A stretch of 64,000 nucleotides of DNA from Rhizobium sp. BK399. Lineage in GTDB: Bacteria > Pseudomonadota > Alphaproteobacteria > Rhizobiales > Rhizobiaceae. Made by a program: the position numbers and the translations under genes. Of this stretch, positions 1 through 64,000 are shown piece by piece (within the stretch, counting starts at the first letter, position 1; the number at the start of each line of letters is the position of its first letter). Under the pieces are notes generated by a model. That model was not told the DNA's origin, made no database searches, and saw nothing but the letters and a program-made list of their open reading frames with translations. The DNA lies in the NCBI RefSeq assembly GCF_014194695.1, contig NZ_JACIAH010000007.1, positions 248,001 to 312,000 on the forward strand. Direction: 5' to 3'.

Positions 1-345
1 ACCGAGATCGTTTGTGTCCAGAATCAATACAATCTTGCGCATCGGGAGGACGATGCGCTGATCGACCAGCTTGCCGTGGAGCAGACAGCCTATGTTCCGT
101 TCTTTCCGCTCGGCGGCTTCTCGCCGCTGCAATCCTCCACGCTTTCGGACGTCGCCGAGGATCTGGGCGCAACGCCGATGCAGGTTGCGCTAGCCTGGCT
201 CCTGCAGCGCGCACCGAATATCCTGCTCATGCCTGGCACCTCGTCACGGGTCCACCTCAGGGAGAATCTCGCGGTCGCAGACATTGGCTTGCCCGCCGAT
301 GCGATTGCGAAATTGAACGGCATCGCATCGGCAAAAGTGAGCTAG
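1..345 (+). CDS. Aldo/keto reductase, C-terminal part (cut by window start)
   Basis: The frame is open from base 1 and ends in TAG at 343-345, giving the last 114 residues. The fragment carries the end of an AKR TIM barrel: an IVCVQNQYNL strand, a YVPFFPLGG strand, and the NADPH-binding segment LLMPGTSSRVHLREN followed by the closing helices. In the family these residues bind the 2'-phosphate of NADPH. The catalytic Asp/Tyr/Lys/His tetrad lies upstream of the window, so the substrate cannot be judged. A rho-independent terminator follows about 85 bases downstream. Confidence 0.85.
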   Translation, partial: TEIVCVQNQYNLAHREDDALIDQLAVEQTAYVPFFPLGGFSPLQSSTLSDVAEDLGATPMQVALAWLLQRAPNILLMPGTSSRVHLRENLAVADIGLPADAIAKLNGIASAKVS

Positions 346-428
346 CTTTCGCGGCTGTGATGGAAGCGTTGCCATCTTGTTACTTGGCCGGTGATGCTCG
401 CAATGCATCTCGCAAAAATCTTCGCAGG

Positions 429-463
429 AAGAGGCGGTCTTTGGGGCCGCCTTTTCTGTTTTT
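429..463 (+). terminator. Rho-independent terminator after the aldo/keto reductase
   Basis: The arms AGGCGGTC (432-439) and GGCCGCCT (445-452) form an 8-bp stem with one G-U pair and a TTTGG loop. A T-rich run TTTTCTGTTTTT ends at 463. It separates the aldo/keto reductase from the amino-acid transporter genes. Confidence 0.75.
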
Positions 464-546
464 GCACGGCGACATGCGGCAATTCTCTTGCTATCCGCTT
501 CGCAACTATGACAGGTTTCGCGAGCTATATTTCGGGGAGATACCTA

Positions 547-1344
547 ATGCCGTTCCGCCGCGCCGTCCTTGCAGGACTGACCGCTCTCATCCTGTCGCCG
601 CTCGCGACCTTTGCCGCCGATCTTCCCGACCTCAAGGGCAAGGCAGTCGTTGTCGTGACCGAAAACGCCTACCCGCCGCTGCAGTTCGTCGACCCGAAGT
701 CCGGCAAGGCGATCGGCTGGGAATATGACGCGATGAACGAGATCGCAAAGCGGCTGAATTTCAAGGTCGAGTACCAGAACACCAGCTGGGACGCGATGAT
801 CCAGGCCGTCTCCGACAACCAGTACAATATTGGCATGACCGGTATCACCATCAAGGACGACCGCAAGGCAAAGGTGGATTTCTCCGATCCCTACATGCGC
901 TCGCAGCAGTTCATGCTGGTGCGCGGCGACGAAAACCGGTTCAACGACGCGAAGACCTTCGGCGCCTTCAATGAAGGCCTCGTTGGCGCGCAGCCCGGCA
1001 CCTCGCCCTTCTACACGGCCGTCTACGAGATCCTCGACGGCAACGAGCAGAATCCGCGCATCAAGCTTTTCGAGACTTTCGGCGCCACCGTTCAGGCCCT
1101 CAAGGCTGGAGACGTCGATGTCGTGCTCACCGATAGCGTCGCCGCCAAAGGCTATGTCGATGCCTCGAACGGTGGCCTGAAGGTCGTCGGCGGCCCGCTC
1201 GGCACCGAAGATTTCGGCTTCATCTTCCCGAAGGGCTCCGATCTCGTGGCACCCGTCAACGCGGCGATCGCCAGCCTCAAGGCGGACGGCACCTTCGACG
1301 CGCTGAACAAAAAGTGGTTCTTCGACTACAAGATGGGACAATGA
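547..1344 (+). CDS. Amino-acid ABC transporter, periplasmic substrate-binding protein
   Basis: This 265-residue family-3 solute-binding protein captures a polar amino acid in the periplasm and delivers it to an ABC permease. ATG 547 was chosen over upstream in-frame codons because GGGGAGA (534-540) sits 6 bases before it and a classical signal peptide begins there (basic MPFRR, hydrophobic core, cleavage near TFAA-D). Family-typical segments are the NAYPPLQF start of lobe 1, the [14 protein letters not shown] helix and [13 protein letters not shown], with FIFPKGSDL near the end. The permease gene follows 22 bases downstream. No ATPase gene lies beside them in this window, so the ATPase is encoded elsewhere or shared. 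The exact ligand cannot be read from sequence. Confidence 0.88.
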
Positions 1345-1366
1345 TCCTTTCTTCGGTTAACACGTA

Positions 1367-2188
1367 ATGGCTCCTCAGCCGGCCCCGGTTGGGCAGAGTA
1401 AGGGCGACTACCCCTGGTGGCTTGTCGCCCTCGTCGCGATCGGCATCGTCCTTGCCGTCGTCATCGTCACCAACGACATCTACGCGCAGGTCTTCCGCAC
1501 CGTCTTCAATGGCGTCGGCGTTACCATCTTCGTGACGCTGGTAGGGTTTGCGCTCGCGACCCTTCTTGGCCTTGGCATCGCGTTGCTCGGACTGTCCGAC
1601 AGTGTCGTGCTTCGCCAGATCTCCCGCTTCTATGTCGAAGTCATCCGCGGCGTGCCGATGCTGGTGCTGCTATTCTACGTCGCCTTCGTCGGCGCCCCCG
1701 GCATCGTCGCCGCCTACAACTTCCTGACCAGTCCACTGGTCCAGGCGGGCTTCAGCGAACCGGTGATGGTGCGCGACTTCTCGCTGATGTGGCGAGCGAT
1801 CATCGCGCTTATGATCGGCTACTCCTCCTTCATCGCCGAAGTCTTCCGCGCCGGCATCCAGTCAGTCGATCAGGGGCAGATCGAGGCCGCCAAGGCGCTC
1901 GGCCTCTCGCGCTATCACCGTTTCCGCTTCGTGGTCTTCCCGCAGGCCATCAAGGTGATCTTTCCGCCGCTATCGAACGACTTCGTGGCGATGGTCAAGG
2001 ACTCGTCGCTGGTATCGGTCCTCGGCGTGTCCGACATCACCCAGATGGGAAAAATCTACGCCTCCGGCTCCTTCCGCTTCTTTGAAACCTACTCGATCGT
2101 CACCTACATCTATCTCATCCTGACGATCGGCCTGTCGCTTGCATTGCGCCAGGTCGAGAAGCGGATGCGCAGAAGAGACGGGCGATAA
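1367..2188 (+). CDS. Amino-acid ABC transporter permease (HisM/GlnP type)
   Basis: This 273-residue inner-membrane permease starts with a short polar N-terminus, then a first membrane helix (WWLVALVAIGIVLAVVIV) and about five more. The cytoplasmic EAA loop that contacts the ATPase reads EAAKALGLSRYHRF, followed by VVFPQAIKVIFPPL, as in polar amino-acid permeases. The segment VRGVPMLVLLFY-like (VIRGVPMLVLLFYV) is a family hallmark. It follows the binding-protein gene by 22 bases and was presumably co-transcribed. Only one permease gene is present, so it probably acts as a homodimer. The next gene, leuC, is unrelated in function. Confidence 0.88.
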   Translation: MAPQPAPVGQSKGDYPWWLVALVAIGIVLAVVIVTNDIYAQVFRTVFNGVGVTIFVTLVGFALATLLGLGIALLGLSDSVVLRQISRFYVEVIRGVPMLVLLFYVAFVGAPGIVAAYNFLTSPLVQAGFSEPVMVRDFSLMWRAIIALMIGYSSFIAEVFRAGIQSVDQGQIEAAKALGLSRYHRFRFVVFPQAIKVIFPPLSNDFVAMVKDSSLVSVLGVSDITQMGKIYASGSFRFFETYSIVTYIYLILTIGLSLALRQVEKRMRRRDGR

Positions 2189-2432
2189 CGGCGTCATGAT
2201 TCGAATTGCCGCCGTCGCCAAAAATTGATATGTGACGGCCCATGGAATCCAAGTTCAAGTGCATTGGCGCGCATATTTTCGTGCTGCAGGATCATTACCG
2301 CCTGCCGGCACGCTTCTTTGCGTCGGTGTCCGGTGCACTCAACAGCCGACTTCGTTGATCGAATGACGGCCGGCGGAGCCTTGTCCGCCCAAACTCTATC
2401 TCTCCATACGCATTCAATACGGACACAACGCC

Positions 2433-3842
2433 ATGAGCGCACCGCGTACCCTTTACGACAAGATCTGGGCCGACCATCTGGTTGATGAACAGGCTGACGG
2501 CACCTGTCTTCTCTACATCGACCGCCACCTGGTCCACGAAGTCACCTCGCCGCAGGCTTTCGAAGGCCTGCGTATGACTGGCCGCAAGGTTCGCGCGCCG
2601 GAAAAGACGCTGGCTGTCGTCGACCATAACGTTCCGACGTCACCCGACCGGCATCTCGGCATCAAGAACGAAGAGAGCCGCATTCAGGTCGAGCAGCTCG
2701 CCATCAATGCCGCCGAGTTCAATGTCGAATACTACTCGGAGAACGACAAGCGGCAGGGCATCGTCCATATCATCGGACCTGAACAGGGCTTCACCCTGCC
2801 CGGCATGACGATCGTCTGCGGCGACAGCCACACCTCGACGCACGGCGCCTTCGGCTCGCTCGCCCATGGCATCGGTACTTCTGAGGTCGAGCACGTGCTC
2901 GCCACGCAGACCCTGATCCAGAAGAAGGCGAAGAACATGCTGGTGCAGGTTGACGGGCAGCTGCCTGCCGGCGTCACCGCCAAGGACATCGTTCTTGCCA
3001 TCATCGGTGAAATCGGCACCGCCGGCGGCACCGGCTACGTCATCGAATACGCCGGCGAAGCCATTCGCGCGCTGTCGATGGAAGGCCGCATGACCATCTG
3101 CAACATGTCGATCGAAGGCGGCGCCCGCGCCGGGCTGATTGCGCCGGACGAAACCACCTTCGAATACATCAAGGGCAAGCCGCGCGCGCCGAAAGGCGAG
3201 GCGCTGGAGCAAGCGATCGCCTATTGGAAGACTCTGAAGTCGGACGAAGGCGCGCATTTTGACCGCGTTGTGAAGCTCAACGCCGCCGAATTGCCCCCGA
3301 TTGTGTCTTGGGGTTCCTCGCCGGAGGACGTCATCTCCGTTCAGGGCGTCGTTCCGAACCCGGACGAAATTCCGGAGGAGACGAAGCGTGCTTCCAAGTG
3401 GCGTGCGCTCGACTACATGGGCCTGAAGCCCGGCACCCCGATCACCGAGATCAACATCGACCGCGTCTTCATCGGCTCCTGCACGAATGGCCGCATCGAA
3501 GACCTGCGCGCCGTTGCCAAGGTTGTCGAAGGCAAGACCGTCGCCTCGACCGTCAACGCCATGATCGTTCCGGGCTCCGGCCTCGTGAAGGAACAGGCGG
3601 AGCAGGAAGGTCTCGACAAGATCTTCAAGGCAGCCGGCTTTGACTGGCGCGAGCCGGGTTGCTCCATGTGCCTCGCCATGAACGACGACCGCCTGAAGCC
3701 GGGCGAGCGTTGCGCTTCCACCTCGAACCGCAACTTCGAAGGCCGCCAGGGCTTCAAGGGCCGTACCCACCTGGTTTCTCCGGCGATGGCCGCTGCCGCC
3801 GCGATCGCCGGCCACTTCGTCGATATCCGCGAGTGGAACTAA
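2433..3842 (+). CDS. leuC: 3-isopropylmalate dehydratase large subunit
   Basis: LeuC is the catalytic large subunit of isopropylmalate isomerase, which converts 2- to 3-isopropylmalate in leucine biosynthesis together with LeuD. The 469-residue length is typical. The three cysteines that hold the [4Fe-4S] cluster are visible: C350 in GSCTNGR and C410/C413 in CSMC. Other aconitase-family signatures are the [13 protein letters not shown] segment and the [13 protein letters not shown] segment close to the C-terminus. leuD is not in this window, as usual in Rhizobiaceae, where leuC and leuD are separated. The Shine-Dalgarno before ATG 2433 is weak (GGA at 2421-2423), but the N-terminus matches the family. 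The 244 bases upstream hold no recognisable leucine leader peptide. Confidence 0.97.
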
Positions 3843-3850
3843 GACATGAC

Positions 3851-3879
3851 GGCCTCCCCTCGGAAACGACGGGGAGGCC
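3851..3879 (+). terminator. Strong hairpin after leuC, probable terminator
   Basis: Perfect 9-bp arms GGCCTCCCC (3851-3859) and GGGGAGGCC (3871-3879) enclose an 11-base loop. There is no T run after it, so intrinsic termination is uncertain. It could instead protect the leuC mRNA 3' end. Confidence 0.45.
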
Positions 3880-3952
3880 ACCTCAGCAGACACCGGACGC
3901 ATTCGGTGAGACAATAGCCGCGTTCGAACCTTAGCACCTTTCAGGTGAGCAT

Positions 3953-4489
3953 ATGAGCGCTGCAAAACCGTCCACAAAACGACGCCTGCTCCTTCTTCGT
4001 CACGCCAAATCCGCATGGCCGGAGAACGTGCCCGACCACGATCGCCCGCTAGCGGGTCGCGGAGAGAAGGCAGCACCGTTGATGGGCCGCTATCTCGCGC
4101 GTGAAAAGCTTATCCCCGATCTGGTTCTGGTGTCCTCGGCTCGGCGCACCCAGGAGACCTGGGGGCTTCTTGCCAAAAAGCTTCCGTCTGCGATCGCAAA
4201 GCGTGATGCGGAGGACTTGTACGAAGCTTCTGCCGCAAAGATCGCGGCTGTCGTACAAACCATCGATCCCAAGGTTCGGACGCTTATGCTGATCGGGCAC
4301 AATCCCGGCTTTCAGGATCTCGCAGACGGTTTGATCGGCGAAGGCGATGCCGACGCATGCGCTCGCATCAGGGAGAAATTCCCGACGGCCGCACTTGCGG
4401 TGATCGAGTTCGATGCCGATCGCTGGAAGGATCTGAAGCCGCGAAGTGGCATGTTGGAACGCTTCATCACGCCACGTTCGCTTGCCTGA
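3953..4489 (+). CDS. SixA-type histidine phosphatase family protein
   Basis: This 178-residue protein has the histidine-phosphatase fold. The phosphate-binding LLLRHAKSAWP motif carries the catalytic His at residue 17, a DHDRPLAGRGE segment follows, and the second conserved His is in LMLIGHNPGFQDLA. In E. coli SixA removes phosphate from phosphohistidine on HPt or PTS proteins. The substrate here is unknown. ATG 3953 is preceded by AGGTGAGC at 3941. It lies between leuC and a convergent aldo/keto reductase gene, a position commonly seen in Rhizobiaceae. Confidence 0.85.
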   Translation: MSAAKPSTKRRLLLLRHAKSAWPENVPDHDRPLAGRGEKAAPLMGRYLAREKLIPDLVLVSSARRTQETWGLLAKKLPSAIAKRDAEDLYEASAAKIAAVVQTIDPKVRTLMLIGHNPGFQDLADGLIGEGDADACARIREKFPTAALAVIEFDADRWKDLKPRSGMLERFITPRSLA

Positions 4490-4542
4490 GGTGGCGTCTC
4501 TCCCCTCCCTCGAAATAGAGAGAAGGGAGAGCAGAGTTTCGA

Positions 4543-5373
4543 TCAGAAATTGGCCGTATATGGATCTGGCCCCATGCGGGCGCTCTTGTCGTCAAGCTTG
4601 GCGATTTCCTCCATGTCGGCCGCATCCAGCTTGAAATCGAAGACCTTGAAATTCTCCTCGATCCGCGACGGCGTAACCGACTTCGGAATGACAACAAGGC
4701 CGCTGTCGATATGCCAGCGAATGATGACCTGAGCCGGTGTTTTTCCGTGCTTCCTGGCGATCTCGCCGATCGCCGGATTGGCGATCAACTTGCCCTGACC
4801 GAGCGGGCTCCACGATTCGGTGGCGATGTTCAGCTTCTTGTGCGCTTCCTGCGCAGCCTTCTGCTGGAAATCGGGGTGCAACTCGATCTGGTTGATGACG
4901 GGAACGACGCCGGTATCGCCGATGATCTGTTCGAGATGATCCGGATAGAAGTTCGAAACGCCGATCGAACGAGCACGGCCTTCTTCCCTGATCTTCACGA
5001 AGGCCTTCCAGGTTTCGCGATAGAGCCCACGGTGCGGCGACGGCCAGTGGATGAGGTAGAGGTCGACATACTCCATGCCGAGCTTCCTCAGGCTGCCCTC
5101 GAACGCGCGCATGGTCGCGTCGTAGCCCTGATCGGTGTTGCGGAGCTTGGTGGTAACGAAAATGTCCTTGCGATCGAGGCCGGACGAGCGGATGCCCTCG
5201 CCGACGCCTTCCTCGTTGTCGTAGCCGGACGCCGTGTCGATGTGCCGATAGCCAGCCGCTATGGCTGAACGCACCGTCGGTGCGGCGATCTCCTGGGGCG
5301 TCTGCCAGACGCCGAGGCCGACCTGGGGAATTGAATGTCCGTCATGGAAAGTGATGATGGGTTGCTGTGCCAC
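4543..5373 (-). CDS. Aldo/keto reductase, 2,5-diketogluconate-reductase (AKR5) type
   Basis: The 276-residue protein is a full-length NADPH-dependent aldo/keto reductase. Visible motifs are GLGVWQ near the N-terminus, the catalytic Asp and Tyr in DTASGYDNEEGVG, the Lys in VTTKL and the His in YLIHWPSP. The C-terminal NADPH site reads VVIPKSVTPSRIEENF. This arrangement is that of DkgA/DkgB enzymes, which reduce 2,5-diketo-gluconate and small aldehydes such as methylglyoxal. The start is GTG 5373 with GGAGA 6-7 bases upstream on the minus strand. The gene stands alone, convergent with the SixA-type gene. The physiological substrate is not deducible. Confidence 0.88.
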   Translation of the reverse strand: MAQQPIITFHDGHSIPQVGLGVWQTPQEIAAPTVRSAIAAGYRHIDTASGYDNEEGVGEGIRSSGLDRKDIFVTTKLRNTDQGYDATMRAFEGSLRKLGMEYVDLYLIHWPSPHRGLYRETWKAFVKIREEGRARSIGVSNFYPDHLEQIIGDTGVVPVINQIELHPDFQQKAAQEAHKKLNIATESWSPLGQGKLIANPAIGEIARKHGKTPAQVIIRWHIDSGLVVIPKSVTPSRIEENFKVFDFKLDAADMEEIAKLDDKSARMGPDPYTANF

Positions 5374-5511
5374 AATATGTCTCCGGAAGTTTGAAGAATT
5401 GGACGGGGCGTGATTGAAGCCGCGGTTGCGGATTTCCCTGCGCGCATTTCAGCCCGTGCGCCGGTCGAAAGGGCATATAGGTCGGCGGGGCTGGTTTATC
5501 ACCCCCGCGGA

Positions 5512-6069
5512 TCAAAGAACGCGCACGACCGTCCCCTTACGCATGAACGGCAAGAGGCGCCGCATGTCTCGTGGGTGAACGGCCACGCACCCAGCGGTCG
5601 GCTCGTAGCCGGGCTTGATCAGATGGAAGAAGATCGCCGAGCCGCGATTGCGGGCTCGCGAGGTGATATTCCAGTCCATGACGAGGCAGACGTCATAGAG
5701 GGCGTCCTTGCGCTTCATTTCCTCATGGCTCGGCCGAAACGGTGCTTTGACTAGCCTGTTGTAGTTCGCGTTGTTCGGTTGGTCGCACCACAGCATATCG
5801 CCATGGATGCGGCGAACCGCAAGCGGTGACTCAAGACGCGTGAGGCGCTCGCCGCGACGAAAGCCGGAAAGTAGCTTCATCGAGGCAATAGGAGTGGCCC
5901 CATCTCCCTCACGCTTGAGCACCGTTCGGCCAGACCGACCGATTGCGGCCGGCACGATAATCGTACCGAACTTGATCAGGGCCCTACTTTTTTTGCCTGG
6001 TGCAGGACGAACAACGAGGGTCGTCGACTGTATCGGTCTCGGACGCCTTGTTTTCTCCATTTTTCTCAC
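5512..6069 (-). CDS. L,D-transpeptidase (YkuD) catalytic-domain protein
   Basis: This protein of 185 residues (182 if it starts at ATG 6060 instead of GTG 6069) consists almost only of a YkuD domain. The signature His-x-x-x-Gly ... Ser/Thr-x-Gly-Cys is present as FHLIKPGYEPTAGCVAV, so the catalytic Cys is intact. YkuD enzymes cross-link peptidoglycan through 3-3 bridges or attach proteins to it. No signal peptide or membrane helix is obvious, which is common in the DUF-like rhizobial subgroup, so its cellular location is open. It is transcribed divergently from the response regulator gene across about 130 bases. Confidence 0.82.
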   Translation of the reverse strand: MRKMEKTRRPRPIQSTTLVVRPAPGKKSRALIKFGTIIVPAAIGRSGRTVLKREGDGATPIASMKLLSGFRRGERLTRLESPLAVRRIHGDMLWCDQPNNANYNRLVKAPFRPSHEEMKRKDALYDVCLVMDWNITSRARNRGSAIFFHLIKPGYEPTAGCVAVHPRDMRRLLPFMRKGTVVRVL

Positions 6070-6203
6070 ATGTGGTTGCGATTGCTAGGATTACGATTGA
6101 AAACATATAGCATCGTATACGACAACAGCTCGGTTGCCCAATCTTTGCCAATGCTAGCGAATTGGCGTAGGAGTGAGGGACCGCAGGCGAGGGATAGAGC
6201 CGC

Positions 6204-6887
6204 ATGACCGCACGCACCATTCTCTTGGTGGATGATGATGACGACCTCCGCGAGACACTCACGGAACAGCTTTCGCTCTACGACGAATTCACGGTGCTTC
6301 AGGAAACAACGGCGGCCAAGGGCGTCGAGCGTGCGCGATCAACGCCGATCGACCTGCTCATCATGGACGTCGGGCTGCCCGATATGGACGGACGCGAGGC
6401 CGTCAAGCTGCTGCGAAAGGGCGGACTGAAAGCCCCGATCATCATGCTGACCGGTCATGACACGGACTCCGATACCATCCTCGGCCTCGAAGCGGGCGCC
6501 AACGACTACGTTACCAAGCCCTTCCGCTTCGCTGTCCTGCTTGCCCGCATCCGCGTGCAACTGCGCCAGCACGAGCAAAGCGAGGACGCCACCTTCAGCG
6601 TCGGCCCTTATGTCTTCAAGCCGAGCCAGAAGCTGTTGACGATGGACAGCGGCCAGAAGATCCGGCTGACAGAGAAGGAAGCGGCGATCATTCGCTACCT
6701 CTATCGCGCCGAGCAGAAGGTCGTCACCCGCGACGTGCTCCTGGAAGAAGTGTGGGGCTACAATTCCGGTGTCACCACGCACACGCTGGAAACCCACGTC
6801 TACCGCCTGCGCCAGAAGATCGAACGCGATCCATCCAACGCCGAGATTCTGGTGACAGAAAACGGCGGCTACAAGATCATCCCGTAG
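6204..6887 (+). CDS. cenR: OmpR-family response regulator, CenR/OtpR-like
   Basis: The 227-residue protein has an N-terminal receiver domain (acidic pocket LVDDDDDLR, phospho-acceptor Asp in LLIMDVGLPDMDG, conserved Lys in YVTKPFR) and a C-terminal winged helix (LTEKEAAIIRYL, recognition helix THTLETHVYRLRQKI). Its partner gene for a cyclic-nucleotide-binding protein starts one base after its stop. This pairing is the one I know for the Brucella cell-envelope regulator OtpR/CenR, which is the basis for the symbol. No histidine kinase is adjacent. In relatives the regulator controls cell envelope and division functions, which fits with lolA and ftsK nearby. The name is a family inference. Confidence 0.75.
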   Translation: MTARTILLVDDDDDLRETLTEQLSLYDEFTVLQETTAAKGVERARSTPIDLLIMDVGLPDMDGREAVKLLRKGGLKAPIIMLTGHDTDSDTILGLEAGANDYVTKPFRFAVLLARIRVQLRQHEQSEDATFSVGPYVFKPSQKLLTMDSGQKIRLTEKEAAIIRYLYRAEQKVVTRDVLLEEVWGYNSGVTTHTLETHVYRLRQKIERDPSNAEILVTENGGYKIIP

Positions 6888-6888
6888 C

Positions 6889-7344
6889 ATGGCTCTGAAC
6901 GATGACATCCGGCTATTGTCGCAGCTGCCGCTGTTCCACGGCATGTCCGAGGATCAGCTGCGGCTGATCGCCTTCGGCGCGGATCGACGCGTCATTTCGG
7001 CAGGCCAGATGCTCTTCCGCGAAGGCTCGCCGGCGGAAAGCGCCTACGTCATCCTCGCTGGCGGCGTCGAACTCAGCCGGACCGGCCGCGATGGCCAACC
7101 TGACGTCCAGAGCACGGTCGGACCTGGCACGCTTCTGTCCGAACTTGCGCTGATCACGTTGGTCGAGCGCAAGTTCACGGCCGTTGCAACCGAAGACACG
7201 AGCATCATTCGCATCACTCGCTCGCTGTTCCACCGGCTTATCGAGGAATACCCGGAGGCTGCCCGGCTGATCGAGAGCCGCATTCGGGACAACATCGCCG
7301 AGCTTGCGGCCAAAGCAGTGGCACAGCTCCACCGCTTCGTCTGA
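6889..7344 (+). CDS. Cyclic-nucleotide-binding (Crp-type) domain protein
   Basis: The 151-residue protein is a single cyclic-nucleotide-binding beta-roll with no DNA-binding domain. Recognisable parts are the N-terminal helix LLSQLPLFHGMSEDQLR, the turn AGQMLFREGSPAESAYVILAG-type strand pair, and a phosphate-binding cassette that keeps a Glu (LLSELALI) and Arg (ERKFTAVA), although the usual GE-x-A pattern is altered. Such proteins can bind cAMP or serve as sensory adaptors. It begins 1 base after the response regulator stop, so the two are surely co-translated, suggesting a functional link between second messenger and regulator. It converges on xthA. Confidence 0.82.
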   Translation: MALNDDIRLLSQLPLFHGMSEDQLRLIAFGADRRVISAGQMLFREGSPAESAYVILAGGVELSRTGRDGQPDVQSTVGPGTLLSELALITLVERKFTAVATEDTSIIRITRSLFHRLIEEYPEAARLIESRIRDNIAELAAKAVAQLHRFV

Positions 7345-7349
7345 GCAGA

Positions 7350-8153
7350 TCAGAGATTGAAGTGCGCGGTGACCGGCACATGGTCGGACGGCCGTTCCCA
7401 TCCGCGCGCCTCCTTCAGAATATCGATGCGCTGCAGGTGTGGCCCGAGATCCTTTGAACTCCATATATGGTCGAGCCGACGGCCGCGATCAGCCGCTTGC
7501 CAATCCTTGGCGCGATAGCTCCACCACGTATAGAGTTTTTCATTCTCCGGAACGTGCTGGCGCATCAGGTCGAGCCAGGCGCCCCGCTGCATGACCTCGA
7601 GAAGGCCCTCGGTCTCCACCGGCGTGTGGCTGACGATCTTGAGCAGCTGCTTATGCGACCATACGTCATGCTCGAGCGGAGCGATGTTGAGATCGCCGAC
7701 AAGGATTGCCGAGGTATTCGTCTCGCCGTTCGCCTTGAGTTGCTTCATTTCCTCGATGAAGTCGAGCTTGTGCCCGAACTTCGGATTGATCGTCCGATCC
7801 GGTTCGTCGCCGCCGGCCGGCACATAGAAGTTATGCAGGCGAATACGCCGGCCACCGCGCTCGAAGACGGCGGAGATGTGCCTGGCATCACCGACGTTGC
7901 AGTAGTCCTGACGGTGATCCTCGACGAGCGGGACACGTGAGGCAATAGCAACACCATGATAGCCCTTTTGGCCATGGATGATAATGTGTTCATAGCCCAT
8001 CGCGCGTAGCGGCGAGGCAGGAAACAGATCGTTTGGCACCTTCGTTTCCTGGAGGCAAAGGATGTCTGGCCTATGCTTGAGGACGAATTGCTCGACGATC
8101 GGCATGCGCAACCGCAGAGAGTTGATATTCCAAGTCGTGACCGAGAAGCCCAT
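7350..8153 (-). CDS. xthA: Exodeoxyribonuclease III family AP endonuclease
   Basis: This 267-residue enzyme of the exonuclease/endonuclease/phosphatase fold cleaves DNA at abasic sites during base-excision repair. Motifs are TWNINSLR, the metal-binding Glu in LCLQETKVP, the GYHGVAI loop, GDLNIAP, and the C-terminal RRLDHIW and PSDHVPV His/Asp pairs. The start is ATG 8153, with AAAGG 7 bases upstream. A TTG 15 bases further out is less likely. Rhizobia carry two or three ExoIII paralogues; this one is of the xthA2 kind. Confidence 0.92.
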   Translation of the reverse strand: MGFSVTTWNINSLRLRMPIVEQFVLKHRPDILCLQETKVPNDLFPASPLRAMGYEHIIIHGQKGYHGVAIASRVPLVEDHRQDYCNVGDARHISAVFERGGRRIRLHNFYVPAGGDEPDRTINPKFGHKLDFIEEMKQLKANGETNTSAILVGDLNIAPLEHDVWSHKQLLKIVSHTPVETEGLLEVMQRGAWLDLMRQHVPENEKLYTWWSYRAKDWQAADRGRRLDHIWSSKDLGPHLQRIDILKEARGWERPSDHVPVTAHFNL

Positions 8154-8221
8154 TCCATTGCCTTTCAAAAACCGGACGAACTGGCTTTAGAGGAAAGGCT
8201 GTCGCTATGGAACGGATGCGC

Positions 8222-8256
8222 GCAAAGAAAAACGCCCTGTAAGATTGTAGGGCGTT
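8222..8256 (-). terminator. Rho-independent terminator after lolA
   Basis: Read on the minus strand, arms AACGCCCT and AGGGCGTT (8231-8238 and 8249-8256) enclose a 10-base loop and are followed by TTTTTCTTTG. It lies 22 bases after the lolA stop. Confidence 0.8.
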
Positions 8257-8278
8257 GTCCTGACAAAACAGCGGGAAA

Positions 8279-8950
8279 TCAATCTCGGTAGGCGGCCGTC
8301 CCGGGGATCACTTCATAAGGCACCCTGAACACCTTGTCGTCGAACTGGATGCCGGTCTTGACGTTGAACACCATGACGGAGGTGTCCTTGCCCTGGTTGT
8401 CGGTGATCGTCCACTGACGGAGATCATAGGTCTTCGGATCGAACATCATCGTAATCGTCGAGTTACCAAAGATCGTGTTGTTGCCAAGCGCGATCGTCGT
8501 CAGGTCGGATTCCTGCTTCACGCTCTTCACGGAGCCTGCCGAGAGGTCGATCCGCTGTGCCAACAGCAGGCTGAGCGGCGTCTTCGACAATGGATACAAA
8601 TCCCACGTCTTGAGCTTCATATTGCCAACGGCAACGTTCTTTCCGTCCGCGATGACACGGATAGGCGATGGGTTGTCATAGTTAAAGCGCAGCTTCCCGG
8701 GGCGCTGGATATAGAACTTCCCACCGGTCTGCTCGCCGCGCGGGCCAAACTGGACGAATTCGCCCTGCATCGTCGCAACACTTGAGAAGTGGTCCGCAAT
8801 CGCCTGCGCGGTAGAGGCGCTGGAAGCAGCGGCCGCCGCCTGTGCATAGGCCGCAATCGGGATTGCCGACGCCGCAGCGACCGCCAGCGTGCCAAGAAGA
8901 TGGCGCCGGGTCAGCGAGATGCGGTCCATGACGGAATTGGAGTTGTTCAT
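8279..8950 (-). CDS. lolA: LolA-type outer-membrane lipoprotein carrier protein
   Basis: This 223-residue periplasmic protein has a signal peptide with a twin arginine (SLTRRHLLG, hydrophobic stretch, AYAQA). The mature part has the LolA half-barrel pattern: SVATMQGEFVQFGP, the GKFYIQRPGKLRFNYDNPSP-like strand pair, and DPKTYDLRQW near the end. LolA takes lipoproteins from LolCDE and carries them across the periplasm to the outer membrane. AAGGAG 6 bases before ATG 8950 supports the start. It lies downstream of ftsK in the same orientation, as is common in Rhizobiales, with its own terminator behind it. Confidence 0.88.
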   Translation of the reverse strand: MNNSNSVMDRISLTRRHLLGTLAVAAASAIPIAAYAQAAAAASSASTAQAIADHFSSVATMQGEFVQFGPRGEQTGGKFYIQRPGKLRFNYDNPSPIRVIADGKNVAVGNMKLKTWDLYPLSKTPLSLLLAQRIDLSAGSVKSVKQESDLTTIALGNNTIFGNSTITMMFDPKTYDLRQWTITDNQGKDTSVMVFNVKTGIQFDDKVFRVPYEVIPGTAAYRD

Positions 8951-9084
8951 CTATGTCTCCTTTATGCATTTTGAATGCTGCGGAAACGCGGCGCCTTCAT
9001 GGCGGAGCTCGCAGGCCTGCATAAACTAACGGTTTCAATGCGATCAGGTTTCCGTGAGGTTGGCATCATTCAATGCTGCCGGCC

Positions 9085-11745
9085 TCAGCGGTCAAGAATA
9101 TCGCCCTCGGTCGGAACCAGGATCTCGCGTTTTCCAGCATGATTGGCGGGACCGATGATGCCTTCCTGCTCCATCCGCTCGATCAGTGATGCGGCGCGGT
9201 TGTATCCAATGCCAAGTCTGCGTTGAATATACGACGTCGATGCCTTTCCGTCACGTAGAACGATGGCCACGGCCTGATCGTACGGATCGTCGGATTCAGA
9301 AAGATTGGACGTTCCCGCCGGACCACCGCCATAGTCGCTATCTTCGTCCTCGTCAGCCGTAATGGCGTCGAGATATTGCGGCGCGCCTTGCGTCTTCAGG
9401 TAGGAGACGATCTCCTCGACCTCCATATCGGCAACGAACGGGCCGTGGACGCGCTGGATGCGTCCGCCGCCGGCCATATAGAGCATGTCACCCATACCGA
9501 GCAGCTGCTCCGCGCCCTGTTCGCCGAGGATGGTGCGACTATCAATCTTCGACGTCACCTGGAAGGAGATGCGGGTCGGGAAGTTTGCCTTGATGGTGCC
9601 GGTGATAACGTCGACAGACGGGCGCTGGGTTGCCATGATGACATGGATGCCGGCGGCACGCGCCATCTGCGCCAGTCGCTGCACCGCGCCTTCGATGTCT
9701 TTGCCGGCAACCATCATCAGGTCGGCCATCTCGTCGATGATGACGACGATATAAGGCATCGGCTGCAGGTCGAATTCTTCCGTCTCGTACATCGCCTCGC
9801 CCGTGTGGCGGTCGAAGCCGGTCTGCACGGTGCGCGAGATCACCTCGCCCTTGGCAAGGGCCTGTTCGACGCGGCTGTTGAAGCCGTCGATATTGCGGAC
9901 GCCGATCTTCGACATCTTCTTGTAGCGCTCTTCCATCTCGCGGACGGTCCACTTGAGCGCAACGACAGCCTTTTTGGGGTCCGTGACGACAGGCGAGAGA
10001 AGATGCGGAATGCCGTCGTAAACAGACAATTCGAGCATCTTAGGATCGATCATGATCAGGCGGCATTGCTCCGGCGTCATGCGGTAGAGCAGCGACAGGA
10101 TCATTGTGTTGATGGCGACTGACTTACCCGAGCCTGTGGTACCCGCAACGAGCAGGTGCGGCATCTTGGCCAGATCCGCTATGACAGCTTCGCCGCCGAT
10201 GGTCTTGCCGAGCGCCATGGCAAGCTTCGCCTTCGAGCCCTCGAAATCGCGTGAAGCGATGAGTTCGCGCAGATAGACGGTTTCGCGCGTGGAGTTCGGC
10301 AGCTCGATACCGATGGCATTGCGGCCCGGCACGACCGCGACGCGGGCAGCAATCGCGCTCATCGAGCGGGCGATATCGTCGGCCAAGCCGATGACGCGCG
10401 ACGACTTGATACCGGGAGCAGGCTCCAGTTCATAGAGGGTGACAACCGGACCGGGACGGACGTGGATGATTTCGCCCTTGACACCGAAATCCTCGAGCAC
10501 GCCTTCGAGCATGCGCGCATTCTGTTCCAGCGCATCGGCAGACAGCGTCGAATCACGCACGACATTCTTCGGTTCGGCGAGGAGATGCATCGACGGAAGC
10601 TGGAAGCCCTCGGGGCGGATGAACGATCCCTGTTGCTCGCGTTCGACGCGGGCGCCGGGTTTCGGCCGCGCCGTCGGCTGTACCACGCGCGGCTCCGAAC
10701 GTCCGCCGGCGGGCTTGGAGGGAGCGCGCATCATCCAGTCGTCGTCATCAGGCAGAATGTCGGCTGGACGCGGCGGCATGTCATCGAACGGCAGATCATC
10801 ATCGTCGTCGTCATTGAGCGAAATGGACGGCGCGGAAACAACACGGCGCTGTGAGGCGGCGCGCGGATCCATCGATGGATCCATGCGCTCTCCACGTGCA
10901 GCCGGTACCTTGGCGCGGACCGGCTCATTCAGTTTACCAAACTCGTCGTCATTGAAGTCGTAGGGCGACTCGAAATCGTCCTGCCGCCGCTTGCGAGGAC
11001 CCATGCCGAGCAAGCGACGCATGCGAGCCTGGCTCATGTACCAGGCATGCGTCAGCGCGCCGAACGCCAGCCAGCCGCCTTCATCGTCATCTTCTTCCTC
11101 GTCACCTACCGAAGGCAGCTTGGAGCGGCTTTTTGCGTAGTCTTGCGCAGCTTCGTCCTCATCCTCCTCGTTGCGACCGACGAGACCGGCAGAAAACAGC
11201 AGCATCCAGACGGTGGGGATGGCGAACACGCAGCCAACCGCTGTTGCGAAGGCGCCGGTCGGATAGGCGCCGACAAACAGCGCAGGAAACCGCAGGATCA
11301 TGTCACCGATGACACCGCCGATACCGTTGGGAATCGGCCAGGTGAGCGGCGGCGGGAAGCAACCTATTACGGCGGAAGAAAGCACCGATCCCAGACCCCA
11401 GGCGGCGGCGCGCGCCGGGATGCGGCTGATGCGGCGTCCTGAGATCAATGCAAGCGCCCAGGCAACAACAGGCAAAAGCGCGACGACGCTGGCAAGTCCG
11501 AAGAACTGCATTGCAAGGTCGGCAAACGCAGCCCCGCTATAGCCTAGAATGTTGGTCGGTTCGTTTCCTGTTGCATAGGAGTAGCTCGGATCCGCAACAT
11601 TCCAGGTCGCAAGCGCAGCAACTGCCAAAGCGAGCAGCAGAAAGATCCCGAAGCCGATAAGGGTTTGCGCCTGCCGGAACATGAAGCCCGAAAGGGAAAA
11701 ACGGTCAGGCCGGCCATCCATTGCAGGCGATGTGCTTCTTGCCAT
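9085..11745 (-). CDS. ftsK: DNA translocase FtsK
   Basis: FtsK anchors at the division septum and pumps chromosomal DNA, aligning dif sites for XerCD. The N-terminus has four hydrophobic membrane segments, including [10 protein letters not shown] between the first two. An acidic, Pro-rich linker follows (runs of Asp around the middle, e.g. [12 protein letters not shown]). The C-terminal motor has Walker [10 protein letters not shown], Walker [12 protein letters not shown] and an ATQRPS segment, and ends with a gamma winged helix ([15 protein letters not shown]) that reads KOPS sequences. I chose ATG 11745 (886 residues) because rhizobial FtsK begins near M-A/S-R-S-x-S-P; the GTG at 11814 would add 23 unconserved residues. 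Confidence 0.96.
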
Positions 11746-11872
11746 GTGTGTACCCGTCCAATGCGTGAGAGCGTGCGAATCGCCAAGCGTCTGCGCCCAG
11801 TACCTTCGCCCCACCTAATCAAAGGACGGTTAAAGCGGTATTAACCATGCCACCCCCACATCTTGCATCTGA

Positions 11873-11906
11873 AAATAAAAAAGCCCGAACCTCTGGAGGT
11901 CCGGGC
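11873..11906 (-). terminator. Rho-independent terminator after amtB
   Basis: On the minus strand, GCCCGGACCT and AGGTTCGGGC (11883-11892 and 11897-11906) pair with one G-U around a CCAG loop. TTTTTTATTTT follows. It ends the glnK-amtB transcript before ftsK. Confidence 0.85.
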
Positions 11907-11985
11907 CAAAAGCGGACTATTCGGACGAATAGGCCGCGACGGGCTGTTAAGCGGCGCCTGTTATGCAAGCGCCGCAATGCCTAGA

Positions 11986-13410
11986 CTACGAATGGTACGC
12001 GGCTTCGCCGTGGGTTGCGAGGTCGAGACCTTCGCGCTCCGCTTCGACAGAGACGCGCAGACCGATGACGACATCAACGATCTTGTAGAGGATGAAGGAA
12101 CCGATGCCCGACCATGCGATCGTCGTCAGGACGCCCTTCAGCTGGGCGAAAACCTGCGTCGCGGTACCCGGATAGCTGGCCGCGAAGTCGGCCGTCGAGT
12201 AATCGACGATGCCTGCGCCGCCGAGCGCCGGATTGACCAGGATGCCAGTGCCGATGGCGCCGAGGATACCACCGACGCAATGCACGCCAAAGACATCGAG
12301 CGAGTCGTCATAGTTGAACTTGTTCTTCACGACGTCGACGAAGAAGTAGCAAACCGGCGAAACGATGAGGCCGAGGACGATTGAACCCATCGGGCCTGCG
12401 AAACCTGCTGCCGGCGTAACGGCAACCAGGCCAGCGACGGCACCTGAAGCTGCGCCGAGCATCGACGCCTTGCCGCGAGTGAAGTTTTCGACGAGGCACC
12501 AGGACACAGCCGCTGCAGCCGTTGCGACGAAGGTGTTGATCATCGCGAGCGAGGCATAGGCGTTGGCTTCGAGGTTCGAGCCGGCATTGAAGCCGAACCA
12601 ACCAACCCACAGAAGCGATGCGCCGACCATGGTGAGGGTCATGGAGTGCGGAGCCATGATTTCCTTCTTATAGCCGGTGCGCTTGCCGAGCATGATGGCC
12701 CCGATCAGACCGGCGATACCGGCATTGATGTGGACGACCGTACCGCCGGCGAAGTCAAGTGCGCCGTAGGAGAAGATCAGACCCGACGCCGAAGTGTAGG
12801 AGCTCGGACCACCCCAGAACCAGACCATGTGTGCCATCGGGAAGTAGACGAAGGTGACCCACAGAACGACGAACAGCATGACGGCCGAAAACTTGATGCG
12901 CTCGGCGAAAGCGCCGACGATCAGGGCAGGCGTGATGCAGGCGAAGGTCATCTGGAAGCAAACGTAGGTCAGCTCCGGAATGGCAACGCCCTTTGTGAAT
13001 GTTTCGGACAGAGTGGTCGTGTCGACGCCTGCGAGGAAAGCCTTCGAGAAGCCGCCGACGAAACTGTTAAGCGAGCCGCCGTCCGTAAACGCGAGCGAGT
13101 AGCCGTAGGTCACCCAGATGATCATCACCACTGCCGTGATCATGAAGACCTGCATGAGAACGGAGAGCATGTTCTTGGCGCGAACCAGACCGCCGTAGAA
13201 GAGGGCGAGGCCCGGGATCGTCATCAGCAGGACGAGAACCGTGGAGATCATCATCCAGGTATTGTCGCCCTTGTCGACCGTCATCGCAGGAGCAGCAGCG
13301 GCGGCTGCAGGAGCAGCTGCATCCTGCGCGAAAGCGACGACTGGCGCGAGCAGCGCAGCCGACGCAGCAGCAAGCCGCGCATAGGTGGAAGAAAACTTCG
13401 AAATTGACAT
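11986..13410 (-). CDS. amtB: Ammonium transporter
   Basis: The 474-residue inner-membrane ammonium channel begins with a cleavable signal sequence (ALLAPVVAFAQDA) and has eleven predicted helices. Family marks are NTWMMISTVLVLLMTIPGLALFYGG-like helix 1 with the GLVRAKN end, the FAGGTVVHINAG segment with a pore His, and FGVHCVGG with the second pore-side His. ATG 13410 is preceded by GGGAG 9 bases away. It lies 28 bases after glnK in the same transcript; GlnK blocks AmtB when nitrogen is sufficient. The operon has a near-consensus sigma-54 promoter, fitting NtrC control. Confidence 0.96.
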   Translation of the reverse strand: MSISKFSSTYARLAAASAALLAPVVAFAQDAAAPAAAAAAPAMTVDKGDNTWMMISTVLVLLMTIPGLALFYGGLVRAKNMLSVLMQVFMITAVVMIIWVTYGYSLAFTDGGSLNSFVGGFSKAFLAGVDTTTLSETFTKGVAIPELTYVCFQMTFACITPALIVGAFAERIKFSAVMLFVVLWVTFVYFPMAHMVWFWGGPSSYTSASGLIFSYGALDFAGGTVVHINAGIAGLIGAIMLGKRTGYKKEIMAPHSMTLTMVGASLLWVGWFGFNAGSNLEANAYASLAMINTFVATAAAAVSWCLVENFTRGKASMLGAASGAVAGLVAVTPAAGFAGPMGSIVLGLIVSPVCYFFVDVVKNKFNYDDSLDVFGVHCVGGILGAIGTGILVNPALGGAGIVDYSTADFAASYPGTATQVFAQLKGVLTTIAWSGIGSFILYKIVDVVIGLRVSVEAEREGLDLATHGEAAYHS

Positions 13411-13438
13411 TGAAACAGGCTCCCTTGCTCTGCGGCTC

Positions 13439-13795
<357 letters not shown>

Positions 13796-13860
13796 TTATC
13801 CTCGGCACGGAGCCGACTCTCCTTGCCGCTGACGTTCACGAACAGCGACCGAGACTAGAC

Positions 13861-13878
13861 ATTCAAAGGACGTGCCAG
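13861..13878 (-). promoter_or_regulatory. Candidate sigma-54 (-24/-12) promoter of glnK-amtB
   Basis: Read on the minus strand the sequence is CTGGCACG-TCCT-TTGAAT. The consensus is YTGGCACG-N4-TTGCW, so only the C of the -12 GC is replaced by A. The spacing is exact and the site lies 84 bases upstream of the glnK start. NtrC/sigma-54 control of glnK-amtB is established in enteric bacteria and rhizobia. Confidence 0.7.
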
Positions 13879-14000
13879 ATTCGATCTGGCGATCTAATAG
13901 ATTGAAAAGTATATGTTATTTATAACGGCGCTAATAAACGGGCAATTGATTGCCCAATAATCGCTCAAAAAATGTTCAAATGAATGAATATGCCTACGAT

Positions 14001-14885
14001 TTATTCAATTGCCCGTTTACGAATCAGCCCCTCCTGCGCCACCGACGCAATCAAGACACCGTCTCTCGTAAACAGGCTACCGCGGGTGAGCCCCCTGGCA
14101 CCGGAAGCCGAGGGGCTGTCCTGGGTGTAGAGAAGCCAATCATCGAGTTTGGTAGGCCGATGGAACCACATCGAATGATCAAGGCTGGCCACCTGGATGC
14201 TCTGATCGAAAATCGACGTTCCATGCGGATGGAGCGACGTATCGAGCAGGGTCATGTCGGAGAGGTAGGCAAGAATGGCTGCCTGATAGTGCCCATCGTC
14301 GGGAACTGGCCCCGTCGCCCGAACCCAAACATGCTGCACCGGATCGAGCTTCTTGTCAGAGAAATAGTGCGTGAGCGATATCGGGCGAATCTCGATCGGC
14401 CGCTCGCGCTCCCAGTATTTCCGAATCGGCGCGGGCGCGTTGGCTAGAAACTGGGCCGCGATCTGCCGCTCATCGAGAAGCTTTTCCGGAACGGGCACGT
14501 CGGGCATGACGATCTGATGATCGAAACCAGGTTCCTCGATCTGAAACGAGGCCGACAGGGCGAAGATCGCTTTTCCATGCTGGATGGCGACGGCCCGGCG
14601 CGTATTGAAACTCGACCCGTCGCGAATCCTTTCCACCTGATAGACAATCGGCACGGAGGGATCGCCCGGTCGCATAAAATAGGCGTGCAGCGAATGCACG
14701 ATCCTGTCGCGCTCCACCGTGCGCTGTGCCGCCATCAAGGCCTGCGAGATGACCTGACCGCCGAAGACGCGCTGCCAGCCAACCTGCGGGCTGCGACCCC
14801 GAAAGATGTCGACCTCGATCGCTTCGAGATCCAGCGTAGAAAGCAGGGTCTCCATCGCAGTCGGCTTTTCGGTGTCACGCGTCAT
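14001..14885 (-). CDS. tesB: Acyl-CoA thioesterase II
   Basis: The 294-residue double hot-dog thioesterase hydrolyses medium- and long-chain acyl-CoA. Typical segments are VFGGQVISQAL, the HSLHAYFMRPGDP strand, RDGSSFNTRRAVAIQ, and the second hot dog with SDMTLLDTSLHPHG and SLDHSMWFHRP. ATG 14885 (MTRDTEK) was chosen, with GGAG 9 bases upstream; the longer frame to 14981 is not conserved-looking. It diverges from the hydroxylase gene over 85 bases. Its last bases form one arm of a 15-bp inverted repeat with the glnK upstream region. Confidence 0.93.
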   Translation of the reverse strand: MTRDTEKPTAMETLLSTLDLEAIEVDIFRGRSPQVGWQRVFGGQVISQALMAAQRTVERDRIVHSLHAYFMRPGDPSVPIVYQVERIRDGSSFNTRRAVAIQHGKAIFALSASFQIEEPGFDHQIVMPDVPVPEKLLDERQIAAQFLANAPAPIRKYWERERPIEIRPISLTHYFSDKKLDPVQHVWVRATGPVPDDGHYQAAILAYLSDMTLLDTSLHPHGTSIFDQSIQVASLDHSMWFHRPTKLDDWLLYTQDSPSASGARGLTRGSLFTRDGVLIASVAQEGLIRKRAIE

Positions 14886-14970
14886 TTTGTACGGCTCCGG
14901 GCGGTAGGAAGTACGGCAGCGATGATCTATATAGATCAATACGATATTCACAAGAAACGGAACGGAATCC

Positions 14971-16185
14971 ATGCGGGACATGCTGGTTGTAGGCGCGGGT
15001 TATGTGGGGCTTTCCGCGGCCGTGGCGGTCAAGCAGGCAGCACCTCACCTCGATGTCGCGGTTGTCGAGGCTGCCCCTGCCGGCGTATGGCAGAAGGACA
15101 TGCGCGCCTCGGCCATTATCGCCGCCGCGACCAGGATGCTCGGGGTTTTCGGCATCTGGGATGAGATCGAGCCCGACGCTCAGCCGATCAGCAAGATGAT
15201 CGTCACCGATTCCAAGACATCGGATCCCGTACGTCCGGTCTTCCTGACCTTCGATGGCGAGGTGGAGGATGGACGGCCGTTCGCACATATGATTCCGAAT
15301 GTCGTGCTCGTCCGGGCGCTGCGTGGCGTATGTGAACGGCTTGGGATCGAAATTCATCACGGCTTTAGCGCGACCGGCCTCTCCATTGCCGATACGCATG
15401 CGACAGTCACCGCCGCGGATGGTAGCGTGCAGGAAGCCCGGCTGGTCGTCGCCTGCGACGGCGTCCGTTCACACCTCAGGGACCTGGCGGGCATCAAGAC
15501 CGTCTCCTGGGACTATGGGCAGTCCGGGATTGTCACGACTGTCGAGCATGAGCGCCCGCATCACGGTTGCGCGGAAGAGCATTTCCTTCCGTCCGGACCG
15601 TTCGCCATCCTGCCCCTGAAAGGCAACCGTTCCTCGCTCGTCTGGACTGAGCCGACGCCGGAGGCAAACCGTCTCGTCACATCCGACGATCTGATTTTCG
15701 AGGAAGAGCTGGAGCGCCGCTTCGGTCACAAGCTCGGTGCATTGAGGGTTGCCGGCGACAAACGCGCCTTCCCGCTGGGGCTGACGCTTGCACGGGCTTT
15801 CGTAGCTCCACGTGTGGCGCTCGCCGGCGATGCGGCGCATGGTATTCATCCGATTTCAGGTCAGGGCCTCAACCTCGGCTTCAAGGATGTCGCCGCCCTT
15901 GCCGAAACCGTCGTCGAGGCCGATCGGCTTGGCCTTGATATCGGCTCGATCAACATACTGGAGCGCTACCAGGCGTGGCGACGCTTTGACACCTTCCGGA
16001 TGGGCGTCACCACCGATGTGCTGAATCGGCTTTTCTCGAACGACGTAGGGCCACTGCGTATCGCCCGCGACTTTGGCCTCGGGATCGTCGATCGGCTGCC
16101 AGGCCTCAAATCGTTCTTTATCGGGCAGGCAGCCGGCACGACCGCCAAGGACAACCCCCGCCTGCTCGCGGGACAGACGATCTAG
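14971..16185 (+). CDS. FAD-dependent monooxygenase, UbiH/UbiF/COQ6 family
   Basis: The 404-residue flavoprotein has all three family motifs: the N-terminal FAD-binding VVGAGYVGLSAA, the central ACDGVRSHLR (DG motif), and the C-terminal GDAAHGIHPISGQGLNLGFKD-type FAD motif. Such enzymes hydroxylate the ring of ubiquinone precursors (positions C5, C6 or C1). Alphaproteobacteria use UbiL/UbiM-type variants with broader specificity, so I give no exact symbol. It diverges from tesB and is followed by a convergent Trm112 gene immediately at its stop. Confidence 0.88.
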   Translation: MRDMLVVGAGYVGLSAAVAVKQAAPHLDVAVVEAAPAGVWQKDMRASAIIAAATRMLGVFGIWDEIEPDAQPISKMIVTDSKTSDPVRPVFLTFDGEVEDGRPFAHMIPNVVLVRALRGVCERLGIEIHHGFSATGLSIADTHATVTAADGSVQEARLVVACDGVRSHLRDLAGIKTVSWDYGQSGIVTTVEHERPHHGCAEEHFLPSGPFAILPLKGNRSSLVWTEPTPEANRLVTSDDLIFEEELERRFGHKLGALRVAGDKRAFPLGLTLARAFVAPRVALAGDAAHGIHPISGQGLNLGFKDVAALAETVVEADRLGLDIGSINILERYQAWRRFDTFRMGVTTDVLNRLFSNDVGPLRIARDFGLGIVDRLPGLKSFFIGQAAGTTAKDNPRLLAGQTI

Positions 16186-16374
16186 TCAGTCGTCCAGCCC
16201 GCGCGCCTCGGAGACCAGCATGATCGGAATGCCGTCACGGATCGGATAGGCGAGACGCGCCTTCTCCGACACGAGTTCATTGTGCTCGCGATCGTATGTT
16301 AGCCGGCCCTTGGTCAGGGGGCATACCAATAGTTCCAGCAGTTTCGGGTCAACGCGGCTGAGCTTTTCGTCCAT
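16186..16374 (-). CDS. Trm112/UPF0434 family small protein
   Basis: This 62-residue protein has the Trm112 fold: [17 protein letters not shown], then [20 protein letters not shown]. In eukaryotes and archaea Trm112 activates methyltransferases; the bacterial homologues are thought to play a similar partner role but are not well defined. Only the first of the usual zinc cysteines remains (VCPLTKG), so zinc binding is doubtful. It lies 9 bases downstream of the Lon-substrate-binding-domain gene and the two are probably co-transcribed. Confidence 0.85.
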
Positions 16375-16383
16375 GTCTCAGCT

Positions 16384-17052
16384 TTACTGCAGAACGGTGT
16401 CCGAGTCACCGAAGACGCGTGCCAGCACGATCTCGGTGATCGCGATCAGTGTTTCCGCGCGTGTTTTCAGATCCGGTGCCTCCAGTAGCGCTTGCTTCTC
16501 CGCCGGTCCAAACGGAGACATCATCGCCAGCGAGTTGACGAGCGTCAGATTGCTGGCGCGCTCGACACTTTCCCAATCCGCCTCGAGCTTGTTCGCATCG
16601 AGATAGGCCTTGAAGGCGGCCAGAAGCGCGGTCCGATCAACCGCATCTTCCTCGTCGCGTGCCGAAAGATCAGCAATGAACGGCGCAATGCGGAAGGTTC
16701 GGAACGGATTGTGGGTTTCCCGCTCCTCCAGCAGCCGAAAACGGCAAATGCCAGTCAGGGACACGATGTAGCGACCGTCGCCGGTCTCGGCAAAAGAAGT
16801 GATGCGTCCGAGGCACCCAACCGGCGCCAGATTAGCCTCGCCCTGCCCTTCCTGGTCGCCCAGCGCGGGCTGGACCATGCCGATCAATCGATTGCCTGAT
16901 AAGGCCGCATCGAACATGGCAAGATAGCGCGGCTCGAAAATATTGAGAGGTAACTGCCCTGTCGGCAGCAGCAGCGCACCGCCCAGCGGAAAGACCGCGA
17001 TCGTATCAGGCAGATCACCGGGTTTCAGATATCGTGCATTCCCCACTTGCAT
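16384..17052 (-). CDS. LON-substrate-binding-domain (PUA-like) protein
   Basis: The 222-residue protein matches the N-terminal substrate-recognition domain of Lon protease without the ATPase or peptidase: IAVFPLGGALLLPTGQLPLNIFEPRYLAMFD, then GCLGRITSF and LTGICRFRLLEE. Such stand-alone domains are widespread in proteobacteria; their role is not established. ATG 17052 has AGGA 9 bases upstream. Upstream on the same strand is the CnoX-like gene, downstream the Trm112 gene, forming a conserved rhizobial set. Confidence 0.85.
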   Translation of the reverse strand: MQVGNARYLKPGDLPDTIAVFPLGGALLLPTGQLPLNIFEPRYLAMFDAALSGNRLIGMVQPALGDQEGQGEANLAPVGCLGRITSFAETGDGRYIVSLTGICRFRLLEERETHNPFRTFRIAPFIADLSARDEEDAVDRTALLAAFKAYLDANKLEADWESVERASNLTLVNSLAMMSPFGPAEKQALLEAPDLKTRAETLIAITEIVLARVFGDSDTVLQ

Positions 17053-17158
17053 AGAGACTGGTCCTGCATTACCGGCGGGCGCGACACGCCCGCACAAACG
17101 GAAATGTGGTGCCCGCCTCTAAAAACGCAAGGGCGACGAATCGAAACTGGAGTCTGAA

Positions 17159-18124
17159 TTACGAAAACAGCATCGCCGAAAGCTTGCGGCGTGCCGAAAC
17201 CGTAGCCGGATCCTTGAAGCCCCAGACGTCGAAGAACTGCAGCAACTGGCGCCGCGCGCCGTCGTCGTCGAAGCCACGGTCCTTGCGCATGATGTAAAGC
17301 AGGTGATCTGCCGACTCCTCACGCCGGCCCTCGACGTTGCGGATCTTGGCAAGCTTCAAACGCGCTTCATGATCGTCGGGATTTCGCGCCAACTCCTGCT
17401 CCAGGGCTACGGGATCGCCGAGCTTGCGCGCCTCCTCGATCTGATCGAGCTTCTTCGAGACCGCCTGGATGGCCGGATCCTTCGCCATTTCCTCCGGCAG
17501 TTCGGTTAGCGCCTCGCGCGCACGCTCATGCTGGTCGGCGGCTATCATGCACTCCGCCATTCCCGCCAACGCCTTGGCATTCTCGGGATCGGCCTGCATG
17601 ACAGCACCATAGAGCTGCGCGGCACCGTTGATATCGCCTGAAGCCAGCAGCTCGTCGGCCTCCTTGAGAACGCCCTCGATTTCTGCCGCCTGGTCGGCGC
17701 CGGCCGGACCGGCGATCCGATCGATGAACTGGTTGATCTGGCTCTCTGGCACTGCGCCCATGAAGCCATCGGCGGGGCGACCGCCAACGAAGGCGATCAC
17801 GGCCGGGATCGACTGGATACCAAGCTGCCCGGCAATCGAGGGATGGTCATCGATGTTCATCTTGACCAGCTTGACGCGCCCCTGCGCTTCGTTGACGACC
17901 TTTTCCAGGACCGGCGTCAGCTGCTTGCAGGGACCGCACCACGGTGCCCAGAAATCGACGAGAACCGGCTGGTTGCGCGATTCCTCAATGACATCCTTCG
18001 TGAAATTCGCAGTCGTCGTATCCTTGATATAGCCGCCCGCGCCGGGTGCCGGCGCTGCCCCGTAGTTTGCCGTTGCCGTCATCTGGCCCAAGGAATTGCT
18101 GTAAGGATTGTCGTTGCCGCTCAT
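17159..18124 (-). CDS. CnoX/YbbN-like thioredoxin-TPR co-chaperone
   Basis: The 321-residue protein joins a thioredoxin domain (about residues 30-140, FWAPWCGPCKQL, cis-Pro in SIPAV) to a C-terminal TPR-like region (ALAGMAECMI, RLKLAKI). E. coli CnoX is a chaperedoxin that hands unfolded proteins to GroEL or DnaK and lacks the second Cys. Here the CGPC motif is complete, as in Caulobacter-type homologues, so redox activity is likely. GGGAG before ATG 18124 supports the start. The N-terminal 30 residues are low complexity (Ala/Gly/Pro/Asn). Confidence 0.88.
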   Translation of the reverse strand: MSGNDNPYSNSLGQMTATANYGAAPAPGAGGYIKDTTTANFTKDVIEESRNQPVLVDFWAPWCGPCKQLTPVLEKVVNEAQGRVKLVKMNIDDHPSIAGQLGIQSIPAVIAFVGGRPADGFMGAVPESQINQFIDRIAGPAGADQAAEIEGVLKEADELLASGDINGAAQLYGAVMQADPENAKALAGMAECMIAADQHERAREALTELPEEMAKDPAIQAVSKKLDQIEEARKLGDPVALEQELARNPDDHEARLKLAKIRNVEGRREESADHLLYIMRKDRGFDDDGARRQLLQFFDVWGFKDPATVSARRKLSAMLFS

Positions 18125-18177
18125 GGATATCTCCCGCCGTGCCGGTCAGCCGGCTTGTGTAGCGCTAAAATCGTATG

Positions 18178-18687
18178 TCAGGACGTCACTTTCAAGACAA
18201 GCGGCTTGTGTCCTGTTGCTTCCATAAAGCGAATAAGGTCGCTGCTGGCAATCGATGTCGTGGCATCGTTCGACAGCGGATGACAGTTGATGATCTCATC
18301 CTTCATCAGATCGGCATCGAGAACGAATGTGACATGTCCGCCTGTATCGTTGATGGCCCCAAAAGCCGTAACCGCCCCCGGAACAACGCCCAGATACTCC
18401 ATCAGCTTTTCCGGTTTCCCGAATGAGACCTTGCTGGAAGCGCCGATCAGCGTATGCACCGTTTTCAGATCCACAGCTGCATTCTCTTCTACCGTCAGCA
18501 GGAAGAACTGATCTTTCTTGTCCTTCACAAAGAGATTTTTGGTGTGGCCCCCGGGAATTTCATCGCGCAGTGCCACCGATTCGGCGACCGTGAAGACCGG
18601 CGCATGATCCTTGGTGCTGTGCTTTATCTCCAGGCCGTCAAGGAAAGCAAAAAGGTCATTTCTGGTCTTCGGCGTCACATCGGTCAT
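18178..18687 (-). CDS. Prolyl-tRNA deacylase ProX (YbaK family)
   Basis: The 169-residue trans-editing protein hydrolyses Ala-tRNA(Pro), clearing errors of prolyl-tRNA synthetase. Family features are the FTVAESVAL strand, GGHTKNLFVKDKK with the catalytic Lys, the SFGKPEKLMEYLGVVPGAVTAF segment and a GHVTFVLDADLM end. The start is ATG 18687 (MTDVTPKTR); the frame continues far upstream but there it runs antisense through the tRNA-Gly gene. Confidence 0.88.
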   Translation of the reverse strand: MTDVTPKTRNDLFAFLDGLEIKHSTKDHAPVFTVAESVALRDEIPGGHTKNLFVKDKKDQFFLLTVEENAAVDLKTVHTLIGASSKVSFGKPEKLMEYLGVVPGAVTAFGAINDTGGHVTFVLDADLMKDEIINCHPLSNDATTSIASSDLIRFMEATGHKPLVLKVTS

Positions 18688-18938
18688 CGTAAAATCCGTG
18701 GGTCTGAGAGCGACAAGGTGCCTGATTACGGTCCGCGATCGCCTTTTGCAATGTTCGTGGTTGACGCTTGGCCCTGCATTTGCGGCACTTCCGATGTCTT
18801 CGAACGAGGCCCGGAAATTTTTCTTCGAAATTCCGTCATTTCCCTGTTGCATTTGAAAATCGTTTGGGCGATATAGCGCCCGTCGCCGCAAGGTGGCGCC
18901 CACGGTCCTCACAACTACCCCGGACCGGTGCGGATTGA

Positions 18939-19013
18939 GCGGGTGTAGCTCAGGGGTAGAGCACAACCTTGCCAAGGTTGGGGTCGAGGGTTCAAATCCC
19001 TTCGCCCGCTCCA
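18939..19013 (+). tRNA. tRNA-Gly (anticodon GCC)
   Basis: A complete cloverleaf is readable: acceptor arms GCGGGTG (18939-18945) and CGCCCGC (19003-19009) with one G-U pair, D-arm GCTCAGGGGTAGAGC, anticodon stem CAACC/GGTTG with loop TTGCCAA (anticodon GCC at 18971-18973), T-arm GAGGGTTCAAATCCCTTC, and an encoded CCA at 19011-19013. Confidence 0.97.
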
Positions 19014-19420
19014 AATTTCCTCGAATAAGTCAACATCTTAAGACCTCGCTTGTCGAGGAGCCAATTCGGGCTTTTGGCCGTGTCGCCACCGGAAAGACGG
19101 CGCAGCGTAACGGCACCTCAGTACCCAACCGACTCACGACGGGCTATACCTTGCTTGCGCTGCCGGGCTTCTGTGGCCGAATGGAGCCATGTCATGGAAG
19201 AACAAGGTCACGACGGGTGGGGATTTTATCGGCACGGTTTCTTTGTGGGAAGGGGGCTCCTTTTAACAACGCCGCCCCCATCCCGCCGAAGCCCCCCCCC
19301 GCAGGGGCGGGAGCCAATCAACCCCTTCTTACTACTGCTCGGGGGTGTCAGGTTCCGGCGCTGGTGGGCGCTTACTCTTAGATTTAGATTCCTTACGGGG
19401 GAGACAGGGCTTTGTCGGAA
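19014..19420. other. Gene-free interval between tRNA-Gly and the TauE gene
   Basis: No convincing coding frame is seen. The stretch holds a short CCTCG/CGAGG hairpin (19044-19058), a run of nine C (19292-19300) inside a GC-rich segment, and low-similarity frames without ribosome sites. Such tRNA-flanking regions are common integration sites, but no integrase or repeated tRNA 3' end was found here. Confidence 0.5.
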
Positions 19421-20233
19421 CTAGCGGTGTCGCCAGACCTTGAGGGCGGAAACCAGCAGGATCAAAGCAAGAGCTGGGAGCAGGAAAGCGTTGGGCACGA
19501 TGCCGAGCAGCTTGCCGCCGATGAAAGTTCCGACGATCGACCCAGCTGCCATGACGAGCAGGAAAAGCCGGTTGCGCCCAAGAACGGAAAAACTTTGGTC
19601 GCGGCTGTAGCGCGTGAAACCGACAAGCATTGTCGGCAGGCTCACTGCAAGGGAGATAGAGCCAGCTAGCTTGATGTCTGCCCCGAATAATATCACCAAA
19701 GTCGCGACTAGAAGTTCACCGGCCGCCACACCAAGCAGCGAGGCAACTGTCCCGATGACGAAGCCCGCGAGGACCCCCGCGACCAGTTGCGCGCCCCCCG
19801 TCAGAAGCGGCTGCCCAGCCGCTACGTCACGCCCAACTACCAACACGATCGCGAATTCTACGAGCAGAATGGCGATGACTTTGTACAACGTGTCGGACTT
19901 TAGACGCGTAGCCAAACCCGCTCCGAACCATGCGCCTAAAAGGCTTCCGGCGAGGAGATTGACGATGATAGGCCAGCTTGCCGCAATCGTGCCGAAAGGA
20001 ACCGTTGCCGCCCGAAACAGCAATGCCGATGCAACGACAACGAGGCTCATGGCCTTGTTGAGAATGATTGCTTCCAAAGCCGGAAAATTGAAAAGGCCAA
20101 TCAAAAGGGGCAAGCGAAACTGACCACCACCGAGGCCGATCAGTCCAGCGAATGCGCCGATGACACCTCCACCACCTAAAGCCATCGGAAGGTTGCGTGA
20201 TTGCTGCGCAATAGAGGTGTCGTCCGTCATCAT
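19421..20233 (-). CDS. TauE/SafE family anion exporter
   Basis: This 270-residue inner-membrane protein has about eight hydrophobic helices in two repeats. Each repeat has the Gly-rich motif of the family: GGGVIGAFAGLIGLGGGQFRLPLL near the N-terminus and GFVIGTVASLLGVAAGELLVA in the second half. TauE/SafE proteins export sulfite, sulfoacetate or other organosulfur/organic anions. Neighbours give no hint of substrate. Two Met codons lie at the start (20233, 20230). Confidence 0.85.
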   Translation of the reverse strand: MMTDDTSIAQQSRNLPMALGGGGVIGAFAGLIGLGGGQFRLPLLIGLFNFPALEAIILNKAMSLVVVASALLFRAATVPFGTIAASWPIIVNLLAGSLLGAWFGAGLATRLKSDTLYKVIAILLVEFAIVLVVGRDVAAGQPLLTGGAQLVAGVLAGFVIGTVASLLGVAAGELLVATLVILFGADIKLAGSISLAVSLPTMLVGFTRYSRDQSFSVLGRNRLFLLVMAAGSIVGTFIGGKLLGIVPNAFLLPALALILLVSALKVWRHR

Positions 20234-20519
20234 CCAAGCTCCGCGAAAATCTCACCTCTTGTAGTGGTAGCTGGATGTCGTCAGTTGGGCTACTGCGCGT
20301 TTGGTCCTCGCCCGACCGCAAACTGCGCCTCCCACTCCGAAACGGAAAGCTCAAGAACACGCGTTGGTAGTGATGATGACTTATGGATAATCTAAAGTTT
20401 CTGTTTAGCCTCCAGGCCCAACAACTTTGCCTGTCCCATGATCGCGGCGACCATGCCACCCGCGTTCCTGCCCTTTCCGCAATACCGGTATGGTCGGTCC
20501 TTAGATCCTCGAAGGGCGG

Positions 20520-20702
20520 TCAGCGGATTTTAGTTGCGGGCGACGTCCAGGCATTTTCCGCGGCTTTCTTTGCCAGCGCAAGGTCGCGCTCATCCCGCTG
20601 CTCGGCGTTGTCGCGAACCGTTTCGGCCTGCCGGTCGGCAATGTAGGGTGCCAGCATTTGCTCCAAATGAGCCGCTGTCAGTCCGCCTGCAAAGCTCCTC
20701 AT
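20520..20702 (-). CDS. Small hypothetical protein (60 aa)
   Basis: The 60-residue frame starts at ATG 20702 with GAGGG 5 bases upstream and has coding-like third positions. The product is hydrophilic, Ala/Glu/Arg-rich and helical (LTAAHLEQMLAPYIADRQAETVRDNAEQRDERDLALAKKAAENAW), with no membrane segment or known motif that I recognise. A perfect dyad TGTTTAC-N5-GTAAACA sits 15 bases upstream of the start, so transcription may be controlled by a repressor. The downstream 286 bases to the TauE gene hold no other gene. Real expression is unproven. Confidence 0.4.
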   Translation of the reverse strand: MRSFAGGLTAAHLEQMLAPYIADRQAETVRDNAEQRDERDLALAKKAAENAWTSPATKIR

Positions 20703-20716
20703 CTCTTCCCTCGCCC

Positions 20717-20735
20717 TGTTTACCGTTTGTAAACA
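20717..20735. promoter_or_regulatory. Candidate operator palindrome
   Basis: TGTTTAC (20717-20723) and GTAAACA (20729-20735) form a perfect 7-bp dyad with a 5-base spacer, just upstream of the small hypothetical gene at 20702. The shape fits a dimeric repressor (TetR-, GntR- or LacI-like); the regulator is unknown. Confidence 0.45.
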
Positions 20736-20816
20736 TTTAGCGGGTCACAGCGCTGATCGAAATGGTTCGATCGAACTCTCCCCGTGCTTTTTCGGGGACA
20801 AGACAAGCGCCCGAGA

Positions 20817-21866
20817 CTAGGGGGTGGCCACCCCTAGCCGTTCGGCATGCGGCGCAAGTGAGGTCATGATATTGGGGTGGAGCATGATCCCTTCAGCGAG
20901 AGCCTCGCGCTTGCGGGCCAGCCCGTTTTCTCCCGGCAGCCGAACGCGCGCAACACCCGGTCGCGGGGGATTGCTGCGGCATGCCTCGGCAAGCCAGCCC
21001 GTCTGCCGTAGAAAGGCATCGCGGCCACCAAAAGCTTCAGGGTCGAAAACCTGGACGGTGACTGCCGCGTTTGTCCCCTTCAATTCGTCGACACGCCCAA
21101 GACCGCCAAGCCCCTGCGTGAAGGCCTCGACATGAAGCGCCATGCCATAGCCCTTCTGGCCATGATCGAGCCCTCCCACCGGCATAAGCGTGCCGCCACG
21201 GTCGATCACCCGCGGATCACGGCTGGGCTCGCCGTTCTCATCCATCAGCCACTCGTGCTCATATTGCCGGCCCTCGCGCACCAACCGCTGCGCCATGTTG
21301 ACCGTCGTGATCGAAGCGCTGATATCGATCAGGATGGGATCGCCGGGCGTTGGGATGCCATGGGCAACCGGGTTGGGAGTATAGACACCCTTTCGTCCGC
21401 CGAAAGGCGCGACCTGTCCACCGGATGGGCTGGAGCTTGCGATGCTGACCATGTAGCCGCGATCCGTGGCGATGGTGAGATAGGCGGCGAGACAACCGAT
21501 ATGATGACTGTCGGCGATCGCGATCGTGGCTGTGCCGTAGGTGGCAGCGCGCTCGCAGGCGAGTTTCACCGCTTCGGATGTCAGCCACGCACCGGGAAGG
21601 CGGCGCCCACGCCAGGCAACGGCTGGACCACGATCCGACAGAATATCCGGCACGCCCTCACGGTTCATCACACCATCGGCGATGCTTTGCAGATACCAGC
21701 CGGCCAATGCCAGGCCATGCGTCGTGTGGCCCATCAAATCGGCTTCGACGAGATAGTGCGCAACGGCGCCCGCCTTTTCCTCCTCAAGTCCGGCGGCGCC
21801 AAACAAGGACTGCGCAAACATGCGCAACGTATCCGGTGCATAGCGGATATCGGGAGCCTCGCCCAT
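20817..21866 (-). CDS. Ldh2-family (malate/L-sulfolactate-type) dehydrogenase
   Basis: The 349-residue protein is an NAD(P)-dependent oxidoreductase of the Ldh2/MDH2 family, which act on malate, sulfolactate, ureidoglycolate or sugar acids. Typical segments: GHTTHGLALAGWYL, IAIADSHHIGCLAAYL, SSPSGGQVAPFGGRKGVYTPNPVAHGIPT (split here for the reader: SSSPSGG and FGGRKG), and GQKGYGMALHVEAF. ATG 21866 has GGAG 6 bases upstream, better than the ATG pair at 21881. It is the last gene of the catabolic operon on this strand and probably oxidises a 2-hydroxy acid of the pathway. Confidence 0.85.
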   Translation of the reverse strand: MGEAPDIRYAPDTLRMFAQSLFGAAGLEEEKAGAVAHYLVEADLMGHTTHGLALAGWYLQSIADGVMNREGVPDILSDRGPAVAWRGRRLPGAWLTSEAVKLACERAATYGTATIAIADSHHIGCLAAYLTIATDRGYMVSIASSSPSGGQVAPFGGRKGVYTPNPVAHGIPTPGDPILIDISASITTVNMAQRLVREGRQYEHEWLMDENGEPSRDPRVIDRGGTLMPVGGLDHGQKGYGMALHVEAFTQGLGGLGRVDELKGTNAAVTVQVFDPEAFGGRDAFLRQTGWLAEACRSNPPRPGVARVRLPGENGLARKREALAEGIMLHPNIMTSLAPHAERLGVATP

Positions 21867-21899
21867 GTTGTTCTCCATCATTTGGCGGCAGCGAGCCGG

Positions 21900-22865
21900 T
21901 CAGCGCGCGAGAAAGCGGGGTTCCAATGTCTTGCCATCGAACGCCGCAAGCACGTTCTCGGCAGACATGATCGACACGGCGCGTTTCGCGTCGAGGGTGA
22001 CGCCGGCGACGTGCGGGGTCACCAGCGTGTTCGGCAGTCGGAATAAGGGATTGTCGATGCCGGGCGGCTCGACGGCGAAACTGTCCAAACCGGCCCCGGC
22101 GAGGTGCCCATCTTCAAGCGCGGAAATCAATGCCTTCTCGTCGACCACTTCGCCTCGCGCCGTGTTGATCAATAGCGCGCCCCGCTTCATCAGCCTGATG
22201 CGACGAGCATCGATGAGGTTTTGTGTCTCCGGCGTCAACGGACAGTGGAGGCTGACAATGTCGGAGTTCGCAATGAGTGTATCCAGGTCGGTTTCGCGGG
22301 TGACCCCATCGTGAAACGCGTGACCGGGCGTATGTGGATCGAAGGCCGAGACGATCATGCCGATGGCGCCCGCCATACGGGCGAGCGTCTGGCCGATGAA
22401 GCCAAACCCGACAAGACCAAGCCGCTGGCCGCGCAACTCGCGCCCGTTATATTGGTTCTTGTCCCAAATACCGTCCCGGATGAGCCTGTCCTGGCGCGGC
22501 AAGTCCTTGACGAGCGCCATGATCAGCGCGAGCGCATGCTCGGCGACCGAGTGTCCGTTACTTCCCGTCGTCATCGACACGGGGGTGCCGAGCGCTGCGG
22601 CCGCCTTCACGTCGATGTCGTTCGTTCCGACCCCGTGCTTGGCGATGTGTCGGAGCCTTCCCCCCGCCTGCATTTCCTCAGCCCCAAGCAAGTCGGCGAG
22701 CAGACGCACGATGACTGCATCCGGCTTGTGGGCTTTCATAACCTCAATGACGGCCTGCCGGTCGATGTAGGGCGGCGTGGAGATGACGCGTACTCCGGCA
22801 TTTTCCAAAAGCGCCCGGCCTTCGGGCGCCAATTCGCCACCAAGAATGACAACAGTCTTTTCCAT
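21900..22865 (-). CDS. D-2-hydroxyacid dehydrogenase family protein
   Basis: This 321-residue NAD-dependent enzyme has the nucleotide motif GLVGFGFIGQTLARMA, the catalytic Arg in NTARGEVVDE, the Glu in the AGLDSFAVEPPG segment and the His in TPHVAGVTLDA. The family includes phosphoglycerate, glyoxylate and hydroxypyruvate reductases. GGAGGAG 8 bases before ATG 22865 is a strong ribosome site. It lies between the Ldh2-type and PdxA2-type genes, with small gaps, suggesting that it reduces or oxidises a short 2-keto/2-hydroxy acid in the same pathway. Confidence 0.88.
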   Translation of the reverse strand: MEKTVVILGGELAPEGRALLENAGVRVISTPPYIDRQAVIEVMKAHKPDAVIVRLLADLLGAEEMQAGGRLRHIAKHGVGTNDIDVKAAAALGTPVSMTTGSNGHSVAEHALALIMALVKDLPRQDRLIRDGIWDKNQYNGRELRGQRLGLVGFGFIGQTLARMAGAIGMIVSAFDPHTPGHAFHDGVTRETDLDTLIANSDIVSLHCPLTPETQNLIDARRIRLMKRGALLINTARGEVVDEKALISALEDGHLAGAGLDSFAVEPPGIDNPLFRLPNTLVTPHVAGVTLDAKRAVSIMSAENVLAAFDGKTLEPRFLAR

Positions 22866-22942
22866 TCGCTCAACTCCTCCAGCGAGCAAAGCAGCAGGCG
22901 GCACACCACGGCACGGCCAACAACCCCGCAAGAACCGACGCG

Positions 22943-23932
22943 CTAAGCCGCCCGCCGGCGTGGAGACCGCGCCATCAACCGCGCATAGGCGATGGCTGAA
23001 AGCATATTCACGTGGTTTGCCTTGCCCGTGCCGGCAATATCGAAGGCCGTGCCGTGGTCGACGGACACGCGATCGATCGGCAAGCCGAGTGAGACGTTGA
23101 CCGCCGTGTCGAATGCGATGAGCTTGATCGGAATATGGCCCTGGTCGTGATACTGCGCGATAACAAGATCGAAGGCACCATTATAGGCACGCGCAAAGAC
23201 CGTGTCGGCCGAGATCGGACCAACGACATCGATGCCCTTCGCCTGCGCCAGTTCGACGGCAGGCGCGAGGAATTCACTATCCTCGGTGCCGAACAGGCCG
23301 TTCTCGCCGCAGTGCGGGTTGAGACCGGCAACCGCGATCCGCGCCTTTCTGCCAAGGCGCATGAAATGATTGTGCCCCGCCTCGATCGTTGCGAGAACGC
23401 GCTCGGTCTTGGCGCGTTCGATAGCGCCCTTCAGCGAGATATGGGTAGAAACGTGGATGGTGTTCAGCCGCTCCGAAGCGAGCAGCATGAACGAGCTCTT
23501 CGAACCGGTGAGATGCGCCAGCAGGCCGGTGTGGCCGTCATAGTGATGGCCGGCGAGATTCATCGCTTCCTTATTGATCGGCGCGGTAACGATGACATCG
23601 GCGTTGCCTGACATCGCAAGATCGACGGCACGGCTGATGTAGCGCACCGACGCGTCACCCGCGACTGGACTGACCTTGCCGATCTCAGGCAGCGGCGCAC
23701 CAAGCTCGACCTCGTCGACGGCAATCTTGCCCGCGCCAGCTGCATCCGCCGGCGCGAAGGAAAGCCCGGTTGCGGCGGCGCGATTGGCGCGCTCGAGCGC
23801 TTCCGTGTTGCCGACGATGACGAAATCGCGACGCTCCTGCTCCGGCATCGTGGCAAGCGCCTTGACAATCACCTCGGGGCCGACACCGGCCGGATCGCCG
23901 AGCGTCACGGCAACTTTCGCATTCCTGTCCAT
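22943..23932 (-). CDS. PdxA2-like 4-phospho-threonate/erythronate dehydrogenase
   Basis: The 329-residue protein belongs to the PdxA family: [10 protein letters not shown] at the N-terminus, a metal-site His in [18 protein letters not shown], and [11 protein letters not shown] at the C-terminus. PdxA proper serves vitamin B6 synthesis and usually lies beside ksgA/surA. Paralogues called PdxA2 oxidise 4-phospho-D-threonate or 4-phospho-D-erythronate, which then decarboxylate to dihydroxyacetone phosphate. The four-carbon acid sugar kinase at 33564, in the same cluster, is the matching partner, so the PdxA2 reading is preferred. The exact stereoisomer is not deducible. Confidence 0.85.
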
Positions 23933-23963
23933 CACTCACGGTCCTCTTTGAATGAAAGCGGCC

Positions 23964-25097
23964 TCAAAAAGCGGCTTGGTAGATCGAGCGGATATCGGCG
24001 CGCGACAGGTCGCGCGGGTTGTTGTCCAGCAGGCGACGGATCGCAAAGGCATCGTCAGCCATCGCATCCAGATCACTTTCCGGCACGTCGAGGCCAGAGA
24101 GTTTCATTTCAATCCCGAGTTCGGCGCAAAAGGAATAGGCGGCATCGAAAACAGATTCGATATGGCCTGAAGTCTGGCGACCCAATGCTTCCATGATGAT
24201 ATTGGTCTTCTCAGGCACCGCCGGCGTATTGAAGGCGAGCACATGAGGGAAGATCAGCGCATTTGCCGCGCCGTGCGCCACATGCCAACGCGTACCGAGC
24301 GGATAGGCGAGAGCGTGACCACCAGCGGTATTGACCGGGCCGAGACAGAAGCCGCCATACAGGGAGGCAAGCGCCAGGCCGGCACGCGCCTCGGCGTCGG
24401 AGCCATCCTGAACGGCGCGAGCAAGATACTTGCCGACCAGCCGCGTTCCTTCGATCGCATAAAGGTCGATCATCGGATGCGCCTTGCGATTGGTGAAAGC
24501 CTCGACACAGTGCGCCATCGCGTCGACCCCGGTTGCCGCGGTCGTGCGCGCAGGCACGCTGAAGGTCAGCGCCGGATCGACAACCGCGATATCGGCCAGC
24601 ATGTGCATGCTCTCGACGGCAAGCTTGGCCATCGTCGTGGGGTCGGTGACGAGGGCCCTGATGCCGGCCTCGCTGCCGGTGCCTGATGTCGTCGGCACCT
24701 GAGCTAGCGCAACGCGGCGCGGCCCCCTGACTTTGTTCGGCCCGACAACTTCATGCAATGTCTGCGAGGAACCGGCAAGCACTGCGGCAAGCTTGGCAAG
24801 GTCCATGGCACTGCCGCCGCCGAAGCCAACCACCAGTTGGGCGTCTGCTGCATTTGCCACGGCCAACACCTTGTCGAGATTGGCAGTATCCGGCTCTGGG
24901 GTTACATCGGCAAACACCGTGACGTCGCCCTTGAGGGCAAGCGTATCGACGCGCGTCGCGTTGAAGGCGTCGGAGATAACGAGAATCCTGCTGTAGCCTT
25001 TCTCGTTGGCCCACTTGCCGAGCCGCTCTGCCGTGCCGACGCCGAACTCGATCAGGTGCGGCCGGACGATTGTGATAGGCGAATCCAAGCTGACCAC
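23964..25097 (-). CDS. Iron-containing alcohol dehydrogenase family protein
   Basis: The 377-residue enzyme has the NAD-binding VVGFGGGSAMDLAKL loop and the two metal signatures: ATGVDAMAHCVEAFTN and the C-terminal GGHALAYPLG...HGAANALIFPHV with its His ligands. Family members reduce maleylacetate, lactaldehyde, 4-hydroxybutyrate or glycerol. Start is GTG 25097 with GGAGGAG 7 bases upstream. It is the first gene of the downstream half of the operon and has its own promoter region, containing a GntR-type palindrome at 25154-25166. Confidence 0.88.
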   Translation of the reverse strand: MVSLDSPITIVRPHLIEFGVGTAERLGKWANEKGYSRILVISDAFNATRVDTLALKGDVTVFADVTPEPDTANLDKVLAVANAADAQLVVGFGGGSAMDLAKLAAVLAGSSQTLHEVVGPNKVRGPRRVALAQVPTTSGTGSEAGIRALVTDPTTMAKLAVESMHMLADIAVVDPALTFSVPARTTAATGVDAMAHCVEAFTNRKAHPMIDLYAIEGTRLVGKYLARAVQDGSDAEARAGLALASLYGGFCLGPVNTAGGHALAYPLGTRWHVAHGAANALIFPHVLAFNTPAVPEKTNIIMEALGRQTSGHIESVFDAAYSFCAELGIEMKLSGLDVPESDLDAMADDAFAIRRLLDNNPRDLSRADIRSIYQAAF

Positions 25098-25444
25098 TGG
25101 ACCACTCCTCCGTGCAAGTGCTGGCGACTTATCTCCGTCGCATAAGATGTAAATTTGTTATACAAAGCTACTGCATTTGGCAAGCAGTCAGATCGCCCGC
25201 GACGAGGAAATCGTGCTTTTGCCAATCACATCGCACGCCAATCCATCCAAATTTTGCGTCCAGATCGTTGATTTTGCAAATAAAAATGACAATAGCCTGA
25301 AATTGAGGTCATTGAGGTGGAGTTGGAGCCGAATGGCCATAAGAAAACGGGAAGTTGTTAAATGAGCGCGCGATCCGACCCACTTCTTCCGTCAAGAAGT
25401 GGAATCGGATCGAGGAAATTCACAACTGACAACCTATGAAGGTG
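25098..25444. promoter_or_regulatory. Intergenic control region upstream of the Fe-ADH operon
   Basis: These 347 bases hold no gene. They contain the palindrome TTTGT-TAT-ACAAA (25154-25166), which matches the FadR-subfamily GntR pattern TNGT-N3-ACNA. At the far end, just after the BNR-protein stop, lies a long hairpin: CGATCCGA (25371-25378) and CCACTTCTT (25380-25388) pair with AAGAAGTGG (25394-25402) and TCGGATCG (25405-25412). No strong T run follows the hairpin on the minus strand. It probably ends the upstream transcript, while the downstream genes restart from a regulated promoter. Confidence 0.6.
25154..25166. promoter_or_regulatory. Candidate FadR-type GntR operator upstream of Fe-ADH
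   Basis: TTTGT-TAT-ACAAA is a perfect dyad and fits TNGT-N3-ACNA, the pattern of FadR-subfamily operators. It lies 57 bases upstream of the GTG start at 25097, well placed to block transcription. Confidence 0.5.
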
Positions 25445-26632
25445 TTACGCTATCGCATCGGCGGAAAGCCGCACGTATTTTATGGCACGGCGATAATAAG
25501 TGTAGGCGACATGCACCACGCCATCCGCTCCTTGAATAATCGAGGGGTAGGAAAACTCACGGTTCACCGAGTCTTTCGAATTGTTGCTCAAGCAATATCC
25601 GTCACCGGTATCAAGATCGACACGTCGGGGAAAGCTCACGCCGCCATCACCGGAGAGGGCAAGGCTGAGCGGCGCGCGAGGGACGCCCCAGACGGCCTTG
25701 CGTCGCTCGCTTGTTTGCACCGGCGCCACCTTTGTCCCCTCGTCGCCTTCGATCTCATCGTAAAGCGACTGGCGCCGAGCATCCGAGGTCGAGGCATTGG
25801 AATGGTTGTAAACCATTGCGATCATGCCGTTTTCCAGTCGCGTCGCCTGGATCGACGAGTTGTTGTTCGGCAGATCAATCGGCCGAGGCGCGCTCCAATG
25901 TGCGCCGCCATCACTCGAGCGGCTGGACAAGACCGATTCGGCAAATCGATTGCGATAGAAGGCCACAAGGTTGTCGCCGTCGATCGGCACGATATTCATG
26001 TGAACCGCGCCGATACTATCCGGGACCTCCGTCATGACCCAGCTTTTGCCCGCGTCGCGCGAGATCAGCACGCCCGCCGTATCGACGTCTCCCGTCCAGC
26101 GTTCTCCGGGCAATCCAATGCAGCGAAAGACCGGCAACAGCCAGGTGCCAGTGCGATTGACGATGATCGGCTGGCGCACGAACGTGCCCGGAATATCACA
26201 GAGAACGCGCACCTCTCCGAAGGTTTTTCCGCCATCCTCCGAGATACGACATTTTACAATCGAGCCGTCCTGGTTGCCCGAGGTCTGCGAGGTATAAAGT
26301 AACCAGACTTTTCCGTCTGGCGCATTGAAAACTAAAGGATTTTGTTCGGATTTCGCCGGATCGTCCGACATCTTCTCCGGCTGCGACCAGCCCGCCGCTC
26401 CCGTCGCCAGTCGCGACATGTAAATGGAGATATCACCCATTCCCTCCATCGTGCCTCCGAACCAAACGCAAGTCAGGGTTCCATCTGGCAGAAATGCGAG
26501 ATTGGCCGCGTGATTCTGGATACAGGGAGAGGGTAGATACGCTTCAGCGCGACCCTTCTCGGCGGACTGCTCGGCGATGTCTCCGGTCATCAACGCCGGA
26601 ACCGCCTCGGGCGGCAAACCTGTAAAGCTCAT
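25445..26632 (-). CDS. BNR/Asp-box beta-propeller glycosidase-like protein
   Basis: The 395-residue protein is of the sialidase-like BNR_2 type. Four Asp-box motifs are visible: SEDGGKTFGE, SRDAGKSWVM, SSDGGAHWSA and SGDGGVSFPR. An N-terminal HAANLAFLPDGTLTCVWFGG strand opens the propeller. There is no signal peptide, so it acts in the cytoplasm. The fold is shared by sialidases, rhamnogalacturonan-type rhamnosidases and non-enzymatic propellers, and the sialidase Arg triad cannot be assigned by eye. It is co-transcribed with the aldolase gene 10 bases upstream. I infer hydrolysis of an imported oligosaccharide or glycoside; calling it a neuraminidase is not justified. Confidence 0.75.
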   Translation of the reverse strand: MSFTGLPPEAVPALMTGDIAEQSAEKGRAEAYLPSPCIQNHAANLAFLPDGTLTCVWFGGTMEGMGDISIYMSRLATGAAGWSQPEKMSDDPAKSEQNPLVFNAPDGKVWLLYTSQTSGNQDGSIVKCRISEDGGKTFGEVRVLCDIPGTFVRQPIIVNRTGTWLLPVFRCIGLPGERWTGDVDTAGVLISRDAGKSWVMTEVPDSIGAVHMNIVPIDGDNLVAFYRNRFAESVLSSRSSDGGAHWSAPRPIDLPNNNSSIQATRLENGMIAMVYNHSNASTSDARRQSLYDEIEGDEGTKVAPVQTSERRKAVWGVPRAPLSLALSGDGGVSFPRRVDLDTGDGYCLSNNSKDSVNREFSYPSIIQGADGVVHVAYTYYRRAIKYVRLSADAIA

Positions 26633-26642
26633 GTTCCATCCC

Positions 26643-27548
26643 TCACGGCAGCTTGGCATAGGCTTCGGAAAGCGCCGCATAGTCGGCGTCGCTGATTGGC
26701 ATCAACGGCGCACGGGTCCGCCGCCAGGCTGCGTTACCGGTCTTGAGACCCACCATTGCCTTGATCGTCGGAATCTGGACATAGGAGTTAGAGAGCGTTC
26801 GATAGGCATTGATGCGAGCTTGGGCAATCTCGACCTCGCCGGCACACGCCTCATCGTGGACCTTGTCGTATACGGTGCGCAGCGAGTCCGCGACGAGGTT
26901 GGAGGTTGCCGTGATGCAGCCCGCACCTCCCGCCTTCAGGAGCGGCAAGAGCAGTGGATCAGCTCCGGCCAGCACGGAAAAGCCCGGATAAGCGGCGATG
27001 ATCGCCTGCATGTTATTGAAATCACCTGCGGATTCCTTGATTCCGACGACCGTGTTCGGGAATGCTTCGATCAGCCTGCCGATCAACGGGATCGAAAGCG
27101 GAACGCCTGAGACTTGCGGGATATGATAGAGAATGACCTGCAGCCTGACATCGCCGATCTTTTCCAAAACCTGCGAATAGGCAGCAAACAACCCGTCGTC
27201 GGATACGCCTTTATAATAGAAGGGCGGCAGCATCACGACCTTTGTCACGCCAAGAGAGAGCGCATGCTTGGTCAACTCCACCGTTTCCGGAATGGCAACG
27301 ACACCAGTACCGGGAAGCAGCTTGTCGGCGGGCACGCCTGCCTTGAGGGCTGCCTCAAGGATCGACCGACGCTCGCCGGAGGAGAAGGAATTCGCCTCAC
27401 CGGTCGTGCCAAGCAGCGCTACGCCGTGACATCCTTCCCGCAACAAGCGTTGGCAGTGCTCGGTGAAAAGGTCCAGGTCCGGGCTGCCGTCCGCATTGAG
27501 CGGGGTCGCCGCCGCGCTGAATACGCCTGAAATCTTGTAATCGTTCAT
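26643..27548 (-). CDS. DHDPS/N-acetylneuraminate-lyase superfamily aldolase
   Basis: This 301-residue class-I aldolase has the GTTGE motif at residues 47-51, the catalytic Tyr141 in LYHIP and the Schiff-base Lys171 in VGIKES. The superfamily cleaves or condenses 2-keto acids (dihydrodipicolinate, neuraminate, 2-keto-3-deoxy sugar acids). The biosynthetic dapA normally lies elsewhere and the context here is catabolic, so a keto-deoxy-sugar-acid or related lyase is likely. GAGGAGGA before ATG 27548 is a strong ribosome site. The first gene of its operon, it is divergent from the transporter genes. Confidence 0.86.
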   Translation of the reverse strand: MNDYKISGVFSAAATPLNADGSPDLDLFTEHCQRLLREGCHGVALLGTTGEANSFSSGERRSILEAALKAGVPADKLLPGTGVVAIPETVELTKHALSLGVTKVVMLPPFYYKGVSDDGLFAAYSQVLEKIGDVRLQVILYHIPQVSGVPLSIPLIGRLIEAFPNTVVGIKESAGDFNNMQAIIAAYPGFSVLAGADPLLLPLLKAGGAGCITATSNLVADSLRTVYDKVHDEACAGEVEIAQARINAYRTLSNSYVQIPTIKAMVGLKTGNAAWRRTRAPLMPISDADYAALSEAYAKLP

Positions 27549-27855
27549 ATCGTCCTCCTCGGATGAACGCCGCACAGCTGGCGGCCAAGGCGGGAACTCG
27601 AGCCCGCGAGATGCGGTTTTCATCTTCCTCACAGCAGATGTTGTCAATATGACAATATGCGACAGCGGCTTGTGATATTTGCAACTAACTGAAAACGCGA
27701 AATAAAATATTTTAGATCTTCCTCAAGCTCGAGGCATGGATTAATTTTAGTTGACATATTTACATTATCGAGCGAGTGTCTGCGCCATGTCGTGATGCAC
27801 TTTCGGGATAGAGTGGAAAGTGGAGACGCCATCAATTTTGCCATGGGAGGACACT
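27549..27855. promoter_or_regulatory. Divergent promoter region between aldolase and transporter operons
   Basis: The 307 bases are AT-rich for this genome and hold no gene. A perfect dyad TTGTCA-ATA-TGACAA lies at 27641-27655. A TTGACA hexamer at 27751-27756, on the transporter side, may be a -35 element. The dyad is a candidate site for the GntR regulator encoded at 34629. Confidence 0.6.
27641..27655. promoter_or_regulatory. Candidate GntR operator in the divergent promoter
   Basis: TTGTCA and TGACAA form a perfect 6-bp dyad around ATA, about 90 bases upstream of the aldolase start and 200 bases upstream of the transporter start. It shares the TTGT...ACAA ends with the palindrome at 25154-25166. 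Confidence 0.45.
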
Positions 27856-29505
27856 ATGACTGACCGCAATGAAGGGAAATCTGCGCAGGGAACGCAGATG
27901 TCACGCCGCGAGGCTTTGAAGCTCGGCCTCGCCGCTGGCGTTGGCCTCACCGTATTCGGGATGAACGCCCGGATCGTGTTCGCCGATGAGGGACAGGTTC
28001 TCAAGGCCGCGCATCCGGCGTTCGACCAAGACTGGTCACCGCTGCGCGGCGGCGGACGCCCGTTCCGCTGGAACTCGATCTGGTGGGCTTCGCCGATGTA
28101 TTTCGATAGCGAAGGCAAGATCAAGCCATATGTCTTCACCAGCTGGGACTCGCCTGACAACAAGGTCTGGACCTTCAAGATCGACCCCAAGGCCGTCTTC
28201 TCCGACGGCAGCAAGATCACCTCGGCTGATGTCAAGGGCTCCTGGGAAGTTGCTTCCATGCCCAACACGAAGAGCCAGCGCGCCGACCAAGTGCTGAGCA
28301 AGGTTCAGGGCTATAAGGAAATCAGCGGCGGTTCCGGCAACGAACTGACGGGCGTTGCAACGCCTGATGAAGGCACGGTTGTCGTCACCCTGACGGAAGT
28401 CGACCCGATCTTCTTCATGCGCCTTGCCAACCACATTGCTCCCATCACCAAGGCGGCGCAGTCGCGCGGCAGTGACGGCGAGGAAGTTGCCGATTGGTAC
28501 AAGCCTGACAGCAAGCCCGTTTTCTCCGGCCCGTTCAAGCTGACCAGCCTCGACATCGACGCCGGCAAGCTGGTCTTCGAACCGAACGAGAATTTCTTCG
28601 GGCCGAAGCCGAAGCTGGCGCGCATCGAAATCACGTCGGTGGAAGACAACGTCACCGCGACCTCGCTGATCAATTCGGGCGAGTTCAACGCTCACACCGA
28701 GCTCGTGACCTCCACCATTATCCAGGACCTCGGTCCGGAATTCTCCTCCGGCCCGCTGATCCCGACCAGCCAGCACTTCTGGTTCAACGTCACTCGTGCC
28801 CCGATGGACGACCCCAAGGTTCGCCAGGCGCTGATCATGGCGATCGACCGCGACGGTCTCTTCAAGGCTTCCTACCCGGATGGACCGCACAAGAAGGCGG
28901 ATCAGATCCTCAATTCCGTGCCCGGCGCCGACAATTCCGGCTTCGAGCCCTATCCGTACGATCCGGCAGCCGCCAAGAAGCTGCTCGCCGAGTCGAGCTA
29001 TGGCGGCCCCGAGCGTCTGCCGAAGATCTTGTTCGTCGGCATTTCCGCGCCGGCCATCGAAGCTGCGGCCCAGTTCATTGCCGAGCAGTGGCGCCAGAAT
29101 CTCGGCATCACCGCCGTCGACATGAAGCCGCAGCAGGACTCCTACGCAGGTCCGGACCAGAACGCGGTACAGATCTTCCGTGACGACGTCGGCACGCGTG
29201 TTCCGGACGCCGTTTCCTATCTTGCGGGCTGCATCGCTTCGACCTCATCGAACGCGCAGAACAAGCTTGGCGGATACAAGAACGAGAAGGTCGACGCGGC
29301 CCTTGCGGAAGCGGCCACGAAGGCCGCCGACGATCCGCAACGCGTCAAGCTCGCCCAAGATGCGCAGAAGGCGTTCCGCGAGGATTGGGCGTTCATTCCG
29401 TGGTATTCTCAGGCGATGTCGCGCTGGGCCACCAAGGAGGTCAAGGGCATGGAAAAGAACCTCGACTGGCAGGTCGTCGCGCCCTGGGACATTTCCGTCG
29501 GCTGA
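27856..29505 (+). CDS. Dipeptide/oligopeptide-type ABC transporter substrate-binding protein (Tat signal)
   Basis: The 549-residue family-5 binding protein has a twin-arginine signal (MSRREALKLGLAAG, cleavage near VFADE). The mature protein shows SBP_bac_5 features, such as VWTFKIDPKAVFSDGSKITSADV and the DDPKVRQALIMAIDRDGL hinge helix. Family members bind peptides, but also oligosaccharides, opines and nickel. GGGAGG 5 bases before ATG 27856 fixes the start. It leads an ABC operon that ends in a sugar-acid kinase, so the ligand is more likely a sugar-acid glycoside or oligosaccharide than a peptide. A hairpin follows the gene. Confidence 0.9.
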   Translation: MTDRNEGKSAQGTQMSRREALKLGLAAGVGLTVFGMNARIVFADEGQVLKAAHPAFDQDWSPLRGGGRPFRWNSIWWASPMYFDSEGKIKPYVFTSWDSPDNKVWTFKIDPKAVFSDGSKITSADVKGSWEVASMPNTKSQRADQVLSKVQGYKEISGGSGNELTGVATPDEGTVVVTLTEVDPIFFMRLANHIAPITKAAQSRGSDGEEVADWYKPDSKPVFSGPFKLTSLDIDAGKLVFEPNENFFGPKPKLARIEITSVEDNVTATSLINSGEFNAHTELVTSTIIQDLGPEFSSGPLIPTSQHFWFNVTRAPMDDPKVRQALIMAIDRDGLFKASYPDGPHKKADQILNSVPGADNSGFEPYPYDPAAAKKLLAESSYGGPERLPKILFVGISAPAIEAAAQFIAEQWRQNLGITAVDMKPQQDSYAGPDQNAVQIFRDDVGTRVPDAVSYLAGCIASTSSNAQNKLGGYKNEKVDAALAEAATKAADDPQRVKLAQDAQKAFREDWAFIPWYSQAMSRWATKEVKGMEKNLDWQVVAPWDISVG

Positions 29506-29551
29506 GCTGTCGAACGTCCCGAATAGATAGCCTTCTGGCAAATTAGCAACC

Positions 29552-29577
29552 GCGCGAAGACCGCAGGGCCTTCGCGC
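29552..29577 (+). promoter_or_regulatory. Hairpin between binding-protein and permease genes
   Basis: Arms GCGCGAAG (29552-29559) and CTTCGCGC (29570-29577) are perfect around a 10-base loop, with no T run after. Such hairpins commonly stabilise the upstream binding-protein mRNA and lower permease expression. Confidence 0.5.
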
Positions 29578-29640
29578 AAGTTTCAAGAAGACATCGCATG
29601 TCCGCCTTGATGCGGAAAGGTGTCTGCCAACCGGTGGGAG

Positions 29641-30603
29641 ATGACCTTGTTACGCTACGTGCTAACCCGGTTTGCCATCTGGATTCCGTCCGTGCTGATC
29701 GTCATGCTGGCCGTCTACGCGCTGGCTTTCTACGGCGCCGGCGATCCGATCAAGTTGATCTTTCTGCGCGCACCCGGCGATGTTGCCTATAACCCACAGC
29801 GCATCGAAGCCATCCGCGAGAGCGCCGGCCTCAACAAGCCGTTCATCGAGCAGTTCGGCTTTTACATCTGGAATCTTCTGCATGGCCAGTTCGGCAATTC
29901 GCTGACTTCGGGCCGTTCGGTCTGGGCCATGGTTTCGGCTGCGGCACCGGTTTCCTTCCAACTCGCGCTCTGTTCCATCATTCTGACCGCTGTCGTCGCC
30001 ATTCCGCTCGGCATGATCGCGGCACTCAACCAGAACACGCGACTCGACTACACGATCCTGGGCAGCGCGCTCTTTCTCTGGGCGATCCCTGCCTATGTCG
30101 CCGGTCCGTTGCTGATGGTCGCGCTCATCGTGCTGCTGCCGATGATCAAGGTGCCTTATGGCTGGGGCGGCGTGTTCGACGTGCGCATCCTCTTGCCGCT
30201 GCTCGTATTGTCGTTCCAGCCGATCGCACTGATCGTTCGCCAGACGCGCGCTGCGGTCATCGAAGTCCTGTCCGAGGATTTCGTCCGGACGGCCCGCGCC
30301 AAGGGCGTGCCTGAGATCGTCGTCGCTTTGCGCCACATCCTGCGCCCGGTGCTGACGCCTGTCGTCACTCAGCTCGGCCTGATCATGATCACGATCGTCA
30401 ACGGGGCGATCTTCGTCGAGCTCGTCTTCGGCCTGCCGGGCCTCGGGCGCCTGACGGTGCAGGCGCTGACCAATTCTGACTATCCCGTCATCCTGGCGAT
30501 CACGCTGATCGGTTCCTTCCTGGTCATGGCCTCGAACCTGTTGGTCGATGTGCTTTATCCGCTGCTTGATCCGCGCGCCAACGATGCAAGAAGGAGCCGC
30601 TGA
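29641..30603 (+). CDS. ABC transporter permease, DppB/OppB type
   Basis: This 320-residue inner-membrane protein has six helices. It opens with the family's LLRYVLTRF segment and a helix ending in LAFYGAGDP. The EAA loop reads EDFVRTARAKGVPE, followed by the helix containing NGAIFVELVFGLPGLGRL, a DppB hallmark. The start is ambiguous: GGTGGGAG abuts ATG 29641, so TTG 29647 (spacing 6) or GTG 29620 is also possible. The second permease gene follows after 2 bases. Together with it and two ATPases it forms a full type-I importer. Confidence 0.9.
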   Translation: MTLLRYVLTRFAIWIPSVLIVMLAVYALAFYGAGDPIKLIFLRAPGDVAYNPQRIEAIRESAGLNKPFIEQFGFYIWNLLHGQFGNSLTSGRSVWAMVSAAAPVSFQLALCSIILTAVVAIPLGMIAALNQNTRLDYTILGSALFLWAIPAYVAGPLLMVALIVLLPMIKVPYGWGGVFDVRILLPLLVLSFQPIALIVRQTRAAVIEVLSEDFVRTARAKGVPEIVVALRHILRPVLTPVVTQLGLIMITIVNGAIFVELVFGLPGLGRLTVQALTNSDYPVILAITLIGSFLVMASNLLVDVLYPLLDPRANDARRSR

Positions 30604-30605
30604 CC

Positions 30606-31568
30606 ATGTCCGCCATCCCTCTCTCCACGATCGAAGCAACGCAGGAAGAGCCGCCGGTCAACCTGTGGCGTGACGCCTGGTACCGTCTGAAGCGCAACAA
30701 GCTTGCCCTTTTCGGTCTGGTTGTCGTGCTGATCCTCGGTTTCACCGCAATCTTCGGTCCATACCTGACGCCTTACGACTATCTGACGCAGGATCTGCAG
30801 GCGCGAAACGCGGTTCCGTCACTTCACCACCTGTTCGGTACCGATGATCTAGGTCGGGATGTTTTCAGCCGCGTCGTCTTCGGAACGCGCACGGCCTTCC
30901 TGGTTGCTATCGTCGTGACCTTCATCGCGGTTGCGATCGGTCTCGTGCTCGGTGCCATCGCCGGCTTCTTCGGCAACCCGTTCGACAGCGCCATCATGTG
31001 GCTGACTGACGTGACCATGTCGGTGCCGAATCTGCTGCTCGTCGTCGTCATCAACGCTTCGCTGAAAACGCCGATCGCAAAATGGATGGAGGCCCAGTAC
31101 ATGGCAACCCTCAATCCATTCTACCGCCAGACCATTTGGGTCGATTTCTTCCTCGTCTTCGGCTCGATGGCGCTGATCTCCTGGCCGCCCTATGCCCGCC
31201 TCGTGCGCGCTCAGGTGCTGTCGATCCGCAGCCGCCCCTATATCACCGCGGCACAGGCGCTTGGCCTCTCCAACTGGGTGATCATGAAGCGCTACGTCGT
31301 GCCAAACGCGCTCGGACCACTCATCGTCTCCGTCAGTGCTGGCCTCGGCACCGCCATGGTTCTGGAGAGCGCCTTCAGCTTCCTCGGCGTCGGCGTCAAT
31401 CCGCCGACCCCCAGCTGGGGTAACATGATCTCGGATGGCCTGCGCGTCTGGCAGCACTATCCGCATCTCCTCGCCGCACCGGCAGCCGTTCTTGGCCTTG
31501 CCTCGGTTGCTTTCAGCTTCCTCGGCGATGGCCTCAACGACGCACTCAATCCGCGGGGCAGCAAGTGA
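30606..31568 (+). CDS. ABC transporter permease, DppC/OppC type
   Basis: The 320-residue protein is the second permease of the importer. The N-terminal cytoplasmic part (WRDAWYRLKRNKLALFGL) is the OppC_N segment. Next comes the periplasmic HLFGTDDLGRDVFSRV motif, and the EAA-type loop RPYITAAQALGLSNW. An extra loop of about 35 residues around KWMEAQYMATLNPFYRQTIW is longer than in E. coli DppC. ATG 30606 begins 3 bases after the preceding stop. Its stop overlaps the next ATPase start. Confidence 0.9.
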   Translation: MSAIPLSTIEATQEEPPVNLWRDAWYRLKRNKLALFGLVVVLILGFTAIFGPYLTPYDYLTQDLQARNAVPSLHHLFGTDDLGRDVFSRVVFGTRTAFLVAIVVTFIAVAIGLVLGAIAGFFGNPFDSAIMWLTDVTMSVPNLLLVVVINASLKTPIAKWMEAQYMATLNPFYRQTIWVDFFLVFGSMALISWPPYARLVRAQVLSIRSRPYITAAQALGLSNWVIMKRYVVPNALGPLIVSVSAGLGTAMVLESAFSFLGVGVNPPTPSWGNMISDGLRVWQHYPHLLAAPAAVLGLASVAFSFLGDGLNDALNPRGSK

Positions 31569-32575
31569 TGAACACAACCAAATCCAATGAACGCCTACTC
31601 GATGTGCGCGGTCTCACCGTCGAGATCGACGGACGCAATGGCCCTGCCGTCGTTGTCGACGGCATCGACCTACACGTCAACAAGGGCGAGACGCTCGGCG
31701 TCGTCGGCGAATCCGGCTGCGGCAAGAGCCTGACCATGCTCAGCCTGATGCGGCTCCTGCCCAACAAGATCAAGGTGACGAAGGGCTCCGCGAGCTTCGA
31801 CGGCAACGACCTTCAGAAGATGTCCAACAAGGAACTGCGCAAGGTCCGCGGCGGCGACATCGGCTTCGTTTTCCAGGATCCGATGACATCGCTGAACCCC
31901 GTGATGCGCATCGGCGACCAGATCTGCGAACCGCTGATCTATCACCGCAAGATGAGCAAGGCGCAGGCCCGCCAGCGGGCTGTCGAACTGCTGCGGCTCG
32001 TTGGCATTCCGGGGCCGGAAGAGCGGCTGCAGGCCTATCCGCACGAGCTTTCGGGCGGAATGCGCCAGCGCGTCATGATCGCCATCGGCCTTGCCTGCAA
32101 TCCGAAGCTCTTGATTGCTGACGAACCGACGACCGCGCTCGATGTGACCATCCAGGCCCAGATCGTCGATCTGGTGAAGGATCTGCGTGCCAAGCTCGGC
32201 ATGTCTGTCGTCTGGATCACGCACGATCTCGCGCTGATCGCTGGTCTCGTCGATCGCGTCGCCGTCCTCTATGCCGGCACGGTTGTGGAAGATGCGCCGG
32301 TGGACGAACTCTACTCTCGTCCCAGCCATCCCTATACGCGCGGCCTTCTGGCCTCCATTCCCAAGCTTTCCGACGCCCCGGCAAGCCGGCTTTCTTCAAT
32401 CGGCGGCACACCACCAGAGCCCGGTCGCCGGCCGAAGGGGTGCCCGTTTGCGCCACGCTGTCCGTTGGCCGAACCCGTGTGCCATGAGCGCGTGCCAAAG
32501 CTCGAGCCGCTCGCCGGAGCCGGGAATCATCGGGCCGCCTGTTTCGTTGTCCAGAAAGTGCAGGAGGCTGCGTGA
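31568..32575 (+). CDS. ABC transporter ATP-binding protein, DppD/OppD type
   Basis: The 335-residue ATPase has Walker A GESGCGKS, signature LSGGMRQRVMIA, Walker B LLIADEPTTALD and switch His in ITHDLALI. The C-terminal oligopeptide extension has the Cys pattern GCPFAPRCPLAEPVC that binds an Fe-S cluster in some members. ATG 31568 overlaps the preceding stop (TGATG arrangement) and its own stop overlaps the next gene. This shows translational coupling in the operon. Confidence 0.92.
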   Translation: MNTTKSNERLLDVRGLTVEIDGRNGPAVVVDGIDLHVNKGETLGVVGESGCGKSLTMLSLMRLLPNKIKVTKGSASFDGNDLQKMSNKELRKVRGGDIGFVFQDPMTSLNPVMRIGDQICEPLIYHRKMSKAQARQRAVELLRLVGIPGPEERLQAYPHELSGGMRQRVMIAIGLACNPKLLIADEPTTALDVTIQAQIVDLVKDLRAKLGMSVVWITHDLALIAGLVDRVAVLYAGTVVEDAPVDELYSRPSHPYTRGLLASIPKLSDAPASRLSSIGGTPPEPGRRPKGCPFAPRCPLAEPVCHERVPKLEPLAGAGNHRAACFVVQKVQEAA

Positions 32576-33567
32576 TGGGTGCACAACCGCTTCTCAAGGT
32601 CGAAAACCTCGTCAAGCATTTCCACGTCAAGCTCGGCGCCTTCGGCGAGCGTGCGGCGACGGTTTATGCGCTTGACAACGTCAACCTTGATATCATGGAA
32701 GGCGAGACGCTTTCCCTTGTCGGCGAATCCGGCTGCGGCAAGTCGACAACCGGCTTTACCATCCTCAACCTCTACAAGGCGACATCAGGCAAGGTCGTCT
32801 ACAAGGGGCAGGATCTCGCGACCCTTGATGAGAAGCAGATGCGGCCGTTCCGCCGCGACCTGCAGATCGTCTTCCAGGACCCGTACTCGACGCTCAACCC
32901 GCGAATGACGATCGGCGAGGCAATCGGCGAGCCGATCCTGTTCCACAAGCTTTGCACCAAGGCGGAACTGAAGGACAGGATCGCGACGCTGCTGACCGAC
33001 GTCGGGCTGCCGACCCGTTTTGCGCAGCGCTATCCGCATGAGCTTTCCGGCGGTCAGCGCCAGCGCGTGGTTATCGCCCGGGCGTTGGCGTGTCAGCCGA
33101 AGTTCATCGTCTGCGATGAGGCGATCTCCGCTCTCGACGTTTCCATTCAGGCGCAGATCATCAACCTGCTGCTCGACCTGCAGGAAAAATACGGGCTGAC
33201 CTATCTGTTCATCGCCCACGATCTGGCGGTCGTACGCCATATCAGCACACGCGTCGGCGTCATGTATCTCGGTCGCCTTGCCGAACTTGCGACCCGCGAG
33301 GAGCTGTTCGAGAACCCGCTGCACCCTTACACCAAAGCGCTGCTCTCCGCCGTTCCGGAAACCGATCCGGAGCTGGAGCGTACTCGCAAGCGCCAGATCC
33401 TGCAGGGCGATGTGCCGAGCCCGCTTAGTCCACCGACCGGCTGCCGCTTCCATACCCGTTGCCCGATCGCCATGGAGGTCTGCAGCAAGATGATCCCCGA
33501 GTGGAAGGAAGCAAGGCCCGGCCATCTCGTCGCCTGCCATGCGGTCAACACGGAAACGAACGCATGA
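32575..33567 (+). CDS. ABC transporter ATP-binding protein, DppF/OppF type
   Basis: The 330-residue second ATPase carries Walker [12 protein letters not shown], signature [12 protein letters not shown], Walker [13 protein letters not shown] (a Glu-Ala variant of DEP) and switch His in IAHDLAV. The C-terminus has the [15 protein letters not shown] Cys cluster. AGGAGG at 32562-32567 precedes ATG 32575. Its stop overlaps the start of the sugar-acid kinase by four bases (ATGA). The tight coupling ties the kinase to the imported substrate. Confidence 0.92.
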
Positions 33568-34625
33568 CGCTTGAGGTCGCGATCATCGCTGACGATTTGA
33601 CCGGCGCGCTCGACACGGGCACTCCGTTTGTCGATGCCGGTCTATCCGTCGCTGTCGCAATCGATGTGGATGCAATTCCCGAAGCGCTTCTGACTGGCTG
33701 CAACGTGGTTGTGGTCAACACAGCTTCACGAGCTCTCCTGGGGGAGGAAGCGGCGAGAAGAGCCACTGCTGCGGCGAAGGCTCTTCTTGCCGCCTCGCCG
33801 GGCATTGTCCTGAAGAAGATAGACTCCCGTCTCAAGGGCAATGTTGCAGCCGAAAGCGCTGCCTTGGCTGAAATTTTCGGTCACGGAGCCATCGTTGTGG
33901 CGCCTGCCATCCCCGACCAGCAGCGCTTGACCCGCGATGGCCATGTCTTTGGTCGTGGCGTAGCCGAACCCATCCCGATTGCTGAGCTCTTCAAGGCAAA
34001 TGACGGCGAAGTGTTCGTGCGAGACGCCGAGACTGACAGTGACCTTGACCGACTGGTTGGCGAGTATGAGTGGAGGACGACGCTTGCTGTCGGCGCTCGC
34101 GGCTTGGGTGCTGCCTTTGCCCGAAAGATCGGGCAGACGGACCGACCACGCAAACCGCTTGCTGCATCATCCGAGACCATCTTTGCCTTTGGCTCTCGCG
34201 ATCCGATCACGGCAGCACAAATGACCAAGCTGGAAGGGTCTGGCGCCCTGACTTCGACCATTGATGCCCCTATCGGAGCAGTGCCCCGCGAAGGGCAATT
34301 TACCTTGCCCCTGCTTCTGCGTTGCACGGGTGAAATAACCAGCGATGCAGCAGCAGTTGCCGACCGCTTCGCGAAAGGCGTAAAATCAGTCATAGATGCC
34401 ACGCGCCCGGAAATGCTGATGGTCGGGGGCGGTGACACGGCGCTGGCGGTATTTTGTGAACTTGGAATTCGGGTCCTGATGCCGAAGGGCGAAATCGAGG
34501 CGGGGATTCCGTGGTTTGACGTTACGACTGCTGATGGCTTGCGTCTGCGCTGTGCGGTGAAGTCCGGGGGCTTTGGGAATTCTGATAGTTTGCTAAGACT
34601 GATTGCACAGAATCAGGCGGCATAA
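33564..34625 (+). CDS. Four-carbon acid sugar kinase family (DUF1537) protein
   Basis: This 353-residue kinase has the N-terminal IIADDLTGALDTG motif of DUF1537, KKIDSRLKGNVAAE, and the C-terminal nucleotide-binding part (EMLMVGGGDTAL, KSGGFGNSDSLL). Family members (OtnK, DtnK, LtnK) phosphorylate erythronate or threonate at C4. The usual length is around 400 or more, so this is a shorter version. It is translationally coupled to the ABC ATPase upstream and pairs with the PdxA2-like enzyme. Together they would convert a four-carbon sugar acid to dihydroxyacetone phosphate and CO2. Substrate stereochemistry is unknown. Confidence 0.85.
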   Translation: MTLEVAIIADDLTGALDTGTPFVDAGLSVAVAIDVDAIPEALLTGCNVVVVNTASRALLGEEAARRATAAAKALLAASPGIVLKKIDSRLKGNVAAESAALAEIFGHGAIVVAPAIPDQQRLTRDGHVFGRGVAEPIPIAELFKANDGEVFVRDAETDSDLDRLVGEYEWRTTLAVGARGLGAAFARKIGQTDRPRKPLAASSETIFAFGSRDPITAAQMTKLEGSGALTSTIDAPIGAVPREGQFTLPLLLRCTGEITSDAAAVADRFAKGVKSVIDATRPEMLMVGGGDTALAVFCELGIRVLMPKGEIEAGIPWFDVTTADGLRLRCAVKSGGFGNSDSLLRLIAQNQAA

Positions 34626-34628
34626 GCA

Positions 34629-35414
34629 ATGCCGGCGGGGAGAATGAAGGTGGACGAAGCAAGCGGTGTATCGGCGAAAGCCCAGACGACCCCGGCAGCC
34701 AAGCCGGAGCGTGGCAAGGCCGTGAAGCTGGTCGATCGGGTCTTTGATCAGTTGCAGGAGCGCATTCGCTCAGGAAACTATCCTCCGGACTCGCGTCTTC
34801 CCGGCGAGCACGAACTTGCGTCGATGCTCGGCGTCTCCCGCCCGATCGTGCGCGACGCCTTGGCACGGCTGCGCGATCAGGGAATCGTCTATGCCCGTCA
34901 GGGAGCCGGAACCTTTGTCAGCGCCCACGGTTCGCCGACCACGCAACTTTCCTATTCGCCGGTCAAGACGATCGCGGATATCCAGCGCTGCTATGAGTTT
35001 CGCCTGACGATCGAGCCTGCTGCCGCCTACTTTGCTGCCAAGCGCCGCGACGAGGCGGCGATCCAAAAGATTGCCGCTGCGCTTGCCGATCTGCGCGAGG
35101 CAACCAGCCACCAGCTTCATCGCACCGACGCCGATTTCACGTTCCATCGTGCGGTCACCGAAGCCGCCAACAATCACTACTACACAGCCTCGATCGACGC
35201 CCTGAAGGCACACATCGCTGTCGGCATGCACCTTCACGGCCTATCGCTTCTTGGTCCGCGTCAAGGCCTGGAGCAGGTCTACGAGGAACACAACAAGATT
35301 TACCTCGCGATCGTCGAAGGCCGCGCGGAAGACGCACGAGCCTTGATGAAGGCCCATCTTGAGGGCTCGCAGAGCCGCCTCTTCGAAGGCCGCGCTCTGG
35401 ACCTTTCCATGTAG
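34629..35414 (+). CDS. GntR-family regulator, FadR (FCD) subfamily
   Basis: This 261-residue regulator has an N-terminal winged helix-turn-helix (LVDRVFDQLQERIRSGNYPP, LPGEHELASMLGVSRPIVRDALARL) and a C-terminal all-helical FCD ligand-binding domain (EFRLTIEPAAAYFAA, DADFTFHRAVTEAANN, EEHNKIYLAIVEGRAEDA). The Asp/His pattern of metal-binding FCD domains is present. ATG 34629 is used; ATG 34644 is an alternative with GGGGAG very close. It ends the transporter operon, 3 bases after the kinase, and most likely represses both catabolic operons through the palindromes at 25154 and 27641. Confidence 0.88.
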   Translation: MPAGRMKVDEASGVSAKAQTTPAAKPERGKAVKLVDRVFDQLQERIRSGNYPPDSRLPGEHELASMLGVSRPIVRDALARLRDQGIVYARQGAGTFVSAHGSPTTQLSYSPVKTIADIQRCYEFRLTIEPAAAYFAAKRRDEAAIQKIAAALADLREATSHQLHRTDADFTFHRAVTEAANNHYYTASIDALKAHIAVGMHLHGLSLLGPRQGLEQVYEEHNKIYLAIVEGRAEDARALMKAHLEGSQSRLFEGRALDLSM

Positions 35415-35468
35415 TTGCGGCAGTTGGCTTGACAGCTTTGCCGCTCTGGCTCTAACCTTTTCGCATTC

Positions 35469-35562
35469 ACCAGGGGGGTCCCGGCAAGGGGCTGAGATAC
35501 TGCTATCGCGCGCAGTGACCCGTTGAACCTGATCCAGTTCATACTGGCGTAGGGACGGTGCA
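35469..35562 (+). promoter_or_regulatory. TPP riboswitch (thi box)
   Basis: The aptamer is easily read: GGGGGTCCCG start, conserved CTGAGA (35492-35497), then GACCCGTTGAACCTGATC (35518-35535) and the closing TACTGGCGTAGGGA. It binds thiamin pyrophosphate and lowers thiC expression. Downstream, CTCCAA (35637-35642) can pair with TTGGAG (35652-35657), masking the thiC Shine-Dalgarno. This suggests control at translation initiation. Confidence 0.95.
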
Positions 35563-35636
35563 AGCGCTCGAAGGCATTGGGTTCTCGCGTGGAATCCGTG
35601 CCGGCGTCTTTTCATCATTCCGGCTGATGACTGGGT

Positions 35637-37493
<1,857 letters not shown>

Positions 37494-37494
37494 G

Positions 37495-38463
37495 ATGCAT
37501 GTCCTCGTCAAAGGGGCCGGCGTTGCCGGCCTTGCGGTCGCGCACGAACTCAGCCTTCGTGGCGCCGACATCACCGTTATGGATCCAGGTTCTCACCAAG
37601 CGGCCTCATGGTTTGCTGGTGGTATGCTTGCGCCCTGGTGTGAGTGTGAAAGCGCCGATGAAGCCGTCTTGCTGCGCGGCGGGGATGCCATCGACCGTTG
37701 GGACACAATGCTGCCTGGCGAGGTCCAGCGAAACGGAACGCTGGTCGTTGCTCCAGCGCGTGACCAAGGCGAACTTGATCGCTTCGCCGGCCGCACCAGC
37801 GGCCATGAATGGCTGAACGACGAACAAATCTCTGCATTGGAACCGGCTTTGGCAGGCCGCTTCCGACGCGCGCTTTTCTTCCCGCTGGAGGGCCATCTCA
37901 ATCCAAGGCGGGCGCTGGGTCTGCTGCGAGAAAAGCTGATCGCTCGACGCGTCAAATTCATCGACCAGATGAATGAAACCACCGGCTACGACGACATCGT
38001 CGATTGCACGGGCGCAGCGCGCATAGGGCAGATGAGCGGACTTCGTGGCGTTCGCGGCGAGATGCTTTATCTGGACACTCAGGACGTTGCCCTCGCCAGA
38101 CCGGTGCGCCTACTGCATCCCCGCTTCCCCGTCTATATCGTTCCGCGTGGAGATGGCTTGTTTATGGTTGGCGCCACCATGATCGAGACGGAACACGGTG
38201 GCCCGATTTCGGCGCGTTCAATGATGGAGCTGCTGAACGCCGCCTATGCCGTGCATCCCGCCTTTGCGGACGCGGCTGTCGTCGAAGCGGGTGTCGGAAT
38301 CCGGCCGGCATTCGCCGATAATTTTCCGCGCGTGTCCCGCGAAGCCGATGCCGTCGTGCTGAACGGGCTCTACCGCCACGGCTTCTTGCTGGCGCCCGCG
38401 ATGGCGAAGGAAGCGGTCGACCTTGTCTTCTCCCGAACCGAACCAGGAGGAAGTGACCGATGA
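37495..38463 (+). CDS. thiO: Glycine oxidase ThiO (FAD-dependent)
   Basis: The 322-residue flavoprotein oxidises glycine to iminoglycine (dehydroglycine), the C2-N donor for the thiazole ring. It has the FAD motif VKGAGVAGLAVAHEL, ASWFAGGMLAPWCE (a ThiO hallmark), and a C-terminal VGIRPAFADNFP...GLYRHGFLLAPA segment that binds substrate and flavin. ATG 37495 starts 1 base after the thiC stop. Its stop overlaps thiS by 4 bases. Confidence 0.95.
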   Translation: MHVLVKGAGVAGLAVAHELSLRGADITVMDPGSHQAASWFAGGMLAPWCECESADEAVLLRGGDAIDRWDTMLPGEVQRNGTLVVAPARDQGELDRFAGRTSGHEWLNDEQISALEPALAGRFRRALFFPLEGHLNPRRALGLLREKLIARRVKFIDQMNETTGYDDIVDCTGAARIGQMSGLRGVRGEMLYLDTQDVALARPVRLLHPRFPVYIVPRGDGLFMVGATMIETEHGGPISARSMMELLNAAYAVHPAFADAAVVEAGVGIRPAFADNFPRVSREADAVVLNGLYRHGFLLAPAMAKEAVDLVFSRTEPGGSDR

Positions 38464-38657
38464 AACTGATCGTCAACGGTGAGCATCACGACCTGATTGC
38501 ACCAACGCTGTCCGAACTGCTGACGGTGATGGAATACGAAGGCGACTGGCTGGCGACCGCCGTCAACGGCGAAATCGTCCACCGCGAGGATCGCGCCGAC
38601 CATGCACTCAACGACAACGACAGGATCGAAATCCTGTCACCAATGCAGGGAGGCTGA
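38460..38657 (+). CDS. thiS: Sulfur carrier protein ThiS
   Basis: The 65-residue ubiquitin-like protein ends in the essential Gly-Gly (SPMQGG). The C-terminal thiocarboxylate it carries supplies sulfur to the thiazole. Start ATG 38460 overlaps the thiO stop (ATGA). thiF is not in this operon, as usual in rhizobia. Confidence 0.96.
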
Positions 38658-38659
38658 TC

Positions 38660-39433
38660 ATGCTGAAGCTTTATGACGCCGAAGTCTCTTCCCGCCTGCT
38701 TCTAGGAACAGCACGATACCCCTCACCGGCGATCCTCGCGGAGGCCGTTAAACGATCGGGAACGGAGATCGTCACGGTCTCGCTGCGCCGTGAAACCGCA
38801 GGCGGACGAAGTGGTGGTGCGTTCTTCGAAATGATCCGCTCGCTTGGCGTTCGGGTTCTGCCGAACACGGCCGGTTGCCATGGGGTCTCCGAGGCCGTTT
38901 TGACGGCCAAGATGGCACGTGAGCTGTTCGGCACCAACTGGATCAAGCTGGAGGTGATCGGCAATCACGACACGCTCCAGCCTGACGTGTTCGGTCTGGT
39001 AGAGGCGGCAAGCATCCTTTCAGCCGACGGTTTTGAGGTCTTTCCCTACACGACCGACGACCTCGTGGTGGCGGAGAAGCTGCTCGAAGCGGGTTGCGGG
39101 GTATTGATGCCCTGGTGCGCCCCGATCGGCAGCGCCGCGGGACCGCTGAACCCAACGGCGCTCCGTTCTATGCGCGCGCATTTCCCGGACATTCCGCTTA
39201 TCGTTGACGCCGGCATCGGTCGGCCGTCACACGCGACATTTGTCATGGAACTCGGCTTCGATGCCGTCCTCCTGAACACCGCCGTTGCCGGCGCCGGCGA
39301 CCCGGTTGCCATGGCCAGTGCATTCGCCAAGGCGATCGAATCGGGTCATGAAGCTTTCGGCGCCGGCATGCTCGAACCGCGCGATGTCGCGGTTCCCTCG
39401 ACACCCATCATCGGAAAGGCCGTATTCGCATGA
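38660..39433 (+). CDS. thiG: Thiazole synthase
   Basis: ThiG (257 residues, TIM barrel) builds the thiazole phosphate from deoxyxylulose phosphate, iminoglycine and ThiS thiocarboxylate. Conserved parts are [20 protein letters not shown], the WIKLEVIGN strand with the catalytic Lys, [15 protein letters not shown] and the phosphate-binding [11 protein letters not shown]. Two bases separate it from thiS, and its stop overlaps thiE. Confidence 0.97.
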
Positions 39434-40059
39434 GGCTCGATCCCTTCTATCTCATCGTTGATAGCGCCGAATGGATCGCGCGTCTGGTGCCGCTCGGCGT
39501 CAAGCTTGTGCAACTCAGGATCAAGGAGAAGGAAACGACCGAGTTACGCGCCGAAATTCGAACCGCAAAGGCAATTTGCGCAGCGTATGACTGCCAGCTG
39601 ATCGTCAACGACTATTGGCAGCTGGCGATCGAGGAAAGATGCGATTTCGTCCACCTCGGTCAGGAGGATCTGGAAGCGGCCGACCTCGATACCATTCGCG
39701 CCGCTGGCTTGAAACTCGGCCTCTCTACGCACGACGATGCGGAGCTCGAGACTGCAATGGCGGCAAAGCCGGACTATATTGCGCTTGGTCCGATCTATCC
39801 GACCATTCTCAAGCAGATGAAATGGTTGCCGCAGGGACCAGAACGCCTCCGCACATGGAAGGCGCAGGTGGGCGACCTGCCGCTCGTCGCCATCGGCGGC
39901 TTGAACGTCGATCGAATTGAACGGGTCTTCGCGCACGGAGCGGATAGCGCCGCTGTCGTGACCGATATCACGCGCAGCGCTGATCCCGAAACGCGGACAC
40001 GGGAATGGCTCGCTGCCACCACACGCTGGCGAGCTGCCAAAACGTCACCGCATCGGTAG
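39430..40059 (+). CDS. thiE: Thiamin-phosphate synthase
   Basis: The 209-residue ThiE joins the pyrimidine and thiazole phosphates to thiamin phosphate. Motifs: [43 protein letters not shown] and VAIGGLN. The start overlaps thiG by 4 bases (ATGA). It is the last gene of the operon; thiD and thiL are elsewhere. A GC-rich hairpin follows. Confidence 0.95.
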
Positions 40060-40077
40060 TAGGACCGGGCAGCGAGG

Positions 40078-40095
40078 GGCGTGCTGTCGCACGCC
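40078..40095 (+). terminator. Hairpin after thiE, possible terminator
   Basis: GGCGTGC and GCACGCC form a perfect 7-bp stem with a TGTC loop, 19 bases after the thiE stop. Only TTC follows, so termination strength is uncertain. Confidence 0.45.
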
Positions 40096-40102
40096 TTCAA
40101 AA

Positions 40103-41497
40103 ATGATTGATTTGCGCATTCTCCTTCGCCATTTTCAAACAGGGGCGAACAACAGGTTGGGCTTGGCACGCATGTTACAACGGACCGAGGAAACGGATGC
40201 CGCGCTAATCGACAGGCTTCAGCAAGGCGCATTCAATTATTTCCCGAAGCACTACAATCCCGCCAACGGGCTCGTCGCGGACACGTCCATCACGGGGGTC
40301 CCCTGCAGCATCGCCGCGGTCGGTTTTTCCCTATCGTCCTATCCAGTCGCCGTCGAGCGTGGCTGGATGCAGCGGTCCGACGCGATCGACTACACACTGA
40401 AGACACTTTGTTTCTTTGCCAACGGTCACCAAGGCCGTGAGCGACACGCGATCGGCTATCGCGGCTTCTTCTATCACTTCCTGCATATGGATACGGGCCA
40501 CCGCGCCTGGAACAGCGAGCTGTCGACGATCGACACTACGCTTCTGGTGGCAGGCATGTTGACCGCCGCCGCCTATTTCGACCGCAACACCGAAGCCGAA
40601 ACGGAGATTCGCAGGCTCGCGAGTTTGGTTTACGAGAGGATCGACTGGCACTGGGCGCTAAACAAGGGCCAGACCGTCTCCATGGGCTGGAAGCCAGGCA
40701 GCGGCTTCCTGCGTTGGCGCTGGCAGGGCTACGACGAAGCGATCCTGCTTTATACGCTGGCGCTTGCCTCCCCGACGCATCCGATCCCACCGTCGAGCTA
40801 CGATGCCTTTACCGCGAGCTATTCGTGGATGCTGTTCGGCGACCAGCCTTACGTCTATGCCGGCCCACTCTTCATTCACTTCTTCTCGCATGCGTGGATC
40901 GATTTCCGTGGGATCCAGGACAAGGCAATGGCCGAGCGCAACTGGGATTATTTCCGCAACACCCAGTTATCGATCGCCGTGCAGCGAGACTATGCCGAGC
41001 GTAATCCCGGCCACTTCGTCGGCTACAACAAGGACATATGGGGCCTGTCCGCCTCGGATGGCCCGCCTCCCACCCGCAACATGCGTGGCGGTCGGCATCC
41101 GCGCGTGCTCGGCTATGCTGCGCGTGGCGCACCGCTCGGGCCGGATGATGGCACGATTGCTCCCTGGGCAGCGCTTGCATCGCTCCCATATGACCGCCGA
41201 GCCTCGCTCGACGGTCTTCGCGCCCTGATATCCACCTATCCGAACCTGCTCTACGAGGATCGTTTCCCCGGCGGATTCAACCCGACAGTCAAGACCAAGC
41301 GACCTGAGGGCTGGGTCGACGACCGCTGCGTCGGCATCGACCAGGGACTGCTGGTGATGACAATCGAAAACGATCGGTCCGATTTCATTTGGAGCCTTAT
41401 GCGGCGTTCATCGGTTATCCGGCGCGGTCTTGAGCTAGCGGGATATAGCGGCGGCTGGTTATCGGAAGACGAGAGTTCCGAACTCAAGATCGCCTGA
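40103..41497 (+). CDS. Stand-alone glucoamylase-like (GH144-type) domain protein
   Basis: The 464-residue protein has the glucoamylase-like (alpha/alpha)6-barrel domain: LIDRLQQGAFNYFPKHYNPANGLVADTS, GFSLSSYPVAVERGW, GYRGFFYHFLHM, WNSELSTIDTTLLVAGML and WRWQGYDEAILLYTLALASPTHPI-like segments, with SHAWIDFRGIQD further on. This domain type includes endo-beta-1,2-glucanases (GH144) and the central part of cyclic beta-1,2-glucan synthases. No signal peptide is seen, so it is probably cytoplasmic. Start uncertain: ATG 40103 or ATG 40172 (MLQRTEETD), neither with a good ribosome site. Activity on beta-1,2-glucan is inference. Confidence 0.75.
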   Translation: MIDLRILLRHFQTGANNRLGLARMLQRTEETDAALIDRLQQGAFNYFPKHYNPANGLVADTSITGVPCSIAAVGFSLSSYPVAVERGWMQRSDAIDYTLKTLCFFANGHQGRERHAIGYRGFFYHFLHMDTGHRAWNSELSTIDTTLLVAGMLTAAAYFDRNTEAETEIRRLASLVYERIDWHWALNKGQTVSMGWKPGSGFLRWRWQGYDEAILLYTLALASPTHPIPPSSYDAFTASYSWMLFGDQPYVYAGPLFIHFFSHAWIDFRGIQDKAMAERNWDYFRNTQLSIAVQRDYAERNPGHFVGYNKDIWGLSASDGPPPTRNMRGGRHPRVLGYAARGAPLGPDDGTIAPWAALASLPYDRRASLDGLRALISTYPNLLYEDRFPGGFNPTVKTKRPEGWVDDRCVGIDQGLLVMTIENDRSDFIWSLMRRSSVIRRGLELAGYSGGWLSEDESSELKIA

Positions 41498-42538
41498 TCA
41501 GCGGCTTCCGAGAACATGCGCCTTGCCGGCGATGTCGAGACGCACATGATCTCCGCGCTCCGGAAGCGCCACGCTTGAGGTCTTGATCATGATAGGGGGC
41601 AGGGCAACGCCTTCCAGCGACACGGCGACGGTGCAGGTCGCCCCGCCGAACTCCACCTCGACGACCCGCCCGCGGTAGGTCTGCGCGCTTTCATCGGGAA
41701 CGACGCGGATCTGTTCAGGCCGCAGCATGATCTCGACCTTACCTTTATGGCCGCCATCGACGGCGACGCGGCCGAGCGCACAATCGGCAAAGCCATTGCG
41801 AATAATGGCCGGAAGCATAACCGCGTCTCCGAGAAACAGGGCTGTCTCGCGATCAATCGGCTGCAGGTAAACCGATTGCGGTGACCCGGCCTGGATCAAC
41901 CGGCCTTCCCGCAGGACGGCGACCTGATCGGCAAAGGAGAGCGCTTCCGCCTGGTCATGGGTGACGAGGATCGTCGTGATGCCTGCTGACTGTAGGACGC
42001 GCGCCACGGCCTTACGCATATTCTCACGCAGACCGGTATCGAGTGCCGAAAACGGTTCATCGAGCAGCATCAGGCGCGGCTTGCGGCCAAGCGCGCGGGC
42101 CAGGGCCACGCGCTGCTGCTGACCGCCGGAAAGCTGGTGCGGCCGGCGGGTGAGCATGTTGCGGTCAAGCTCAACCATATCGAGTAGATCGACAATGCGT
42201 CGCTCGCGATCGGGGGCGCCGCGCTCGAAGCCAAAACCGATGTTGTCGGCGACACTCAGATGCGGAAACAGCGCGCCATCCTGCGACACGATACCGATGC
42301 CTCGCTTGTGCGCGGGCACCGTTGCCGGACCGTCGGCCAGAAGCTCGTCATTCAGCGTGACGCGACCGCTATCAGGCTGCTCGAAGCCGGCAATAATGCG
42401 CAGCAGCGTCGTCTTTCCCGACCCCGAAGGCCCGACCACGGCGGTGCGGCTTCCGGCGGCGACATCGAATGAGATGTTCTGCAATGCCTGGACATGCCCG
42501 TAGCGCTTGCTGATGCGATCAATCGTAAGCAGCGTCAT
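41498..42538 (-). CDS. Iron(III) ABC transporter ATP-binding protein, FbpC type
   Basis: The 346-residue ATPase has Walker [10 protein letters not shown], signature [12 protein letters not shown], Walker [13 protein letters not shown] and switch His in VTHDQAEAL, followed by a C-terminal TOBE-type regulatory domain ([11 protein letters not shown]). The Q-loop segment reads [14 protein letters not shown], a feature of the Fe(III)/FbpC group. It overlaps the permease stop by 4 bases (ATGA) and ends one base from the convergent GH144-type gene. Confidence 0.92.
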
Positions 42539-44091
42539 TGTCCGGCAGTCCGTTTCGATTGGGCATAGAGAAGGAGGGTGAGCGGCAGCGATAGCACGAC
42601 CATCATGAATGCGTAAGGCGCGGCCGCGACGTAGTCGATCTCGCTGGTCAGCGACCAGAACTTCGTGGCGAGAGTTTCCACCCCATTGGGTGCCAGCATC
42701 AATGTCGCGGTGAGCTCATTGGTAATGCCGAGACCAACGAGGGCGACGCTGGCCGCCGCGCCCGGCGCGGCCAGTCGCATGGTGATCTGTCGCACAGCCT
42801 GGGCAGGCGTCCGCCCAAGGCCCATTGCGGCCCGCTCAAGCTCTACGGGCGCCTGGGCGATGCTTGCCCGCAGGCCTACCATGGCACGTGGCAGGAACAG
42901 CAGGATGTAGGCAGCAACAAGGGTCGCGAAGGTTTGATAGAGAGGCAGAACGAGCCGGACCGTAATCGTCACCAGCGCAAGCGCGACGACCACGCCAGGC
43001 AATGAGCCGACATAATAATGGCAGGCCTCGAGCAGGCGCTGAAGACGCCCCGGCGCTCGGACGGAAAGCCAAGCCATTGGTGCCGCGGCAATCGTGGCAA
43101 GAATGCCGCCGGAGATGGCAAGAATGATGGTTTGCACAAACGCATTGCCGACCGTGTCGACGCGCCAGACTTCAAGCCCACCCAGATAGAGCCACCGCAC
43201 GAGCGTCACGAGGGGAACCCCGAGGGTCAATGCCGCCAGCCCCACCTGAAGCACGATCGCCGGCACTGCGAACCAGCCGAGCCGACGGCGATCCGCCGGC
43301 CGTGCCGAGCCGGAGCCGACGCGGGCATATCGTTCGTTGCCGCGCAACAGGATTTCGAGACCCAGCAAAAGCAAGCAGCAAGCGACCAGAACACCACCCA
43401 GCATGTTGGCGGCCGGGCTATTGTAAGCGGATTGGAACTGGTCGACGATCGCGGTCGCGAAGGTGTCGAATCGGATCATCACGAAGAGGCCGTACTCCGA
43501 CAGCAGGTGCAGCCCGATCAGCAGCGAACCGCCGCAAATGGCGAAGCGCAGCTGCGGCAGGATCGTGCGAAAGAACAGACGCCAAGGCCCGAGGCCAAGG
43601 GAAGAAGCCGCGTCCTCAATGGCGGGATCAAGCCGGCGAAGCGCGGCAGCAACCGGCAAATAGAGAAACGGAAAATACGCCAGCACGGACACGAAGACAC
43701 CGCTCTGCAGCCCACGCATCCCCGGTACGAGACTGATCCAGGCGTAGCTATGGACGAAGGCCGGCACCGCGAGGGGCGCGACAGCCAGCCACGACCAAAG
43801 CCGTGCGAAGGGTATGTCCGTCCGTTCGACCAGCCAGGCCAGCGTGACAGCAAGAGCTATCGACAGAGGAATGGTGAAGGCTTCCAACAGCACCGTGTTG
43901 ACGAGCAGTTCGCCGACACGCGCGCGGAAAACGAGCTCCCTGACGGTCTGCCAGCCGACATCAAAGGTGATCCAGCCGATAAAACCAAGCGGAACCAGGC
44001 TAAACAACGCCACGACGGAGGCAAAGAGAATGACGGAAGCGTGAGGCAGACGCGCCCGCAGCCGATCTATTCCTGTCACGGGCCGTGCCAT
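42535..44091 (-). CDS. Iron(III) ABC transporter permease, FbpB type (fused double permease)
   Basis: The 518-residue protein fuses two permease domains with about twelve helices, as in FbpB/SfuB. Each half has its own EAA loop: [17 protein letters not shown] in the first and [18 protein letters not shown] in the second. ATG 44091 ([10 protein letters not shown]) is preferred to GTG 44151, which has no ribosome site. A terminator-like hairpin lies between it and the binding-protein gene, so it may be expressed at a lower level. Confidence 0.92.
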
Positions 44092-44154
44092 CGGCCCTTC
44101 ATGGCCGGGAACAAGCAATCTGTTGTCCTGCAGCAAGGCCGCCGCCTTCACACG

Positions 44155-44193
44155 CTGAAAAAGGAAGGCAACCGCCCACGGAAGACGGTTGCC
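44155..44193 (-). terminator. Attenuator/terminator between iron-binding protein and permease genes
   Basis: On the minus strand GGCAACCG and CGGTTGCC (44167-44174 and 44186-44193) form a perfect 8-bp stem followed by TTCCTTTTTC. It lies after the binding-protein gene and probably allows only partial read-through into the permease gene. Confidence 0.65.
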
Positions 44194-44267
44194 GATTTCG
44201 TCATGCCCTACGTTTTTCTTGAGCCAAAAGCAACAGTTTTGACCAGCCGGACATGTGTCAGAAGGAC

Positions 44268-45296
44268 TTAGATGATACCGGCGGCGGTCATCAGTTCCGT
44301 CACCTTCTTGCTGTTCAAGTTGGCCGCATCGACCTTCGGCGCATCGAGGTCAGCCAGCGGGACCAGCTTGTCGTTCGATGCTGCATCCTTGCCGACAGCA
44401 TATTCGTAGGAGGTGCCATTCTTCAGGATGTCCTGACCGGGCTTGCCGGTCACGAACTTCAGGAAAGCCTGAGCATCCTTGGCATGCTGGCTCGACTTCA
44501 AAACGCCGCCACCCGAGACGCTGACGAAAGCACCCGGATCCTGGTTCTTGAAGTAGTGCAGACCTACGTTCTTGCTGTTTTCACCGGTCTTCCCCTGATC
44601 GCCGAACCAGTAGTAGTGATAGATCACCGCCCCCTCGACTTCACCCGCATTCACCGCCTTCATCGCGACGCTGTTGCCCTTGTATGGTGTGGAGTTTTCC
44701 TTGAGCGCCTTAAGCCAAGCCGCAGTTGCTTCCTCGCCCTTGAGCTCGAGCAAGGCGCTGACGATCGCCTGGAAGTCAGCGCCGGCCGGCGAAGCACCCC
44801 AGCGACCCTTCCACGCCGGATCGGCGAGGTCGAGCAGCGACTTCGGGAGCTTGTCTTCGGTCAGCTTCGTCTTGTCGTAAGCAAAAACCGTCGAACGGGC
44901 AGCAATGCCGGTCCACATGCCGTCGGACGGACGATATTGCTCGGGAACCTGGTCCAGCGTTTCCTTGTCGACCGGCGCAAAGAGGCCAGCGGCGTCAACG
45001 AGCGTCATAGCCGGGGAGTTCTCAGTCAGGAAAACGTCGGCTGGCGACGCGTCGCCTTCCTGGACGATCTGATTGGCGAGCTGCATGTCGCTGCCCTGGC
45101 GCATCGTCACCTTGATGCCGGTTGCCTTGGTGAAGGCATCAATCCACTCGCGGCCAAGGCTCTCATGCTGAGCGTTGTAGACGACAATGCCTTCGGATTC
45201 TTGCGCCACGGCGGCGCCGGTGGCCAACGACGTTGCGGCAACGAGCGAAGCGGCAAGCGCCAGCGCGCCGGAAACGCGGTTAAGGTAAGTTTTCAT
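44268..45296 (-). CDS. Iron(III) ABC transporter substrate-binding protein, FbpA type
   Basis: The 342-residue periplasmic ferric-ion-binding protein has a signal peptide (cleavage near AAVAQES). The mature start is [13 protein letters not shown], followed by [23 protein letters not shown] and the tyrosine-bearing [14 protein letters not shown] that supplies iron ligands in FbpA. GGAGG 5 bases before ATG 45296 fixes the start. Upstream lie a large dyad and an ICE-like palindrome, which fits iron-dependent control. It is the first gene of an fbpABC-type operon. Confidence 0.92.
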
Positions 45297-45366
45297 GAAG
45301 CCCTCCATGGTGTTTCACCCGAGATCCCCAGGGTGATGGAGCCCGTATATTTTTGTTGATTTCGCA

Positions 45367-45409
45367 TTTCAAGTTTTAGTGATGCCGTTGGCATCACAAA
45401 TACTTGAAA
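45367..45409. promoter_or_regulatory. Large dyad upstream of the iron-binding-protein gene
   Basis: Inner arms GTGATGCC (45379-45386) and GGCATCAC (45390-45397) are perfect around GTT. Outer arms TTTCAAGT (45367-45374) and ACTTGAAA (45402-45409) are also perfect. It lies between the Ldh2-type gene stop and the fbpA-type start. It could end the upstream transcript or act as an operator. Confidence 0.5.
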
Positions 45410-45421
45410 ACATTCGTCAAC

Positions 45422-45438
45422 TTTAGAATCATTCTAGA
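45422..45438. promoter_or_regulatory. Candidate ICE (Irr-binding iron control element)
   Basis: TTTAGAAT-C-ATTCTAGA is a palindrome with one mismatch, closely resembling the TTTAGAA...TTCTAAA iron control elements bound by Irr in rhizobia. It lies 126 bases upstream of the iron-binding-protein start and overlaps the stop codon of the preceding gene. Confidence 0.55.
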
Positions 45439-46423
45439 GCGTGCGGATTGCGGCGATGACTTCATCCTCCACGTCAATGCCATGTTCCAGTGCCTGCCGT
45501 CGGGCCGTTTGGCCGCGACGTCCTGGAAGCCGTACACCGGGATCGGAGGAAATCTCGCCGACCAGCATAGCCACTCGATCGGCGACGCCTTTCCCACCGC
45601 TGGCCGCGGGGTTGATGACCATAAGCATCTGACCAAGGCCGGGCGCCGAGCCCTTGTCGTCAAAGAGCGAGGAGGACTCGAAGGAAAAATTGGCCCCGGT
45701 CAATGCACCGGCGAGGAACTCCACCATCATCGCCAATGCAGCGCCCTTGGCTTCTCCAGAGGGCGCCATTGCGCCCTCGAGCGCCGCAACCGCATCCGTC
45801 GTCGGCTCGCCATTGCGGTCAAAGGCCCAATCCGCAGGAATGGCGACGCCTTTTTGCCGCGCAGCCATCACCTTGCCGCGGGCGACGCGTGACAAAGCGA
45901 GATCAATGACAAGAGGGTCGGCACCCGGAATCGGCGCGGCGAACGCGATGGGATTCGTTCCAAAGACGGGTTTCCGTCCACCCCAAGCGGCCATGGACGC
46001 CGTGGCGTTCGCGACCATCAGAGCGACAAGGCCCATTTCCGCAAACCGCTCTACGGTTAAGGCAAGGACGCCGGCATGGTGCGAACGGTGAACCGCAGCC
46101 AAGGCGATCCCCTGCTGCAGGACAATCTCCGGAAGCGCAGTGACGGCAAGATCGAAGGCCGGATAGGCGTAGCCATGGCAGGCGTCGATCCGCACGACGG
46201 CGGGAAACGGCCGTTCGAGCCGCGGCTTGGCAAATCCATCGACCTTGCCTGCCTTCGCCTGCTTTGCGTAGGCCTCGACCCGGCGCAGACCATGACCACC
46301 CTGCCCGGCGGCTTCGGCGGCAACGAGAGCCCTTGCAACCGAGTGTGCATTGGCCTCGTCTACACGATTGCGCACCAGAGCGTCGACAACCAGCGTTTCC
46401 GCCGCAGATAGGGTCAGATGCAT
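45434..46423 (-). CDS. Ldh2-family reductase, DpkA-like (piperideine-2-carboxylate reductase candidate)
   Basis: The 329-residue NAD(P)H enzyme of the Ldh2 family has GHGLRRVEAYAKQ, the catalytic-type VHRSHHAGVLALTVE, WGGRKPVFGTNPIAFAAP and the VIDLALSRVARGKV segment. Members include malate dehydrogenases and the DpkA reductases that convert piperideine-2-carboxylate to L-pipecolate in lysine catabolism. The neighbouring ALDH7-type and pipecolate-oxidase-like genes favour DpkA. It is separated from the ALDH gene by a strong terminator, so it has its own promoter. Confidence 0.8.
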   Translation of the reverse strand: MHLTLSAAETLVVDALVRNRVDEANAHSVARALVAAEAAGQGGHGLRRVEAYAKQAKAGKVDGFAKPRLERPFPAVVRIDACHGYAYPAFDLAVTALPEIVLQQGIALAAVHRSHHAGVLALTVERFAEMGLVALMVANATASMAAWGGRKPVFGTNPIAFAAPIPGADPLVIDLALSRVARGKVMAARQKGVAIPADWAFDRNGEPTTDAVAALEGAMAPSGEAKGAALAMMVEFLAGALTGANFSFESSSLFDDKGSAPGLGQMLMVINPAASGGKGVADRVAMLVGEISSDPGVRLPGRRGQTARRQALEHGIDVEDEVIAAIRTL

Positions 46424-46431
46424 AGCGACCT

Positions 46432-46472
46432 GCGAAAAAGAAAGGGTGATGACGTGTTATGCCATCACCCTT
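46432..46472 (-). terminator. Rho-independent terminator after the ALDH gene
   Basis: On the minus strand AAGGGTGATG and CATCACCCTT (46442-46451 and 46463-46472) form a perfect 10-bp stem with an 11-base loop, followed by TCTTTTTC. Confidence 0.85.
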
Positions 46473-46493
46473 ACAGCTGCAATGCAGCAACGG

Positions 46494-48032
46494 TCATTCG
46501 ACGTCGAACTTTACGCCCTGCGCAAGCGGCAAGGTCTTGCCGTAATTGACGGTGTTCGTCGCCCTACGCATGTAGGCTCTCCAGGCATCCGAACCGGATT
46601 CGCGGCCGCCGCCAGTTTCCTTTTCGCCGCCGAAGGCACCACCGATTTCGGCCCCGGACGGACCGAGGTTGACGTTGGCGATGCCGCAATCCGAACCGCG
46701 AGCAGAAACGAAGGTCTCGGCCTCGCGCATGTCGTTCGTGAAGATCGAAGAGGACAGCCCCTGCGGCACCGCGTTGTGCAGGTCCAGCACCTGGTCGAAA
46801 TCCGTGTACTTCATCACGTAGAGAATCGGCGCAAAAGTCTCATGCTCCACAGGGCCGGTTTGATCGGGCATTTCAACGAGCGCCGGACGAACATAGAAGG
46901 CGTCTGCCGCGCCGTTTTCGACGCGCTCGCCACCCGTGACCTTACCGCCGCCAGCTCTCGCCTGCTCAAGAGCCGACTGCATGTTCATAAAGGCCTGCTT
47001 GTCGATCAGAGGCCCAACAAGCGTTCCCGTTTCCAGCGGGTTACCAATCGAGACCGAGCCATAGGCCTTCTGTAGGCGCGGAACGAGCTTGTCATAGACG
47101 CTCTCGTGAACGAACAGGCGGCGCAGCGTCGTGCAACGCTGACCGGCGGTCCCCATGGCGGAAAAGGCAACGCCCCGCAGCGTCAGGTCCAGATCGGCCG
47201 TCGGGCAGATGATCGCGGCATTGTTGCCGCCGAGCTCGAGGATCGATCGGGCAAAGCGCTGTGACAAGCGGGGGCCGACAACGCGGCCCATGGCCGTCGA
47301 GCCGGTGGCGGAGACGAGCGGCACCTTGGGATGGTCGACAAGGACTTCCCCGACATCGCGTCCACCAATGAGCAACGTCGACAGGTTCGACGGAGCCACT
47401 CCGCCTTCGGCGACAAAGCGCTTCAGAGCCTTTTCAAACAGGGCCTGAACGGCAAGCGCCGTCAGCGGCGTCTTCTCAGACGGCTTCCAGACTGTTGAGT
47501 TACCGCAAACCAGCGCCAGGGCAGCATTCCAGGACCAGACGGCCACCGGGAAATTGAAGGCCGAGATGATGCCGACCACGCCCAAGGGGTGCCAGCTTTC
47601 CATCATCCGGTGCTCTGAGCGTTCGGTGGCAATGGTCAGACCGTAGAGCTGACGCGACAAGCCGACGGCAAAGTCGCAGATGTCGATCATTTCCTGGACT
47701 TCGCCGAGACCCTCGGAGGTGATCTTGCCAACCTCGATCGAGACCAAGCGACCGAGTGCGGCTTTTGCCGCGCGGAGTTCTTCGCCGAGCAGGCGGACGA
47801 GTTCGCCGCGCTTCGGAGCCGGGACGGCCCGCCACTCGAGGAATGCCTTGTGTGCCGCCTCGATGGCGTCCTTTGCTTCCGAGGCAGAATGCTCCTTCAG
47901 CGCACCGATCTCCTTGCCGGTTACCGGCGAGGTAACGCGAAGGGTGCCGCCGGTATAGCGGTCGGCGCCGACGCCCAGTTCCGTAAGCAGGTTTTTCGTC
48001 TCGGTGGCGAGATCAAGTGCGGAGATGGTCAT
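46494..48032 (-). CDS. ALDH7-type aldehyde dehydrogenase, AmaB-like (aminoadipate-semialdehyde dehydrogenase)
   Basis: The 512-residue enzyme belongs to the antiquitin (ALDH7) group. Marks are FNFPVAVWSWNAALALVCGN, the general-base Glu in LELGGNNA, the nucleophile Cys in TAGQRCTTLRR, and the C-terminal SDAWRAYMRRATNTVNYGK, which is diagnostic of ALDH7. ALDH7 enzymes oxidise alpha-aminoadipate semialdehyde to aminoadipate in lysine degradation (AmaB in Pseudomonas). GAGG 8 bases before ATG 48032. It follows the pipecolate-oxidase-like gene by 17 bases, forming an amaA-amaB-like operon. Confidence 0.88.
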   Translation of the reverse strand: MTISALDLATETKNLLTELGVGADRYTGGTLRVTSPVTGKEIGALKEHSASEAKDAIEAAHKAFLEWRAVPAPKRGELVRLLGEELRAAKAALGRLVSIEVGKITSEGLGEVQEMIDICDFAVGLSRQLYGLTIATERSEHRMMESWHPLGVVGIISAFNFPVAVWSWNAALALVCGNSTVWKPSEKTPLTALAVQALFEKALKRFVAEGGVAPSNLSTLLIGGRDVGEVLVDHPKVPLVSATGSTAMGRVVGPRLSQRFARSILELGGNNAAIICPTADLDLTLRGVAFSAMGTAGQRCTTLRRLFVHESVYDKLVPRLQKAYGSVSIGNPLETGTLVGPLIDKQAFMNMQSALEQARAGGGKVTGGERVENGAADAFYVRPALVEMPDQTGPVEHETFAPILYVMKYTDFDQVLDLHNAVPQGLSSSIFTNDMREAETFVSARGSDCGIANVNLGPSGAEIGGAFGGEKETGGGRESGSDAWRAYMRRATNTVNYGKTLPLAQGVKFDVE

Positions 48033-48049
48033 GGGTTCAACCTCGGTTC

Positions 48050-49333
48050 TCAAAATCGGGCGTCTGCGAAATGGGCCACTTGGGCGCCGGCTTCGTACCA
48101 CATTTCCTTCACGGCGCGGAAGCTCGGTTCGGACGGCGCTGTCAGGGGCAGCGGCAGATCCGCTTCCGTTGTCTGCCCCAGGATGAGCTGCGCAAGCGTG
48201 CGGCCAAACACCGTACCGGGCGCGATCCCGCGACCATTATAGCCGGAGAAGCCTACAACATTCGGCGCGAACCTGTGGAAGCGCGGCAATGCATTGTCGG
48301 TCATTCCGATCTTGCCGTACCACTCGCATTCGAACTCGACATCGCCAAGCTGCGGAAAGAGCTTCTTCAAGGAGCGTTTGGCCCAGGCCGTGTGGATCTG
48401 AAGCCCGGTATTGCGTAGCGCACCGACACTGCCGAAGACCAAACGCCCGGCCTGGTCCATGCGATAGGAGGAGAGGATTTCCTTCGTATCCCATACGCCT
48501 TCGCGCCCAGCGAGGATGGAGCGGCGCAAATTGTCGCTGAGCGGCCGGGTTGCAAGATTGAAATAGGGCAGATGGACCTGCTCGTTGCGCACCGCTTCCC
48601 AAGGGCCGGTGCTATAGGCGTCCGTCGCCACAATGATCCAGTCGGCCGTAACCTCTCCCTTTGCCGTCCTGACGATCCAGCGATTGCCTTTCCGCTCAGT
48701 CCCGATGACGGCGCTCGACGTGTGGATTGAAACGCCAGCCTTGACCGCCGCATGCGCAAGGCCGCGCGCGTAGGCGAGCGGCTGCAGCGTACCGGCGCGC
48801 ATATCCAGCAACGACCCCGTATAGGCGCTGCTGCCGACGCGCTTGGCCGTCTCCGCCGCGTCGAGCACTGTCACCGGCGCGCCGCGTGCCGCCCATTGCC
48901 GCGCACGATCCTCGATTTCCTTCAGGCCACTTTCGCCGACGGCGACGTGAAGCGTGCCGTTTCGTTCAAGCTCGCAAGCGATGCCGTGCTTGTCGATCAA
49001 TTCCATTACAAGCCGTGGCGCGTTGCCCAACAAGTCGAGCAGACGTCCGCCGTAGACCGGGCCGAGAACGCCCGGAAGATCGTCCGGCATGACCCACATG
49101 CCGGCGTTGATGAGGCCGACGTTTCGGCCTGCACCACCGAAGCCGATCTCCTTGGCTTCCAGCAACACGACCTTCGAACCCGCGTCCGCCAGATGGAGAC
49201 TGGAGGAAAGACCCGTATAGCCGCCCCCCACAACCACGACATCGGCACTCAAACTGCCCGCGAGTGAGGAGGTAACGGGCGGCTGAGGAGCGGTTTTTTC
49301 CCAGAGACCATGGGAGCGGGGATCGTTCAGCAT
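48050..49333 (-). CDS. FAD-dependent amine oxidase, AmaA-like (L-pipecolate oxidase candidate)
   Basis: The 427-residue flavoprotein of the DAO family has the FAD motif VVVVGGGYTGLSSSLHLA, GGAGRNVGLINAGMW beside the flavin, and the C-terminal VVGFSGYNGRGIAPGTVFGRTLA. In Pseudomonas, AmaA of this family oxidises L-pipecolate to the cyclic form of aminoadipate semialdehyde, the substrate of AmaB. The adjacent ALDH7 gene supports that role. Related enzymes oxidise other secondary amines, so biochemical proof is lacking. Divergent from the LysR gene. Confidence 0.82.
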   Translation of the reverse strand: MLNDPRSHGLWEKTAPQPPVTSSLAGSLSADVVVVGGGYTGLSSSLHLADAGSKVVLLEAKEIGFGGAGRNVGLINAGMWVMPDDLPGVLGPVYGGRLLDLLGNAPRLVMELIDKHGIACELERNGTLHVAVGESGLKEIEDRARQWAARGAPVTVLDAAETAKRVGSSAYTGSLLDMRAGTLQPLAYARGLAHAAVKAGVSIHTSSAVIGTERKGNRWIVRTAKGEVTADWIIVATDAYSTGPWEAVRNEQVHLPYFNLATRPLSDNLRRSILAGREGVWDTKEILSSYRMDQAGRLVFGSVGALRNTGLQIHTAWAKRSLKKLFPQLGDVEFECEWYGKIGMTDNALPRFHRFAPNVVGFSGYNGRGIAPGTVFGRTLAQLILGQTTEADLPLPLTAPSEPSFRAVKEMWYEAGAQVAHFADARF

Positions 49334-49503
49334 CGATCAAAATCCATTGGTTAAGCAGGCAGCATTCTAGCGCCGTGCGATTGCTTGTTAAACCGCTGAT
49401 CAGGTTGCCGATCGCAGCCCAGGAGGCCGTACCGGGCAGTTCGATCGTAATTTCAGTTCATTCCGATTCTGTCAGATGAATGACTTTACAAAGCTGGATA
49501 AGC

Positions 49504-49523
49504 CCTAAATATCGACATTTAGG
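49504..49523. promoter_or_regulatory. Dyad in the AmaA/LysR divergent promoter
   Basis: CCTAAAT (49504-49510) and ATTTAGG (49517-49523) form a perfect dyad with a 6-base spacer. It lies 30 bases before the LysR start, in the divergent promoter. This is the expected place for a LysR-type binding site. Confidence 0.5.
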
Positions 49524-49552
49524 AAATAGCTTATTCTGAAATGGAATGATTG

Positions 49553-50443
49553 GTGCTGCTTTCACGACGCTTTCTTCCATCGACATCCTTGCTTGTGGCC
49601 TTTGAGTCGGTCTCGCGCACAGGCAGCGTGACGGCCGCCGCGCGTGAACTCGACCTCACCCAGAGCGCCGTCAGCCGTCAGATAAAGGCGCTGGAAGAGC
49701 AGCTCGGCGTCGAGCTGTTCGTGCGCGAACGCCAGACGGTACGATTGACGCTCGCCGGCGACGGCTACGCCCGCGAGATACGCGAAGCGCTTCGGCGCAT
49801 TTCGAGCGCATCGCTGAACCTGCGCGCCAATCCGCACGGCGGTACGCTCAATCTGGCGATTCTTCCTACCTTCGGGACGCGTTGGCTGGCACCCCGGCTG
49901 GGAGGCTTCCTGGCGGCCAATCCGGGAGTGACGATCAATCTTGTCACCCGGCTTTCGCCCTTCGACTTCCGGCTCGATTCGATCGATGCGGCCATTCATT
50001 TCGGCCACGCGCATTGGCCGGGGGCGGAGCTGACATTTCTGATGTCGGAGAAAACTGTGCCGGCCTGCAGCCCCGAATTCCGCAGCCGACACGCGATCAA
50101 AGTTGCCGAGGACCTGCTTCAAGCTCCGCTACTGCACCTGACGACGCGCCCGGATGCATGGGAGCGCTGGTTCGCAGACAGCGGCGTGAGCTTTCAAACC
50201 GTGCACGGCATGCTTTTCGATCAGTTTGCGACTGCGGCGCAAGCAGCGATGGCCGGTCTCGGTGTTGCGCTGCTTCCGACGTTCCTCATTCAAGATGAAC
50301 TGAAACGCGGCGATCTGGTTGCAGCCGTCGACCGAGAAATGGAAAGCAGCGAGCACTACTATCTCGTCTATCCACCGGAGCGGGCCGACTACGCGCCGCT
50401 GGAAGCATTTCGCGATTGGATCGTTCGGGAAGCCGCCATCTGA
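49553..50443 (+). CDS. LysR-family transcriptional regulator
   Basis: The 296-residue regulator has the N-terminal helix-turn-helix (SLLVAFESVSRTGSVTAAARELDLTQSAVSRQIKALEEQLG, here abbreviated SVTAAAREL and LTQSAVSRQ) and a periplasmic-binding-protein-like effector domain (LNLAILPTFGTRWLAPRL). The start is GTG 49553 (GGA 7 bases upstream) or TTG 49550; no ATG is in frame. It diverges from the amaA-like gene and, by the usual LysR layout, controls it. The GcvA-like effector domain does not reveal the ligand. Confidence 0.88.
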   Translation: MLLSRRFLPSTSLLVAFESVSRTGSVTAAARELDLTQSAVSRQIKALEEQLGVELFVRERQTVRLTLAGDGYAREIREALRRISSASLNLRANPHGGTLNLAILPTFGTRWLAPRLGGFLAANPGVTINLVTRLSPFDFRLDSIDAAIHFGHAHWPGAELTFLMSEKTVPACSPEFRSRHAIKVAEDLLQAPLLHLTTRPDAWERWFADSGVSFQTVHGMLFDQFATAAQAAMAGLGVALLPTFLIQDELKRGDLVAAVDREMESSEHYYLVYPPERADYAPLEAFRDWIVREAAI

Positions 50444-50514
50444 CGAACAGCTTGCGCCGGCATGGTGCTTTCGACCATTATGCCGCAAACCAAAATATGA
50501 TGCAGGAAATTCCC

Positions 50515-50751
50515 ATGAAGCCCATTTTCGTTCAGCTCCAATGCGCACCCGGCAAAACCTACGAGGTTGCCGATGCCATCTACCAGACAGAGCGCGCTTC
50601 AGAGCTCTACTCGACGAGCGGCGACTACGATCTTCTGCTCAAGGTCTACGTCGAGGAAGGCCAGGACATCGGCAAGTTCATCAATGACAACATCGCCAAC
50701 ATTCCCGGTATCGTGCGTTCGCTGACGACGCTGACGTTCAAGGCTTTCTGA
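50515..50751 (+). CDS. Stand-alone Lrp/AsnC effector-binding (RAM) domain protein
   Basis: The 78-residue protein is only the C-terminal ligand-binding domain of Lrp/AsnC regulators: IFVQLQCAPGKTYEVADAI, YSTSGDYDLLLKVYVEEG, GIVRSLTTLTFKAF. It lacks a DNA-binding domain. Such small RAM proteins bind amino acids and form octamers, perhaps modulating full-length Lrp. ATG 50515 has AGGAAA 7 bases upstream; ATG 50497 is an alternative. Its place beside amino-acid catabolic genes suggests amino-acid sensing. Confidence 0.85.
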   Translation: MKPIFVQLQCAPGKTYEVADAIYQTERASELYSTSGDYDLLLKVYVEEGQDIGKFINDNIANIPGIVRSLTTLTFKAF

Positions 50752-50799
50752 GGAAGCCGTTTCAAACCCCTGGCAGCCGCGCAAGGGCGATCTCGGGCA

Positions 50800-53274
50800 T
50801 TAAAATGAGGCGGCTCGCGAGCTGCCGAGGCTGGTGATCTGACCGGATGGCGCTTGTTCATCTGCCGATCCCGATAGCGGAAGCAGCCGGATGCGTTTTG
50901 CGCCGCCGGGGGCAAGGTGAAACCAGTCGTCGTCCGGTCGATAACCATCGACGCTGACATGGACGGACTGCGCGAACCTGTCGACTGCGATATCGAGCTC
51001 CCATTCATTGTCCTGCCGCGTCACCACCGCCTGGATCTCGGTATCGTGGAAGGCCTTGGCGCGGCCCAACGGAAAATGGAAAGCGTCGGCGACCACCGGG
51101 CCGCCATCCGGCAGACGTAGACGGGCAACGGTGACGTCGTGCGACGGTGGTCCGAAGCGAAACGCGTAGGTCGTATCAAAAAACGCGCCGAAGAGATCGG
51201 TTGCGGCAAACGTTTCACAGCTTCTGGGCGCCAAAGTCAGAATGCGGCCACCGCTGACGACGTGCTGCCTGCCGTAGCGCAGGCAAACCAGTTCGAGATC
51301 AAGCTGTAAGGTATGTTCGGTTTCATTCAGCACGTGGACGTCGAGGCCATTCGTCCCCTCGTCGGTCACCACCACCTGAACCGGCCGAAAGGCACGACGC
51401 AGGGCATACCACACGGGCTTCGGCTCGCCGGTCGAATCGATCACCCCCCAACCGGGACCTGGCATCAGATCCTGTAAGGTCCACACCAAGGCGCCGTTGC
51501 AGGTCGATCCGCTGCGCCGCCATTCGGCGAAGGTCGCTTCAGCAACTTCGCCGGTAACGACACGCGAGAGGTCCAGATAACGGTCGCGATCTTCACGACG
51601 AAGTCGCGCCGGATCCTCGCCGTAAAGTTCGGTCAGATAGAAATCGCGAACATCCTCGAAATCCCACGATGCGCCGCGATCGCGGGGAACGCGCGCCTTC
51701 CATAGCGGACTGTGGACCGGGGGAACGTCCAGATGCCGTTGCAGCGTTCGTTGTTGCGGCACCTGGGAGAAAGCCAGGCTCTCGGCCGCGAAGCGGACAT
51801 TCGCACGACGGGCATCCACGAGCGGTCGCATATAGGCGCCGACCCCGTAATAATGAGTAACACCAGCATCTGACGAGAAGGGCATCGCGCCACCCGATGG
51901 TGAGTTCACCACATACGGCACGTCGGGCCTCATGCGGCCGGCGATCGCCGGAATGATCTCCTCCGTGATTGGGCCTGCCCAATATTCACGCGGCAGGCCA
52001 AGCATCGCCGCCTGCTGATAGACTTCGCTGCCGCCGCAGAGAACCGCCACCGATGGGCATCCCTGGACGGCGTGCAGGAATTCCTCGACCTCCGCGTGGA
52101 CGTGCGCGGTTAGCGCCTTGTCGTTCTTCGGATAGTCGAAGTTGGCAAACATGAAGTCCTGCCAGACGAGCAGACCGAGTTCGTCGCAGAGCTGAAAGAA
52201 CGCTGGCGTCTCGTAAGCCATGGTGCCGCCGATGCGGATCATGTTCATGCCTGCCTCGGCGGCAAGGCGCAGGAACGGCTCGTAGTCTGACTTGCCGCCC
52301 GGCAGCCGAACGATATCGGCGGTCGTCCAGACCGCCCCTCGGCAAAAGACACGCTCGCCGTTGACCAGCAGCGCAAAGTCATCACCCCCCGATCCGCGAT
52401 CAACGTCGATGCGGCGAAAACCCGTTCGGCCCGCATGGTGCTCGACACCATCAATGATGATCGAGAAATCATAGAGCTGCGGTACACCGTGCGTATGCGG
52501 CCACCAGAGATCGACGTCCTCTAGCCTGAGGATTGCCGAATGGTGGTTCTCTCCGACTTTTTCGAAAGCCTGCTGAACAGCTCCGCACCGAAGCACGAGG
52601 TCCGGGTTGTCGACATTGGTATGAAGCGAAACACTCAGTCGCCCAGTGCCATCCGCCTCGAGCACGGCGCGGACCGAAACGTTATCGATCGAAACGACAT
52701 CGCGGCGGACGACCGTGATGGGTCGCCACGGACCGACAGCATGAATTTCCGGACACCAGCCGGGCATGCGGCCCAGAAGCGTCGTGCGGACATTCTTCAA
52801 GCCTTGTGGCGTGATCATCTGCGGCCGCCAGCGGGCGCGTGGGCCGGGCTCGGCCAGCCTCGGCGCAAGGGCTCGGAAGCACAGCGCCAACTCGTCGCCG
52901 CCAGAGAGCGTCACAGGTATCTCGTGTATTGTGAACATGCTTTCCGACGACAGGATCTCTTGGCCGTTGAGAAAGACATGACACAGCGTCGCCAATCCCT
53001 CGAAGCGAAGGATCGCATCACCGGGCTGGACGTCAAAAAGCCGGCAGAGATACCATGCGTCGCGGGTGTCGAGCGGCTCCGGATTGTCCCGGTCGAACTG
53101 CCCCGCCTTTTCCAAAGCTGCGGCGACGGTACCTGGTACTTCGGCGGCAATAAACTGCGCGGACAAGGGAATGTCATGGGGCGTTGCGCAAGCGCCCGAT
53201 TCCGTCAGGACCAGGTTCCACCCTTCGGCAAGCAGGGTTTCCTCCGCACCGACACTCGCCAACCGTCCCCGCAT
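50800..53274 (-). CDS. Glycoside hydrolase family 2 (beta-mannosidase-like) protein with altered acid/base motif
   Basis: The 824-residue protein has GH2 architecture: an N-terminal sugar-binding domain (VPGTVAAALEKAG, TRDAWYLCRLF, LRFEGLATLCHVFLNGQ), an immunoglobulin-like domain, and a TIM barrel starting near residue 330 (MNMIRIGGTMAYE, LCDELGLLVWQDFMFANFDYP). The acid/base Glu, normally after Asn (NE), is E417 in LCGGSE, with Ser in place of Asn. The likely nucleophile is E498 in FAAESLAF. No signal peptide. It is the last gene of the carrier-protein operon, 16 bases after the DUF1839 gene, so it probably acts on a cytoplasmic glycoside linked to that pathway. Confidence 0.82.
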   Translation of the reverse strand: MRGRLASVGAEETLLAEGWNLVLTESGACATPHDIPLSAQFIAAEVPGTVAAALEKAGQFDRDNPEPLDTRDAWYLCRLFDVQPGDAILRFEGLATLCHVFLNGQEILSSESMFTIHEIPVTLSGGDELALCFRALAPRLAEPGPRARWRPQMITPQGLKNVRTTLLGRMPGWCPEIHAVGPWRPITVVRRDVVSIDNVSVRAVLEADGTGRLSVSLHTNVDNPDLVLRCGAVQQAFEKVGENHHSAILRLEDVDLWWPHTHGVPQLYDFSIIIDGVEHHAGRTGFRRIDVDRGSGGDDFALLVNGERVFCRGAVWTTADIVRLPGGKSDYEPFLRLAAEAGMNMIRIGGTMAYETPAFFQLCDELGLLVWQDFMFANFDYPKNDKALTAHVHAEVEEFLHAVQGCPSVAVLCGGSEVYQQAAMLGLPREYWAGPITEEIIPAIAGRMRPDVPYVVNSPSGGAMPFSSDAGVTHYYGVGAYMRPLVDARRANVRFAAESLAFSQVPQQRTLQRHLDVPPVHSPLWKARVPRDRGASWDFEDVRDFYLTELYGEDPARLRREDRDRYLDLSRVVTGEVAEATFAEWRRSGSTCNGALVWTLQDLMPGPGWGVIDSTGEPKPVWYALRRAFRPVQVVVTDEGTNGLDVHVLNETEHTLQLDLELVCLRYGRQHVVSGGRILTLAPRSCETFAATDLFGAFFDTTYAFRFGPPSHDVTVARLRLPDGGPVVADAFHFPLGRAKAFHDTEIQAVVTRQDNEWELDIAVDRFAQSVHVSVDGYRPDDDWFHLAPGGAKRIRLLPLSGSADEQAPSGQITSLGSSRAASF

Positions 53275-53290
53275 CCTCAGACTCCCGGCT

Positions 53291-54253
53291 TCACAAGCGC
53301 TCCTTGAGAGAAGCCATCATGGAATCCCATGCATCGGCTGCCGGATCAAGCGCCGTGCGCAGCGGATCGTACTTCTTCCGGGTCACTGCCCGGGCGAGCT
53401 GGAACTGCACCGACTTTGCGACTTCGGAAATTCGACGCGCGTCGTCAATGGCGGAGGAAAATTCGCTGGCCGAGACCCAAGCTAGGTGATCGCCGGCAAG
53501 CTCGAAATTGGCGCCGAACTGACGCAACGTATTGAACGCGTATTTGTGAAAGAAACCGAAGGGACGCTCTGCCACGGCTTCCACCTGCTGCGGAAACACT
53601 TCAGCGAAGGCGCGGATCGGATTGGTGGTCGGTCTGCGGCCGAAGTGAAGTCCGAGAAGCTCGCGTGCCATAGTGCTGACCTGCATCGCATCAGGCATGC
53701 GAACGGGAATTTTTGCAAACTCCGTGTAGGGGAGGAACGGCGGATCATCTGCGGACAAATGCAGCTGGAACAGCCCGTCGAAATCCTCTCCCACAAGCTG
53801 GAAATAGCCGCCGTTGTGAAAATACTCGATGCGCTTGCCGGTGAAGTCGAGCCTGTTGATTGCCACCGTGGTCTTGCCATGCTCGGTTCGGTAGGCCGTG
53901 CCCTGGGTATCGGGCATATAAAACGAGTCCATCTCGATCAGGCAGAGGCGACCTCGCGCAATCTGGGTTTCGACGTGCCGTTCGACCCGATCGAAGATAG
54001 CGAGTTCGGTAACCCGGATGTCGTAGAGTGACTCGAGATCCTCGAGAGGCACCTTGAAGAAGGTGAACTGGTCGCCCTCGAAATCCTGCGTCAGCGTGAA
54101 GCCAAGCATCGCCTCCGGCGCAGCACCCGCGGCGTTCAACACTTCGATCCAAAGGTCGACGTAGCAATTGGTTTCCGGCCACATGCGCTCGCTGGAGTGC
54201 AGCGGATGCGACTGATAGCCGTCCGGGCGCGCCCGCGGGAAGACGGCTGTCAT
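53291..54253 (-). CDS. DUF1839 family protein
   Basis: The 320-residue protein is of the DUF1839 family, which accompanies amino acid:[carrier protein] ligases in rhizobia. A conserved-looking Cys30 sits in WPETNCYVDLWIEVL, followed by PEAMLGFTLTQDFEGDQFTFFK. This Cys-helix-Gly-strand arrangement resembles the N-terminal domain of BtrH-type acyltransferases, which move aminoacyl groups from a carrier protein to an acceptor. That likeness is my inference. ATG 54253 follows the ligase stop by 8 bases; GTG 54271 would overlap. No membrane segment or signal peptide. Confidence 0.75.
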   Translation of the reverse strand: MTAVFPRARPDGYQSHPLHSSERMWPETNCYVDLWIEVLNAAGAAPEAMLGFTLTQDFEGDQFTFFKVPLEDLESLYDIRVTELAIFDRVERHVETQIARGRLCLIEMDSFYMPDTQGTAYRTEHGKTTVAINRLDFTGKRIEYFHNGGYFQLVGEDFDGLFQLHLSADDPPFLPYTEFAKIPVRMPDAMQVSTMARELLGLHFGRRPTTNPIRAFAEVFPQQVEAVAERPFGFFHKYAFNTLRQFGANFELAGDHLAWVSASEFSSAIDDARRISEVAKSVQFQLARAVTRKKYDPLRTALDPAADAWDSMMASLKERL

Positions 54254-54261
54254 CAAACCAC

Positions 54262-55170
54262 TCAGCCCCACAGCGCTTGCCGCACCTTGGAAGGCCAGTG
54301 CTTGAGCTCCAGTCCGTGGTGATGGAAGAGCGCGAGCGCAATACGCTCAAGTCCGAAGCCGACACAGGCGGTATGGGCAACACTGCCGTCTTCAAGATAG
54401 AGGTCCCATTTCGTGCCGAACGCGTCCTGATGGTAGTTGAAGCTCATGCAGGCCGTCGGCTTGGCAACCGAGGTGATCGGAATGAGCAGCTCGAACTTCA
54501 GGTTCTGGTCGCGTTGGTTGTTGGCCAGCATCTTGCCGGCGCGGCCGAAGAAGGGATCGTTCGCGACATCGATCGTCACATCCAGGCCCACCGCCTTCAT
54601 CATCTCGACGCCGCGGTCCATCCAGCGCTGCCGGAAATCCGTGACGTGCTGCTCCGTGCCCATACAGATGTATTCGCGCATGCGGAAAAGCTGCTGGCGC
54701 GCCGGATCCTGTGATGGCTCATGCCGGAAGCAGTAGGATTGCAGATCGAAAAGACCGCCACTCATCGGCAGTTTGCCGCGACGAGCAACAGTCGGATAGA
54801 GCGGGTAGCAGGCCGCAGGCGTCAGTACGATATCAGTTGCCTGCTGATCCTTCGTCCAGTCGTCGCCCACTTCCATGCATTGAAGCAGGCTGATGTGGTC
54901 GAGTTCGTTGCCGCAGAAACTATGGACAGTGCCGGCGAGCTGCGGGAAGCTCTTCATGTAACCGCTTTTCTCGAAGAAGGCGCGGTTCATGCCCGGCGGG
55001 AAACGCATTGCCTCGGCGCCGTCGGCGCCGCCGAATTTGTCGATCAAGCGCTCGAAGGCGGCAATCACATCTTCGAATTGTCCGCTGCGGCCATAGAGCC
55101 CGTCAACGCCGGTATCAATCAAAAGGCCCGATTCAAATAGCCTGTCCAAAAACGTTGTCTGCACGTCCAT
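54262..55170 (-). CDS. Amino acid:[carrier protein] ligase (SerRS-like class II aaRS homologue)
   Basis: The 302-residue enzyme is the catalytic core of an atypical seryl-tRNA synthetase without a tRNA-binding domain. Class II motif 2 is seen at residues 147-166 ([10 protein letters not shown]...FRMRE) and motif 3 at 270-281 ([12 protein letters not shown]). C121 (PAACYPLYP), E166 and C269 (HTACVG) are placed as the zinc ligands that bind the amino group. Characterised relatives in Bradyrhizobium and Agrobacterium activate a small amino acid and load it on the phosphopantetheine arm of a neighbouring carrier protein. The carrier gene is two genes upstream. Gene order and length agree with that family; amino-acid choice (Gly or Ala class) is not readable here. 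Confidence 0.92.
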
Positions 55171-55174
55171 GTCG

Positions 55175-56356
55175 TCACCCCAGTAAGCTAGTGTCCTGCT
55201 TGTGAACAAGAAGCATGCTCGACGTGTTGCCGAGGATGCGGTCGTTCGAGATCATGAGTTGTGCGGAGTGGGCGTCGCGCAGGTGGCGTCCGACGCTGAA
55301 CGGCGTGCCGTTCTTGTAGCCCATGATCCCGCAGATCAGCATCACATGATTGACGATCTCGAGGATCGTTTCCGACGATGCGATCTTCACGTTGTTCATC
55401 GTGACGGCAAAGCCGATGGAGGAAAGCTTGTCCGCGTCATCCTTGGCTCCTTCGTAAGCCTTGAGACCGGCGACGACATTTGAGCGAACCATCTGAAGCA
55501 GGTTGGAGACCTCGGCCAGCCGCAGGGCTCCGGGCGGCGGTGTTCCCGGCGACTTGCGTGCAGCGGCGCGCACGAACGACTGCGCCCGGCCCACCGCGTC
55601 GACGGCGATGCCATACCACACGCTGCTCCACAGGAGGTGCGACGATGCCAGCATCGATTGAGCAGCAATCTCGGCAAAGGGCTTCGGCAGGATTTGTTCG
55701 GCAGGCGCCTCACCTTTGAAGAGGAAGCCATCCGAACAAGTGCCGCGCATGCCGAGGGTGTTCCAGGCATGGGTCTTTTCCAGCGCGTACTGCTCCTCGA
55801 GGAAAACGGTCAGGACCTGATCGGAAGAAGCCGCATTTGCATGGGCCCGCGAGGTAATCATGATTGCATCGGCGTGGGAACCGTAGGATATGACGCTCGC
55901 GTCCTTCTCCAGACGGCAGGTATCGCCCTCGACCTCGATCGCGCAGATGCTATTTCGGAGATTGCCGCCGATGCCGCCTTCGGTCGTCGCAGACGCGATC
56001 AACAATTGCTCGCCAGCCACGCGTTGCATGAAGGCCCGATGCCATTCGCTCTCGCCGCCATGCTCGACGAGGCTGCAGAGTTTGATGTGATGCATCGCGA
56101 AGACCATGGCGGCGGCGGCACAACCCTGTCCAAGCGTCGAGCATAATTCAGCGATCTGAGCGATCGTCGCGCCTTCACCGCCGAGGTGACGCGGGATCTG
56201 AATTCCAAACAGCCGCTCGGCTCTCATGGCCTCCACGGCCTCGTGCGGGAACCTCCCATCAAAATCGACGGAGTCTGCATGCTTTGCCGCGATCGCTGCC
56301 ACGCGGGCGACCCTGGCGGCAAGATCCTCTTGCGCGATTTTGACCGGAAAGTTCAT
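55175..56356 (-). CDS. Acyl-CoA-dehydrogenase-like flavoprotein of the carrier-protein operon
   Basis: The 393-residue protein has the three-domain ACAD pattern: N-terminal helices ([27 protein letters not shown]), a middle beta domain with [12 protein letters not shown], and a C-terminal helical domain ([26 protein letters not shown]). The Glu of the usual Y-E-G-T-S motif is replaced; the matching segment is ILGNTS. It starts directly after the carrier-protein stop and ends 4 bases before the ligase start. I infer that it acts on the aminoacyl group while bound to the carrier protein, for example by dehydrogenation or oxidation. Confidence 0.85.
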
Positions 56357-56608
56357 TTAGGCGACCTTCCGGCTATCTTTGATCTGGTCGACAGTCCTCG
56401 CGATTGCTGCAATGCTGGCGAATGACTTGCGATTCAAAAGATTGTCAGGAAACTCGATATCGAAGGCCTCTTCGATACCAAGCATGAGCTGGACGGAAGC
56501 GAAGGAAGTCAAACCGACGGCATAGAGGTCGTCATCGTCGGCAACTTGGTCAACAGAAACGGGAAGCTTTCCGAATTTGACCAGGAGATCACGGATCGTA
56601 GTATTCAT
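56357..56608 (-). CDS. Carrier protein (phosphopantetheine-binding) for amino acid:[CP] ligase
   Basis: The 83-residue acyl-carrier-like protein has the phosphopantetheine attachment Ser35 in VGLTSFASVQ, where Thr replaces the usual Asp of the DSL motif. The helix III segment FDIEFPDNLLNRKSFASI is typical. The ligase two genes downstream is predicted to aminoacylate it. It is not the fatty-acid ACP, whose gene lies in the fab cluster. First gene of a five-gene operon; the promoter must lie within 56609-56868. Confidence 0.92.
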   Translation of the reverse strand: MNTTIRDLLVKFGKLPVSVDQVADDDDLYAVGLTSFASVQLMLGIEEAFDIEFPDNLLNRKSFASIAAIARTVDQIKDSRKVA

Positions 56609-56833
56609 TATGACTTCTCCAAGATGATCATATCTCGAGTGGCGAAACGGCCTTGTTCTCGGGATAGGCGTAGTCCGGAAAAGACAAAATTCTGCTAAAT
56701 GACGTAGTTAAAGCGAACTGATCACTTCAGCTAAATTCTTAGAAGAGACGACGACAGGAAGCGGAACTTAGTTGAGATTTCAAACCCTTGCCGCGATTGC
56801 AATCAACACGCCACGAAAGGGGTCTTCTGACAC

Positions 56834-56849
56834 ATTGTTCAGGAACAAT
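56834..56849. promoter_or_regulatory. Candidate operator between epmB and the carrier-protein operon
   Basis: ATTGTTC-AG-GAACAAT is a perfect 16-base palindrome. The 2-base centre makes it unlikely as an RNA hairpin and more like a protein-binding site. It lies 226 bases upstream of the carrier-protein start and 20 bases after the epmB stop. Confidence 0.4.
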
Positions 56850-56868
56850 ACTTCTCTCGCGTTTTTTA

Positions 56869-57921
56869 CTAGACGAGCGGCGGGTACAGGTGCTCGGTCC
56901 CGCGATAATCCGAAACCGAATAGCAGCCCTCGCCCATCGCTCTGATCGACTGTTCAGCGATCACGGCTTTGCCATGGCCACCAGGTATGTCGAGTATATA
57001 GGTGGGCTGGCAGAGACCAGAAATCCGACCGCGCAGAGCCGCGACGATCCTCTGTCCCTCTTCGATCGTGAGCCGAAAATGGCTCGTCCCGGGAGCCAGA
57101 TCAGGATGGTGCAGATAATAGGGCTTTACGCGCGTCTCGACGAAAGCCTTCATCAGTTCCGTGAGCACGGCCGGATCGTCATTGACGCCCTTGAGCAGCA
57201 CCGACTGGCTGACCATGACCACCCCGGCATCAATTAGGCGCGCACATGCCGCTCTTGCCTCGTCTGTCAGTTCGCGCGGATGATTGGCATGCAAAGCCAC
57301 ATAAACGCTCTTGCCACTCGCCCTCAGCGCCGCAATCAGGGCCGCATCGATCTTTGATGGATCGACAACAGGAACGCGCGTGTGGAACCGCACGATCTTC
57401 ACGTGATCGATCAATGCCAGTTCGCGAAGGATCTCTTCGAGCCGTCGCGGGGAGAGGATTAACGGATCGCCGCCCGTCAGGATCACTTCCCAGATTTCGT
57501 GGTGGTCGCGAATATAGGCAAAAGCTGCCGACATTGCCTCGGAGTCCAATGTCCCCAAGCCTTGTGGACCAACCATTTCGCGTCGAAAACAGAACCGGCA
57601 GTAGACCGGGCACACATGCACGGCTTTCAACAGCACGCGATCCGGATAGCGATGAACGATGCCTTGTACGGGACTATGGGCCTCGTCGCCGATCGGATCC
57701 GCACGCTCTTCAGGCGCAACGATCAGCTCGGCCGCGTCAGGAACGAACTGCCGGGCAATCGGGTCGGCGTCATTCGCAGGATCAACCAGACCCACGACCG
57801 TCGGCGTCAATGCAATGGCGTACCGTGCGGCGACATCCGCCAAAGCGTCGCGGTCTCTTTCGCCGAGCAACCCGGCGCGTTCGAGACCCTCGACGGTCTT
57901 GATGGCTGTGATGCTGTTCAT
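56869..57921 (-). CDS. epmB: EF-P beta-lysylation enzyme EpmB (lysine 2,3-aminomutase-like)
   Basis: EpmB, a radical-SAM/PLP enzyme, turns (S)-alpha-lysine into (R)-beta-lysine for elongation factor P. The 350-residue protein has CPVYCRFCFRRE (CxxxCxxC cluster motif), ILTGGDPLIL, and the PLP Lys in GGHGKAVI. ATG 57921 overlaps the epmA stop by 4 bases, so the two are translationally coupled. efp is divergent, 1.2 kb away. Confidence 0.93.
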   Translation of the reverse strand: MNSITAIKTVEGLERAGLLGERDRDALADVAARYAIALTPTVVGLVDPANDADPIARQFVPDAAELIVAPEERADPIGDEAHSPVQGIVHRYPDRVLLKAVHVCPVYCRFCFRREMVGPQGLGTLDSEAMSAAFAYIRDHHEIWEVILTGGDPLILSPRRLEEILRELALIDHVKIVRFHTRVPVVDPSKIDAALIAALRASGKSVYVALHANHPRELTDEARAACARLIDAGVVMVSQSVLLKGVNDDPAVLTELMKAFVETRVKPYYLHHPDLAPGTSHFRLTIEEGQRIVAALRGRISGLCQPTYILDIPGGHGKAVIAEQSIRAMGEGCYSVSDYRGTEHLYPPLV

Positions 57922-58985
57922 GTGCCGTACTCCGCGACCGGCGCCCATAGCACCTGATCGATCCGTGACGCCCCGGTTGCCAGCATCACCAGCCGATCGA
58001 AGCCGAGCGCGATGCCACTTGCCTCCGGCATTTTGGCGAGGGCCTCCAAGAAATCCTCGTCGAGCGGATAGCGTTCGCCGTAGATGCGAGCTTTCTCGGC
58101 CATCTCGGTCTCGAAGCGGCGGCGCTGTTCTGCCGCATTGGTGAGCTCCCCAAAACCGTTCGCGAGCTCAACGCCGCAGGCGTAGACCTCGAAACGTTCG
58201 GCAACCCGGGGATCGCTCGCGGAAGGACGCGCCAGCGCAGCTTCCGATACTGGATACCCGTCCAGAATCGTGACGCGGCCAAAGCCTAGATGCGGTTCCA
58301 CCTTTTCGACCAGCACGCGGCTGAACAAATCCGCCCAGCCGTCATCTTCGGCAACGCGCATGCCGGTCCGCTTTACCTGGTCCGCGAGATGCGCCCGATC
58401 CGTGGCGCCGTCGGTCGAAACGGACGCCAGCAGATCTATGCCAGCGTAGCGGTCGAAGGCTGCGGCAACGCTTAGCCGGTTCGGCCCCGCGAACGGATCG
58501 CACTCGCTCCCGCGATAGGTGAGCCGCGTCGTCTTCATGGTTTCTGCAGCAAGGGCCAGAATGCGAACGCAATCCATCATCAGACTCTCATAGCTTTCGC
58601 CCACGCGATACCATTCAAGCATGGTGAATTCCGGATGATGCAACGGACCGCGCTCGCGGTTGCGATAAACGTGAGCGAAGCAGGCGATGCGCTGTTCTCC
58701 GGCCGAAAGCAGTTTCTTGCAGGCAAATTCAGGCGAAGTGTGCAGATATAGCGGCGCTGCTGTCTGGCCGTCAGTCGTCAGCGCTTTGGTGGCAAAGGCG
58801 TGCAGATGCGCCTCGTTGCCTGGCGACACTTGCAGCGTGGCAGTGTCGACCTCCAGAAAGTCCTCGCTTAGGAAGTAGCCGCGTAGGGCCGTCTGGATCG
58901 CATTCCGCCCGAGCAGAAACGGGCGGCGGTCCGCATGCACGCTCGGCGTCCACCACGGCGATACTTTGGCGATCGAGGGTTTCAT
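57918..58985 (-). CDS. epmA: EF-P--(R)-beta-lysine ligase EpmA (GenX/PoxA)
   Basis: EpmA is a LysRS paralogue without an anticodon-binding domain; it attaches beta-lysine to EF-P. The 355-residue protein has motif 1 region [18 protein letters not shown], motif 2 [23 protein letters not shown] and motif 3 [15 protein letters not shown] 58985 has AGGA 8 bases upstream; ATG 58991 is too close to it. It diverges from efp over 151 bases and is coupled to epmB. Confidence 0.94.
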
Positions 58986-59136
58986 TGACATCGTCCTGAC
59001 CGGTCTATCCAACGCTGGGGCTGGCTATTTGCCGGATTTTAGGTTAGTTGCGCCCCCAAAGAACAATCAGTTGCGTCTCGGAGGCCGTATCGACAGTCCT
59101 CTACGACGCCAAAAGCCGAGTTACAAGGAAGTCTTA

Positions 59137-59706
59137 ATGGTCAAGGTCATCGCCTCTTCCGTCCGCAAGGGCAACGTTCTCGACGTAGATGGCAAACTCT
59201 ACGTCGTTCTGACTGCCCAGAACTTTCATCCGGGCAAGGGCACGCCGGTCACCCAGGTTGACATGCGTCGTATCGTCGACGGCGTAAAGGTTTCCGAACG
59301 CTGGCGTACGACCGAACAGGTCGAGCGCGCCTTCGTCGAAGACGTGAACTTCCAGTATCTTTACGAGGACGGCGAGGGGTTCCACTTCATGAACCCGGCG
59401 ACCTATGACCAGGTGGTCGTGAACGATGAAACGATGGGCGATCAGAAGGCCTACCTGCAGGAAGGCATGACCTGCATCCTGTCGATCCATGAAGGTGTTC
59501 CGCTAGCCCTCGAGCTGCCGCGCCACGTCATTCTCGAAATCACCGAAACCGAACCGGTTGTGAAGGGCCAGACGGCGTCGTCTTCCTACAAACCGGCCAT
59601 GCTTTCGAATGGCATCCGCACCTTGGTACCTCCGCATATTGACGCCGGCACGCGCGTCGTTATTGCAACGGAAGACAATTCCTACGTCGAACGCGCCAAG
59701 AATTGA
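59137..59706 (+). CDS. efp: Translation elongation factor P
   Basis: EF-P (189 residues) relieves ribosomes stalled at poly-proline. The loop bearing the modified Lys34 reads FHPGKGTP, the form used with EpmAB. The three OB/KOW-type domains end with [27 protein letters not shown] 6 bases before ATG 59137. A strong terminator follows. Confidence 0.98.
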
Positions 59707-59728
59707 TCGATCGACAGCCGTGAATCAG

Positions 59729-59760
59729 AGGTCGCGTTTGCAGCGCGGCCTTTTTCTTTC
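59729..59760 (+). terminator. Rho-independent terminator after efp
   Basis: GGTCGCG (59730-59736) and CGCGGCC (59744-59750) form a 7-bp stem with one G-U pair, followed by TTTTTCTTTC. Confidence 0.85.
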
Positions 59761-59772
59761 TTACGGCTTTCG

Positions 59773-59803
59773 CCAAATAAAAAAGCGCCGGTCTAGCCGG
59801 CGC
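59773..59803 (-). terminator. Rho-independent terminator after the glycine-zipper lipoprotein gene
   Basis: On the minus strand CCGGCGC-type arms (59785-59791 and 59797-59803) form a perfect 7-bp GC stem followed by TTTTTTATTTGG. Confidence 0.85.
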
Positions 59804-59841
59804 CTTGAACTTTCAAATCATGCCCAGCAGGGCAGCCCGGC

Positions 59842-60105
59842 CTAGTAGCGCGGGCAACGGGCCTCGTAGCGACGGCCATACCGGTCTCTGTAGACGCAGT
59901 AACCGCGACGCTCAACGGACTGGCCGATCAATGCGCCAGCAAGACCGCCGGCTACGGCACCAATTGCTGCCCCACCCCAGCTGTGGCTTACAGCACCGCC
60001 AATAATGGCGCCGCTGCCTGCACCAATCGCGGTTCCCTGTTCCGTCGCCGTACAGGACGCAAGCGCGCCAACCAGTGCACCAATAAGCACAATCTTTTTC
60101 ATCAT
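59842..60105 (-). CDS. Small glycine-zipper lipoprotein
   Basis: The 87-residue protein has a lipoprotein signal with lipobox LASC (Cys18). The mature part is a glycine-zipper helix pair (TAIGAGSGAIIGG, GGAAIGAVAGGLAGALIG) and ends in a basic, Tyr/Arg-rich tail with two Cys (YCVYRDRYGRRYEARC). Such proteins insert into the outer membrane and are often stress-induced. GGGAG 7 bases before ATG 60105. It follows the DUF3309 gene by 27 bases and has its own terminator. Confidence 0.8.
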   Translation of the reverse strand: MMKKIVLIGALVGALASCTATEQGTAIGAGSGAIIGGAVSHSWGGAAIGAVAGGLAGALIGQSVERRGYCVYRDRYGRRYEARCPRY

Positions 60106-60132
60106 GACATATCTCCCAGATTTTTCCGTCGC

Positions 60133-60288
60133 TTAGATACGACCGAGCAACACAAGAATAATAATAATCACGAGAACTAGCCCTAAACCTCCGGAAGGTC
60201 CATAGCCCCAGCCGCGGCTGTAACCCCAATTTGGTAGAGCTCCGATCAAAAGCAGAATAAGGATAATGAGAAGTATGGTTCCAAGCAT
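60133..60288 (-). CDS. DUF3309 small membrane protein (51 aa)
   Basis: This short gene encodes MLGTILLIILILLLIGALP, then WGYSRGWGYGPSGGLGL and a second hydrophobic helix ending in LVLLGRI. The layout (two membrane helices around an aromatic YSRGWGYGPSG loop) is diagnostic of DUF3309, widespread in alphaproteobacteria. Function is unknown; homologues tend to be linked to general stress genes. It precedes the glycine-zipper lipoprotein gene and probably shares its transcript. Confidence 0.85.
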   Translation of the reverse strand: MLGTILLIILILLLIGALPNWGYSRGWGYGPSGGLGLVLVIIIILVLLGRI

Positions 60289-60803
60289 GGTTCAAGTCCT
60301 CGACGTCATTACACCAGGGAATGGACCAGAAACACGCATCACCGATTTTTGTTCCGCGTGTATCAAATGTTTAGCTTTGGCGGCAAAATCATACGAACCA
60401 CATCGTTTTCTGCCGCTCCATGGAATGCAAGTAACATCGCGAAAAGGCTCCGGCCGAAATTCGCCTTAAGATTTTCGACAAAGGCAGTTGACAGAATGGA
60501 TGCAAATCGCGCTGCACGCATGACGTGAATTTTCCGATTCAGCATCTTGTGGGAAAAAGCGATTCAAAATCAATACTTAGCCGTGAACAAACACTGAATC
60601 AGCCGGAGTCAGCGATTCGTCTCCGATTCGTTCTCAAGCTGTTCCGAATCGGAAAACGAGCAATCTGCAAGCTATTCGCGCAACAGAAACTGCGGAGGAA
60701 ATTCAAATCAGCCCTTGCCTTTGCGACAACGGCTGTCCATGTGTTGTCTGCTTCGGAGAGGAGCTGACTTGATCTGGGGCTCCCCGGCCTCATCTGCAGG
60801 ACC
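60289..60803. other. 515-base gene-free region with a GANTC cluster and a stress-type promoter
   Basis: No convincing gene is seen. A possible sigma-EcfG promoter for the DUF3309 operon lies at 60331-60355. Seven GANTC sites lie within 60536-60650 (at 60536, 60561, 60596, 60606, 60614, 60624 and 60646). The remainder must hold the promoter of the helicase gene. Confidence 0.6.
60331..60355 (-). promoter_or_regulatory. Candidate sigma-EcfG (general stress) promoter
   Basis: On the minus strand GGAAC (60351-60355) is followed after 16 bases by TGTT (60331-60334). The alphaproteobacterial general-stress consensus is GGAAC-N16/17-CGTT, so one base differs. It lies 43 bases upstream of the DUF3309 start. 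Confidence 0.45.
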
Positions 60804-63800
60804 ATGACACTGACATCGCAGCCGATGATACTGAGTGGACGCGGGGTAACCGCGGTGCTCGGGCCAACCAATACCGGCAAAACGCATTATGCCATTGAGC
60901 GCATGGTTGCACATGGCACCGGCGTGATCGGCCTGCCGCTGCGACTGCTGGCGCGTGAGGTTTACACGCGCGTCGCCGAAAAGGTCGGAGTGCAGAATGT
61001 TGCACTGGTAACGGGCGAGGAGAAGATATCGCCTCCCAATGCCCGCTTTTCGGTCTGCACGGTCGAGGCAATGCCACGCGAGACCAAGGCAGCGTTCGTC
61101 GCCATTGATGAAGTTCAGCTCGCTGGCGATCTGGAGCGGGGGCATATCTTCACGGATCGTATTCTGCATTTGCGCGGTCGCGACGAAACGCTGCTGCTTG
61201 GCGCCGGTACGATGCGACCGATCTTGCAGCAACTTCTCCCTGGGATCACGGTGGTTGAGCGACCCAGGCTTTCCCACCTTTTCTACGCTGGACAGAAGAA
61301 GATCACGCGCCTGCCGCAGCGCTCGGCAATCGTCGCCTTCTCGGCGGATGAAGTCTACGCGATCGCCGAATTGATCCGCAGACAGCGCGGCGGAGCAGCC
61401 GTCGTACTTGGCGCCCTTAGCCCGCGCACGCGCAATGCGCAGGTAGCGCTTTATCAGGCTGGAGACGTCGAGTATCTGGTCGCGACCGATGCGATCGGCA
61501 TGGGGCTCAATCTCGACGTCGACCACGTCGCCTTTGCTCAAGATCGCAAATTCGACGGCTATCAGTTCCGCAACCTGAACCCCGCCGAACTCGGGCAGAT
61601 TGCAGGCCGTGCCGGCAGGCACGTTCGCGACGGGACGTTTGGCGTCACAGGCCAGGTCGATCCCTTTGACGAGGAGCTGGTCGAACGCATCGAAGGCCAT
61701 GAGTTCGACAATGTGAAAGTGCTGCAATGGCGCACGAAGAACCTCGATTTCGCTTCCATTCACGCGCTACGCACAAGCCTTGAGACCGGACCCACTGTTC
61801 CCGGCCTGACGCGCGCCTTGCCTGCGGTCGACCAGCAGGCGCTGGAACACCTGTCGCGCTATCCTGAAATCATCGACCTTGCGACCAATCCATCGCGCGT
61901 CGAGAAGCTGTGGGAGGCCTGCGCGCTTCCGGACTACCGGCGCATTGCGCCGGCGCAACATGCCGATCTGATCTCGACCCTCTTTTCCGATCTCGTTCGC
62001 TATGGCACGGTAAACGAGGACTTCCTCGCCGAGCAGGTCCATCGCGCGGACCGAACAGACGGCGAGATTGACACGCTTTCGGCGCGAATCGCGCAGATAA
62101 GGACTTGGACCTATGTGTCGAATCGGCCCAATTGGCTTGCCGATCCGACACACTGGCAGGAAAAGACGCGGGAAATCGAAGATCGATTGTCCGATGCGTT
62201 ACATGAAAGGTTGACGAAACGCTTTGTTGATCGCAGGACATCTGTGCTCATGAAGCGCCTGAGAGAGAATGCGATGCTGGAAGCTGAAATCAGTGTAAAT
62301 GGCGATGTCTTCGTTGAAGGACATCATGTAGGGCAGTTGTCGGGATTCCGGTTCACGCCCATTTCGGGAGCGGAAGGGCCGGACGCCAAGGCTGTTCAGT
62401 CTGCTTCGCAAAAGGCGCTCGCTTTGGAATTCGAGGCACGTGCTGCGCGCCTCCATGCGGCCGGCAACGGCGATCTCGCGATCAGCTCCGACGGCGCGAT
62501 CCGTTGGTTGGGCGATCCGGTAGCGCGCCTTGCGGGCAGTGATCATGTGATGCGCCCGCGCGTCATCCTGCTCGCCGACGAGCAGCTGACCGGCAATGCC
62601 CGCGACCACGTGGCAGCCCGTATCGAGCGCTTCGTCAATCATCACATCAGCACGGTTCTGAAGCCGCTCGACGATCTGTCGCGTGCCGAAGACCTGCAGG
62701 GCCTGGCAAAGGGTCTGGCGTTCCAGCTCGTCGAGAATCTCGGCGTCCTGTTCCGACGCGACGTGACCGAAGAGGTGAAGTCACTGGATCAGGATGCGCG
62801 CGCCTCGATGCGCCGCTATGGCGTCCGGTTCGGCGCCTATCACATCTTCGTCCCTGCCCTTCTGAAGCCTGCTCCAGCCGAGCTCATCACGCTTCTCTGG
62901 GCGCTAAAGAACGACGGTCTCGACAAGCCGGGCTACGGCGATCTCATTCCCGTTCTGGCTGCAGGCCGCACGTCGGTGGTGACAGATCCAGCTTTCGAGC
63001 GCACCTTCTACAAGCTGGCCGGCTTCCGATTCCTTGGCAAACGCGCAGTTCGCATTGACATCCTGGAGCGCCTTGCGGATATCATCCGCCCGTTGCTTCA
63101 GTGGAAGCCTGGCCAGGCCAACCGTCCTGAAGGTGCATATGACGGCCGTCGCTTCACGACAACGACCGCCATGCTTTCGATCCTCGGTGCAACGCTCGAG
63201 GACATGGAAGAGATCCTGAAGGGGCTCGGCTATCGCGCCGATGCCGTAAAGGCAGAGGAGGCAGCAGCTCATCTGTCGGTTCAGGACGCCTCGACAGCGC
63301 CGACGGCCGAGACCGCAACCGAAGAGAGCGCGGAGAAGGCCGATCACGACGATGCCGACAGCGCGTCGGAGGAGCCTGCCTCGGAGGCTCCCACCGTTGA
63401 GGTCGCGGCTGAAGAACAGCCGGTTGCCGCAACGTCGGAAGAAGCAGAGGAACCGAAGCCGGTTCTTCTTTGGCGCCTCGGTGGCCGTACGGACAATCAG
63501 CGTCAGGCCCGCAGCCCGGGTGGCGAACGCCGCGGCGGCAACAATCGCGGCCAAGATCGCGGAAATGGCCAGCGTCGCCAAGGTGGTGAAGGTGGCGAGG
63601 GCCGTGATGGCAACCGCCAGCATCGCGGCAAGGATGGCGGTAAGCCGCAACAGGGACGGGGCGATCGTAACGAACAGCGCGGCGACCGTCAGGACCGCGG
63701 CGATCGCAAGGACCGCAACAACAACCGCGGCGGCCCGCAGCCGTTGCGCTTCGAGGCAAAGCCCCCACGCAAGGAAAAGCCGATCGATCCGGATTCTCCC

Positions 63801-63842
63801 TTCGCAAAGCTCGCTGCCTTGAAGGAGCAGATGAAGAAGTAA
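60804..63842 (+). CDS. SUV3-like RNA/DNA helicase with Arg/Gly-rich tail (MgpS-type)
   Basis: The 1012-residue superfamily-2 helicase resembles mitochondrial SUV3. Walker A is LGPTNTGKTH, motif II IDEVQLAGD (DEVQ), motif III LLGAGTMRPI, then VATDAIGMGLNLDVDHV and the QIAGRAGR motif VI. A long middle region is typical of alphaproteobacterial members. From about residue 850 the protein becomes acidic and Ala-rich. From about 925 it is a low-complexity Gly/Arg/Asn/Asp/Gln tail (RGGNNRGQDRGNGQRRQGG), like RNA-binding tails of RNase E or DEAD-box proteins. It is followed after 4 bases by an S4-domain gene. A role in RNA processing is inferred. Confidence 0.9.
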   Translation: MTLTSQPMILSGRGVTAVLGPTNTGKTHYAIERMVAHGTGVIGLPLRLLAREVYTRVAEKVGVQNVALVTGEEKISPPNARFSVCTVEAMPRETKAAFVAIDEVQLAGDLERGHIFTDRILHLRGRDETLLLGAGTMRPILQQLLPGITVVERPRLSHLFYAGQKKITRLPQRSAIVAFSADEVYAIAELIRRQRGGAAVVLGALSPRTRNAQVALYQAGDVEYLVATDAIGMGLNLDVDHVAFAQDRKFDGYQFRNLNPAELGQIAGRAGRHVRDGTFGVTGQVDPFDEELVERIEGHEFDNVKVLQWRTKNLDFASIHALRTSLETGPTVPGLTRALPAVDQQALEHLSRYPEIIDLATNPSRVEKLWEACALPDYRRIAPAQHADLISTLFSDLVRYGTVNEDFLAEQVHRADRTDGEIDTLSARIAQIRTWTYVSNRPNWLADPTHWQEKTREIEDRLSDALHERLTKRFVDRRTSVLMKRLRENAMLEAEISVNGDVFVEGHHVGQLSGFRFTPISGAEGPDAKAVQSASQKALALEFEARAARLHAAGNGDLAISSDGAIRWLGDPVARLAGSDHVMRPRVILLADEQLTGNARDHVAARIERFVNHHISTVLKPLDDLSRAEDLQGLAKGLAFQLVENLGVLFRRDVTEEVKSLDQDARASMRRYGVRFGAYHIFVPALLKPAPAELITLLWALKNDGLDKPGYGDLIPVLAAGRTSVVTDPAFERTFYKLAGFRFLGKRAVRIDILERLADIIRPLLQWKPGQANRPEGAYDGRRFTTTTAMLSILGATLEDMEEILKGLGYRADAVKAEEAAAHLSVQDASTAPTAETATEESAEKADHDDADSASEEPASEAPTVEVAAEEQPVAATSEEAEEPKPVLLWRLGGRTDNQRQARSPGGERRGGNNRGQDRGNGQRRQGGEGGEGRDGNRQHRGKDGGKPQQGRGDRNEQRGDRQDRGDRKDRNNNRGGPQPLRFEAKPPRKEKPIDPDSPFAKLAALKEQMKK

Positions 63843-63846
63843 GCGC

Positions 63847-64000
63847 ATGGGCGGGGAGACACAGCCAGGAGGCGGTTCGCGGCAACGCATCGACAAGTGG
63901 CTGTTCTTCACGCGCATGGTGAAATCGCGCTCGCTGGCACAAAGCCACATTCAATCCGGACATGTCAGGATCAACGGCGAGCGCGCCCTCCAGCCGAGCC
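63847..64000 (+). CDS. S4-domain RNA-binding protein, Hsp15-like (cut by window end)
   Basis: The first 51 residues are visible: a Gly-rich start, then the S4 fold RQRIDKWLFFTRMVKSRSLAQ and SGHVRINGERA. Hsp15-type proteins bind stalled 50S subunits carrying nascent chains. ATG 63847 lies 4 bases after the helicase stop, so the two form an operon. The C-terminus lies outside the window. Confidence 0.85.
   Translation, partial: MGGETQPGGGSRQRIDKWLFFTRMVKSRSLAQSHIQSGHVRINGERALQPS

Follow-up and report, generated by a model that had tools for sequence, protein, structure and literature searches.

A cluster of GANTC sites upstream of a SUV3-like helicase gene in Rhizobium and the conserved element that it overlies

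Overview

A tight group of seven GANTC sites precedes a SUV3-like helicase gene in the window, which is the whole stretch of 64,000 nucleotides that was analysed. With roughly even confidence, the cluster is read here as the form that an old, composite cis-regulatory DNA element of the helicase gene takes in the Rhizobium lineage. The position of the element, its direction, its rigid spacing, its conservation and its tandem copies are all seen in the alignments, and most likely they mark out a composite region that controls the helicase gene. As far as the alignments go, the conserved unit is a rigid element that carries YGATTCG between LexA-like flanks rather than a set of seven GANTC sites, and the extra GANTC sites around the core are specific to the Rhizobium lineage. 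Through the element the helicase gene may be linked with the cell cycle and perhaps also with DNA damage. The open-licence literature that was searched yielded no published description of it. The S. meliloti helicase gene is presumably the one with the locus tag SMc03876. The features of the locus are collected in Table 1.

Table 1. Features of the helicase upstream region, in window coordinates
Feature	Position	Strand	Basis or remark
DUF3309 small protein gene, adjoins the gap	60133..60288	-	family search
Upstream conserved box CGATTCAGCATCTTG, holds GANTC site 1	60535..60549	+	alignment
GANTC cluster, seven sites	60536..60650	.	site listing and density count
GANTC site 2, present in part of the genus	60561..60565	.	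genus site strings and alignment
Core element, ~90 bp	60568..60656	+	model R1, 80.9 bits, E 1.8e-22
Palindrome-like box, consensus CNANATNTNG	60571..60580	.	5/6 fixed positions matched here
GAAC-N7-GAAT, inverted LexA-like left half-sites	60585..60599	-	overlaps GANTC site 3 (60596-60600)
GAGTC, GANTC site 4	60606..60610	.	copy alignment
CGATTCG (YGATTCG), GANTC site 5, the element's most constant site	60613..60619	+	copy alignment
Second CGATTCG, 11 bp on, GANTC site 6	60624..60630	+	kept in the family, mostly not outside
GTTC-N7-GTTC, LexA-box match	60630..60644	+	copy alignment
GAATC, GANTC site 7, beyond the constant core	60646..60650	.	site listing and alignment
CTTGCC-N17-CCATGTG, candidate helicase promoter	60714..60743	+	genus-alignment conservation, by eye
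SUV3-like helicase gene, 1012 aa	60804..63842	+	domains DEXQc_Suv3, Helicase_C

A simple sigma-70 consensus scan found no promoter around the element or at 60714-60743. The rough family consensus of the upstream box CGATTCAGCATCTTG is gAttCa..AT.T.Gt. A small ORF at 60528-60764 has no Pfam match and was for that reason rejected as a coding sequence. On its other side the gap is adjoined by the DUF3309 gene and a glycine-zipper gene (59842-60105). Farther upstream, the minus strand at 59768-59840 matches the mmgR/suhB sRNA family below the gathering score (26.5 bits against 41) just after a gene that reads as elongation factor P, and the genes grouped together at 56869-59706 read by eye as EpmB, EpmA and EF-P.

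The GANTC cluster

The sites begin at 60536, 60561, 60596, 60606, 60614, 60625 and 60646 and span 115 bp. The preliminary description had listed the same seven, with six positions exact and the sixth given as 60624, and it had correctly placed them in a 515-base gap before the helicase, as DUF3309 starts at 60288 on the minus strand and the helicase gene at 60804. It had also assumed about one GANTC per 256 bases, a figure that does not hold here, the actual local rate being 1 per ~590 bp. The 64-kb window contains 109 GANTC sites and dinucleotide shuffles predict 352 (sd 17), which is a depletion of about three-fold. This is in line with the under-representation of GANTC in alphaproteobacterial genomes, with relative enrichment between genes, that is described in an excerpt of PMC3973325.

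The density of the cluster was ranked along two contigs of the genome, a check that had been proposed for the whole genome. Contig C7 (348,222 bp), which contains the window, has 542 GANTC sites, and the runner-up 115-bp stretch, this cluster aside, holds 3; at the C7 rate the Poisson chance of at least 7 sites in a given 115 bp is 1e-9. The first 400,000 positions of another contig (C1:1-400000) have 684 sites and a densest 115-bp stretch of 4. No 115-bp rival with more than 4 sites is thus present in 748 kb of the 6.43 Mb, and the objection that such clusters are common by chance fails. Chance accumulation of GANTC, to which we assign a probability close to nil, is ruled out for the 748 kb examined, where the cluster is unique; the conserved spacing of the sites also argues against it.

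This spacing was followed in 30 genus loci, which are the best 30 matches and include the window's own locus. The site string 25-35-10-8-11-21 is contained in 19/30 of them and lacks one site in 1/30, and the remaining 10/30 show another, denser arrangement with 13-22 sites in the last 760 bp, in which the spacings 8, 11, 22 and 10 recur. In the genus alignment the spacings trace back to a module that is repeated, and not just to GANTC.

The conserved element

To define the module, 52 copies (of 68 picked by regular expression) were aligned and turned into a sequence-only profile, R1. Alignment A2 holds the best 150 of 180 R1 matches over 84 loci; 20 of its 150 rows, from 9 of 14 extra loci, were left uncounted, and 130 copies were counted. 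A2 omits weak distal copies, so that distal conservation is somewhat overstated, and cells with a gap were left out of the single counts, hence the denominators 61, 62 and 55. R1 weights GATTCG, and counts on copies that the model found are therefore partly ascertained. The 40 family loci were chosen from 140 genomes with a match, while 11 of 151 genomes had none.

Among the best 150 of the 180 matches, the element lies upstream of the SUV3-like helicase in 64 of 70 SUV3-anchored genus and family loci and is lacking in 6. The 64 loci carry one copy (27 loci), two (12), three (21) or four (4), which means tandem copies in 37 of them. Copies within a locus are always on the same strand, that of the gene, and 59 of the 66 intervals between tandem copies measure 198-296 bp; five copies, 279-285 bp apart, are present in one family member (G105). 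The window's own locus and the close relatives L003-L005, which align with it through DUF3309, have a single copy in the 1.5 kb examined, and other relatives have additional copies upstream of the helicase. The core element is the sole strong R1 copy in this genome, the three other matches having E values of at least 0.14. In 15 chosen genomes R1 matches of at least 45 bits occur at one locus, upstream of the helicase, in 1-4 copies, the exceptions being one stray copy in each of two genomes (G120, G116), at distances of 1.6 kb and 15 kb.

The first part of the consensus of the 141 distinct copies (best 150 of 180 matches) reads C-n-A-n-A-T-n-T-n-G-c-n-G-t-GAACAAA-n4-GAA, and 10 bp further it reads gTCagcGATTCGTCgccGATTCGTTCc-n5-tGtTCc and often GTTAA. 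The order of the core is CNANATNTNG, GAAC-N7-GAA, (GAGTC), YGATTCG-N4-YGATTCG-TTC, N7 and GTTC, and its spacing is rigid. In the same best 150 of 180 matches, the first central GATTC is kept in 63/64 gene-proximal and 66/66 distal copies (129/130 in total), and the second in 56/64 and 62/66 (118/130). The two central sites retain GANTC in 247 of 260 cases, and in 260/260 they have a pyrimidine (C or T) on the left and G on the right. The outer sites behave differently: site 3, the left GAATC, is a GANTC in 40/64 proximal and 5/66 distal copies, and site 4, GAGTC, in 54/61 and 12/66. These site-by-site counts indicate that the module itself keeps one or two sites, and that a high number of GANTC sites is a trait of the gene-proximal copy and of the Rhizobium lineage. 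A lack of conservation had been named as an observation that would speak against the proposed role of the cluster; the core is conserved, whereas the density of sites itself is not.

Distribution of the element

A sample of 101 genomes from the order, among them the window's own, yields R1 matches in 75, and a sample of 94 from other orders of the class yields them in 8. In 7 of these 8 class-level matches outside the order the helicase lies within ~620 bp downstream, and for the eighth (L322) it was not found. Among 35 chosen genomes, many of them picked for an element-less helicase locus or for distance, 20 have an R1 match. Outside the family 54 model-found copies remain after pattern-selected loci and duplicates are removed from 76 rows, two of them being opposite-strand overlaps. 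YGATTCG is present in 52 of these copies, a second GANTC 11 bp on in 9, and GTTC 16 bp downstream of the first site in 47.

Because R1 itself favours GATTCG, a gene-anchored test was made on 20 of 24 non-genus genomes; L334 has no anchor motif, so its end was used, and L335 is shortened by a contig end. In these 20 other families a plus-strand YGATTCG lies within 600 bp upstream of the gene in 14 and is missing in 6, and a minus-strand YGATTCG occurs in 3. The expected number is 0.05 per locus from the C7 rate, which comes from a genome that differs from theirs in composition. All 14 plus-strand sites are followed by [GT]TTC, and 12/14 are preceded by GAAC. A family-type pattern was also located in genome contigs: SUV3 lies within 600 bp downstream in 70 of the 80 stretches listed (of 119), and of the rest of these 80 another 8 end too early and 2 are ambiguous. 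By these counts the element accompanies the helicase gene in other families as well. The loci that lack the element, 6/70 (best 150 of 180 matches) and 6/20 in other families, count against the preferred explanation.

Some copies are found elsewhere. In G055 three weak copies (13-25 bits) lie between apparently convergent genes, as judged by eye, and in G058 two weak copies (16-17 bits) lie away from the helicase. One 46-bit copy in G116 precedes a small-protein gene, the neighbour again being judged by eye, and G209 has three grouped copies of 29-32 bits at C3:68585-69202. Further order-level copies are present in G264 (C1:1112986-1115223, C1:1140089-1140471 and C34:32913-32986) and in G276 (C50 and C4). 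The copies away from the helicase weaken a purely promoter-bound reading, and the extra copies in G264, G276 and G209 may reflect a use that is independent of the helicase.

LexA and the SOS response

The alphaproteobacterial LexA box is given as GTTC-N7-GTTC in part of PMC3323433. Such a box lies near the helicase gene, and lexA has a box in its own promoter; the lexA promoters carry a LexA-type box, GAAC-N7-GAAC, in 6/6 genomes. The element could therefore be essentially a LexA (SOS) operator array, in which GATTC is a degenerate GTTC half-site and GANTC is incidental. This overlap makes LexA a serious rival to the epigenetic reading, although we consider the array itself a doubtful account of the element. 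The proximal copies agree with it well: among the best 150 of 180 matches they have GTTC-N7-GTTC in 62/62, GAAC-N7-GAA in 60/64 and a mid-element TTC-N8-TTC in 61/64. Additionally, LexA boxes can easily overlap GANTC, as an excerpt of PMC7987155 notes, which would explain the conservation of the latter.

The distal copies in these best 150 of 180 matches do not follow this pattern. They keep GAAC-N7-GAA in 57/66 and the right box in 7 of 55 scorable copies, while all 66 have GATTC at the first site. Across proximal and distal copies this first site is GATTC and not GTTC in 129/130. Tandem copies therefore do not all keep the LexA box, and only the proximal copy is a candidate LexA operator. 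Two further results stand against an operator array, as C7 shows no excess of GTTC-N7-GTTC relative to other spacer lengths and a strict LexA box is found upstream of recA in only 1/6 genomes. Judged from the alignments, the LexA account covers the proximal right-hand box and does not cover the constancy of GATTC at the first site or the persistence of this site in distal copies without the box.

The recA upstream regions of five Rhizobiaceae (L284, L285, L286, L287 and L289), viewed by eye, feature CGATTCG/CGAATCG ~210-260 bp before the gene and GAACAAAN-N3-GTAC closer to it. The former is possibly a second GcrA-type site at an SOS gene.

GcrA and CcrM

GcrA-activated CcrM promoters feature the extended motif TGATTCG, or more broadly YGAKTCK, in the portion of PMC7987155 that deals with them. 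The extended form YGAKTCK is found upstream of the helicase gene, and the C or T before the central sites and the G after them fit this motif. The same portion reports that no extended motif preference was found for Brevundimonas GcrA, which counts against a GcrA reading. GcrA from S. meliloti and B. abortus binds the same Caulobacter targets and prefers methylated DNA (PMC3667746, in excerpt). An extract of PMC6813329 describes B. abortus GcrA ChIP peaks with a 4.4-4.7 fold GANTC enrichment that include ogt, lexA, uvrA and mutL, and states that, of the repair genes tested, ogt and mutL alone were altered by depletion of GcrA. The promoters of cell-cycle genes in Ensifer are without GANTC enrichment in the part of PMC8725594 that treats them, and this also counts against the reading.

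Both gcrA (PF07750) and a RAMA domain (PF18755) are present in this genome (G000), and both were found in 40/40 genomes, including all 21 that were selected as cases where no element, or no SUV3, had been detected next to the gene; two of the 21 (G058 and G060) have weak element copies elsewhere. The RAMA domain is taken here as the mark of CcrM. Co-loss of the element with gcrA or ccrM was looked for, and no loss of either protein occurs in the 40 genomes.

The preliminary description had proposed that the dense cluster places the helicase under epigenetic, cell-cycle-timed control or serves as a protein-loading site. One or two of the sites do look like conserved GcrA/CcrM sites in the alignments, and this part of the proposal stands; the dense clustering is not conserved, and that part falls. 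The helicase may be under cell-cycle-timed control, and the cluster may be a protein-loading site. Shielding of such sites by a protein, which leaves them persistently hypomethylated, is shown for MucR in an excerpt of PMC5172544.

At the centre of both GATTC sites there is almost always a T (130 copies, best 150 of 180 matches). A GANTC site as such would not call for this T, so what is conserved may be the site of another protein. A dedicated DNA-binding protein could read the whole 60-90 bp site, with neither GcrA nor LexA as the main reader. The fixed spacing, the dyad GAAC/GTTC half-sites, the CNANATNTNG palindrome and constant letters that extend beyond both known motifs are consistent with such a protein, as is the finding that the strong matches in the 15 chosen genomes lie at essentially one locus and form no scattered regulon. 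However, the parts of the element closely match two known alphaproteobacterial motifs and no candidate protein was identified, and we regard a dedicated reader as unlikely. Two published motifs were compared by eye and rejected as mismatches, namely the OmpR-family CenR motif TGA-N8-TGA (as shown in part of PMC9275681) and the inverted repeat of the S. meliloti srlA promoter, with OmpR-family-type repeats about one helical turn apart (as shown in part of PMC9561847).

Origin, RNA and nucleoprotein readings

The locus lies 123-159 kb from hemE in 7/7 chosen relatives with long chromosome contigs; the assembly that contains the window has hemE on a different contig. We take hemE to be the neighbour of the chromosomal origin (oriC). 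The cumulative GC skew keeps falling through the locus without a turning point. A chromosomal replication origin at the locus was rejected by this distance and by the skew.

An autonomous, tandemly amplified and methylation-clocked nucleoprotein site on the main chromosome near the origin is a different matter. It would act as a replication- or damage-sensing counting site whose signal is the hemimethylation of up to ~20 clustered GANTC sites right after initiation, and the link to the helicase would be secondary; we consider this improbable.

The element could also mark where a small RNA gene or a structured leader begins, a reading of very low probability. Some weak extra copies have no evident downstream protein gene (by eye; for example L150, between apparently convergent genes), GAAC and GTTC could pair, and the minus strand of 60500-60803 folds slightly better than shuffled sequences (z -2.0, 3/100 as good). 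The plus strand gives a z of only -0.6, however, and 59700-61000 has no Rfam match at the gathering score. The consensus fold reaches -2.2 kcal/mol with 0/12 pairs changed on both sides, and no terminator was found in the scan. A structured RNA or known sRNA was rejected, as there is no curated family match and no covarying pair and the only fold signal is the slight one on the minus strand.

Proposed mechanism and comparison with known systems

If the cluster is the Rhizobium form of a composite control element, CcrM would methylate its GANTC sites. The locus would become hemimethylated early in S phase because of its position near the origin, and GcrA, which would bind methylated GANTC better, would determine when the helicase is transcribed. 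LexA, or a protein of the same geometry, would act at the gene-proximal boxes, presumably as a repressor, and would add control by DNA damage.

Were this correct, an old cis-element would be common to alphaproteobacteria, one that keeps a cell-cycle methylation site at a set distance from SOS-type boxes in front of a helicase gene whose product carries the SUV3 RNA helicase domain. The locus would be ready-made for studies of GcrA-LexA interplay on one DNA segment, an overlap that is raised in an excerpt of PMC7987155. The reading would also predict that this helicase, which has received little study, acts at a set time or in connection with DNA damage, and the locus would provide a conserved test case for clustered GANTC as a graded sensor of hemimethylation.

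The repABC loci of chromids and megaplasmids, such as A. tumefaciens ori2, resemble this locus in having several GANTC sites in short intergenic DNA, and part of PMC11514494 ties these GANTC-rich loci to cell-cycle control. No repABC gene was recognised by eye among the nearby ORFs, and unlike repABC loci the element is on the main chromosome in relatives and lies before a helicase gene. In Caulobacter, 96 cell-cycle start sites have a GANTC within the 50 bp before them, and 11 of the 96 have more than one (PMC4287350, in excerpt). The promoters regulated by GcrA and CcrM (ctrA P1, mipZ and podJ in Caulobacter, ogt and mutL in Brucella) are alike in their intergenic YGATTCG and in lying upstream of a nucleic-acid metabolism gene. 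In contrast to them, the locus described here has seven sites in 115 bp, a rigid multi-part core, tandem copies and LexA-like flanks. Alphaproteobacterial LexA operators share GTTC-N7-GTTC with the gene-proximal copy, whereas here the box is coupled at fixed spacing to YGATTCG and is mostly lost in the distal copies.
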